Shown here: positions 1-34,737 of the stretch, one piece after another
How the letters are laid out: every line of letters starts with the position of its first letter
Position numbering within the stretch: the stretch's first letter is position 1
Source: Thiothrix sp.
GTDB taxonomy: Bacteria > Pseudomonadota > Gammaproteobacteria > Thiotrichales > Thiotrichaceae
Length of the DNA: 34,737 nt
Assembly (NCBI GenBank): GCA_020442915.1
Contig: JAGRJD010000111.1
Coordinates: forward strand, 1 to 34,737
Direction: 5' to 3'
Notes under the pieces: generated by a model
What the model saw: only the letters and a program-made list of their open reading frames with translations
Database searches by the model: none
What the model was told of the DNA's origin: nothing
Translations under genes and position numbers: made by a program

Positions 1-25
1 TGATCACATGGATCTAAACAGTTAG
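1..25. mobile_element. Possible terminal inverted repeat of an IS5-type element (left edge)
   Basis: Read on the minus strand, the first bases contain CTGTTTAGATC. This is close to the CTGTTTACGATC at the end of the IS5-family element at the right edge of the window. It sits directly against the point where the VapC-like reading frame loses its upstream part. I infer that an IS lying mostly to the left of the window ends here and cut the toxin gene. Only about 25 bases are visible and no transposase is seen, so this could be chance similarity. Confidence 0.3.
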
Positions 26-187
26 GTACTTAAAGGCACGAAAAATTCCACCCTGCCCGACTTCTTTATCGGAGCACATGCGACAGTCGTCGGTCTGGGT
101 TTGATAACCCGTGACATGGCAAAGTACCGAGCCTACTATCCGCAACTGAAACTGCTTGGCCCGGAAAGCGGGGATCACCGGCACTGA
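26..187 (+). pseudogene. 3' remnant of a VapC-family PIN-domain toxin
   Basis: The plus-strand frame from 26 to the TGA at 185-187 encodes about 53 residues. It contains LPDFFIGAHA, then an ITRD motif and a KYRAYYPQLKLL tail. This is the characteristic C-terminal part of VapC-type PIN-domain ribonuclease toxins, where the Asp of LPDFFIGAHA and the Asp of TRD belong to the acidic metal-binding site. An in-frame TAG lies at 23-25, and no start codon or N-terminal half (about 80-90 residues in the family) is present. The remaining fragment cannot form the fold. The break coincides with an IS-end-like sequence, which suggests disruption by insertion. No vapB antitoxin gene is visible. Family recognition is fairly sure; the cause of truncation is inferred. 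Confidence 0.7.
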
Positions 188-305
188 TCCGGCCAGGCCT
201 GCCCCCGCTTGATCTCTTTCTTCGGAGTGACGTTTGCCCTGTGGCAGCAGCATGATCCCCGCGCGCCGTTCGGCGATGAGAGAAGCCGTATCAGCGTCAG
301 ATGTG

Positions 306-2324
306 TCACGAACGACCGCGCCGCCTGCGCCGCTCGCCACCCGCTGCCGGGGCTTTTTCCGGTGGGCGGCTGACCACGCTGAACAGGTGCGGGAAGTCAT
401 CAGTGCGGTTGGGGAAGGCCATGGCATCGACAAAGTATTCCTGAAACCTCGGCTCCACGGCGGTTTCAATCTTCTCAATCTGGTGCACCACCGTTTCAAT
501 GGTGCGGCGTGCGCCCTGATTCAGCAGCGCGATCCGTGCCCCGGTCCCGGCGGCATTCCCGGCGGAGGCCACCTTGTCCAGTGGGCAGTCCGGGATCAGC
601 CCCAGCACCATGGCATGTCTGACATCGATATGGCTGCCGAAAGCCCCGGCCAGGCGGATACGCGCCACCGCCGGAACCCCCATGTGATCCATCAGCAGCT
701 TGACCCCGGCATACAGCGCCGCCTTGGCGAGCTGAATCTGGCGCACGTCGTTCTGGGTCACGGCAATCACCTGCCCGGCATCACCGCCATCATGCAGCAC
801 ATAGGACCAGGTGCGCCCGTCCGCCACCACCCGTGGCGTCTGTCCGGCCAGTGCGCCATCAATCACACCATCGCTGCTGATGATGCCGGCCAGGTACATC
901 TCGGCCACCACCTCAATAATGCCGGAGCCACAGATACCGCTGACGCCGATCCTGTCAATGCTGGCGGCAAAATCGGGTTCATCCGACCACAGCTCCGAAC
1001 CAATGACCCGAAAGCGCGGCTCCTTACTGACCGGGTCAATGCGCACGCGCTCGATGGCACCGGGGGCGGCGCGCTGGCCGGCGCTGATCTGTGCCCCCTC
1101 AAAGGCCGGGCCGGTGGGACTGGAGCAGGCCAGCAGGCGCTCACGGTTGCCGAGTACGATTTCGGCATTGGTGCCGACATCGACCAGCAGGGTGACTTCA
1201 TCCTGCAAAAACGGTTCTTCCGAGAGCACCACGGCAGCGGCATCCGCGCCCACATGCCCGGCGATGCAGGGCAGTACATAGGCCATGGCCCCCGGATGCA
1301 GGCCCAGCTCCAGCGCACTGGCCGGGATGTTCAGGGCTTCATCGGTCGCCAGTGCAAACGGTGCCCCTCCGAGTTCCACCGGATTGATGCCGAGCAGAAT
1401 GTGGTGCATGACCGGATTGCCGACCAGGGTCAGCTCCAGGATGTCGTCGGTGCCGATGCCGGCCTCCGTTGCAATCTCCCCGGCCAGCCCGCGCAATCCT
1501 TCGCGTACCGCTGTGGTCATGGCCTGTGCCCCTTCGGGGTGCATCATGATGTAGGATACCCGGCTCATCAGGTCTTCACCGAAGCGAATCTGCGGGTTCA
1601 TCATGCTGCCGGAATGCACCACCGTACCAGTCCCCAGATGGCACAGATGGGCGGCAATGGTGGTCGAGCCCACATCCACCGCCAGCCCGTAGACCGCCTC
1701 ACGCAGGCCCGGCCACAGGGCGATGATTTCGCGTCCGGCATAAACCGCTACCGTGACCTGCCACTGCCCGGTGCGCAGGGTGGCCTGCAGGGTGTTCAGC
1801 AGTGCCAGCCCGCAATGCAGGTCACTGAGCTGCCATTCGCGCTCCAGTGCCTCGGTCAGGCGCTGGTAATCGCCCTTGGGCCGGTGCATGTCGGCTTCTT
1901 CCACTTCGACGTAATACAGCTGTACAGCGGTATCCAGCGTGATGGCCCGAAGATCGGCAGCCTTGCGCACGATTTGCTTGTGCACCTGACTGTCGGGGGG
2001 CACATCCACCACCATGTCGCCCTGGATCAGGGCCTGACACCCCAGACGCCGACCGTTAGCCATGGGGGCCTTGCGCTTTTCATAACGGCGTTCGGTTTCG
2101 GTGCAGGCGCTCAGGTGCGCGGGCAGGGATTCGATCCCGAGCTTGGGGAAACTGCCTTCGGCCTGGATGACCTGACAGCGCCCGCAGATGCCGCGCCCGC
2201 CGCAGATGGAGTCAATATCGACCCCGAGCTGCTGGGCAGCCCGCAGTACCGGGGTGCCGAGCGGAAAGTTCCCCCGGCGTCCGGAGGGCATGAAAACGAC
2301 TTTGGCGGTCTGGGTCTGATCCAT
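306..2324 (-). CDS. RACo-like ATP-dependent reductive activator of corrinoid proteins (ferredoxin plus ASKHA/DUF4445 domains)
   Basis: This 672-residue protein begins with a plant-type [2Fe-2S] ferredoxin domain. Its cluster cysteines follow the CGGRGICGRC pattern near residue 40, with a later Cys in RRLGCQA. After a linker comes the ASKHA-fold ATPase part, with phosphate-loop-like segments VDVGSTTIAAH, VDVGTNAEIVL and the late LAGAFGSHID. Known RACo proteins use ATP to drive reduction of inactive Co(II) corrinoid back to Co(I) in methyltransferase systems such as O-demethylation or methylamine and glycine-betaine use. No corrinoid protein or methyltransferase is in the window; such a partner may lie beyond the left edge, or may have been lost when that edge was rearranged. 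The arginine-rich C-terminus (RRRRRGRS) is unusual. It lies 135 bp downstream of the DMT exporter on the same strand. The substrate system is unknown. Confidence 0.85.
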   Translation of the reverse strand: MDQTQTAKVVFMPSGRRGNFPLGTPVLRAAQQLGVDIDSICGGRGICGRCQVIQAEGSFPKLGIESLPAHLSACTETERRYEKRKAPMANGRRLGCQALIQGDMVVDVPPDSQVHKQIVRKAADLRAITLDTAVQLYYVEVEEADMHRPKGDYQRLTEALEREWQLSDLHCGLALLNTLQATLRTGQWQVTVAVYAGREIIALWPGLREAVYGLAVDVGSTTIAAHLCHLGTGTVVHSGSMMNPQIRFGEDLMSRVSYIMMHPEGAQAMTTAVREGLRGLAGEIATEAGIGTDDILELTLVGNPVMHHILLGINPVELGGAPFALATDEALNIPASALELGLHPGAMAYVLPCIAGHVGADAAAVVLSEEPFLQDEVTLLVDVGTNAEIVLGNRERLLACSSPTGPAFEGAQISAGQRAAPGAIERVRIDPVSKEPRFRVIGSELWSDEPDFAASIDRIGVSGICGSGIIEVVAEMYLAGIISSDGVIDGALAGQTPRVVADGRTWSYVLHDGGDAGQVIAVTQNDVRQIQLAKAALYAGVKLLMDHMGVPAVARIRLAGAFGSHIDVRHAMVLGLIPDCPLDKVASAGNAAGTGARIALLNQGARRTIETVVHQIEKIETAVEPRFQEYFVDAMAFPNRTDDFPHLFSVVSRPPEKAPAAGGERRRRRGRS

Positions 2325-2459
2325 TGTGGGTTCCCTGAGCTTGGTGGAGGGTCAGCACCTGTCAGCCCCGTCCGCAGGGGATGGATACCGAAGGGCAGGG
2401 GATGATTCTGCCAGAATGTTCCTGCAAGCAAAATCCCTTGTGGTTGCCGGACCGGGTCA

Positions 2460-3329
2460 TCACGCAAACCGGCGTGCCAGTGCGACGCAGGCCACCACCA
2501 GCGTACTGGCTGTGATCATGCTCCCCGCGACCGGTTCATGCAGCAGCAGGCCGGCCAGTGCCAGCCCCAGAAACGGCTGCAGCAGCTGCAGCTGGCCGAT
2601 ACTGGCGATACCACCCAAGGCCAGACCCCGGTACCAGAACACGAAGCCGATCAGCATGCTGAACACGGAAACGTAGGCCAGTCCCAGCCAAGCCGGTGTG
2701 CTGATGGTGTGCCATGCCGGTGGCAGCGTAGCGAGGGTCAGGATCAGCATCAGGGGCGAGGCCAGCAGCAGCGCCCATGAAATCACCTGCCAGCCACCCA
2801 GCCGGCGCGCCAGTTTTGCACCCTCGGCATAACCCAGCCCGCACAGCAGGATGGCGGCAAGCATCAGCCAGTCACCACGGGAAGAGGCCGAGGTATCGCC
2901 CGCGAGCGCAAAAACGGCAATGGTGGCACTGCCCAGGCATGAAAAAAGCCAGAACAGTGGTCCGGGCCGTTCTCCGCCGCGTAAAACGGCAAAGACGGCA
3001 GTGGCCAGGGGCAGCAGTCCGATAAACACGATCGAGCGGGCGGCAGTGATCTGCTGCAGGGCCAGGGCCGTGAGCAACGGGAAGCCGATGACGACCCCCA
3101 AGGCAACCAGCACCAGCGGCATCATGTCCCGGCGTTCCGGGCGCGTCTGACGCAGGAGGGCCAGTAGTGCGGCTGCGAGCAGGGCGGCGATGAGCGCCCG
3201 TGCTGCTGTCAGGAACAGGGGGGAAAAGCCGCTCACGGCGACCCGTGTTGCGGGCAGGGAGCCACTGAAAATGAGGATGCCCAGTAAGCCGCTGCCCCAG
3301 CCGGCAAGGGAGGTGTTCAGGTTTTGCAT
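2460..3329 (-). CDS. EamA/DMT-family membrane exporter
   Basis: This is a 289-residue, very hydrophobic protein with about ten predicted membrane helices arranged as two EamA halves. Family-typical segments are visible: SGSLPATRVAVSGFSP at the start, AARSIVFIGLLPLATAVFAVL in the first half, and SVFSMLIGFVFWYRGLALGG with GQLQLLQPFLGL in the second. EamA/DMT proteins are inner-membrane carriers, often exporting amino acids, amines or other metabolites. The gene is divergent from a MocR-type regulator with about 120 bp between the two starts. That arrangement usually means the regulator controls the transporter. The transported compound cannot be told from the sequence; the PLP-binding regulator suggests an amino acid, amine or vitamin B6-related ligand. 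Confidence 0.85.
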   Translation of the reverse strand: MQNLNTSLAGWGSGLLGILIFSGSLPATRVAVSGFSPLFLTAARALIAALLAAALLALLRQTRPERRDMMPLVLVALGVVIGFPLLTALALQQITAARSIVFIGLLPLATAVFAVLRGGERPGPLFWLFSCLGSATIAVFALAGDTSASSRGDWLMLAAILLCGLGYAEGAKLARRLGGWQVISWALLLASPLMLILTLATLPPAWHTISTPAWLGLAYVSVFSMLIGFVFWYRGLALGGIASIGQLQLLQPFLGLALAGLLLHEPVAGSMITASTLVVACVALARRFA

Positions 3330-3390
3330 GGGTTGGTATTGACCTTGCTGTCAGGATTGAAAGCGGCTGAGTATGTGGGGTGCCACCTCG

Positions 3391-3433
3391 CCAGACCAGC
3401 AACAAAACCGTACAATTCGGGCAAACTGTCTGG
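3391..3433. promoter_or_regulatory. Candidate promoter and operator of the MocR regulator
   Basis: A TACAAT hexamer at 3411-3416 is a good -10 candidate for the plus-strand regulator. It is flanked by an inverted repeat, CCAGAC at 3391-3396 and GTCTGG at 3428-3433. A dyad around a promoter in the gap between a MocR gene and its divergent transporter is a plausible self-regulation site. The -35 box is weak and the half-sites are far apart, so this remains a suggestion. Confidence 0.35.
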
Positions 3434-3450
3434 TTGGAAAAGGCATACAC

Positions 3451-4863
3451 TTGAACGCATCCAGGGGAACCCGTACCACCGCCGTGATGGCTGCCATCCG
3501 GGCGCAGATAACGGGTCGTGCACTGACAGCGGGGGATCGGCTGCCCTCCATTCGCCGTTTTGCCGCCACGCTGGGGGTTTCGCCTTCCACCGTGGTGGAA
3601 GCCTATGACCGTCTGGCGGCTGAGGGGTTGATCCAGGCCCGGCGTGGTTCCGGCTATTATGTGACCGCCATGGCGGCTGCTCCCCTGGTGATGACGGCGG
3701 CACGTCCGGTGCAGGAGCGTGCCGTGGACCCGCTCTGGGTTTCGCGCCAGTCGCTGGATGCGGACCCGGATGTGCTGAAGCCCGGCTGTGGCTGGCTGCC
3801 GCCAGACTGGATGCCGGTGGATGCCCTGCGCCGGGCCTTGCGTACACTGGCACGCACTGAAGATCACCTGCTGGTGGATTATGGCAGTGCGCAGGGTGAA
3901 CCGGCATTGCGCCGGCTGCTGGTGGCGCGTGTTGCCGAAGAAGGCATTCACCTCACGCCGGAGCAGGTCCTGCTGACGGCATCCGGTACCCAGGCTATCG
4001 ACCTGGTCTGCCGGTTGCTGTTGCGACCGGGTGACACGGTGCTGCTGGATGATCCCTGTTATTTCAACTTCCGCGCCCTGCTGCGGGCGCATCCGGTGAA
4101 GGTTGTCAGTGTGCCCTATACCGCCGTCGGGCCGGACCTGGCCGGTTTCGAGGCCGTGCTGGCTGCCGAACGCCCACGCCTTTACCTCACCAATTCGGCA
4201 CTGCACAACCCGACGGGGGCGACGCTGTCGGCCCAGACCGCCCACCAGCTGCTGAATGCCGCTGCCGCACATGATCTGCTGATTGTGGAAGATGACATTT
4301 TCGGTGATTTCGAGCCGGAGCCCTCCGTACGGCTGGCGGCGCTGGACGGGCTCCGGCGCGTGATCCGTATCGGCAGTTTTTCCAAAAACCTGTCGGCCTC
4401 GATGCGCTGCGGTTATATCATTGCCCGCCCCGACTGGATCGCGGGGCTGGCGGATCTGCAGGTGGCCACCGGTTTCGGCGGACCGGGGCCGGTGGCTGCC
4501 GGCGTAGTGGCTGCCGTGCTGGCCGGTGGCGGCTATCGCCGGCATATGGAGGCATTGCGCCAGCGTCTGGTGCGGGTCCGGCGCGAGACCGCCCGGAAGC
4601 TGCGGGCCATCGGCATTGAGCCCTGGCTGCTGCCACGGGGTGGTTTCTATTTGTGGTGCCGCCTGCCGGCAGGTTGTGACTCCGCCAGTCTGGCACGTGC
4701 GGCCATGGCAGAACAGGTGGTGCTGGCACCGGGCAATGTTTTCAGCGCGGCCCAGTCTGCCGGCGCCTTCATGCGTTTCAATGTGGCGCACTGCCATGAC
4801 CCACTGCTCATGCCCTTGCTGGCAAGCCTGCTGGCACAGGTCGGCAGCAAGACCGGAAAGTAG
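3451..4863 (+). CDS. MocR/GntR-family transcriptional regulator with aminotransferase-like domain
   Basis: A GntR-type winged helix-turn-helix comes first (AGDRLPSIRRFAATLGVSPS, then YDRLAAEGLI and the wing RRGSGYYV). It is followed by a fold-type I aminotransferase domain. The PLP-binding lysine is in SFSKNLSASMRCGY, about residue 312 from the chosen start; NPTG and the EDDIFGDF Asp, which pairs with the PLP pyridine nitrogen, are present. MocR proteins sense PLP and an amine or amino acid and regulate a neighbouring gene. I prefer the TTG at 3451 (470 residues), with AAGG eight bases upstream. An ATG at 3373 would place the start before the putative -10 box, and the ATG at 3487 would trim the domain. 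The divergent DMT exporter is the likely target. Confidence 0.85.
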   Translation: MNASRGTRTTAVMAAIRAQITGRALTAGDRLPSIRRFAATLGVSPSTVVEAYDRLAAEGLIQARRGSGYYVTAMAAAPLVMTAARPVQERAVDPLWVSRQSLDADPDVLKPGCGWLPPDWMPVDALRRALRTLARTEDHLLVDYGSAQGEPALRRLLVARVAEEGIHLTPEQVLLTASGTQAIDLVCRLLLRPGDTVLLDDPCYFNFRALLRAHPVKVVSVPYTAVGPDLAGFEAVLAAERPRLYLTNSALHNPTGATLSAQTAHQLLNAAAAHDLLIVEDDIFGDFEPEPSVRLAALDGLRRVIRIGSFSKNLSASMRCGYIIARPDWIAGLADLQVATGFGGPGPVAAGVVAAVLAGGGYRRHMEALRQRLVRVRRETARKLRAIGIEPWLLPRGGFYLWCRLPAGCDSASLARAAMAEQVVLAPGNVFSAAQSAGAFMRFNVAHCHDPLLMPLLASLLAQVGSKTGK

Positions 4864-4872
4864 CGGAGTCAC

Positions 4873-4903
4873 TTGACAGCCCCTCTCTCCACTGCGCTAG
4901 CAT
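4873..4903 (+). promoter_or_regulatory. Likely sigma70 promoter of aspA
   Basis: A perfect TTGACA at 4873-4878 is followed after 19 bases by TAGCAT at 4898-4903, in the 73-base gap between the MocR gene stop and the aspA start. The spacing is slightly long; the alternative GCTAGC with 17-base spacing is a poorer hexamer. The leader to the ATG at 4937 would be about 27 bases. Confidence 0.5.
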
Positions 4904-4936
4904 GCGTTTTTATCAGGCTTTATACAGGATGCTTCC

Positions 4937-6340
4937 ATGTCCGCCGTGCGTATTGAAAAAGACCTGCTGGGTACCCGTGAACTTCCGGTTGATGCCTATT
5001 ACGGGGTCCAGACCCTGCGTGCCCATGAAAATTTTCAGGTCACCAAAATTCCCCTCAGCCATTATCCGAAGTTCGTCCAGTCCATGGCCATGGTCAAAAA
5101 GGCTGCGGCCCGTGCCAACATGCGTACCGGTGAGCTGGCGCGTCATGTCGGCGTGCACATTGAGCGGGCCTGTGATGACATCATCGCGGGGCAGCTGCAT
5201 GAGCATTTCATCGTCGACATGATTCAGGGCGGGGCCGGTACTTCGACCAACATGAATGCCAACGAGGTCATTGCCAACCGGGCGCTGGAGCTGATGGGGC
5301 ATGCAAAGGGCGACTACCGTCACGTGCATCCCAACAACCATGTCAACATGTCCCAGTCCACCAATGATGCTTATCCCGCCATGATCAAGGTGGCGATTTC
5401 GCTGAGTTACGGCGACCTGATCCATTCGATGGAGCAGCTCATTACCGCATTGCGCGAAAAAGGCAGCGCATTCGGCGCGGTGCTGAAAATGGGGCGTACC
5501 CAGCTGCAGGATGCCGTGCCCATGACCCTGGGGCAGGAGTTCAATGCCTTTGCCAATACCCTGAACGAGGATATCCAGCGGCTGGTGGAGGTTTCCGCCC
5601 TGTTCCGGGAGCTGAACCTGGGCGGGACCGCCATCGGCACCGGCCTCAATGCTTCGGCGGGTTATGCAGAGGCGGTCATCGGGGAGCTGTCTGCCATTGC
5701 CGGGATTGATTTTGTGTCGGCGGATGACCTGATCGAATCCACGTCGGATACCGGTGCCTTCGTGATCTTCTCCGGGGTGCTCAAGCGTCTGGCTGTCAAG
5801 CTTTCCAAAATGTGCAATGACCTGCGCCTGCTGTCCAGCGGGCCGCGTACCGGTTTGGGCGAGATCAACCTGCCACCGATGCAGCCCGGTTCCTCCATCA
5901 TGCCGGGGAAAGTCAATCCGGTGATTCCCGAGCTGGTGAACCAGGTGGCGTTCCAGGTGATCGGCAATGACCTGACGGTCACACTGGCGGCGGAAGGCGG
6001 CCAGCTGCAGCTCAATGTGTTCGAGCCGGTGATCATCTTCAAGATCCTGCAGTCGATGGAAATGCTGGCTGCGGCCATGGATACCCTGCGTGAGCGCTGC
6101 ATTGTCGGTATCACTGCCAATGAGGACCGCTGCCGCGAGCTGGTGGAACACAGCATCGGCCTGATCACCGCGCTGGTGCCACGGCTGGGTTACGAGGATT
6201 CGACCCGGATTGCCAAACAGGCGCTGCTGCAGGGGTGTGGTGTGCGTGAGCTGGTTCTGGCGGAAGGGTTGCTGACCGAGGAGGAGCTGGCCAGGCTGCT
6301 GGATCCCATGCGCATGACACAGGCCCCGCCGGCAAGCTAG
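4937..6340 (+). CDS. aspA: Aspartate ammonia-lyase
   Basis: The 467-residue protein has the usual length for aspartase, which converts L-aspartate to fumarate and ammonia as a cytoplasmic tetramer. It starts with the family pattern RIEKDLLGTRELPVDAYYGVQT. The GAGTSTNMNANEV substrate-loop region and the superfamily signature GSSIMPGKVNP near residues 317-327 include the catalytic-loop serine. The 'NEV' and 'QSTND' segments also match the fumarase/aspartase superfamily; the early part and the VNQVAFQVIGND segment favour aspartase over fumarase C. A CAGGA ribosome site lies seven bases before the ATG. It stands alone with its own promoter, between the MocR gene and hisA. Confidence 0.92.
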   Translation: MSAVRIEKDLLGTRELPVDAYYGVQTLRAHENFQVTKIPLSHYPKFVQSMAMVKKAAARANMRTGELARHVGVHIERACDDIIAGQLHEHFIVDMIQGGAGTSTNMNANEVIANRALELMGHAKGDYRHVHPNNHVNMSQSTNDAYPAMIKVAISLSYGDLIHSMEQLITALREKGSAFGAVLKMGRTQLQDAVPMTLGQEFNAFANTLNEDIQRLVEVSALFRELNLGGTAIGTGLNASAGYAEAVIGELSAIAGIDFVSADDLIESTSDTGAFVIFSGVLKRLAVKLSKMCNDLRLLSSGPRTGLGEINLPPMQPGSSIMPGKVNPVIPELVNQVAFQVIGNDLTVTLAAEGGQLQLNVFEPVIIFKILQSMEMLAAAMDTLRERCIVGITANEDRCRELVEHSIGLITALVPRLGYEDSTRIAKQALLQGCGVRELVLAEGLLTEEELARLLDPMRMTQAPPAS

Positions 6341-6395
6341 CTCCCGGAGCCGGTTTTGCAGTACGATAGCGGCTACATGAATCAAGGATTTCAAG

Positions 6396-7136
6396 ATGCT
6401 GCTTATCCCCGCAATTGACCTCAAGGATGGTCAATGTGTGCGCCTGCGACAGGGGCGTATGGAAGATTCCACCGTGTTTGCCCGTGATCCGGTGGCCATG
6501 GCCGGGCGCTGGGTGGATGCCGGTGCAAGGCGTCTGCACCTGGTGGACCTCAATGGCGCTTTTGAGGGCAGGCCGGTCAACGGTGCCGTGGTGCGGGCCA
6601 TTGCCGGCGGTTTTCCCGGCGTACCGGTGCAGATCGGTGGCGGCATCCGGGATGCGGCCACGGTGGAATCCTACCTGGAAGCCGGGGTGCAGTTCTGCAT
6701 CATCGGCACCCGAGCGGTACAGGACCCACCGTTTGTGGTGGCGCTGTGCCGCCGTTTCCCCGGTCGCATCATTGTCGGCATTGATGCCAGAAACGGGCAG
6801 GTGGCCACCGATGGCTGGGCGGAAGTCTCCAGTGTCGCGGCCATTGACCTGGCACGTCAGTTTGAGCAGGCCGGTGTCAGCGCCATTGTGTATACCGACA
6901 TCGCCCGCGACGGCATGATGCAGGGGGTGAATGCGGAGGAAACCGCCCGGCTGGCGGAAAGCATCAGTATTCCGGTAATCGCCTCCGGTGGAGTCAGCAG
7001 CATGGAGGACATCCGCAGGCTCCGGGCACGGGAGGACAAGGGGATCACGGGCGTGATTCTGGGGCGCTCCATCTATGAGGGGGCCATTGATCTGACTGAG
7101 GCGCAGCGGTGGGTGGATCAAGGGGAGCAGGGTTAA
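6396..7136 (+). CDS. hisA: Phosphoribosylformimino-5-aminoimidazole carboxamide ribotide isomerase
   Basis: HisA performs the Amadori isomerisation of ProFAR to PRFAR in histidine synthesis. The 246-residue protein is a (beta/alpha)8 barrel of normal length. The two catalytic aspartates are in [10 protein letters not shown] (D8) and [10 protein letters not shown]. The phosphate-binding loops IGGGIR and IASGGVSS are both present. An AAGGA site stands upstream of the ATG. hisF begins two bases after the hisA stop, so the two are cotranscribed. No hisB, hisH or hisI lies next to it here, so the histidine genes are split across the genome. Confidence 0.95.
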
Positions 7137-7138
7137 CC

Positions 7139-7912
7139 ATGGGACTTGCCAAACGTATCATTCCCTGTCTGGATGTGGACGGGGGCCGCGTGGTCAAGGG
7201 TGTCAACTTTGTGGATATCCGTGATGCCGGTGATCCGGTCGAGGTGGCGGCCCGTTACAACCGCGAGGGTGCGGATGAGATCACCTTTCTGGATATCACC
7301 GCGAGCTCCGATGACCGCGAGACCATCGCGCATGTGGTCGAGGCCGTGGCTTCACAGGTGTTCATTCCCCTCACGGTGGGGGGCGGGATCCGGAAGCGCG
7401 AGGATGTGCGCCGCATGCTGAATGCCGGAGCTGACAAGGTTTCCATCAATACCGCTGCCGTGTTCAATCCGGAGCTGGTGCGCGATGTCTCGGCGTATTT
7501 CGGCTCCCAGTGCATTGTGGTGGCTATTGATGCCAAACGGGTGAGTCGGCCCGGCGAACCCCTGCTTTGGGAGATTTTTACTCATGGCGGGCGCAAACCG
7601 ACCGGGATTGATGCCCTGGCCTGGGCGGAAAAGATGGCGGATTACGGTGCAGGCGAGCTGCTGGTCACCAGCATGGACCGGGATGGCACCAAAAGCGGTT
7701 TTGATCTGGAGCTGATGGCAGCCATCAGTGCGCGGGTACAGGTACCGCTGATTGCCTCCGGCGGGGTCGGCAACCTGCAGCATCTGGCCGATGGCGTGCT
7801 CAAGGGGCATGCCGATGCCGTGCTGGCTGCCAGCATTTTCCATTTCGGGGAGTACACCATCGGTGAGGCCAAGCACTTCATGGCCGCTCAGGGCATCGAG
7901 ATGCGGCTGTGA
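7139..7912 (+). CDS. hisF: Imidazole glycerol phosphate synthase, cyclase subunit
   Basis: HisF takes PRFAR and ammonia delivered by HisH to make imidazole-glycerol phosphate and AICAR. I start it at the ATG at 7139, giving 257 residues beginning [17 protein letters not shown], the universal HisF beginning. An upstream in-frame start would add about ten residues that overlap hisA. Catalytic aspartates are in the PCLDVD segment (D11) and VVAIDAKR (about D130). Phosphate-loop segments VGGGIR and IASGGVGN are present. An AGGGGAGCAGG stretch before the start serves as ribosome site. The glutaminase partner hisH is not in the window. Confidence 0.95.
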
Positions 7913-7956
7913 CAGTGGTGGCTGCAAGGTTTTCTGGTCTTCCCCCCAATCTTCGT

Positions 7957-7962
7957 TATAAT
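7957..7962 (+). promoter_or_regulatory. Candidate -10 box upstream of hisE
   Basis: A perfect TATAAT sits in the context CGTTATAATGCC, a common form in gammaproteobacteria. It lies only eight bases before the likely hisE start. Initiation there would give an almost leaderless message. The -35 side is weak. It may be an internal promoter for hisE-tatABC. Confidence 0.4.
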
Positions 7963-7969
7963 GCCGCCC

Positions 7970-8293
7970 ATGATGCAGGATGATGTGTTGATGCAGGTTG
8001 CCGCCGTGCTGGAGGCCCGCAAACAGGCGGCTCCGGACAGTTCCTATGTGGCAACACTTTACCGCCGGGGACTGGATGCCATCCTGAAAAAAATCGGGGA
8101 AGAGGCGACTGAAACCGTGATGGCGGCCAAGGACGGGAACCCGGAGCAGATTGTCCATGAAGTGGCTGATCTGTGGTTTCATACGCTGGTGCTGCTGGCG
8201 CATCAGGGGTTGCACCCGCAGGCGGTGCTGGCCGAACTGGAGCGGCGTTTCGGTATCTCGGGGCTGGTGGAAAAGGCCGGCCGTGGACATTGA
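7970..8293 (+). CDS. hisE: Phosphoribosyl-ATP pyrophosphatase
   Basis: HisE hydrolyses phosphoribosyl-ATP to phosphoribosyl-AMP, the second step of histidine synthesis. The protein has about 107 residues, usual for the stand-alone enzyme. It shows the family pattern [16 protein letters not shown], then [16 protein letters not shown] with the metal-binding acidic residues, and [14 protein letters not shown]. Starts at 7961, 7970, 7973 and 7991 are possible. I use 7970, because 7961 overlaps a TATAAT box and the residues after 7970 or 7973 match the usual HisE N-terminal length. The hisI cyclohydrolase gene that often precedes or is fused to hisE is absent here. tatA follows after 16 bases. Confidence 0.9.
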
Positions 8294-8309
8294 TTGAGGA
8301 GTTGGAACG

Positions 8310-8552
8310 ATGGGATTAAGTGGTATCAGTCCGTGGTCATTGCTGATCATTCTGGTGATTGTCATGCTGTTGTTCGGCACCAAGCGCCTGCGCAGCATGG
8401 GCAGTGACCTCGGCGGGGCCTTCAAGAGTTTCCGCAGTGCCATGAAGGACGAGGAAAACAGCGAGGCCGGCCAGCAGGCGAAAAAAGTGGCGCATGATGA
8501 GGCGGACGGGCAGGTGATTGACGCACAGGTGCGGGAAAAGGACAAGGTCTGA
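8310..8552 (+). CDS. tatA: Sec-independent (Tat) translocase subunit TatA
   Basis: TatA oligomers form the passage for folded proteins across the inner membrane. The 80-residue protein has one N-terminal membrane helix (about residues 8-22), the hinge [14 protein letters not shown] and an amphipathic helix through [14 protein letters not shown] charged hydrophilic tail follows. This is the classical TatA pattern including the FG motif. GAGGAGTTGG before the ATG provides the ribosome site. It is the first gene of a tatABC cluster following hisE, an arrangement seen in many proteobacteria. Confidence 0.93.
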
Positions 8553-8575
8553 CACACACCTGACGGGTCTGAAGC

Positions 8576-8917
8576 ATGTTTGAATCAAGCTTTCTGGAAA
8601 TGCTGATGATCGGGATTGTCGCCCTGCTGGTGATTGGTCCTGAACGCCTGCCGGAAATTGCGGCCAAGGCCGGACGCATGGTGGCCAAGGCACGGGCCTT
8701 TATCGCCAATACCCGCCAGGATATTGAGCGTGAGCTGCAGACCGAGGAAATGCGCCGCCTGCTGAACCGGCAGGAAGAGGAAATCCGCGAGCTGCGTGAC
8801 ATCATGCAGCAGGGAACGGACAAGCTGAACCGGGAGGCCCGTTCCGCTGAAAACCTGATGCGCAATACCCTGAAGACCGGCAGCCATGCTGCAAAAACTT
8901 CAGGTGACAAATCCTGA
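8576..8917 (+). CDS. tatB: Sec-independent (Tat) translocase subunit TatB
   Basis: TatB works with TatC to receive twin-arginine signal peptides. The 113-residue protein starts MFESSFLEMLMIGIVALLVI, with the acidic residue early in the membrane helix that is typical of TatB. The GPERLPE hinge and a long charged amphipathic, probably coiled-coil, helix of roughly residues 25-95 follow. Its tail is shorter than in Escherichia coli TatB (171 residues), within the range seen in other proteobacteria. The tatC start is two bases after its stop codon, so translation is probably coupled. Confidence 0.93.
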   Translation: MFESSFLEMLMIGIVALLVIGPERLPEIAAKAGRMVAKARAFIANTRQDIERELQTEEMRRLLNRQEEEIRELRDIMQQGTDKLNREARSAENLMRNTLKTGSHAAKTSGDKS

Positions 8918-8919
8918 CC

Positions 8920-10095
8920 ATGGCCAGTGGAGCAGAAGCAAACGAAGAGCAGGGGTTTCTGTCCCACCTGATTGAGTTGCGCGACCGTCTGTTGCGCATG
9001 GTCATTGCGGTCGGTGCCGCGTTCATCTGCCTGTTTCCCTTTGCCAAGAATTTATACAATATCCTGGCCGACCCCTTGGTCAGCAAGGTTGCGGGGGGGA
9101 TGATCATCACCGGCACGGCAGACCCGTTCCTGGTTCCGCTCAAGCTGGCCCTGCTGGTGGCATTTTTTATTGCCCTGCCTTATGTGCTGTATCAGCTCTG
9201 GGCCTTTGTAGCCCCCGGTCTGTACCGGCATGAGAAGCGTCTGGCGGTCCCGATGCTGGTCTCCAGCGTGCTGCTGTTCTACCTGGGAGCGCTGTTTGCC
9301 TATTTTGTACTGCTGCCGCTGATGTTTACGGTATTGCCATCCTTTGTGCCGGAGGTGGCCACTTATTCTCCCGACATCGGTAGCTATCTGGATTTTGTCA
9401 TGGCCATTTTCATGGCTTTCGGGATCGGTTTTGAAATGCCGATTGCCACCATCCTGCTGATTGCCACCGGTATCACCACGCGTGAAAGTCTGGCCCGCAA
9501 GCGCCCCTATGTGATCGTGATTGCCTTTACGGTCGGCATGCTGCTGACCCCGCCGGATGTACTGTCGCAGATTGTACTGGCGGTGCCCATGTGGCTGCTG
9601 TTCGAGGCCGGGCTGGTGGCCAGCCGCCTGTTTGAAGGTGTGATCGAAAAGTCCCGCAGCGAGCGGGAGACGCGGGAGACGGCAGAGCGGGAAGGGATGG
9701 ACGCCGGATATGACGGCGAGGCCGGTACCGCAGCGGATTTTGCGGTTGCGCCGGAAAGTCCGGCCCCGGCACCCGCACCGAAGGGGCCGGTGGATTTTCT
9801 GGCCCAGGCCACCGCCTCTCACCAGGCAGCACGGCCGGCAGCCGATGCGCCACAGGATACTGCCGTGCAGGAAAGTGATGCCCCTGCCTGGGAAGATGAC
9901 CACTATACTTATGAGGAAATGCCGCTCCAGCATGAGGAGACCGATGCCTACCGCCCCCTGACGGATGCGGAGCTGGAGGCGGAAATGGCCCGAATCGAAG
10001 CCGAAGAGGCCGAGCGTGCCGCCGGGAACAGGCCGACGGATGAAAACGGTGCTGCAGACCCGTCGGACAGGCCGGAGCCGGGCAGGAGCAGCTAG
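8920..10095 (+). CDS. tatC: Sec-independent (Tat) translocase subunit TatC with long acidic C-terminal extension
   Basis: TatC is the six-helix receptor for twin-arginine signal peptides. The first ~240 residues are normal: SHLIELRDRLLR at the start, the PFL-containing loop, YQLWAFVAPGLYRHEKR, FGIGFEMPI and the LTPPD element before the last helix. The gene then continues for about 145 residues with an acidic Ala/Pro/Glu-rich tail, including repeated PAPAP and a Glu-rich helix (ELEAEMARIEAEEAERAA). Typical TatC is 240-270 residues, so this protein (391) is unusually long. The tail would lie in the cytoplasm. It reads continuously with no frameshift. Confidence 0.93.
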   Translation: MASGAEANEEQGFLSHLIELRDRLLRMVIAVGAAFICLFPFAKNLYNILADPLVSKVAGGMIITGTADPFLVPLKLALLVAFFIALPYVLYQLWAFVAPGLYRHEKRLAVPMLVSSVLLFYLGALFAYFVLLPLMFTVLPSFVPEVATYSPDIGSYLDFVMAIFMAFGIGFEMPIATILLIATGITTRESLARKRPYVIVIAFTVGMLLTPPDVLSQIVLAVPMWLLFEAGLVASRLFEGVIEKSRSERETRETAEREGMDAGYDGEAGTAADFAVAPESPAPAPAPKGPVDFLAQATASHQAARPAADAPQDTAVQESDAPAWEDDHYTYEEMPLQHEETDAYRPLTDAELEAEMARIEAEEAERAAGNRPTDENGAADPSDRPEPGRSS

Positions 10096-10136
10096 CCTTC
10101 TTTTGTGTCAACCACCACAGTAATCAGCCAATCATT

Positions 10137-11678
10137 ATGAGCAAGAACATCAACCTGCCGCCGCGCCGCAAGACCCTGCTGATCATTCTTGATGGTTTCG
10201 GGGTCAATCCGAGCAAGCGCTACAATGCGGTACTGGAAGCCGCCACCCCGAACCTGGATGCCTGTTTCGGTGCCAATCCGCACACCACCCTGCAGGCTTC
10301 TGGACGGGCTGTCGGTCTGCCGGACGGACAGATGGGGAATTCCGAGGTCGGGCACATGACCATCGGCTGCGGCCTGATCCTGAAGCAGGACCTGGTGCGC
10401 ATTGACGATGCTGCCGCCGACGGCTCGCTGGCCGGCAATCCGGCTTTGCTGGCCGTGCTGGAAAAGGCACGCAGGGCCGGACGCCCCTTGCACCTGATCG
10501 GTTTGCTGTCCGATGGCGGCGTCCACAGCCACATCAATCACCTGATCGCTTTGCTGCATACCTGTCAGGCGCACGGGGTGACACCGGTCATCCATGCCAT
10601 TACTGACGGACGGGATACCGGTCCCAGGGTTGCCGCCCGGTATGTGAGCCGCATCCAGGACGTGCTCAGGGAAACCGGCGGGCAGATTGCCAGTATCACC
10701 GGGCGCTTTTATGCCATGGACCGTGACCGGCGCTGGGATCGGGTACGGATGGCCTGGGATGCTTACGTGAACGGGGTTGGCAAGGCGGCCCGTGATCCGC
10801 TGGCTGCGCTTGAGGATGCCTATGCCGAGGGTCAGGGCGACGAGTTCATCACCCCGCGCCTGATGCCGGCTGCCGAACGCATGCTGCCGGGTGATCAGGT
10901 GCTGTTTTTCAATTTCCGCAATGACCGCCCGCGGGAGTTGTCCGAAGCGCTGGCGCTGGAAAGCTTCGAGGGTTTTGAGCGTGGCGATGCCGGGTTGGTG
11001 GAGCTGACCACCCTGACCGAATATGACGCTGAATACCCGTTTGCGATCCTGTTTCCACCCGAGCGCCCGGCCACCAATCTGGCCCGCATCATCAGCGAGG
11101 CCGGGTTGAAGCAGTTTCATTGTTCAGAGACGGAAAAGTACGCACATGTGACCTTTTTCTTCAACAGCGGGCGCGAGCAGCCTTATGACGGCGAGGACCG
11201 GCAGGTGATTCCGTCGCCGCCAGTGGAGACTTACGATCTCAAGCCGGAAATGAGTGCGCCGGAGGTGGCTGATACCGTGATCGAAGCCCTCAGCAGCAAT
11301 CAATACGGTTTTGTCGTGGTCAATTTTGCCAATGGTGACATGGTCGGGCATACCGCCGTGCCTGCTGCGGTGATCCAGGCGGTTGAGGCGCTGGATCGTG
11401 AGGTCGGGCGGGTGCTGGAGGTTGCTGTGGCCAATGATTATTCGGTACTGCTGACCGCCGATCATGGCAACTGTGATGAGTACAGGGACCCCCTGACCGG
11501 TGAGCCCAATCCCCAGCATACGGTTTATCCGGTACCCTGTCTGGTCATGGATCAGCAGCAGTGGCGACTGTCTACCGGGGGCGGACTGAGCAATATTGCA
11601 CCTACGGTCCTGCAGCTCATGGGGCTGCCCAGGCCGGAGGGCATGTCCGGCAGCAGCCTGTTGCTGGAGGCGCTCTGA
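10137..11678 (+). CDS. gpmI: 2,3-bisphosphoglycerate-independent phosphoglycerate mutase
   Basis: This enzyme interconverts 3- and 2-phosphoglycerate in glycolysis and gluconeogenesis, using two Mn ions and a phosphoserine intermediate. The 513 residues match the family length. LIILDGFG (D19) provides a metal ligand and GNSEVGHMTIG contains the nucleophilic serine (S69). Later HSHINHL, DGRDTGP, FFNFRNDR, EKYAHVTFFFNSG, ANGDMVGHT and LLTADHGN supply the remaining substrate and metal residues. It starts at the ATG at 10137, 41 bases after tatC, on the same strand. It may have its own promoter, but I see no clear hexamers. Confidence 0.95.
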   Translation: MSKNINLPPRRKTLLIILDGFGVNPSKRYNAVLEAATPNLDACFGANPHTTLQASGRAVGLPDGQMGNSEVGHMTIGCGLILKQDLVRIDDAAADGSLAGNPALLAVLEKARRAGRPLHLIGLLSDGGVHSHINHLIALLHTCQAHGVTPVIHAITDGRDTGPRVAARYVSRIQDVLRETGGQIASITGRFYAMDRDRRWDRVRMAWDAYVNGVGKAARDPLAALEDAYAEGQGDEFITPRLMPAAERMLPGDQVLFFNFRNDRPRELSEALALESFEGFERGDAGLVELTTLTEYDAEYPFAILFPPERPATNLARIISEAGLKQFHCSETEKYAHVTFFFNSGREQPYDGEDRQVIPSPPVETYDLKPEMSAPEVADTVIEALSSNQYGFVVVNFANGDMVGHTAVPAAVIQAVEALDREVGRVLEVAVANDYSVLLTADHGNCDEYRDPLTGEPNPQHTVYPVPCLVMDQQQWRLSTGGGLSNIAPTVLQLMGLPRPEGMSGSSLLLEAL

Positions 11679-11737
11679 CGCGGGCAGGGTTCGGAAAAAG
11701 GCCATGCGTTTGTTCTGTGCGGGGGCCTGACTTTCGC

Positions 11738-11743
11738 TATAAT
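11738..11743 (+). promoter_or_regulatory. Candidate -10 box of rph-rdgB-plsC
   Basis: A perfect TATAAT in the context TCGCTATAATCG lies 32 bases upstream of the rph start, in the gap after gpmI. The -35 region is poor at standard spacing. The position fits a promoter for the rph operon. Confidence 0.45.
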
Positions 11744-11775
11744 CGAATGTTTGTATCCTGAATAAAGGAGTGTTG

Positions 11776-12492
11776 ATGAGGCCCAGTGGACGACATGCAG
11801 ACCAGATGCGACCGGTCCGGTTTACCCGCCATTATACCCGCCATGCCGAAGGGTCGGTGCTGGTGGAGTTTGGTGAAACCCGGGTGTTGTGTACCGCCAG
11901 CCTTGAGGACCGTCCCCCGCCTTTTCTGAAGGGCAAGGGACAGGGCTGGGTCACTGCCGAGTATGGCATGTTGCCGCGCTCCACCAACAGCCGCATGCCG
12001 CGCGAGGCTGCCCGGGGCAAACAGGGGGGGCGTACCATGGAGATCCAGCGCCTGATCGGGCGCTCCCTGCGTGCGGTGGTTGATCTGGAGGCGCTGGGCG
12101 AGCGCCAGATAACCCTGGACTGTGACGTGCTGCAGGCGGATGGCGGCACCCGGACCGCAGCCATCAGCGGCTCCTACGTGGCTTTGCATGATGCCGTGCG
12201 TGTGTTGCTGGAGCGGCGACTGATCAGCCGCAATCCGATCCATGGTCAGGTCGGTTCGGTGTCGGTGGGTATTGTTGCCGGGGTGCCGGTACTGGACCTG
12301 GATTACCAGGAGGATTCCGGTGCGGAAACCGATATGAACGTGGTCATGAACGAGGCCGGCCAGTTTATTGAGATTCAGGGCACTGCGGAGGGGCATGCCT
12401 TTCGTCGTGAGGAACTGGACCACCTGCTGGCGCTGGCTTGCAAAGGGATTGCAGAAATTCTGGCTGAGCAGTCCCGAGTGCTGGGATTATGA
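11776..12492 (+). CDS. rph: Ribonuclease PH
   Basis: RNase PH trims tRNA 3' ends by phosphorolysis. The protein starts [16 protein letters not shown] and contains [30 protein letters not shown], the [19 protein letters not shown] phosphate-binding stretch, [18 protein letters not shown] and LDLDYQEDS. All are standard for the family. I use the ATG at 11776 (238 residues) because AAGGAG at 11765-11770 is correctly spaced for it; GTG at 11770 overlaps that site. The stop overlaps the rdgB start (ATGA), which indicates translational coupling. Confidence 0.95.
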
Positions 12493-13106
12493 ATCCTGCC
12501 AGTTTACCGCCCGAAATGGTGCTGGCCAGCAGTAATCCGGGCAAACTGGCTGAGTTTGCCCGCCTGTTGCAGGGGTCGGGTCTGGGTACGGCGCTGCTGT
12601 CCCAAGGCAGTCTGGGCATCGGGGATGCCGATGAAACCGGTCTCAGTTTCGTGGAGAATGCGATCATCAAGGCCCGGCATGCCGCGAAACAGTCGGGTCT
12701 GCCGGCGCTGGCGGATGATTCCGGGCTGATGGTGGATGCGCTGCATGGTGCGCCGGGGGTGTATTCGGCCCGCTTTGCCGGTCCTGAAGCGGACGCTGCT
12801 GCCAATAATGCCTTGCTGCTGTGGAAGCTGCAGGAGGTGCCGGAGCCGGCGCGGACAGCCTGTTTCCGCTGCTGCATCGTGTATGTCCGGCGTCATGATG
12901 ATCCGCTGCCGCTGATTGCTGAAGCGGGCTGGTGTGGCACGATTCTGGAGGAGCCGACAGGGGGGCAGGGCTTTGGTTATGACCCGCTGTTCTGGGTGCC
13001 GGACCATGGTTGCAGTGCGGCACAGCTGGAAATGGCCGAAAAGAATCGTATCAGTCATCGTGGTCAGGCGATGGCCAGAATGGCGCAGTTGCTGATGCAG
13101 CTGTGA
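12489..13106 (+). CDS. rdgB: dITP/XTP pyrophosphatase (Ham1 family)
   Basis: This house-cleaning enzyme hydrolyses dITP, ITP and XTP to monophosphates, keeping deaminated purines out of nucleic acid. The 205-residue protein contains [37 protein letters not shown] with the catalytic acidic residues, [11 protein letters not shown] and [10 protein letters not shown]. All are Ham1 signatures. The ATG lies in a four-base overlap with the rph stop, and rph-rdgB is a common pair. A plsC-like gene follows after 19 bases. Confidence 0.95.
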
Positions 13107-13125
13107 TGTTGTCAGGGGGTGTCTT

Positions 13126-13848
13126 ATGTTACCGGTTTTGAGGGCGGTGGCTTACTGGCTGGGCTGGGTTTTAAGCACCATCGGCTACAGCCTGATATTT
13201 CCGTTGCTGTTTTTTCTGCCCTACCGGACCCGCTACCCCATTCTGATGAGCTGGGCCAGGTTCAATATCTGGTGGCTCGGGGTGACTTGCGGGGTCCGTT
13301 ACCGTGTTCTGGGGCGGGATAACATTCCACGGGACCAGTCCGCGATCGTGATGTCCAATCATCAGTCAACCTGGGAAACCATGCTGTTGCCGCAGCTGTT
13401 TCCGCCCCTGACCTGGGTACTCAAGCGTGAGCTTCTGCGTATTCCCTTGTTCGGCTGGGGGTTGCAGCTGATCAGGCCCATTGCCATTGACCGCAAGGCC
13501 GGGCGGCTGGCGGTGGATCAGGTCAAGCAGCAGGGCAGGGAGCGTCTGGATGAGGGTATCTGGATTATTGTGTTTCCGGAGGGGACGCGGGTGAAACCGG
13601 GGGTATCGGTGCGCTACAAGCTCGGTGGAGCGGTGCTGGCAACTTTTGCCGGCTGTCCGGTGGTGCCGGTGGCACACAATGCCGGTGCCAGCTGGCCACG
13701 CCATGCCTTTGTTAAACGTCCCGGTACCATCACCGTGAGTATCGGCAAACCGATCTGGCCGGATGGCAGAACACCTGAAGCGCTGATGGAGCAGGTACAG
13801 AGCTGGATTGAGCAGGAGCAGACCAGGCTGGTGTTTGAGCCGGCCTGA
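13126..13848 (+). CDS. plsC: 1-acyl-sn-glycerol-3-phosphate acyltransferase (PlsC family)
   Basis: This 240-residue inner-membrane enzyme would acylate lysophosphatidic acid to phosphatidic acid. An N-terminal hydrophobic region (about residues 5-28) is followed by the acyltransferase blocks: SNHQSTWET (motif I, with Glu in place of the more usual Asp of HX4D), KRELLRIPLFGWG, PIAIDRK, FPEGTR (motif III) and CPVVPVAHN (motif IV). The Glu variant also occurs in some proteobacterial PlsC proteins, so activity is expected. It is the last gene of rph-rdgB-plsC and is followed by a strong stem-loop shared with the convergent outer-membrane gene. Confidence 0.87.
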   Translation: MLPVLRAVAYWLGWVLSTIGYSLIFPLLFFLPYRTRYPILMSWARFNIWWLGVTCGVRYRVLGRDNIPRDQSAIVMSNHQSTWETMLLPQLFPPLTWVLKRELLRIPLFGWGLQLIRPIAIDRKAGRLAVDQVKQQGRERLDEGIWIIVFPEGTRVKPGVSVRYKLGGAVLATFAGCPVVPVAHNAGASWPRHAFVKRPGTITVSIGKPIWPDGRTPEALMEQVQSWIEQEQTRLVFEPA

Positions 13849-13864
13849 TCATCCTGCTTCGGTA

Positions 13865-13892
13865 AACCGGCTGATTATCCTGTCAGCCGGTT
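13865..13892. terminator. Bidirectional stem-loop between plsC and the outer-membrane gene
   Basis: AACCGGCTGA at 13865-13874 and TCAGCCGGTT at 13883-13892 form a perfect ten-base-pair stem with an eight-base loop. It lies in the 63-base gap between two convergent genes. There is no strong U-run on either side, so it is a terminator by position and structure. Confidence 0.65.
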
Positions 13893-13911
13893 GCCCTGAG
13901 CCAAAACCCTG

Positions 13912-14604
13912 TCAATAGAAATAATAGTTTACACCGGCAGAGAGTACATCGACATCCGTGCTCAGGGTATTGAGCTTGGTATTGCCGCTGTCGTCATAGC
14001 CCAGCAGCTGGTCTTTTTCACCGGCATTGAAGTAGCGATCCCAACCGGCCCGCAGGGTGATGTTGTGGTTCATTTCATACTCGATACCGGCGCCGACCAT
14101 GGGATCAACCCCGCTTTTGCTGACTCGTTGTTCGTTTACAACATTACCGCCATCATAATCAGTTTCTACCATTTTGGCTTTGCTTTTCCAGCGGTAGACA
14201 CCGGCCTTGCCATAGACGGACATCGGGGAGCTCTGGCCCAGACGCTTGCGGGCCACGCCATTGAGGGTGACGGCGGTGGTGTCCTGCTTGATCCTGACCG
14301 GGTCGGTATAATGGTAGTCTGCCGTGGTCCCCAGATCGGCATAGCCCAGTTCCACGGAAAGGCCTTCAGTGAACTGGAAGCCGCCGTAGATGTGGCCGAC
14401 CGTGCTGCTGTCTTCAATATTGCAGTCCACGTTGTAGGAAGCGGCATTTTCGCAGGTTCCCTTGCTGTCGTAATTGCCTTCATCACCATGGGTTTTGCTG
14501 GCACCGATGGTTCCGCCGAGGTAGAACGGTGAGGCACCACCGGCATACAGCGAGCCGGACACCAGGCAGGCGATAAGCGGGAGCGCAATCTGGTAAGTTT
14601 TCAT
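13912..14604 (-). CDS. Small outer-membrane beta-barrel protein
   Basis: The 230-residue protein has a clear Sec signal peptide with probable cleavage after SGSLYA (about residue 22). The mature part alternates short amphipathic strands: FYLGGTIGASK, GHIYGGFQFTEGLSVELGYADLG, ALTLNGVA-like stretches, SVYGKAGVYRWKSKAK, VGAGIEYEMNHNITLRAGWDRYF, and the end VLSAGVNYYFY with a terminal aromatic residue recognised by the BAM machinery. This is the OmpA-N/OmpX-like eight-stranded barrel pattern (OmpA-like transmembrane family). There is no OmpA peptidoglycan-binding domain. Two cysteines in a predicted surface loop (near residues 51 and 61) could form a disulfide. It is a single gene, convergent with plsC. 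Its exact role is unknown. Confidence 0.8.
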   Translation of the reverse strand: MKTYQIALPLIACLVSGSLYAGGASPFYLGGTIGASKTHGDEGNYDSKGTCENAASYNVDCNIEDSSTVGHIYGGFQFTEGLSVELGYADLGTTADYHYTDPVRIKQDTTAVTLNGVARKRLGQSSPMSVYGKAGVYRWKSKAKMVETDYDGGNVVNEQRVSKSGVDPMVGAGIEYEMNHNITLRAGWDRYFNAGEKDQLLGYDDSGNTKLNTLSTDVDVLSAGVNYYFY

Positions 14605-14843
14605 GTTGTTTGTTCCTAGTGGATGAAATAAATTTCCCTGCTTAATAGTGGGTTCAGCAAGGCCGGTTTGCTGTGTCAGGCAGGATAAGCGGAAGTGAAA
14701 TCGAGACGGGCGTGAGAGGGTATTAACGGGGGTAATATGAGGGCGGGCACTGATGGTATATCAATGGCGGCCCCCTGTTTGATTTGGTGATCGTTTGTTT
14801 ACTGGTTTTGTTTTTATTGACTGGTTAGCTGTCGGGCTGCCTG

Positions 14844-15443
14844 TCAGCCGGGTCGGGTGGCCTGCATTGCCGGGCGCTCCCGGAACTGCCTGTACCAGTC
14901 GGTCAGGCGCGGGCAGCCGGCATCCTGCAGAAGCGGTGGCAGCCGGAAATCCAGGTAGCCGATGGCAGCCCCCAGAGCCAGATGTGCCAGCGTGAGCCCG
15001 TCACCCGGTGTATCCATCCGGGGTTCCATGTATTGCAGCGTACGGGTGATTTCGTCGGCCCAGCGCTGCATGGCTGCTGGTGAGCGCTCCGACTCCGGAC
15101 GGCTGCGCTGTTCCATGGCCAGATTGTAGGCCGCGTCGGTCATGCCATCGGCCAGTGCCTCCCAGCGCAACACTTCCCACTGATACCAGCCGGCAGGTGG
15201 AATCAGGGCGGGAGTCGTCAGGCTGTCGAGATAACGGCAGATGAGCGGGCTGTCAAACAGGGCTTCGCCATTATCCAGCAGCAGGGCGGGCACCTTGCCG
15301 AGCGGATTGGCAGCCAGCAGTGCCGGTGTGGGCCGGCTGACATCCACCGGCACGGTTTCGATACCGGCGTCCAGCCCTTTTTCGAGAGCGAGCATCCGGA
15401 CCTTGCGGGCATAGGGTGAAGTCGGGGCATAGAACAGTTTCAC
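14844..15443 (-). CDS. Glutathione S-transferase family protein
   Basis: The 199-residue protein has a thioredoxin-fold N-terminal domain starting MKLFYAPTSPYARKVRMLAL, with a serine in the catalytic position (SPYARK). The cis-proline block LGKVPALLLDNGEALFDSPLI contains the glutathione-binding DS pair. The alpha-helical C-terminal domain has the LTLAHLALGAAIGYLDFR motif. It resembles short YibF-like glutathione transferases. The substrate is unknown. Its start overlaps the purU stop by four bases, so purU and this gene form one transcriptional unit. Translation is probably coupled. Confidence 0.87.
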   Translation of the reverse strand: MKLFYAPTSPYARKVRMLALEKGLDAGIETVPVDVSRPTPALLAANPLGKVPALLLDNGEALFDSPLICRYLDSLTTPALIPPAGWYQWEVLRWEALADGMTDAAYNLAMEQRSRPESERSPAAMQRWADEITRTLQYMEPRMDTPGDGLTLAHLALGAAIGYLDFRLPPLLQDAGCPRLTDWYRQFRERPAMQATRPG

Positions 15444-16309
15444 CGGAACACCACCGTCTTGTTGCCATCCAGGAACACGCGATGCTCGACATGCAGCTGC
15501 ACAGCCCGTGCGAGGGCGATGGTTTCGGTATCGCGCCCGACCGCTGTCAGCGCCTCCGGGCCGTAGGTGTGGTCCACCTGCTGCACGGACTGTTCGATGA
15601 TCGGGCCTTCATCGAGATCGGCGGTGACATAATGTGCCGTGGCACCAATCAGCTTCACGCCACGCTCGTAAGCCTGATGGTAGGGGCGTGCACCCTTGAA
15701 GCCGGGCAGGAAGGAGTGATGGATGTTGATGGCCCGGCCCTGCAGTGCCCGACAGAGTTCATCGGACAGAATCTGCATGTAACGGGCGAGAACCACCAGC
15801 TCGGTACCGGTTTCCTCCACCACCTTCAAGAGTGCCTGTTCCTGCTGCTGCTTGGTGTCGGGCCGGACCGGCAGGTAGATGAAGCGGATACCCTCGCGCT
15901 CGGCCATCGGGCGCAGATCCAGGTGGTTGGAGACCACGGCGGTGATTTCCAGCGGTAGTTCCCCCTTGCGATGGCGGTACAGCAGATCATCCAGGCAGTG
16001 ATCGAACCGGCTGACCATGAGCAGTACCTTCATGGGGCGTTGGGTATCATGAAAGCCGAAACTCATCCCGAAACGCTCGGCGATGACCGGAAACCCGGCT
16101 TCCAGACTGGCGATGTCATGCTGGCCGGCCCGGATCTGGGCCACGGTGCGCATGAAAAACAGGCCCTGCTGCTGGTCATCGAACTGTGACAGTTCGCTGA
16201 TGTAGCAGCCGCGTTCGGCCAGAAAGGCGGTGACTGCCGCGATGACACCGGAAGTGGCCCGGCAACTGGCCTTGAGGACGAATTGCGGATAATTGTCGTT
16301 GGCTGGCAT
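15440..16309 (-). CDS. purU: Formyltetrahydrofolate deformylase
   Basis: PurU hydrolyses 10-formyl-tetrahydrofolate to formate and tetrahydrofolate, balancing one-carbon pools and feeding formate to purine synthesis. The 289 residues start with an ACT regulatory domain (FVLKASCRATSGVIAAVTAFL, residues about 9-90). A formyltransferase-fold catalytic domain follows: RMSFGFHDTQRPMKV-like hinge, LARYMQILSDEL, INIHHSFLPGFKGARPYHQA with the catalytic His, and GATAHYVTADLDEGPIIEQ with the catalytic Asp. An AAAGGAA site precedes the ATG. The gene is divergent from typA. Confidence 0.93.
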   Translation of the reverse strand: MPANDNYPQFVLKASCRATSGVIAAVTAFLAERGCYISELSQFDDQQQGLFFMRTVAQIRAGQHDIASLEAGFPVIAERFGMSFGFHDTQRPMKVLLMVSRFDHCLDDLLYRHRKGELPLEITAVVSNHLDLRPMAEREGIRFIYLPVRPDTKQQQEQALLKVVEETGTELVVLARYMQILSDELCRALQGRAINIHHSFLPGFKGARPYHQAYERGVKLIGATAHYVTADLDEGPIIEQSVQQVDHTYGPEALTAVGRDTETIALARAVQLHVEHRVFLDGNKTVVFR

Positions 16310-16481
16310 GTGATTGCAGATTCCTTTAAACGGGATACGGGATCAGCATCAGAGTATCCGCAAGCACGTTGTGGGTGTCCAGCTTTCAGGGCGACCAGGG
16401 CCGTGAATTATGCAGTCGTCCGGAAAAACAGCATCCGGGACCGGTCGCAAGAAGGGTCTTATTAATTTCATGCAGGACGGG

Positions 16482-16487
16482 TATAAT
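16482..16487 (+). promoter_or_regulatory. Candidate -10 box of typA
   Basis: TATAAT at 16482-16487 lies 32 bases before the GTG start of typA in the purU/typA divergent gap. The upstream CTTATT-like hexamer is a weak -35. The context GGGTATAATCC resembles the -10 boxes before hisE and rph. Confidence 0.45.
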
Positions 16488-16518
16488 CCGCATCCATTTT
16501 CAGTCAGAGTACAGACCA

Positions 16519-18360
16519 GTGATTCAGAACCTTCGCAACATCGCCATCATCGCGCATGTTGACCACGGCAAAACCACCCTGGTGGACCGGCTGCTGCAGC
16601 AGTCCGGTACCCTGGATACCCGCGCCGGCATGGATGAGCGCGTCATGGATTCCAATGCACTGGAGAAGGAGCGCGGCATTACCATCCTGGCCAAGAATAC
16701 TGCCATTCGCTGGACCAATCCCAAAGACGGGGTGGAATACCGTATCAATATTGTGGACACTCCCGGACATGCCGACTTCGGTGGCGAGGTGGAGCGGGTA
16801 TTGTCGATGGTGGATTCGGTGCTGCTGCTGGTGGATGCGGCTGATGGTCCCATGCCCCAGACCCGTTTTGTGACCCAGAAGGCTTTTGCCCATGGCCTCA
16901 AGCCGATTGTGGTGATCAACAAGATCGACCGCCCCGGTGCCCGTCCGCACTGGGTCATGGATCAGGTGTTTGAGCTGTTCGACAAACTGGGGGCCTCGGA
17001 TGAGCAGCTGGACTTTCCGGTTATTTATGCCTCGGCGCTCAATGGTTACGCCAGCCAGGATGAAAATGTCACCGCCGGTGACATGAATCCGCTGTTTGAG
17101 GCCATCCTGACGCATGTACCGGCTCCGGATGTCGATCCGGATGCACCGTTCCAGCTTCAGGTCAGCCAGCTGGATTACAACCCCTATCTCGGGGTGATCG
17201 GCATCGGGCGCATCAAGCAGGGACGCGTCAGGGCCAACTCACCCATCAAGGTGGTCGATACCTGTGGCGAGGTCCGCAATGGCCGCATTTTCAAGATACT
17301 GGGTTTTCTGGGACTGGAGCGCATTGAAGTGCCGGAGGCCCAAGCCGGCGATATTATCGCCTTTTCCGGCATGGATGAACTCAATATTTCCGATACGCTC
17401 TGTCACCCCGATCATGTTGCAGCCCTGCCTGCGCTCAAGGTGGACGAGCCGACCGTGACCATGACCTTCTGTGTCAATACGTCGCCGTTTGCCGGACGCG
17501 AAGTCAAAACCAGCACCTCATCCCGCCGCCTGCAGGAGCGTCTGCAGCAGGAGTTGCTGCATAATGTGGCCTTGCGGGTGGAGCCGACTGATGATCCGGA
17601 GAAGTTCCGGGTTTCCGGGCGCGGTGAGTTGCATCTGGGCATCCTGATTGAAAACATGCGCCGGGAAGGTTATGAGCTGGCGGTTTCACGCCCCGAAGTC
17701 ATTGTGCGCGAGCAGGATGGTGAAAAGCAGGAGCCTTACGAGCGCGTGAGCGTGGATGTGGAGGAACAGCACCAGGGCAGTGTCATGGAGGCGCTGGGGT
17801 TGCGGCGTGGGGACCTGCAGGACATGATGCCGGACGGCAAGGGCCGGGTACGGCTGGAGTACATCATTCCGGCCCGTGGGCTGATCGGCTTCCAGACCGA
17901 CTTTCTGACCATGACTTCCGGAACCGGCCTGATTTATCACACCTTTGAACACTATGGTCCTTTCAAGCCGGGCCGTATTGCCCAGCGGATCAATGGTGTG
18001 ATGATTGCCAATGCGACCGGCAAGGCACTGGCTTATGCGCTGTTCAACCTGCAGGAGCGCGGACGCCTGTTCATCGGGCATGGTGAAGATGTCTACGAAG
18101 GGATGGTGATCGGTATCCACAGCCGGGATAACGACCTGATCGTGAACCCGCTCAAGGCCAAACAACTGACCAATATCCGGGCAGCCGGTACGGACGAGAA
18201 CCTGATTCTGACACCGCCGATCCGCATGACGCTGGAGCAGGCGCTGGAGTTTATCGATGATGACGAGCTGGTGGAAGTGACGCCACAGAATATCCGTATC
18301 CGCAAGAAGTTTCTGCTGGAGCATGAGCGCAAGCGGGCTTCCCGTACCGAAGCCGCCTGA
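16519..18360 (+). CDS. typA: Ribosome-associated translational GTPase TypA/BipA
   Basis: TypA/BipA binds the ribosome near the EF-G site and supports 50S assembly and growth under stress or cold. I choose the GTG at 16519 (613 residues): the following [19 protein letters not shown] is the conserved beginning, and the 50 residues upstream in frame do not look like part of the family. The G1 loop AHVDHGKTT, the TypA-specific RERGITI-type switch ([11 protein letters not shown]), [15 protein letters not shown] and [10 protein letters not shown] are all seen. The EF-G-like domains and the BipA-specific C-terminal domain ([36 protein letters not shown]) follow. It is transcribed alone and divergent from purU. 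Confidence 0.95.
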
Positions 18361-18585
18361 TCTGGCCGGCACCAGGCATTTTCCGGGCCGGTGTTTCATG
18401 GTGAATGCCGGCACCTGCCTGATTGGAGCGGACTGTCGGGCGGGGCTGTCCATGAACTGATTTTTATCTGAATTATTTATTCCGATTATCAGTAAAAATG
18501 ATCAAATGATGCCGGTCTGACTTGTCCGGAAAGGGCCATTGGCAGGAAGATACCCTTAATAGATAAAATTTATTAGGGAGTTTTT

Positions 18586-20382
18586 ATGCCATTCTCTGCC
18601 TTCTCCAGTTTCCCGGGAACCACACGGGGAAGTAACGGTTTTCAGTCTGCAGTCAACCCGCAACGTCCGGTGACAAATGGTGGCGGGCTATCGGGCCTGT
18701 TTGGTAACGGCCCCGGCAATGGTAACGGATTCTCCGGTTTCGGCAGTGGCAGTCATGGCATGGAAAGCATGCTCACCATGCTGATACTGCAGCTGGTGCA
18801 GCAATTACTGCAGCAGATGCTGAACCAGTTCCAGCCGACACCGGCACCAACGCCAGTGCCGACACCGGCACCAGTACCCGCCCCGGCCCCGGATTACCGC
18901 TCCATTGATGGCACCGGCAACAACCTGCTGCACACCGAATGGGGTTCAACCGAAGAGGGGCTGGCCCGGGTAGCCACTCCCGATGATACCCGGCTGACCG
19001 ATACCGCACTCGCCAGTGCCCGTGAGATCAGCAATGCCGTATCGGCCCAGAGCGGCAATACCGTGAATGACAAGGGGCTGAGTGACATGTTCTGGCTCTG
19101 GGGCCAGTTTCTGGATCATGACATCACCCATGTCAACAGCAGTGATGAGGGGGAGCGTGCTGACATCGCCGTACCGACAGGTGATCCCCAGTTTGATCCG
19201 TTCGGTACCGGCACGGTCAGCCTGCAGTTCAATCGCAGTGATGCCACCACAGGGGCCGACGGACAGCGCGTGCAGGCCAACAGCATTACGGCTTTTCTTG
19301 ATGGCTCCAATGTGTATGGCTCGGATGCGGAAACTTCCAGTAACCTGCGGGAGTTCACGGGGGGCAAGCTGAAGATGAGTGAGGCGGGCATGATGCCTGC
19401 CGATACGCAGGGGCAGTATATGGCCGGCGATACGCGTGCCAACGAGAATCCCGGTCTGACCTCCATGCATACGCTCTGGGTTCGGGAACACAATCGCATC
19501 GCGACGGAGCTGGCGGCCCAGCATCCGGACTGGAATGATGAAACCCTGTTCCAGGAGGCACGTACCCGGGTTGTGGCCGAGATGCAGGCGATTACCTACA
19601 ATGAATTCCTGCCCAACCTGCTGGGCGAAAATGCACTGGGTACCTATCAGGGGTATGACCCGGATACCAATCCCGATATCGGTGCCGAGTTTGCTTCGGC
19701 AGCCTACCGTTTCGGCCATTCCATGCTGTCTTCCACTTTTTTACGCCTGGATGAAAGCGGGCAGGTGGTTCCGGAGGGCAACCTGACATTGCAGGATTCC
19801 TTCTTCAGGCCGGACAAGGTGGCGGAAACCGGGGTGGATGCCATTTTCCGGGGCTTTGCCTCACAGACAGCCCAGGCTGCTGATCCCATGGTCATTGATG
19901 ATGTGCGCAACCTGCTGTTCGGTCCCCCCGGTTCCGGCGCAGGACATGATCTGGTGGCACTGAACATCCAGCGCGGGCGCGACCACGCGGTGGGCAGTTA
20001 CAATGATGTCCGCGAACAGCTGGGCCTGCCACGCATCACCAGTTTTGATGATCCGGTCTGGCAAGGGGATTTCGGGCAAAAACTGGCTCAAGTCTATGAT
20101 AGTCCGGATCAGGTGGACCTCTGGGTCGGCGGCATGGCGGAACAGCATGCCGGTGATGCCCTGCTGGGTGAAACCCTGACCACCATCCTGACCGACCAGT
20201 TTCAGGACCTGCGGAGCGGGGACCGTTTCTGGTATGAGAACCGGTTTTCCGGGCAGGCCCTGGAAGACCTGAACAGCCTGCGTCTGTCCGATGTCATCAA
20301 GCGTAATACCGGCGTTGTGAACATTCAGGATAATGTCATGATTGCGTCCAATATTCATCTGCAACAGATTAATCTGGCCTGA
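18586..20382 (+). CDS. Animal-type heme peroxidase, first of a tandem pair
   Basis: The catalytic part (from about residue 104) belongs to the myeloperoxidase/peroxidasin family. Distal residues are in WGQFLDHDITH (Q174, D177, H178). The calcium site TAFLDGS has T235, F237, D239 and S241. R284 and E287 in RANENPGLTSMHT match the mammalian distal Arg and heme-ester Glu. The proximal His is H378 in YRFGHSM, and N460 of LNIQRGRDH matches the His-partner Asn. The methionine that gives myeloperoxidase its sulfonium link is Asn here. The protein has no cysteine and no classical signal peptide. Its N-terminus is Gly/Asn-rich (residues 30-58), then a Leu/Gln amphipathic helix (59-82), then a Pro/Ala linker. 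Export route and substrate are unknown. AGGGAG upstream sets the start; the 225 bases before it hold no gene. Confidence 0.88.
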   Translation: MPFSAFSSFPGTTRGSNGFQSAVNPQRPVTNGGGLSGLFGNGPGNGNGFSGFGSGSHGMESMLTMLILQLVQQLLQQMLNQFQPTPAPTPVPTPAPVPAPAPDYRSIDGTGNNLLHTEWGSTEEGLARVATPDDTRLTDTALASAREISNAVSAQSGNTVNDKGLSDMFWLWGQFLDHDITHVNSSDEGERADIAVPTGDPQFDPFGTGTVSLQFNRSDATTGADGQRVQANSITAFLDGSNVYGSDAETSSNLREFTGGKLKMSEAGMMPADTQGQYMAGDTRANENPGLTSMHTLWVREHNRIATELAAQHPDWNDETLFQEARTRVVAEMQAITYNEFLPNLLGENALGTYQGYDPDTNPDIGAEFASAAYRFGHSMLSSTFLRLDESGQVVPEGNLTLQDSFFRPDKVAETGVDAIFRGFASQTAQAADPMVIDDVRNLLFGPPGSGAGHDLVALNIQRGRDHAVGSYNDVREQLGLPRITSFDDPVWQGDFGQKLAQVYDSPDQVDLWVGGMAEQHAGDALLGETLTTILTDQFQDLRSGDRFWYENRFSGQALEDLNSLRLSDVIKRNTGVVNIQDNVMIASNIHLQQINLA

Positions 20383-20407
20383 GCCGACCGGTTCAGGTAA
20401 CGCCTGA

Positions 20408-20437
20408 AGGGCCGCCCACTCTGCCGGGGGTGGCCCT
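20408..20437 (+). terminator. Stem-loop after the first peroxidase gene
   Basis: AGGGCCGCCC at 20408-20417 pairs with GGGTGGCCCT at 20428-20437, ten pairs including one G-U, with a ten-base loop followed by TTCCATTTG. It lies 25 bases after the stop codon. It may separate transcription of the two peroxidase genes or act as a partial terminator. Confidence 0.6.
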
Positions 20438-20479
20438 TTCCATTTGTCCGGCAAATTCCGGCGTCGGGATTTGGCCGGA

Positions 20480-20508
20480 TTGCAGTAATCCGGAGGAGAT
20501 TCTAGTTT
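20480..20508 (+). promoter_or_regulatory. Candidate promoter of the second peroxidase gene
   Basis: TTGCAG at 20480-20485 and TAGTTT at 20503-20508 are separated by 17 bases. They lie between the stem-loop after the first peroxidase and the start of the second. Together with that stem-loop this suggests the second gene can be transcribed separately. The -10 match is mediocre. Confidence 0.35.
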
Positions 20509-20544
20509 GGATTGGTTAAATAACTTTGTAAGCAGGGATGTTAT

Positions 20545-22380
20545 ATGAGTATCGATTTTTCCGGTTCAGGTATGAATGGCAGGTCTGTGTCCCAGGGACA
20601 GGGCGTTTACGGGAAGCACAGATACGGTGGTGGTTCGTGGAATCCGGGTGGTGGTTTTGGTGGTGGTGGTCTGAACGCTTCGCTGGGTGTTTTGCTGCAG
20701 CAGCTGGTCAGGCTGTTGCTGCAGCATTTTGGCAACCCGCCGGTGACGGAGCCCCAGACCGAATACCGCAGCATTGATGGAAGCGGCAATAACCGGCGTA
20801 ATCCGGAGCTGGGTTCCACGGGGCAGGCCCTGGACAAGTCCCTGGGGAGCGATACTGCCCGCGAGCCGGGGGGGATGACCGAGGTCCGCCTGCCCAGTGC
20901 CCGTGAGGTCAGCAATGCGATTTCGGCCCAGAGCGGTGATACCCGGAACAGCAAGGGGCTGAGTGACCTGTTCTGGATCTGGGGCCAGTTTCTGGATCAT
21001 GACCTGACGCTGGTGCATGCATCGGGCCAGGAGCAGGCGAATGTTGCCGTGCCGGAAGGTGACCCCTGGTTTGACCCGGCAGGTACCGGTACGGCCAGTC
21101 TCGCCTTCACCCGCAGTGATGCCACCATCGGTGCCGATGGCCAGCGTCAGCAGCACAACAGCATCACCGCTTTTCTTGATGGCTCCAATGTCTATGGCTC
21201 CGATGTGGAAACGGCTGCCTCCCTGCGGGACTTTGCCGGTGGCCGCCTGAAGGAAAGCAACGGGAACATGCTGCCAGTGGATGCGACCGGTGCGTATCTG
21301 GCGGGTGATGAGCGGGCCAATGAAAATCCGGGCCTGACGTCCATGCATACCCTGTGGGTGCGGGAGCATAACCGTATTGCGGATGAACTGGCAGCGCAGC
21401 ATCCGGACTGGGGGGATGAAACCCTGTATCAGGAAGCACGGCGCAAGGTGGTAGCCGAGATGCAGGCCATCACCTACAATGAGTTCCTGCCCAACCTGCT
21501 GGGTGACAATGCCCTGCCGCAATACCAAGGCTATAACCCGTCCACTGATCCCGATATCAGCAACGAGTTTGCCTCGGCAGCCTACCGCTTCGGGCATACC
21601 ATGCTGTCACCCCAGTTAATGCGCCTGGATGAGAATGGGCAGGTGATTCCGGAAGGCAACCTGTCCCTGCGTGAGGCGTTCTTCAATCCTGCCAGAGTGG
21701 CCGAAGCCGGCATTGACCCGATCCTGCGGGGCGCGGCTTCCCAGACAGCCCAGGCTGCCGATCCCATGGTCATTGATGATGTGAGGAATTTCCTGATCAG
21801 TGCTCCGGGTTTTGGCGGGCTGGATCTGGTTTCCCTGAATATCCAGCGGGGCCGTGACCATGGTGTGGCCGGGTATAATGATGTGCGTGAGCAGTTGGGC
21901 CTGCCGCGTATCACCAGCTTTGAGGATCCGGTCTGGCAGGGGGATTTCGGCCAGAAACTGTCACAAGTGTATGCCAGCCCCGACGATGTTGATCTGTGGG
22001 TGGGAGGGCTGGCCGAGCAGGCTGCCGGTGATGCCCTGCTGGGGCCGACCATGAGTCATATCCTTGAGAACCAGTTTGTCAGTCTGCGCGATGGTGACCG
22101 CTTCTGGTACCAGAACCAGTTTTCCGGCAACGAACTGAACCAGCTGCAGAACCTGCGCCTGTCCGACATCATTGAACGCAATACCGATATCCAGAACATC
22201 CAGGACAATGTCATGGTTGCCTCCAACGTTCATCTGCAGAATACCGGTACTGCGACGACGAACATGCGCAGCATGGCTGCTCCGGCGGCTGCACTGCAGT
22301 CAGCCCCGCCGGCCCGGCCACTGGATCCGGCGCAGATCCGGCAGCTGCAGGATGCCGCCGCTCAAGGGCTTCTGGGGTAG
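20545..22380 (+). CDS. Animal-type heme peroxidase, second of a tandem pair
   Basis: This is a close paralogue of the preceding gene from residue ~74 onward. It keeps D151 and H152 in WGQFLDHDLT, the calcium residues T208, F210, D212 and S214, R257/E260, the proximal H351 in YRFGHTM, and N432 in LNIQRGRDH. The N-terminus differs: a Gly/Ser-rich stretch (residues 6-44, including GGGFGGGG), then the Leu/Gln helix LLQQLVRLLLQHF (about 50-62), with no Pro/Ala linker. About 35 extra C-terminal residues rich in Ala/Gln/Pro are present. It has no cysteine and no signal peptide. The divergence at both ends and conservation of the core suggest duplication followed by specialisation of targeting. The start has an AGGGA site; an out-of-frame ATG at 20538 is ignored. 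Confidence 0.88.
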   Translation: MSIDFSGSGMNGRSVSQGQGVYGKHRYGGGSWNPGGGFGGGGLNASLGVLLQQLVRLLLQHFGNPPVTEPQTEYRSIDGSGNNRRNPELGSTGQALDKSLGSDTAREPGGMTEVRLPSAREVSNAISAQSGDTRNSKGLSDLFWIWGQFLDHDLTLVHASGQEQANVAVPEGDPWFDPAGTGTASLAFTRSDATIGADGQRQQHNSITAFLDGSNVYGSDVETAASLRDFAGGRLKESNGNMLPVDATGAYLAGDERANENPGLTSMHTLWVREHNRIADELAAQHPDWGDETLYQEARRKVVAEMQAITYNEFLPNLLGDNALPQYQGYNPSTDPDISNEFASAAYRFGHTMLSPQLMRLDENGQVIPEGNLSLREAFFNPARVAEAGIDPILRGAASQTAQAADPMVIDDVRNFLISAPGFGGLDLVSLNIQRGRDHGVAGYNDVREQLGLPRITSFEDPVWQGDFGQKLSQVYASPDDVDLWVGGLAEQAAGDALLGPTMSHILENQFVSLRDGDRFWYQNQFSGNELNQLQNLRLSDIIERNTDIQNIQDNVMVASNVHLQNTGTATTNMRSMAAPAAALQSAPPARPLDPAQIRQLQDAAAQGLLG

Positions 22381-22394
22381 GCGGTTATGGGCAA

Positions 22395-22423
22395 ACGGGC
22401 CGGTCCGGATGGGTCCGGCCCGT
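22395..22423. terminator. Bidirectional stem-loop between peroxidase 2 and the IalB-like gene
   Basis: ACGGGCCGG at 22395-22403 and CCGGCCCGT at 22415-22423 form a perfect nine-pair stem with an eleven-base loop, in the 54-base gap between convergent genes. The position and GC-rich stem fit a shared terminator, although the U-tracts are weak. Confidence 0.65.
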
Positions 22424-22434
22424 AGCAGGTGCTT

Positions 22435-22950
22435 TCAGGATGCCGAGCGTTGCAGGGCATTCAGTCCGGCACTGATGCCCATCAGCGATAATGGCAGCTG
22501 GACCTGCCGGCTATCTGCCTGTCCCTGGTAACTGACGGTGGCCCTGCGTCCTTTTCTGAACTGGGCCAGTATTTTCTGGTCCAGTGCAAAGCCCGCCGTG
22601 CAGCGGGTTTCATTGCACTGTCCCTGAAACCGGATCGGGGCCTGATTGTCGACCTGCAGTGTGATGCCGTTCTGGATGGCAATATCTTTGGGCAGCTCAA
22701 AAAAAATGGTCGGCATGGGCTTGCCGGGCGCATAGCCGATGACCGTGATCATCAGGGGCTGGTCATTGTGGCTGAGCACCTGCTCCAGATAGCAGATATT
22801 GCGGTTGTATGCCCCGGCCTCACAGTTGCCTCCCCAGTCCTGGAAACGCTGGCCCTGCAAGGATGCCATGGCGGGCGGGCTGAGTGCCGTGATTCCACAG
22901 GCCAGCAGCAGCGGGATGTACGGTAAAAAGCGAATGTTGGCAAGTACCAT
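22435..22950 (-). CDS. Invasion-associated locus B (IalB)-family exported protein
   Basis: The 171-residue protein has an N-terminal hydrophobic signal sequence (about residues 6-29, ending near AMA). The mature part has the IalB pattern: FQDWGGNCE with a Cys, a second Cys about ten residues later (NICYLEQVL), then FFELPKDIAIQNGITLQVD, the Cys pair QGQCNETRC, and PLSLMGISAGLNAL near the end. IalB proteins are periplasmic; the name comes from Bartonella, but most members occur in free-living bacteria and their role is unclear. The four mature cysteines probably form two disulfides. The gene is convergent with the peroxidase pair and followed upstream by a diguanylate cyclase on the same strand. 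Any functional link to the peroxidases is only positional. Confidence 0.75.
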   Translation of the reverse strand: MVLANIRFLPYIPLLLACGITALSPPAMASLQGQRFQDWGGNCEAGAYNRNICYLEQVLSHNDQPLMITVIGYAPGKPMPTIFFELPKDIAIQNGITLQVDNQAPIRFQGQCNETRCTAGFALDQKILAQFRKGRRATVSYQGQADSRQVQLPLSLMGISAGLNALQRSAS

Positions 22951-23051
22951 GTTTTGACTCCATGTTTGTTTCTGGGCCTGCTGTCCATCCCGTCGGGATC
23001 AGTGGTTGCAGCTGGCCTGTCTGCCCGGATCAGCCGGATCAGGAAGGGTCA

Positions 23052-24734
23052 TCAAGCTGAAATTGCAGGTAGAAAGGCAATGCGTCCAGGGAGGTTCTTG
23101 GCCTGATAGCATGCCTTGTCTGCCATTTCCATCACCCGCTTCTGGTTGTTGCGGCCACCGTGCAACGGGCTCAGGCCGATACCGGCGGAAATGGAAAAAG
23201 TCCGGTCATTGCAGGAAAAGCGGATGGCTTCAATAGCCTCAATGAGCCGGGTTGCCATTTTTTTGCTGTAGGCAGCATCACCCTGAAAAATGATGGCAAA
23301 TTCATCACCACCGAGTCGGGCCAGAAAATCCCGACCTCCCAGACAATCGTGCATTGTTTCTGCCACCCTTTGCAGCAGGCTGTCACCAGCCAGATGCCCG
23401 CAGGCATCATTGACCTGTTTGAACTTGTTCAGGTCCATGATAGCAAGGCAATATTGGCCGGAATCTGAACCGGTCATGCATTCCACCAGATACTCTTCAA
23501 GAGCCAGCCGGTTGTAAAGGCCGGTCAGGTGATCGTGGGTGGCGTTATGGGCGATCCGTTTGAGTTTTTCCGCCTTGCTTTCATCCCGGATGATCAGGAT
23601 GGTGACGGCGGGAGCCGTACGGGCCTTGTCCGGATTTTCCGGCAGCAGACTGGTGGTGATGGCGGTCAGGATAATGGGTACCGGTTCGCCCCTGTTGGCC
23701 CGCAGACGCAGAAAGCCGGCCAGGGTGTAATGGGCCTGACGCTCGGGCACATCCGGACCGATGATGCTGTGCAGGCTGATGGCTGGTGAATCCGGGCTGC
23801 GGGTCAGGTGGAAGCTGACCAGTTCCTGCAGACTGGCCGGCGGATCGGGGCGGTGTTTCAGTCCCAGCAGGGCAAGACCGCTGCTGTTGATCTGGCGGAT
23901 ATGGCTGTTGTGGCAGACCATCAGTACGGCATCCGTCAGGGTATCAAACAGGGTGGACAGTTCTTCCGAGTAATTCCTGAGCTCCTGCTCTGCGGCCAGC
24001 CGGCGCTCGTTTTCCTGCTGCAGGCGGTTGAAACTCTGATTCAGTTTCCGTTGCATCTGGTTGATGGCATCGGTGATGTCCTGCAGCTCGTCCTGCTTGT
24101 AGGGGCGTGACAGGCAGAGGTTGCGGCTGTTCCGTCCCATGACGATGCGGTACCTGATAAAGTCGATGATTTCGTACAGGTGGCGGGTTACGATGCGGTG
24201 AAATACCAACAGCAGAAAGGAGGAAACCAGCAGGGTCTTGAAGGCCTGGGTCAACAGGATGACAGTCAGGCGATCCTGCAGGCGCTGGAAGACAATGGCC
24301 ATGTCCGCCTCAAGCTGCAGGTGGCCGATCAGCACCGTTTTGTTGCGGGTATTGGTGTGCTCAAGGCGGTAGGTTTTGAGCAGGACATGCTGTGAGGCTG
24401 TAGCCGGCGCACCGCTTTCCGTCATGATCTGGCCACGCTCGTCCAGAATGGCACCGTAGCTGATGAAGTTATTGCTGACCACGCCGTCCAGCAGCAGTTT
24501 CTGGAGCTGAAAATCCATGCTCCAGGTGGTTTCCAGCACCGGGTTGAGGCTGGCGGTACGCACTTCTTCCATGCTGTTTTCAATGGCCTGGATTTCCTTG
24601 CGGTATTCGACCAGCAGCTGGGTGACTGTCAGCAGGCCGGTGAGAAAAAAGCCGAATAACAGCATGGCAGCAAGCAGGCGGAACCCCAGTTTGCGGCGAT
24701 CCGGGGGGGGGGACTGGATACGGGGACGGGACAT
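23052..24734 (-). CDS. Membrane-bound diguanylate cyclase (GGDEF domain) with periplasmic sensor
   Basis: The 560-residue protein starts with a membrane helix (about 18-42), a periplasmic sensor region (43-155), and a second helix (157-178). A HAMP-like segment, a coiled coil (about 225-260) and a PAS-like region (260-345) follow. The C-terminal GGDEF domain starts with DHLTGLYNR and contains MDLNKFKQVND with metal and substrate residues, and an intact GGDEF at 475-479. It should make cyclic di-GMP from two GTP. The RxxD product-inhibition site is missing: the positions before the motif read GGRD, with Gly at the Arg place. A minus-strand promoter candidate is TTCAAC (24835-24840) with GATAAT (24813-24818), 16 bases apart. 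The signal sensed is unknown. Confidence 0.9.
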   Translation of the reverse strand: MSRPRIQSPPPDRRKLGFRLLAAMLLFGFFLTGLLTVTQLLVEYRKEIQAIENSMEEVRTASLNPVLETTWSMDFQLQKLLLDGVVSNNFISYGAILDERGQIMTESGAPATASQHVLLKTYRLEHTNTRNKTVLIGHLQLEADMAIVFQRLQDRLTVILLTQAFKTLLVSSFLLLVFHRIVTRHLYEIIDFIRYRIVMGRNSRNLCLSRPYKQDELQDITDAINQMQRKLNQSFNRLQQENERRLAAEQELRNYSEELSTLFDTLTDAVLMVCHNSHIRQINSSGLALLGLKHRPDPPASLQELVSFHLTRSPDSPAISLHSIIGPDVPERQAHYTLAGFLRLRANRGEPVPIILTAITTSLLPENPDKARTAPAVTILIIRDESKAEKLKRIAHNATHDHLTGLYNRLALEEYLVECMTGSDSGQYCLAIMDLNKFKQVNDACGHLAGDSLLQRVAETMHDCLGGRDFLARLGGDEFAIIFQGDAAYSKKMATRLIEAIEAIRFSCNDRTFSISAGIGLSPLHGGRNNQKRVMEMADKACYQAKNLPGRIAFLPAISA

Positions 24735-25084
24735 GGCGTCAGGGAAAACAGGGGGGCCTAGGCCGGTAAACGCTGAGGCTGTATGGCATCACCATCACCT
24801 TGTTCGGCTGGGATTATCAGGTAAGGCTCGCTGGGTTGAAAAGTCAATCAAGGTGTTGACTGAGGGTGTCTGGCTTCATCATCGGGGGCTTCTTTCCCGG
24901 CATTTGTCTTATTATTCGCCATTTTTTTACTGTTTATTACAGGAATTATCGGCTGTAGCCGGGCTGCATGAGAAGTAAGCCCGCCGTTTAACGGGTTATA
25001 TGTTACCGGTCAGCCGGCGTCCGACAGATCGGGTATGTCTCTGTTCAACCCCGGACCCATGGGTTCAGGTTGGGCCCGGTATTC
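24735..25084. other. Intergenic region between the diguanylate cyclase and the deacetylase
   Basis: This 350-base stretch separates two minus-strand genes. Its left part holds the likely promoter of the diguanylate cyclase (24813-24840). Its middle part is AT-richer (around 24905-24950), with runs of T, and includes a short palindrome CCGTTTAACGG near 24985. Its right part holds the stem-loop after the deacetylase gene. I see no convincing reading frame or known RNA family. Confidence 0.5.
25051..25079 (-). terminator. Stem-loop downstream of the deacetylase gene
   Basis: On the minus strand CCGGGCCCA pairs with TGGGTCCGG, nine pairs including one G-U, with an eleven-base loop. It starts six bases after the deacetylase stop. 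The mismatch seen on the plus strand becomes a G-U pair on the minus strand, which fits a minus-strand terminator. No strong U-run follows. Confidence 0.55.
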
Positions 25085-26014
25085 TCAGTATTCCGCCATT
25101 TCCTTCACGTGCACCGTGACACTGCGGGCCAGTGAGGACAGGTCATAGCCGCCTTCCAGGCAGGATACCAGCCGTCCCTGACCGTATTTTGCGGAGATTT
25201 CACACAGCTTGCGCGTGATCCAGGTATAATCCGCCTCCACCAGCCCGAATCCACCCATTTCGTCTTCCAGATGGGAATCGAAACCGGCAGAAACCATGAT
25301 CAGCTCTGGCCTGAAATCATGCAGGCGCGGCAGCCAGTGCTGTTCCACCTGAGCCCGCCATTCAGGACCACGGGTACCGGCACGCATGGGTAGGTTGACA
25401 ACATTCGGATAGTGGCTGTCGGCACCGCAGTAAGGGTAGTAGGGGTGCTGAAAAGAAGAGCAGAACAGGATGCGCGGGTCATTGCGCACGATTTCTTCCG
25501 TGCCGTCCCCGTGGTGGACATCAAAGTCAATAATCGCCACCCGCTTGAGGCCGTGCTGCTCCAGGGCATGCAGGCAGCCGATGGCCACATTGTTGAAGAT
25601 GCAGAAGCCGGCGGCACCGCTGCGCCCGGCATGGTGTCCGGGAGGGCGGATGGCACAGAAGACATTGCGGTGCTGCTGTTTCATGACCATGTCGACTCCC
25701 ATGACGGCAGCGCCTGCTGCGTGCAGGGCGGCAGAGAGGGAGTAGCGGTTCATGCCGGTATCACCATCCAGCAGGATGGCGTCCTGCCCCTGGGGCGCGC
25801 TGTCGAACACGCGTTGAACATACGCGGGCGCATGGGCGCGCTCCAGCTGTTCACGGCTGGCGGGATCGGCATCATAATGCCGGATGATCCAGTCCACGCC
25901 GGAGCTGATCAGGCGGTCGGTGATGGCACCGATACGCTTGGGGGATTCGGGGTGATACGGGTCGCCATTTTCATGAAAAATGCAATCGGTATGGCTGATC
26001 AATGCAGTTGTCAT
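25085..26014 (-). CDS. Class II histone-deacetylase-like hydrolase (AcuC/acetylpolyamine amidohydrolase superfamily)
   Basis: The enzyme should remove acyl groups from lysine side chains or polyamines using zinc. I start at the ATG at 26014 (309 residues), because MTTALISHTDCIFHENGDPYHPESPKR is the conserved beginning; about 49 upstream in-frame residues are unlike the family. RPPGHHAG, IIDFDVHHGDGTEEI (catalytic and zinc-binding Asp/His), SAGFDSHLEDEMGGFGL (third zinc ligand) and CLEGGYDLSSLA are all present. The proton-relay His pair is intact, so activity is expected. It is divergent from a Pat-like acetyltransferase with 145 bases between the starts, which suggests the two act on related acylated proteins. 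The true substrate cannot be read from the sequence. Confidence 0.88.
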   Translation of the reverse strand: MTTALISHTDCIFHENGDPYHPESPKRIGAITDRLISSGVDWIIRHYDADPASREQLERAHAPAYVQRVFDSAPQGQDAILLDGDTGMNRYSLSAALHAAGAAVMGVDMVMKQQHRNVFCAIRPPGHHAGRSGAAGFCIFNNVAIGCLHALEQHGLKRVAIIDFDVHHGDGTEEIVRNDPRILFCSSFQHPYYPYCGADSHYPNVVNLPMRAGTRGPEWRAQVEQHWLPRLHDFRPELIMVSAGFDSHLEDEMGGFGLVEADYTWITRKLCEISAKYGQGRLVSCLEGGYDLSSLARSVTVHVKEMAEY

Positions 26015-26035
26015 CGTATTTGTCTGGAGAGTGTG

Positions 26036-26055
26036 TATAATATGGTGCAATGCAC
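26036..26055. promoter_or_regulatory. Candidate promoter and operator in the deacetylase/acetyltransferase divergent gap
   Basis: TATAAT at 26036-26041 is a -10 candidate for the acetyltransferase gene. Immediately after it lies GTGCA-A-TGCAC (26045-26055), a perfect inverted repeat around one base. This would cover the start of transcription and could also affect the divergent gene. The -35 region is weak, and no regulator can be assigned. Confidence 0.4.
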
Positions 26056-26067
26056 AAAAAAATGAGG

Positions 26068-26132
26068 CCAGCTTTCGTCTGCGGCGAGTGCTTGTAGTCA
26101 GGTTTCCGCCTGTCGACTCCTCCGGAAGCTGG
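26068..26132 (+). other. Possible stem in the acetyltransferase 5' leader
   Basis: CCAGCTT (26068-26074) and AAGCTGG (26126-26132) are perfect inverted repeats, extendable by two G-U pairs. They would close a stem over about 50 bases that contains a smaller CAGG/CCTG hairpin. If transcription starts near 26048, this lies in a leader of about 110 bases ending at AGAGG and the ATG at 26160. Confidence 0.3.
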
Positions 26133-26159
26133 TTATCAACCATGATAGAGGTTTTAAAC

Positions 26160-28856
26160 ATGGGGCACCACTATTTGCATCAGTTCCTGTCCCCCCGGTC
26201 GATTGCTGTGGTCGGGGCCAGTGGCAGGGAAGCTTCGGCAGGCACCCGGGTACTGGAGAATATTCTGTCAGCCGGTTTTCAGGGGCCGGTCTATCCGGTC
26301 AATCCCAAATATCAGGAGTTGCAGGGACTGGCCTGCTACGCGACACTTGCCGCCCTGCCGGAACCTGCTGATCTGGTGGTGATCACAACACCGGCTGGCA
26401 CGGTGGCCGGTATTGTGCACGAATGCGGTGAGCTGGGATACCGGCATGTCATCGTGCTGTCCGGTGGATTCAGTGATGCCGGTGCCAGCGGGCGGCAGCT
26501 GGAGCACCGGGTGCAGCAGACCGCACGCCGTTACGGCATTCATCTGCTGGGACCGGACTGCATGGGCGTCATGCGGCCCGAGGCCGGATTGAACGCCACT
26601 TTCAGCCGTAATCAGGCCCGTGACGGCAGTCTGGCCTTGGTCTCGCAATCCGGTGCCATCTGTTCCGCCATACTGGACTGGGCCGAAACCCGCAAACTCG
26701 GATTCTCCGCGGTTATCACCCTGGGTGATGCTGTCGATGTGGATTTCGGGAATGTGCTGGATTTTCTGGCTCTGGATCAGCATACCAAAAGCATCCTGCT
26801 GTATGTGGAAGGCATCCGCAATGCCCGCAGTTTCATGTCCGGCTTGCGTTCGGCCTCGCGCATGAAACCGGTGATCGTGCTGAAGGCAGGCCGTCATGCC
26901 GAGGGTGCGCGGGCTGCGAGTTCGCATACCGGTGCCATCGTGGGCAGCTTTGATGCCTTTGAGGCTGCATTGCAGCGTGCCGGCGTGGTCAGGGTGGATT
27001 CCATTACCCAGCTGTTTACAGCTGCTGAAATTCTGTCGTCCGGCATTCCGGTACGCCGGAATCGTCTGCTGATCATCACCAACGCCGGCGGACCGGGTGT
27101 GATGGCGACGGACCGGGCGGTAGAGCTGGGATTGAGCCTGAGCCCGCTGGGTCCCGAGGTATTGCGCGCACTGGGGCAGGTTCTGCCATTTTCCTGGTCA
27201 CATGGGAATCCGGTCGACATTCTGGGTGATGCGACGCCTGAACGTTATGAACAGGCGCTGGACATCTGCCTGCGCGAGGACAACATGGACGGGGTGCTGG
27301 TCATGCTGACACCGCAGGCCATCACCGATCCCGCTGGTGTGGCTGAAGCCCTGGCCAGGGTGCACCAGCGCAGCAAGAAGCCGATACTGGCCTGCTGGAT
27401 GGGGGGGGCACAGGTGGCCGAGGCACATGCGGTATTCGCTGCCGCCGGTATCCCGTCTTTCTCCACGCCGGAGCCGGCGGTGGAGGCTTTCGCCTACCTG
27501 GCCTGTTTTCACAGCAATCAGAAAATGCTGGTGCAGGTACCGCCGGTACGGGATGAAGCGGAACCGGAGCCGGATATCCGGGGGGCACGCCTGATCATTG
27601 AAAGCGTGCTGGCCGAGGGGCGGCGCATCCTGTCCACCACGGAATCCCGTGCCATTCTGGCCGCTTTCGGCATTCCCTCCACCCGTGCGGTGCTGGTGCG
27701 CAGTCCCACGGAAGCGCTGGTGGCTGCCGAATCGCTGGGCTATCCGGTGGTGATGAAGATCAGTTCCCCGGATGTCGTGCACAAATCGGATGTCAACGGG
27801 GTGCGCATGAACATCAACAGTGCCAATACCGTGCGCAGTGTGTATCAGGAGCTGGTCGAGCGGGTGACACAGGCCCTGCCGGGCGCACGTATTGACGGTG
27901 TGACCGTGGAGGGCATGTATCGGGGTACCCATGTGCGTGAACTCATGATCGGTGTGGCCCGCGATCCGGTTTTTGGGCCCGTCATCAGTTTCGGGGCCGG
28001 AGGCACGGCTGTGGAAATCATGCGTGACCGTGCCGTGGTGCTGCCGCCGCTGAATGAGTACATGATCCGCAAGACCATTGGCAGAACCCGTATCGCCGAC
28101 ATGCTCAAGGCCTTTCGCCAGATGCCGGCAGCCGATGGCCGGGCCCTGGAACAGGTCATGCAGCGGGTATCGGTACTGGTGTGCGAGCTGCCGGAAGTGG
28201 TGGAAATGGACATCAATCCCCTGCTGGCGGACGATAAGGGCGTACTGGCCGTGGATGCCCGCTTTGTGGTGGCACATGCGGACCGGGATCGTCCCTACGG
28301 GCACATGGCGATTCATCCCTATCCCAGCGACCTGGTGCGGCATCATCAGCTGATGGATGGCACCGACATCGTTATCCGGCCCCTCAAACCGGAGGACGCG
28401 GCACTGGAGCAGCAGTTCGTGCGCAACCTGTCCGGGGAGTCACGCTACATGCGCTTCATGCAATCCCTGCGCGAGCTGACGCCGGATATGCTGGTGCGCC
28501 TGACCCAGATTGATTATGACCGCGAGATGGCGTTTATCGCCCTGGTGCGCAATGGGGATCCGGCGGGAGGGGACCTGGAGATCGGGGTGTCGCGGATCGC
28601 CACCCTGCCGGATGGACAGGGGTGCGAGTTTGCGCTGGTTGTGGGGGATGCCTGGCGTAACCGGGGCATGGGCGGGCTGTTGATGCAGGTCATCATTGAT
28701 CTGGCACGTAACAAGGGCCTGCATTACATCACCGGTGACGTGCTGGCCGAAAACAGTCCCATGCTCAACCTGATGCGCCGGCTCGGGTTTGTGGCCGAAC
28801 ACAGCCGGCTGGAGCCGGGTGTGGTTGTGGTGACCCGGCATCTGGTGAGCAGTTAG
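26160..28856 (+). CDS. Pat-like protein: NDP-forming acyl-CoA ligase domain fused to a GNAT acetyltransferase
   Basis: The 898-residue protein joins three parts. Residues 1-~460 are the CoA-binding Rossmann and succinyl-CoA-ligase-like regions (PRSIAVVGASGREASAG; SSHTGAIVGSFDAF). About 520-740 is an ATP-grasp domain (GYPVVMKISSPDVVHKSD; VEMDINPLLADD). The C-terminal GNAT domain (about 750-898) contains EFALVVGDAWRNRGMGGLL, with the acetyl-CoA loop RNRGMG and a possible catalytic Glu. This is the layout of Pat/PatZ (YfiQ), which acetylates acetyl-CoA synthetase and other proteins; the ligase half there is regulatory. I start at ATG 26160 with AGAGG eight bases upstream; the 60 residues before it in frame are not family-like. 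A deacetylase gene is divergent. Whether the ligase half is active here is unknown. Confidence 0.88.
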   Translation: MGHHYLHQFLSPRSIAVVGASGREASAGTRVLENILSAGFQGPVYPVNPKYQELQGLACYATLAALPEPADLVVITTPAGTVAGIVHECGELGYRHVIVLSGGFSDAGASGRQLEHRVQQTARRYGIHLLGPDCMGVMRPEAGLNATFSRNQARDGSLALVSQSGAICSAILDWAETRKLGFSAVITLGDAVDVDFGNVLDFLALDQHTKSILLYVEGIRNARSFMSGLRSASRMKPVIVLKAGRHAEGARAASSHTGAIVGSFDAFEAALQRAGVVRVDSITQLFTAAEILSSGIPVRRNRLLIITNAGGPGVMATDRAVELGLSLSPLGPEVLRALGQVLPFSWSHGNPVDILGDATPERYEQALDICLREDNMDGVLVMLTPQAITDPAGVAEALARVHQRSKKPILACWMGGAQVAEAHAVFAAAGIPSFSTPEPAVEAFAYLACFHSNQKMLVQVPPVRDEAEPEPDIRGARLIIESVLAEGRRILSTTESRAILAAFGIPSTRAVLVRSPTEALVAAESLGYPVVMKISSPDVVHKSDVNGVRMNINSANTVRSVYQELVERVTQALPGARIDGVTVEGMYRGTHVRELMIGVARDPVFGPVISFGAGGTAVEIMRDRAVVLPPLNEYMIRKTIGRTRIADMLKAFRQMPAADGRALEQVMQRVSVLVCELPEVVEMDINPLLADDKGVLAVDARFVVAHADRDRPYGHMAIHPYPSDLVRHHQLMDGTDIVIRPLKPEDAALEQQFVRNLSGESRYMRFMQSLRELTPDMLVRLTQIDYDREMAFIALVRNGDPAGGDLEIGVSRIATLPDGQGCEFALVVGDAWRNRGMGGLLMQVIIDLARNKGLHYITGDVLAENSPMLNLMRRLGFVAEHSRLEPGVVVVTRHLVSS

Positions 28857-28892
28857 GCCCTGATGATGCACCCCATTTATCGGCAAATCCGG

Positions 28893-29044
28893 TATGATTA
28901 ATGCCGGATGCCTGCATGGCGGTTTGCAGGGGTTCCGGGGGAGCCTGGCACGGGGGCGTGGAAAGCGCACCGGAACGGGTGCTGTGAGTCGGGCTCCGGA
29001 AATATGTTTGGCAGCTGAAACAGGTATTCATTCAAGGAGCTCCT
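28893..29044 (+). promoter_or_regulatory. Possible structured leader of the four-repeat protein
   Basis: After a TATGAT -10 candidate (28893-28898) come several inverted repeats: CCTGCA/TGCAGG (28911-28916, 28925-28930), GTTCCGG/CCGGAAC (28932-28938, 28970-28976) and GGAGCC/GGCTCC (28940-28945, 28992-28997). The ribosome site lies inside a perfect palindrome AGGAGCTCCT (29035-29044). The GCTCC at 28993-28997 could pair either with 28940-28944 or with the ribosome site. No known riboswitch family is recognised, so this is only a structural suggestion. Confidence 0.35.
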
Positions 29045-29047
29045 CGC

Positions 29048-30883
29048 ATGCGCACTGGTCTCAAAATGCTGTTGGCCGGGATTATTTTCGGTTTTATGGC
29101 TGTTTTCGCTTTTATTGGGGTAAAAAGCCTGATTAATGACCAGCAGAAAAGTCAGGTCCGGGTTCAGCCGCCGGATATTGAGACCAGTACGATTCTGGGT
29201 CAGTCGGCTCCGGCTGCCGGCAGTACGGAGGGAGCCAATCCTTCGCTGGCTGATCAGGATGCCACGGCAGTGGCAGATGACAGCAAGGTCAGGCCGACCC
29301 TGGTGGGTGAGCCTGATACCCCGGACACGATCAGTGAGCCGGAGAATACGGCCTCCCAGACCCCGCCGGCAGCGGGCGCTGATACCGGCATTGATGCCGG
29401 ACCGGCTGGCACAGGGTCGGCCACGGATCCGGCTGCTAATACCGGCAATGCTGTTGTCAATACGGATACCGACCCGGTGGCAGGTACGACTGCTGCGTCA
29501 CAGGATCAGACTGGCAGCAGCGGGGAGCTGATCGACGAATACGGGGCGCTGGAATTGAGCCTGACCGATCCTGCCGACCCGCAGCGCAAGCCCAGTGCCA
29601 CGTTCATCATTCGTGATGTGCAGGATATGGAAGTGGCCAGCATGGAAAACACCGATTCCGCCACCTTTGACCTGACGCCGGGCATTTATGAGGTCACTGT
29701 GGTGGCTGAAGGTAAAAAGAATGCCCGCATGGTGGAGATTGCAGCAGATCAGGTGCTCAGGGAGCGCTTCGAGCTGCCCAATCCGCCGGTATCCGCAGCC
29801 CCGGAGCAGAGCAGCCTGCCGGTGCCATCAGGGCCGGTTGCCGGTACGTCGGAGCAGCCGGTTTCGACTCCGGTTGTCGCGGCGCCTGATCCGCTGGCAG
29901 CGGATACCGGCCGGGTGAGGGTATTCGTGCGTGCCGGGGGCAGTAATGCGGCGCTGAAGGCCAACGTCTATGTTCAGCAGCCCAACGGGGTGCATGTGGC
30001 CAAGGGCAGTTACGCCGACAATGTGGAATTCACCCTGCCGCCGGGGCGCTACCGCATCACCGCCAAGACCAAGGGCAAGGAGGATGTGGTGCGTGACATC
30101 AATGTCGCTGGGGGGCAGGAGCAGCAGCAGATTATTGTTATGGAGTCGGCAGCTGCGCAGGCTCCCAACCATCCGGCACCACCACCCGAGGGGACCCTGA
30201 ACCTGGTGCTGCGGTCACCACCGGGTGCTGCCGAGGGGCGGGGGCGCTTTGTGGTGACGGATAGTGGGGGACAACGGGTGGCACGTGTGGGTGGGGTTGC
30301 CAATGCCCAGCTCAGGCTGGCGCCTGGCAGCTATGAGGTCATGGCCGTTTATCGCCAGCGCCGGATCACCAAACGCATCACCATTGCCGAGGGGCAGGCC
30401 CGCTCGCTGGATTTTCAGGTCAGCGAATTTGAGGGGGTTCCGCCCGAGCCACCGGCGCGTCCGCCTGCCGGAGGGCAGTCGGCTCCGCAGCAGACGGCAC
30501 AGCAACCCTCACAACCGGCTGCTCAGGTACCGTCCCGGAGCGGCGTGCTGCAACTGATTGCGGTCAATGGGGTGGACCAGCAGCCGCTGCCGGTGAGTTT
30601 TTCGGTGCTGGCCCTGAATGGTCAACTGCTGCGCAACTTTGAGGGGGTGGCATTTGCCGAGCTGAGCATGGCACCCCAGGACGTGCTGGTGAATATTGAT
30701 TACCGCGGCATGCATGGCCAGGAGCGCATCCGCGTGACGCCTGGTGAACCCACCGTGTTTACTTTCACCATCACCCCGAACAACGTGGCCAATCCGGTGG
30801 GACAGCAGCCCCAGCCGCCCCAGTCGCTGGAGGGGCTATTGATGGACCGCCTGCAGCAGGAGCTGCAGCGCCACATGCGCTGA
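29048..30883 (+). CDS. Membrane-anchored protein with four repeated beta-rich modules
   Basis: The 611-residue protein has one N-terminal membrane helix (about residues 7-27) after a short basic start, so the rest is probably periplasmic. Residues 35-160 are a low-complexity Ala/Asp/Thr/Pro linker. Four copies of a module of about 78 residues follow, at roughly 165-243, 288-365, 382-458 and 498-576, separated by Pro/Gln-rich linkers. Each runs: a hydrophobic strand, then a central strand ending in a turn ([64 protein letters not shown]), an Arg-containing strand, and a closing strand ending in F or V. This resembles small immunoglobulin-like or carboxypeptidase-regulatory-like beta-sandwich domains. 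There are no cysteines. The function is unknown. The protein lies between the acetyltransferase and hemL, without an obvious partner. Confidence 0.75.
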
Positions 30884-30933
30884 AAGCCGTCCCCGTTTGT
30901 CCGAACACAGAAACAGGATTCAGGAGTTATCCC

Positions 30934-32214
30934 GTGACCAGATCAGAGCAGCTGTTCCAGCAGGCCCAGAAAACCATTCCCGGCGGGGTCAATTCCCCGG
31001 TACGGGCCTTCCGGGGTGTCGGCGGAACGCCGAGGTTCATCGCCCGGGCCGAAGGTGCCTACCTGTATGATGCCGATGGCAACCGGCTGATTGATTATGT
31101 CGGCTCCTGGGGGCCGATGATTGCCGGGCATGCCCACCCGGAAGTGGTGGACGTCGTGCGTGAGGCCGCCCTGAACGGATTGAGCTATGGTGCACCCACG
31201 GAGCTGGAAGTCACCATGGCCGAGCGTATTTGCAAACTCCTGCCGTCCATGGACATGGTGCGTATGGTCAGTTCCGGGACCGAGGCCACCATGTCGGCCA
31301 TCCGTCTGGCCCGGGGGGTCACCGGGCGCAAGGTGATTGTCAAGTTTGAAGGCGGGTATCACGGGCATGGTGACTCCCTGCTGGTCAAGGCCGGCTCCGG
31401 TGCCCTGACGTTTGGTGAGCCGAACTCGCCGGGGGTGCCGCCGGAGCTGGCACAATTCACCCTGACCCTGGATTACAATGACAGTGCCCAAGTGCGCGAG
31501 GTCTTTGCCGAACGGGGAGGGGAGATTGCCTGTGTGATCGTGGAGCCGGTGGCCGGCAACATGAACTGCGTGCCGCCGGTACCCGGTTTTCTGGAGGCCC
31601 TGCGCGAGGTGTGTGACCAGAGTGGTGCACTGCTGATTTTTGATGAGGTCATGACCGGTTTCCGGGTGGCGCTGGGGGGCGCGCAGGCTTATTACAACAT
31701 CCGGCCCGACCTGACCACACTGGGCAAGGTCATCGGCGGCGGTATGCCGGTGGGGGCGTTCGGCGGACGACGTGATGTCATGGAGCACCTGTCGCCACTG
31801 GGATCGGTCTATCAGGCCGGTACCCTGTCCGGTAACCCGATTGCCATGGCTGCGGGGCTGAAAACCCTGGAAATCATTGCGCGTGAGGGATTTTATGAAG
31901 AGCTGGGCAGCAAGACCTTTCTGCTGACCCAGGAAATGCAGGCAGCGGCTGATGCAGCCGGGATTCCGTTTACGACCCATTGTGTCGGCGGCATGTTCGG
32001 ATTGTTTTTCTCCGAAGATGACAGCATAACCCGCTATCACCAGGTGACCCGGTGCGATATTCCCCGTTTCAACCGGTTCTTTCATGGCATGCTGGATGGG
32101 GGTATTTACCTTGCGCCCTCCGCCTATGAGGCCGGCTTTGTTTCCAGCGTGCATACAGATGAAGACATTGCTGCTACACTGGATCGGGTACAGGCGGTGT
32201 TTGCCCGATTGTGA
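30934..32214 (+). CDS. hemL: Glutamate-1-semialdehyde 2,1-aminomutase
   Basis: HemL makes 5-aminolevulinate, the first committed tetrapyrrole precursor, from glutamate semialdehyde using PMP/PLP. The 426 residues match the family. The start is GTG at 30934 with CAGGAG eight bases upstream, followed by the conserved [51 protein letters not shown] with the PLP-binding Asp, and the PLP lysine K265 in [17 protein letters not shown] are present, as are the late [15 protein letters not shown] and the C-terminal [15 protein letters not shown]. It is monocistronic as far as can be seen; the following gene starts 70 bases later. Confidence 0.95.
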
Positions 32215-32216
32215 CT

Positions 32217-32239
32217 GTACCCTGACGTTGCACGGGTAC
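32217..32239 (+). terminator. Weak hairpin after hemL
   Basis: GTACCC at 32217-32222 and GGGTAC at 32234-32239 form a perfect six-pair stem with an eleven-base loop, just after the hemL stop. No U-run follows, so termination here is uncertain. Confidence 0.3.
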
Positions 32240-32284
32240 GGGCGTCCTGATTCAGTGATTAATATTAGTTGAGGGCTACAGGGA

Positions 32285-33553
32285 ATGTATCGTCAATGCC
32301 TGACCATCATCGGGCTGGTCTGCTACCTGTTCTGCAGTTTTTCTGCCCGTGCCGAAACACGCTCAAGCAGCCTTTATAACGAGGTGGAAAAGTCCATTTA
32401 TCAGGTCAGGGTGATCAACCACAAAACCGGCAACAAGAGCGTGATTGGTTCAGGGTTTGTGGTCGCCCGTCCGGATATCATGGCGACCAATTACCATGTG
32501 GTCAGCACTTATACCAATGACCCGGAAACCTTCAGCATGAATTACCTTTCCACCACAGGGGAAACCGGTCCCCTGTATCTGGTGGATGTGGATGTTCTGC
32601 ATGATCTGGCCATTCTCAAGGCGGATGCTCCATTGGGCAAGCCCCTGAAAACCAGTGTCATTCCGGAAAAGGGGGCGACCCTGTATTCGCTGGGAAATCC
32701 GCTGGATCTGGGGTTCTCGATCGTGACCGGAACCAACAACGGGATGGTGCAGAACAGTGAGGACAACAACATCCTGTTTTCCGGGAACCTGAATTCGGGC
32801 ATGAGTGGCGGGCCGGCGCTGAATGAGTCCGGCGAGGTGATCGGCATCAATGTGGCCACGGCAGGCAATGATGTCAGTTTTCTGGTTTCGGTCCAGTACC
32901 TGAACATCCTGCTGGAGCGCCTGCGCCTGAGGGGGTTCAGCCCGGCGGAGGATCTGCATGGCAGCATTACCCGCCAGTTGCATGACAACAGTATCGAGCG
33001 CCTGCTGCGGCTGCAGGACAATGACTGGAAACGTGTCCAGATCGGCCAGTTTGAAGTCCCCGGCAGCATGGACCGCACCATCAGCTGCTGGGACAGCAGT
33101 GATGAAGCCAGGGGTAACAGCCTGATGGGAATTTATGCTGCGACCTGCTCCAATGAGCTGCGCATTTTTCTGGATGAAAAGCTGAGTATCGGCGAGATGC
33201 GCTATCAGTATACCTGGTATGAATCCGATGGCATGATTTCGCCCCGCTTTTATCGTCAGTATGAGTATCAGAATGCCAGTGGCCTGATTAATACGACTGC
33301 AGACAAGAAAAATGTGAGCCGCTTTGAGTGCCGTACCCGTTTTGTGGCTATTTCCGGGCATGATTTCAAAATGACGGTGTGCCGGCGTGATTACCTGCGC
33401 TATCAGGGCCTGAGTGACGTACTGGTGACGGGGGCCATGGTGGCAGAGCCGAAGGTCGGGCTGATTTTTGATTTTTATCTGGTGGGTACTGATTTTGAGC
33501 AGTCCATCAGGCTGCTCCAGCACATGCTGAAGGGGTTCAAATGGATGCCGTGA
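32285..33553 (+). CDS. Exported trypsin-like serine protease (S1C/Do-like) with a distinct C-terminal domain
   Basis: The 422-residue protein has a Sec signal peptide with likely cleavage after SARA (about residue 23). The protease domain (about 30-215) keeps the chymotrypsin-fold triad: H71 in ATNYHVVS, D107 in VLHDLAILK and S174 in NSGMSGGPALN. The overall pattern is that of HtrA/DegP-like proteases. Unlike those, it has no PDZ domain. Residues 220-422 instead form an unassigned region with several Cys (including SCWDSSD, YAATCSNEL, FECRTRF, TVCRRD) that probably form disulfides. The stop overlaps the next gene (FHA membrane protein) by 13 bases, so the two are translationally coupled. I infer a periplasmic role; the target is unknown. 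Confidence 0.82.
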   Translation: MYRQCLTIIGLVCYLFCSFSARAETRSSSLYNEVEKSIYQVRVINHKTGNKSVIGSGFVVARPDIMATNYHVVSTYTNDPETFSMNYLSTTGETGPLYLVDVDVLHDLAILKADAPLGKPLKTSVIPEKGATLYSLGNPLDLGFSIVTGTNNGMVQNSEDNNILFSGNLNSGMSGGPALNESGEVIGINVATAGNDVSFLVSVQYLNILLERLRLRGFSPAEDLHGSITRQLHDNSIERLLRLQDNDWKRVQIGQFEVPGSMDRTISCWDSSDEARGNSLMGIYAATCSNELRIFLDEKLSIGEMRYQYTWYESDGMISPRFYRQYEYQNASGLINTTADKKNVSRFECRTRFVAISGHDFKMTVCRRDYLRYQGLSDVLVTGAMVAEPKVGLIFDFYLVGTDFEQSIRLLQHMLKGFKWMP

Positions 33554-34536
33554 GCCTGATACTGGAGGTGAAAACCCGCAGCCTGAATCACTATTATCAG
33601 CTTGAGCAGTTTCCGGTCAGGGTCGGGCGTGCACTGGATAATGATATCATTCTGTCGGATACCACGGTATCGCCCCATCACCTTGAAATTGAACAGCTGG
33701 ATGGCTTCAGTCTGCGTGTTCGCAACCTGTCGGGTGAGAACGGCTCGCGCATGAACCGCCGGAGCCTGCGTCAGGATGAGGCTGTCGAGGTCCGGGTCGA
33801 GGCGGATCCGGTCAGCCTGCGACTGGGCAACCGGCAGGTCCGGCTGCTGCGTTCAGACATGGATGTCAGCCGTACCAGTGTGCGCAACTGTTCCGGACTG
33901 TATGCCGTATTCTGTCGTCCGGCCTGGTCCTTGAGCCTGATGGTGCTGACCCTGCTGGCGTTTCTGTACGAAAACTACCTTCAGGCCCGTCTGGCCAAGG
34001 ACATTACGTTTTACCTGGGCGGGCTGATGCCTTACCTGCTGGGGCTGGTGGCCCTGACGCTGGTGATTGCCGGGATCAGCCGCCTGTCCACCCAGCGCTG
34101 GGAGGTCGGGCCGGCCCTGAGCCTGGCTTCGCTGTTCATGATCGGCCCGCATGTGCTGGGTGAGATAGGACATTTCTTGAATTACCTGCTGACCGCCGAC
34201 TGGCCACTGGAAGGGCTGATGCTGGTCAACAATTTTCTGCTGTTGCCGGTGGTGCTCTATGGTTACATCCGGCTGGTGCATCATGCCGAGTCCTGGTCGG
34301 CGCTGGGCGTGGCCCTGCTGTTCAGCACGCCGATGCTGGTCTATCAGATGTCGGACCTGATGGACCAGATTGCCCTGGATACCGAGTTTACCGGTGAAGC
34401 CGATTTCAACCGTACCCTCAGTTCGCTGGATATCCGCCTGCAGCCGAGTATCAGTATTGATGATTTTGTAGCGATGGCCACCCAGGAGCTTGGACCATTC
34501 ACGGCTGAGTCCGATGCTGCGGACGAGAGCGAGTAG
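33541..34536 (+). CDS. FHA-domain multi-pass inner-membrane protein
   Basis: The 331-residue protein starts with a cytoplasmic FHA phosphothreonine-binding domain (about residues 15-100). The motif VGRALDNDIIL has the conserved Gly-Arg, SPHHLEIE has the Ser and His of the SxxH element, and ENGSRMN has the Asn-Gly. The Gly-Arg pair, Ser and Asn that contact phosphothreonine are therefore kept. From about residue 127 to 270 there are about five membrane helices, then a short cytoplasmic or periplasmic tail of 60 residues. No kinase domain is present. The overlap with the preceding protease gene suggests a physical or functional pair. The gene is followed after 21 bases by an IS5-type end. The signal read by the FHA domain is not known. 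Confidence 0.82.
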   Translation: MDAVSLILEVKTRSLNHYYQLEQFPVRVGRALDNDIILSDTTVSPHHLEIEQLDGFSLRVRNLSGENGSRMNRRSLRQDEAVEVRVEADPVSLRLGNRQVRLLRSDMDVSRTSVRNCSGLYAVFCRPAWSLSLMVLTLLAFLYENYLQARLAKDITFYLGGLMPYLLGLVALTLVIAGISRLSTQRWEVGPALSLASLFMIGPHVLGEIGHFLNYLLTADWPLEGLMLVNNFLLLPVVLYGYIRLVHHAESWSALGVALLFSTPMLVYQMSDLMDQIALDTEFTGEADFNRTLSSLDIRLQPSISIDDFVAMATQELGPFTAESDAADESE

Positions 34537-34557
34537 GAAAAATCCGCTACAGCCTTA

Positions 34558-34737
34558 GAGCCTGTTTACGATCTTCTGAGTATCAGCGCCAGAAAAGCCA
34601 GATGGATGAACGGCAAACTGCTATTGAGTTGACGTTCGCAGTTCTTCCATAGTCTTCGGTTCTTCTCCAGCCAGGCAAAGCTGCGCTCAACAATCCAGCG
34701 CTTGGGCATGACCTTGAAGGTATGCCGTTCACTGCGC
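34558..34737 (-). mobile_element. Right-hand end of an IS5-family insertion sequence, continuing beyond the window
   Basis: The region contains the 3' part of an IS5-type transposase gene on the minus strand. A terminal-repeat-like GAGCCTGTTTACGATC starts near 34558, just outside the stop codon. The element begins 21 bases after the FHA gene stop; TTA at its edge may be a target duplication. The other end and most of the transposase are beyond the window. Confidence 0.75.
34566..34736 (-). CDS. IS5-family transposase, C-terminal part (partial at window edge)
   Basis: The minus-strand frame running from the right edge to the TAA at 34568-34566 gives 56 residues. It contains [20 protein letters not shown], with the Glu of the DDE catalytic triad and the following Arg/Lys pattern, and then [29 protein letters not shown]. 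This is a typical C-terminus of IS5-family transposases. It is cut by the window edge, so nothing can be said about completeness. It is probably the second frame of a frameshifted transposase in many such elements, but this cannot be seen here. Confidence 0.85.

What the first reader, a model, noticed from the sequence alone, without database searches (positions are those of the whole stretch)
18586..22380. Tandem pair of cysteine-free animal-type heme peroxidases with non-classical N-termini
Seen: two adjacent genes share a peroxidase core that keeps distal His, distal Arg, proximal His-Asn, the calcium site and both heme-ester acidic residues (D177/E287 and D151/E260). Neither protein has a single cysteine. 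Neither has a signal peptide. Known: mammalian relatives depend on many disulfides and secretory signals. Inference: these are a bacterial branch adapted for a disulfide-free setting or a special export route, possibly producing hypohalous acids or acting in defence.
Basis: partly seen in the sequence, partly recalled or inferred. Interest (0 to 1): 0.8.

Follow-up and report, generated by a model that had tools for sequence, protein, structure and literature searches.

The report
Peroxidases with a type III export leader
A filamentous sulfur bacterium carries two white-blood-cell-type peroxidases whose odd front ends match those of a transglutaminase and other matrix-type proteins found almost only where a type III secretion machine exists, suggesting that this 'injection' machine is used to build the bacterium's outer coat.

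Summary
In detail: two adjacent genes (pxA, pxB) encode complete, cysteine-free, lactoperoxidase-type enzymes without Sec signals. Absence of cysteine is ordinary: 33 of 46 peroxidase cores from other bacteria also have none. The N-termini are the real find. They share a module: an Asn/Ser/Gln/Gly-rich, acid-poor start, a ~20-residue Leu/Gln amphipathic helix, then a linker. In the family (Thiotrichaceae) peroxidase presence tracks a non-flagellar type III secretion system (T3SS): 21 of 22 peroxidase genomes have it. The one exception (G013) uses classical Sec signal peptides instead. The same leader precedes a transglutaminase encoded inside the T3SS locus in several species (elsewhere in this genome), an acetylesterase here, and collagen-like, SdrD-like and Tyr/Gln-repeat proteins in relatives. 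In one genus the peroxidase gene follows the T3SS operon. A leader profile hits 16 of 25 T3SS genomes, none of 11 without, and 2 of 183 other gammaproteobacteria; the strong one of those has the same T3SS lineage. Most likely: heme peroxidases exported unfolded by a T3SS, then cross-linking or oxidising the extracellular matrix together with the transglutaminase. Export by T3SS is inferred (about 0.7); the cross-linking role is more speculative (about 0.4). Nothing was tested experimentally.

The parts
18586..20382 (+). pxA: animal-type heme peroxidase, 598 aa, cysteine-free, upstream copy, no C-terminal tail
18586..18894 (+). pxA N-terminal leader (residues 1-103): Asn/Ser/Gly-rich start, Leu/Gln amphipathic helix (profile match 18763-18837), Pro/Ala/Thr/Val linker
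   Evidence: scores 13.5 bits with an HMM trained only on T3SS-locus/transglutaminase leaders
18895..20340 (+). pxA peroxidase domain (PF03098)
20545..22380 (+). pxB: animal-type heme peroxidase, 611 aa, cysteine-free, downstream copy
   Evidence: structure model
20545..20760 (+). pxB N-terminal leader (residues 1-72), helix residues 45-62 (profile match 20674-20742)
   Evidence: not recovered by the hold-out HMM (-0.8 bits)
20764..22215 (+). pxB peroxidase domain (PF03098)
22219..22377 (+). pxB C-terminal tail ending in a short predicted helix and a G-x-L-G carboxy terminus, conserved in downstream or single copies of related genomes, absent from upstream copies
22435..22950 (-). IalB-family secreted protein (PF06776), next to the peroxidase gene here and in Thiothrix eikelboomii and a Thiothrix MAG
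29048..30883 (+). Membrane-anchored, Gln/Pro-rich protein with CarboxypepD_reg/PEGA-like repeats; its relatives lie directly downstream of the peroxidase pair in three related genomes

Best explanation
pxA and pxB are catalytically complete lactoperoxidase-type heme peroxidases that reach the cell exterior through a non-flagellar T3SS (encoded elsewhere in this genome, contig C74), not through Sec. An N-terminal leader (polar, acid-poor start plus Leu/Gln amphipathic helix plus flexible linker) acts as export signal and/or chaperone or docking site. It is a portable module shared with a transglutaminase, an acetylesterase, and collagen-like, SdrD-like and Tyr/Gln-repeat proteins. Outside the cell the apo-enzymes fold, bind Ca2+ and heme, and with H2O2 oxidise tyrosines or halides, most likely cross-linking or hardening the sheath or extracellular matrix alongside the transglutaminase. 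Shown: genes, domains, intact motifs, leader sharing, co-occurrence and linkage with the T3SS. Inferred: actual export, heme loading outside the cell, and the cross-linking role.
For: Own genome has SctC-N0, D, J, K, Q, R, S, T, U, V, N, O on contig C74. Peroxidase versus T3SS across 36 family genomes: 21 both, 1 peroxidase only, 4 T3SS only, 10 neither, Fisher p 4e-5. The exception, G013, has Sec signal peptides on both its peroxidases. In G015 and G032 the peroxidase gene lies about 0.5-1.2 kb after the T3SS operon's last gene, with one gene on the opposite strand between. A transglutaminase (PF20085, E 1e-25) with the same leader lies inside the T3SS locus between SctC and SctQ. This genome's transglutaminase carries a leader and Pro-linker of the same kind as pxA's, and an acetylesterase here carries it too. 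First 25 residues: polar fraction 0.51 versus 0.28 in neighbours, p 9e-10. An HMM trained only on the transglutaminase/T3SS-locus leaders scores 15 of 26 peroxidase leaders, counted from the listed scores, at or above the best of 250 background genes (p 5e-12; p 3e-6 against shuffled leaders). Leader profile hits at E<=0.01: 16/25 T3SS+ genomes, 0/11 T3SS-, 2/183 other gammaproteobacteria. The strong one, G197, carries the same T3SS lineage (SctV 54% identical; SctC, D, N, O alongside). No canonical type I HlyD above cut-off in this genus.
Against: No secretion or activity was measured. The helix is short and low in complexity; pxB's own leader is missed by the hold-out HMM. Training sequences were part of the profile used. 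Related genomes are not independent; by genus the contrast rests on g1, g6 and the T3SS-free g5 and g7. Some relatives have RTX repeats between leader and peroxidase, usually a type I secretion mark. The T3SS SctC is only an N0/N1 fragment without the secretin barrel, so the outer-membrane step is unclear. The window's own peroxidases are not next to the T3SS. Heme acquisition outside the cell is unproven.
Confidence: 0.62

Rival explanations
1. The leaders are type I (RTX-style) secretion substrates: export by an ABC exporter with a C-terminal signal, the N-terminal helix being only a multimerisation or anchoring element.
For: RTX repeats sit between leader and peroxidase in G015, G017, G021, G032, G034; alphaproteobacterial relatives have long C-terminal extensions; pxB has a conserved C-terminal helix and GxLG end.
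Against: No HlyD of type I class above cut-off in the window's genus, only in G028 and G033; pxA and other upstream copies have no C-tail; the leader tracks the T3SS and is found on proteins inside T3SS loci.
Confidence: 0.13
2. The peroxidases are cytoplasmic or released by lysis; the leader is a targeting or assembly helix for an intracellular compartment, and the T3SS link reflects shared lifestyle only.
For: No recognised signal peptide; heme is available in the cytoplasm.
Against: No encapsulin in the genome. Ca2+-site peroxidases of this superfamily act outside the cytoplasm (established knowledge). G013 relatives carry Sec signals. The leader is shared with collagen-like and SdrD-like proteins, which are extracellular types.
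Confidence: 0.12
3. T3SS export is right but the enzymes are effectors or weapons (hypohalous acid or oxidative attack on eukaryotic predators or competing microbes) rather than matrix cross-linkers.
For: Bacterial RbMPO makes hypohalous acids and kills E. coli (PMC10204396); T3SSs usually inject effectors; one leader protein here (contig C68) has a HExxH motif.
Against: No translocon genes recognised in the conserved locus; partner proteins look like matrix builders and modifiers: transglutaminase, collagen-like, SdrD-like, acetylesterase, Tyr/Gln repeats.
Confidence: 0.2

Closest known systems
Bacterial peroxidases of the peroxidase-cyclooxygenase superfamily (LspPOX, Cyanobacterium TDX16 peroxidase 8s6c, Rhodopirellula RbMPO)
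   Same: Fold, heme-ester Asp/Glu, distal and proximal residues, Ca2+ loop, few or no cysteines
   Different: N-terminal leader and T3SS association; relatives outside use Sec signals, RTX/dockerin or planctomycete N-terminal motifs
Pseudomonas putida PepA (PP_2561)
   Same: Bacterial animal-type peroxidase with experimentally shown peroxidase activity (PMC3396595)
   Different: Two-domain protein with calcium-binding inserts; no such leader is described in the passages read
Harpins and harpin-enzyme fusions of plant-associated T3SSs (e.g. PopW, HrpW: harpin region plus pectate lyase)
   Same: T3SS-secreted, polar/Gly-rich, Cys-poor region with Leu-rich helix fused to an extracellular enzyme (harpin traits: PMC6945534, PMC3571957; fusions from my own knowledge)
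   Different: No Pfam harpin match in the leaders even at E 10; host is an environmental sulfur oxidiser; cargo is a peroxidase or transglutaminase
Sea-urchin ovoperoxidase and animal egg-coat transglutaminases
   Same: A peroxidase of the same superfamily and transglutaminases cross-link secreted matrix proteins during coat hardening (PMC3528131)
   Different: Eukaryotic granule exocytosis rather than T3SS; an analogy of function only

Membership tests
Animal heme peroxidase (PF03098, MPO/LPO-like) | Full-length domain above curated cut-off | tested here: met
   519 and 539 bits over all 530 positions (cut-off 25)
Animal heme peroxidase (PF03098, MPO/LPO-like) | Distal Gln/His/Arg, proximal His-Asn, Ca2+ loop, ester Asp and Glu | tested here: met
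   motifs; invariant or nearly so over 40 sequences
Animal heme peroxidase (PF03098, MPO/LPO-like) | Fold match to solved members | tested here: met
Animal heme peroxidase (PF03098, MPO/LPO-like) | Heme binding and peroxidase activity | not testable with these tools
   Needs protein
Substrate of a type III secretion system | Sec-independent, polar, acid-poor, unstructured N-terminal 25 residues | tested here: met
Substrate of a type III secretion system | A complete non-flagellar T3SS in the same genome | tested here: inconclusive
   Export apparatus and inner rings present; SctC lacks the secretin barrel, needle only tentatively assigned
Substrate of a type III secretion system | Genetic linkage to T3SS or co-occurrence with it | tested here: met
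   linkage in genus g8; co-occurrence
Substrate of a type III secretion system | Secretion lost in T3SS mutants | not testable with these tools
   Needs genetics
Harpin | Match to Pfam harpin families | tested here: not met
   Leaders have no harpin hit at E up to 10
RTX/type I secreted peroxidase | C-terminal RTX repeats and type I exporter genes | tested here: not met
   No RTX in pxA or pxB; no HlyD over cut-off in the genus

The most novel reading that the evidence does not exclude
A lineage of non-flagellar T3SS in filamentous sulfur bacteria (and at least one other gammaproteobacterial family) is not an injectisome but a secretion system for an extracellular matrix toolkit: heme peroxidase, transglutaminase, carbohydrate acetylesterase, and collagen-like, SdrD-like and Tyr/Gln-repeat structural proteins, all addressed by one portable Leu/Gln-helix leader that may itself be a transglutaminase (Gln) substrate.
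Probability: 0.4. Interest if true: 0.9.

Novelty: new variant of a known kind. Interest (0 to 1): 0.74.

Why it matters
If right, a machine known mainly for injecting effectors into eukaryotic cells serves free-living sulfur bacteria to lay down and cure their outer coat, with an animal-type peroxidase and a transglutaminase as in egg-coat hardening. It gives a testable role for bacterial animal-type peroxidases, whose physiology was called 'completely unknown' for the peroxicin family (PMC4420034). It also gives a portable leader for finding T3SS cargo in environmental genomes, and bears on filament formation and bulking in wastewater plants, where Thiothrix-type bacteria are common (PMC11355018).

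Tried and rejected
Cysteine-free core as the novelty: rejected, common in relatives. Encapsulin cargo: no encapsulin gene. Type I secretion: no HlyD over cut-off in the genus. Hidden upstream signal peptide: ORFs open only a few codons upstream. Pfam harpin domain: no match. T3SS secretin family search alone was ambiguous (mostly other secretins) but led to the C74 locus. Papers holding both Thiothrix and type III secretion: five, only with incidental mentions by title and count (not read); none holding T3SS with heme peroxidase and transglutaminase. Promoter/terminator scan of the pair: nothing above chance. A HExxH-bearing leader protein on contig C68 resembled an M91 peptidase by eye but has no such Pfam match.
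Full report
What is there. The window lies in a 4.08-Mb, 97% complete genome (G000). A genome of the same genus (G004) matches Thiothrix eikelboomii ATCC 49788 by its 67,366-base contig (NCBI places this species in Thiotrichaceae). Around the finding the genes are ordinary: MocR, fumC, hisAF, tatC, gpmI, rph, rdgB, purU and typA upstream; IalB, a diguanylate cyclase, a histone-deacetylase-like enzyme and an acyl-CoA ligase downstream. Between typA and ialB lie pxA (18586-20382) and pxB (20545-22380), both full-length PF03098 peroxidases, with 0 cysteines and no Sec signal.

Enzyme part. The Met that forms the sulfonium bond in myeloperoxidase is Asn, so the type is lactoperoxidase-like. The pxB model (pLDDT 84.9) matches Cyanobacterium TDX16 peroxidase 8s6c (TM 0.90 by target, 48% identity) and myelo-/lactoperoxidases. 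Relatives occur in Planctomycetota, Verrucomicrobiota, Mycobacteria, Alphaproteobacteria and a cyanobacterium. Their cores are mostly cysteine-free: 33 of 46 with none, maximum 4, against 23 of 25 with none in the Thiotrichaceae.

The N-termini are the unusual part. Outside the Thiotrichaceae, relatives often carry Sec signals, dockerins or the planctomycete LExRxLLA-type motif. In the Thiotrichaceae they begin with a polar, acid-poor stretch (M-x-x-I-x-N is common), then a Leu/Gln amphipathic helix of about 20 residues, then a linker, sometimes RTX repeats. Residues 2-26 are 51% Asn/Ser/Gln/Thr/Gly against 28% in 252 neighbouring genes (p 9e-10).

Link with type III secretion. A search for secretins led to contig C74 of the same genome, which holds a non-flagellar T3SS: SctN, V, U, T, S, R, Q, O, D, J and K, a T3SS_needle_E-like gene (annotated in relatives), and an SctC that is only the N0/N1 part. 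The same locus with the same order is in T. eikelboomii (L126), G028 (L124) and G033 (L127). Across 36 family genomes, 21 have both the peroxidase and the T3SS, 1 the peroxidase only, 4 the T3SS only and 10 neither (Fisher p 4e-5, not corrected for phylogeny). The single exception (G013) carries classical Sec signal peptides on both peroxidases. In genus g8 (G015, G032) the peroxidase gene follows SctC-D-I-J-K-L, with one opposite-strand gene between.

The leader is portable. In the T3SS locus of several species a protein with the same leader lies between SctC and SctQ. Its body is a transglutaminase of the Bacillus spore-coat type (PF20085, E about 1e-25). In this genome that place holds a 103-aa leader protein, and the transglutaminase sits on C143 with a leader and Pro/Ala/Thr/Val linker of the same kind as pxA's. 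A profile of 21 helices found further carriers: a SASA-type acetylesterase in this genome and several copies in G011; QPVYG-repeat proteins; a 1398-aa collagen-like protein (PF01391, 2e-151); a 1008-aa SdrD-B-like protein (PF17210, 8e-124); EF-hand/DUF6174 and propeller-like proteins.

Controls. Profile hits at E<=0.01 are in 16 of 25 T3SS-positive and 0 of 11 T3SS-negative family genomes (p 6e-4); training sequences inflate the first number. Among 183 other gammaproteobacterial genomes only two hits appear. The strong one, G197, from another family, is a leader + RTX + EF-hand + DUF6174 protein, and that genome carries SctV (54% identity to ours, against 34% for its second, FlhA-like copy) with SctC, D, N and O alongside. 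This was a prediction made by the leader and then tested. In a hold-out test an HMM built only from transglutaminase/T3SS-locus leaders ranks 15 of 26 peroxidase leaders (counted from the listed scores) at or above the best of 250 background genes. Other bacterial peroxidases score nothing, and shuffled leaders score lower (p 3e-6). pxA ranks first; pxB does not pass.

Mechanism. The best-supported chain is: leader recognised by the T3SS; unfolded apo-peroxidase exported (lack of cysteine and disulfides is convenient but not diagnostic); folding with Ca2+ and heme outside; oxidation of tyrosine or halides with H2O2. A transglutaminase, an acetylesterase and structural repeat proteins with the same address make a matrix-building toolkit plausible. 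Thiothrix filaments have a pronounced mucous sheath and form rosettes and gonidia (PMC8570282, PMC11355018). Peroxidase and transglutaminases cross-link animal egg coats (PMC3528131). The steps after export are inference.

Tandem pair. The tree puts pxA and pxB as sisters (100/99), apart from the pairs of G001, G003 and G008. So there were two tandem duplications, or gene conversion in this lineage. Consistently the downstream copy keeps, and the upstream copy lacks, a C-terminal tail ending in G-x-L-G.

Limits. No experiment; related genomes not independent; low-complexity leader; several genomes are fragmentary MAGs; the outer-membrane step of this T3SS is unexplained.

Noticed in passing
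G000:C74 (L096:8846-9493 -), L126:11688-12338, L124:8308-9015, L127:9176-10006, L116:1690-2382: The SctC of this T3SS lineage is only a 215-276-aa N0/N1 fragment (with a DUF4124 tail in the own genome) without the secretin barrel, in all genera looked at; the outer-membrane channel must come from elsewhere or be absent.
   Followed up: partly
G004:C29 (L163), G006:C15 (L164), G009:C27 (L207): Small leader proteins with repeated 'QPVYG' units (Gln and Tyr in each repeat), candidate substrates for both transglutaminase and peroxidase.
   Followed up: partly
G033:C1:2749100-2753300 (L208): 1398-aa collagen-like protein (PF01391) behind the same leader helix.
   Followed up: partly
window 22219-22377 and relatives L004, L005, L006, L007, L009, L010, L011, L012: Conserved C-terminal tail with a short helix and G-x-(L/I)-G carboxy end on downstream or single-copy peroxidases; function unknown.
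   Followed up: partly
window 29048-30883; L033, L034, L009: Membrane-anchored CarboxypepD_reg/PEGA-like protein lies directly downstream of the peroxidase pair in three relatives but about 6.7 kb away here.
   Followed up: partly
L015, L019, L020, L021, L023, L213, L218: RTX nonapeptide repeats placed between a T3SS-linked leader and the enzyme domain, an unusual position for RTX repeats.
   Followed up: partly
G000:C68 (L176): Leader-type protein with a HExxH motif (MGHEFAHAS) and no Pfam match; possible secreted metalloprotease.
   Followed up: no
L116:8029-8706 -, L117, L120, L036: A conserved ~225-aa protein with signal peptide and a HEIFHAL-type motif recurs beside leader peroxidases in genera g3 and g8.
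   Followed up: no

Follow-up and report, generated by a model that had tools for sequence, protein, structure and literature searches.

A conserved gene pair joining an exported HtrA-like protease to an FHA-domain membrane protein in Thiothrix and other bacteria

The window (the whole stretch of DNA analysed here, 34,737 nt) is an entire contig, C166, of a 4.08-Mb genome assembled in 196 contigs. The genome is Thiolinea-like, and its relatives among named genomes belong to the Thiotrichaceae (Thiothrix, Thiolinea, Cocleimonas and Leucothrix). Toward one end of the window, a protease gene overlaps the gene for a membrane protein that we call the partner (Table 1). Directly downstream of the partner gene comes the C-terminal portion of a DDE transposase (34571-34737, minus strand; PF13586, 2.9e-9), with which the contig ends and which probably caused the break. 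Among the proteins encoded upstream, one of 611 aa (29048-30883, plus strand) combines a membrane segment at its N-terminus with carboxypeptidase-regulatory/PEGA-like domains and is not conserved beside the pair. Another, of 958 aa (25980-28856, plus strand), fuses an ADP-forming acyl-CoA synthetase-like part to a GNAT acetyltransferase and is similar to the Pat/PatZ protein acetyltransferases. The first sixty or so residues of this fusion resemble a mis-assigned start.

Table 1. Features of the protease/partner locus, in window coordinates.
Feature	Position	Strand	Basis or remark
Exported HtrA-fold (trypsin-like) serine protease, 422 aa	32285..33553	+	ORF, Pfam, alignment, model
Protease C-terminal domain (residues 222-422)	32948..33550	+	profile, model, Pfam/PDB searches
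Stretch upstream of the partner start that is Shine-Dalgarno-like (GGAG/GAGG) in relatives	33523..33537	+	window version CATGCTGAAGGGGTT, weak
Gene overlap of 13 nt, with the partner ATG inside the protease Trp420 codon (A/TGG)	33541..33553	+	
Membrane partner, 331 aa: N-terminal FHA, five membrane helices, conserved C-terminal tail	33541..34536	+	ORF, Pfam, model
FHA domain with canonical phosphothreonine-binding residues G29, R30, S44, H47, N67	33616..33795	+	Pfam, alignment
Partner tail (residues 275-331), predicted periplasmic	34363..34533	+	alignment, loop charge

The protease consists of a signal peptide (residues 1 to about 24), a protease domain (about 38-216) and the C-terminal domain. 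Its N-terminus forms a single signal-like helix, and signal-peptide-like N-termini were present in all distant protease relatives examined. Residues 55-188 match Trypsin_2 in Pfam (E 7e-19), and the catalytic triad of H71, D107 and S174 sits in the motifs TNYHVV, LHDLA and GMSGGP. These three residues were invariant across the relatives tested, including 29/29 distant ones, and the motifs were found in the proteases of a further 14/14 relatives. In the AlphaFold model (mean pLDDT 88.5), the protease domain matches HtrA-family structures (Deg5, HtrA1 and DegS chains) with Z scores of 24-26. The best fit, to Deg5 (4ic5_A; Z 26.4, rmsd 2.4 over 191 residues), identifies an HtrA-type trypsin fold. 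No PDZ family matched the protease in Pfam at E values up to 1, and none was matched by the C-terminal domains of 28 relatives. The protease also falls short of the curated HtrA cut-offs (TIGR02037, 51 vs 416 bits; NF041521, 42 vs 450). A first reading of the window, made from the sequence alone, had described an exported trypsin-like protease with an intact triad and no PDZ domain, and this description holds.

Following the protease domain are a helix, a beta-rich core and a final helix that ends at the conserved Trp420. This C-terminal domain contains four cysteines (C268, C288, C349 and C366) that are invariant in Thiotrichaceae and in 28/28 complete distant relatives, a pattern that would fit an exported domain with two disulfides; how they would pair we infer. 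Residues 222-422 of the window protein had no Pfam match, the relatives gave only scattered sub-threshold matches, and a profile search found no sequence match in the PDB. The structure-match list for the protease (VIA-align) spans model residues 18-265 only, and the domain may have a known fold. The same first reading had called this a new, cysteine-containing half of the protein; we agree at the level of sequence matches and make no claim for the fold. Nearly all matches to a profile of this domain (A3) lie in open frames long enough to hold a protease domain as well.

The partner begins with an FHA domain (Pfam, residues 26-85; E 8.9e-10, 39.3 bits against a cut-off of 20.7). Its model (pLDDT 87.3) comprises this domain, five long helices and a tail, in agreement with the earlier description of an FHA domain fused to several membrane helices. 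The FHA part has fold matches to GarA, OdhI and others, and the tail, of about 57 residues, is acidic. The mean number of K+R per loop is 1.9 in loop 2 and 1.7 in loop 4, vs 0.9 in loop 1 and 0.1 in loop 3. Because loops 2 and 4 are positive and loops 1 and 3 and the tail are not, the positive-inside rule predicts that the FHA domain should be cytoplasmic and the tail periplasmic, on the same side as the protease.

FHA domains bind phosphothreonine. All five canonical residues (Table 1) are invariant in 38/38 Thiotrichaceae partners, and R30, H47 and N67 are all kept in 12/15 partners from other Gammaproteobacteria and in 14/14 from the phylum sample. Outside one family, f149, to which we return below, the phosphate-binding residues are intact in 64/67 partners (26/29 outside Thiotrichaceae). 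N67, G29, H47 and R30 rank among the most conserved positions of the entire partner. Phosphothreonine binding by this domain is thus a plausible prediction. The source genome encodes a second strong FHA protein on contig C106 (L159:2-589), beside an SLT transglycosylase gene.

Within the same GTDB family, 34 of a further 35 sampled genomes encode an orthologous protease, with 45-65 per cent identity; the only absence is from an incomplete genome (G008). The FHA/membrane gene was found in 33 of the 35 and adjoins the protease where contigs allow. Beyond the family, the A3 profile identified the protease C-terminal domain in 22/369 Gammaproteobacteria, in 18/398 genomes of a phylum-wide sample (four of them from two families outside Gammaproteobacteria) and in 12/12 genomes of f149. 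When each genome contributes one locus, and only loci with more than 600 nt of downstream sequence are used, the membrane partner directly follows the protease in 77/77 testable loci (36/36 from Thiotrichaceae, 15/15 from other Gammaproteobacteria, 14/14 from the phylum sample and 12/12 from f149). Eleven of the f149 partners were recognized by profile and the twelfth (G408) from its helices and tail. The sequence-only reading had treated the genes as a coupled module, and the survey bears this out: no separation was seen in the 77 loci, which span more than 20 bacterial families. A profile of the membrane part (A4) matched 5/369 genomes, all of which carry the pair, though it is too insensitive to exclude orphan partners. 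In Candidatus Thiothrix singaporensis (L092) the partner frame is seemingly interrupted, leaving an open part of 208 aa; the gene may really be disrupted, or the assembly may be wrong.

Neighbourhood clustering of 42 loci identified no third gene common to distant loci. A hemL-type gene upstream of the pair is confined to those Thiotrichaceae loci that are of the Thiothrix/Thiolinea kind. Since the protease and partner are all that distant neighbourhoods have in common, the pair persists amid unrelated flanks.

The 13-base overlap reported from the sequence alone is exact, and most relatives share its arrangement. In 69/77 loci the partner start is nested in a near-terminal Trp codon of the protease, taking the last base of the preceding codon and the TG of the Trp codon (mostly NNA TGG). 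The overlap among these 69 loci is 13 nt in fifty-one cases, 10 nt in ten, 16 nt in seven and 28 nt in one. Trp420 is invariant in Thiotrichaceae and replaced in some loci that have no nested start, and the nested start may be the reason for its invariance. A Shine-Dalgarno match of at least 4 bases precedes the partner start, inside the protease coding sequence, in 52/71 loci. When synonymous codons of the same genes were resampled, a mean of 21.8 loci had such a match, with a maximum of 32 in 2000 trials. Kinship among the loci inflates the significance of this excess, which is at the synonymous level and is also seen in distant groups. We read it as selection for coupled translation, which would give the protease and partner a fixed stoichiometry.

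Family f149 departs from this picture at one end of the partner. All 12 of its sampled genomes keep the protease, the helices and the tail, yet six have no FHA domain left and another four have one without the key Arg; only the other two retain the residues. No canonical Ser/Thr kinase was found in these 12 genomes: kinase searches were empty in 7/12, and the remaining 5/12 gave only a RamC/LanC-type synthetase or partial, Kdo-kinase-like matches. A Ser/Thr kinase is present, by comparison, in 60/60 Thiotrichaceae sampled. The pattern fits a kinase-dependent FHA input that would have decayed after kinase loss, with the contrast coming from one family and being close to a single evolutionary event. 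As the FHA domain is lost while the protease, helices and tail persist, it is not the core of the unit, and any phospho-input is dispensable.

Three partners with degenerate FHA domains (G235, G394 and G069) occur in genomes that have kinases. At the genome level, kinases are present in 20/22 pair-bearing genomes vs 295/369 overall, which is a weak and unspecific association. The sequence-only reading had also suggested a search for a Ser/Thr kinase or phosphatase nearby; neighbourhood clustering found neither gene conserved near the pair. The only clear Ser/Thr kinase of the source genome is on another contig, C180 (L158:6680-7966), and a PP2C_2 phosphatase was not found in that genome. The kinase gene is followed by one resembling the exosortase family (L158:8110-8661), with no link to the pair seen.

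The best-supported account is of a conserved, obligate two-protein unit to which the FHA domain would usually add a phosphothreonine-dependent cytoplasmic input. We give a probability of roughly 0.55 to the reading in which the two genes form one functional unit, the protease is held or switched by the partner, and phospho-input arrives through the FHA domain. The protease would be exported via its signal peptide and, once folded in the periplasm, would be a serine protease of the HtrA type, with the PDZ of a usual HtrA replaced by a C-terminal domain that probably bears disulfides. The downstream gene would be translated by coupling from the nested start, yielding a partner that crosses the inner membrane with five helices, its FHA domain in the cytoplasm and its tail in the periplasm. 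Tail and helices may together bind the protease, keeping it at the inner membrane or switching it there. On the other side, the FHA domain would dock a Thr-phosphorylated cytoplasmic protein, the modifying Ser/Thr kinase being encoded elsewhere. Cytoplasmic phosphorylation could then set where or whether proteolysis of a putative periplasmic substrate happens. We prefer this inside-out direction because the conserved core is the protease plus the membrane part and the FHA domain is a removable end. The cross-membrane link between phosphorylation and proteolysis proposed in the sequence-only reading is partly supported: an FHA domain inside and a protease outside fit the signal peptides and loop charges, the phosphate-binding residues are widely kept, and FHA decay coincides with the kinase-less family. 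Against it, no kinase or phosphatase gene is conserved close by, and the dispensability of the FHA domain makes this domain an input and not the core.

That dispensability could also mean that no switching takes place. The membrane protein might be a docking or chaperone subunit that localizes and stabilizes the protease, with the FHA domain only scaffolding it to other proteins; such a subunit could do without its FHA domain, as in f149, and the fixed stoichiometry suggested by coupled translation would suit it too. Conservation of N67, G29, H47 and R30 is higher than expected for a passive scaffold, and on balance we think this explanation rather unlikely.

A still less probable direction of signalling is from the outside in. 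Here the protease would sense an envelope condition and act on or through the partner tail; the resulting change in FHA docking would carry the message to the cytoplasm, in a relay like that of DegS/RseA. HtrA-type proteases such as DegS do start envelope signalling, and the partner tail is conserved and predicted to be periplasmic. However, no cleavage site or second protease was identifiable for such a relay, and FHA loss in f149 would leave it without an output while the rest is kept. Finally, we give very little credence to two envelope housekeeping genes being co-inherited without physical interaction, since, for all that many bacterial operons persist without interaction of their products, the flanks here change completely, the two genes stay together throughout more than 20 families, and the nested start and Shine-Dalgarno match are maintained.

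If the preferred reading of a partner-controlled protease with phospho-input is correct, the unit may let intracellular signals control protein cutting beyond the inner membrane. The usual view is that control of bacterial envelope proteases comes from outside, through misfolded proteins or PDZ ligands, and the outputs of Hanks-type kinases in Gram-negative bacteria are poorly known. A conserved unit of cytoplasmic FHA domain and periplasmic HtrA-like protease would give these kinases a route to the envelope. More tentatively, and with the odds somewhat against it, the pair could represent a general inside-out phospho-signalling device of the Pseudomonadota, running from kinase to FHA domain to five-helix protein to a dedicated periplasmic HtrA-like protease with a previously unrecognized, disulfide-bearing regulatory domain. 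A route from kinases to the envelope is directly testable, given that the two genes are almost always paired and that kinase-poor f149 has naturally lost FHA domains.

We found no description of a module combining an FHA domain with a trypsin-like or HtrA protease in the open-access literature searched (most subscription papers lay outside the search), which suggests that the pair is an undescribed unit. Several known systems resemble parts of it. The mycobacterial membrane-anchored periplasmic protease MarP is likewise trypsin-like, periplasmic and tied to a multi-helix membrane segment. MarP carries its membrane helices in the protease chain itself and has no FHA domain, whereas the window protease has only the one N-terminal signal-like helix and scores 50 bits against the NF033740 cut-off of 250. 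RsgI9 of Clostridium thermocellum, a signalling protein, also has a further extracytoplasmic domain after its S1C protease domain, and its S1C-NTF2 structure (7sjy) superposes on residues 25-233 of the protease model only, i.e. on the protease part. Unlike the window pair, RsgI9 is an anti-sigma factor in one chain with no FHA partner.

On the partner side, the YscD/PrgH-type inner-ring proteins of type III secretion systems similarly have an FHA-like cytoplasmic domain in a membrane protein, and the partner narrowly passes the PF16697 cut-off (34.4 vs 33.2 bits). We rejected this assignment, as the partner has five helices and a short tail rather than one helix and periplasmic ring-forming domains, and no third gene is conserved nearby. 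GarA/OdhI, FhaA (with MviN) and Rv1747 share the FHA fold and phosphothreonine-binding residues of the partner. FhaA and Rv1747 connect Ser/Thr kinases to envelope processes; to our knowledge none of these proteins is paired with a periplasmic protease. HtrA, DegP and DegS (S1C) have the same exported trypsin fold and triad arrangement as the window protease, which differs from them in having no PDZ domain, in its C-terminal domain with four invariant cysteines, and in its obligate FHA/membrane partner gene.
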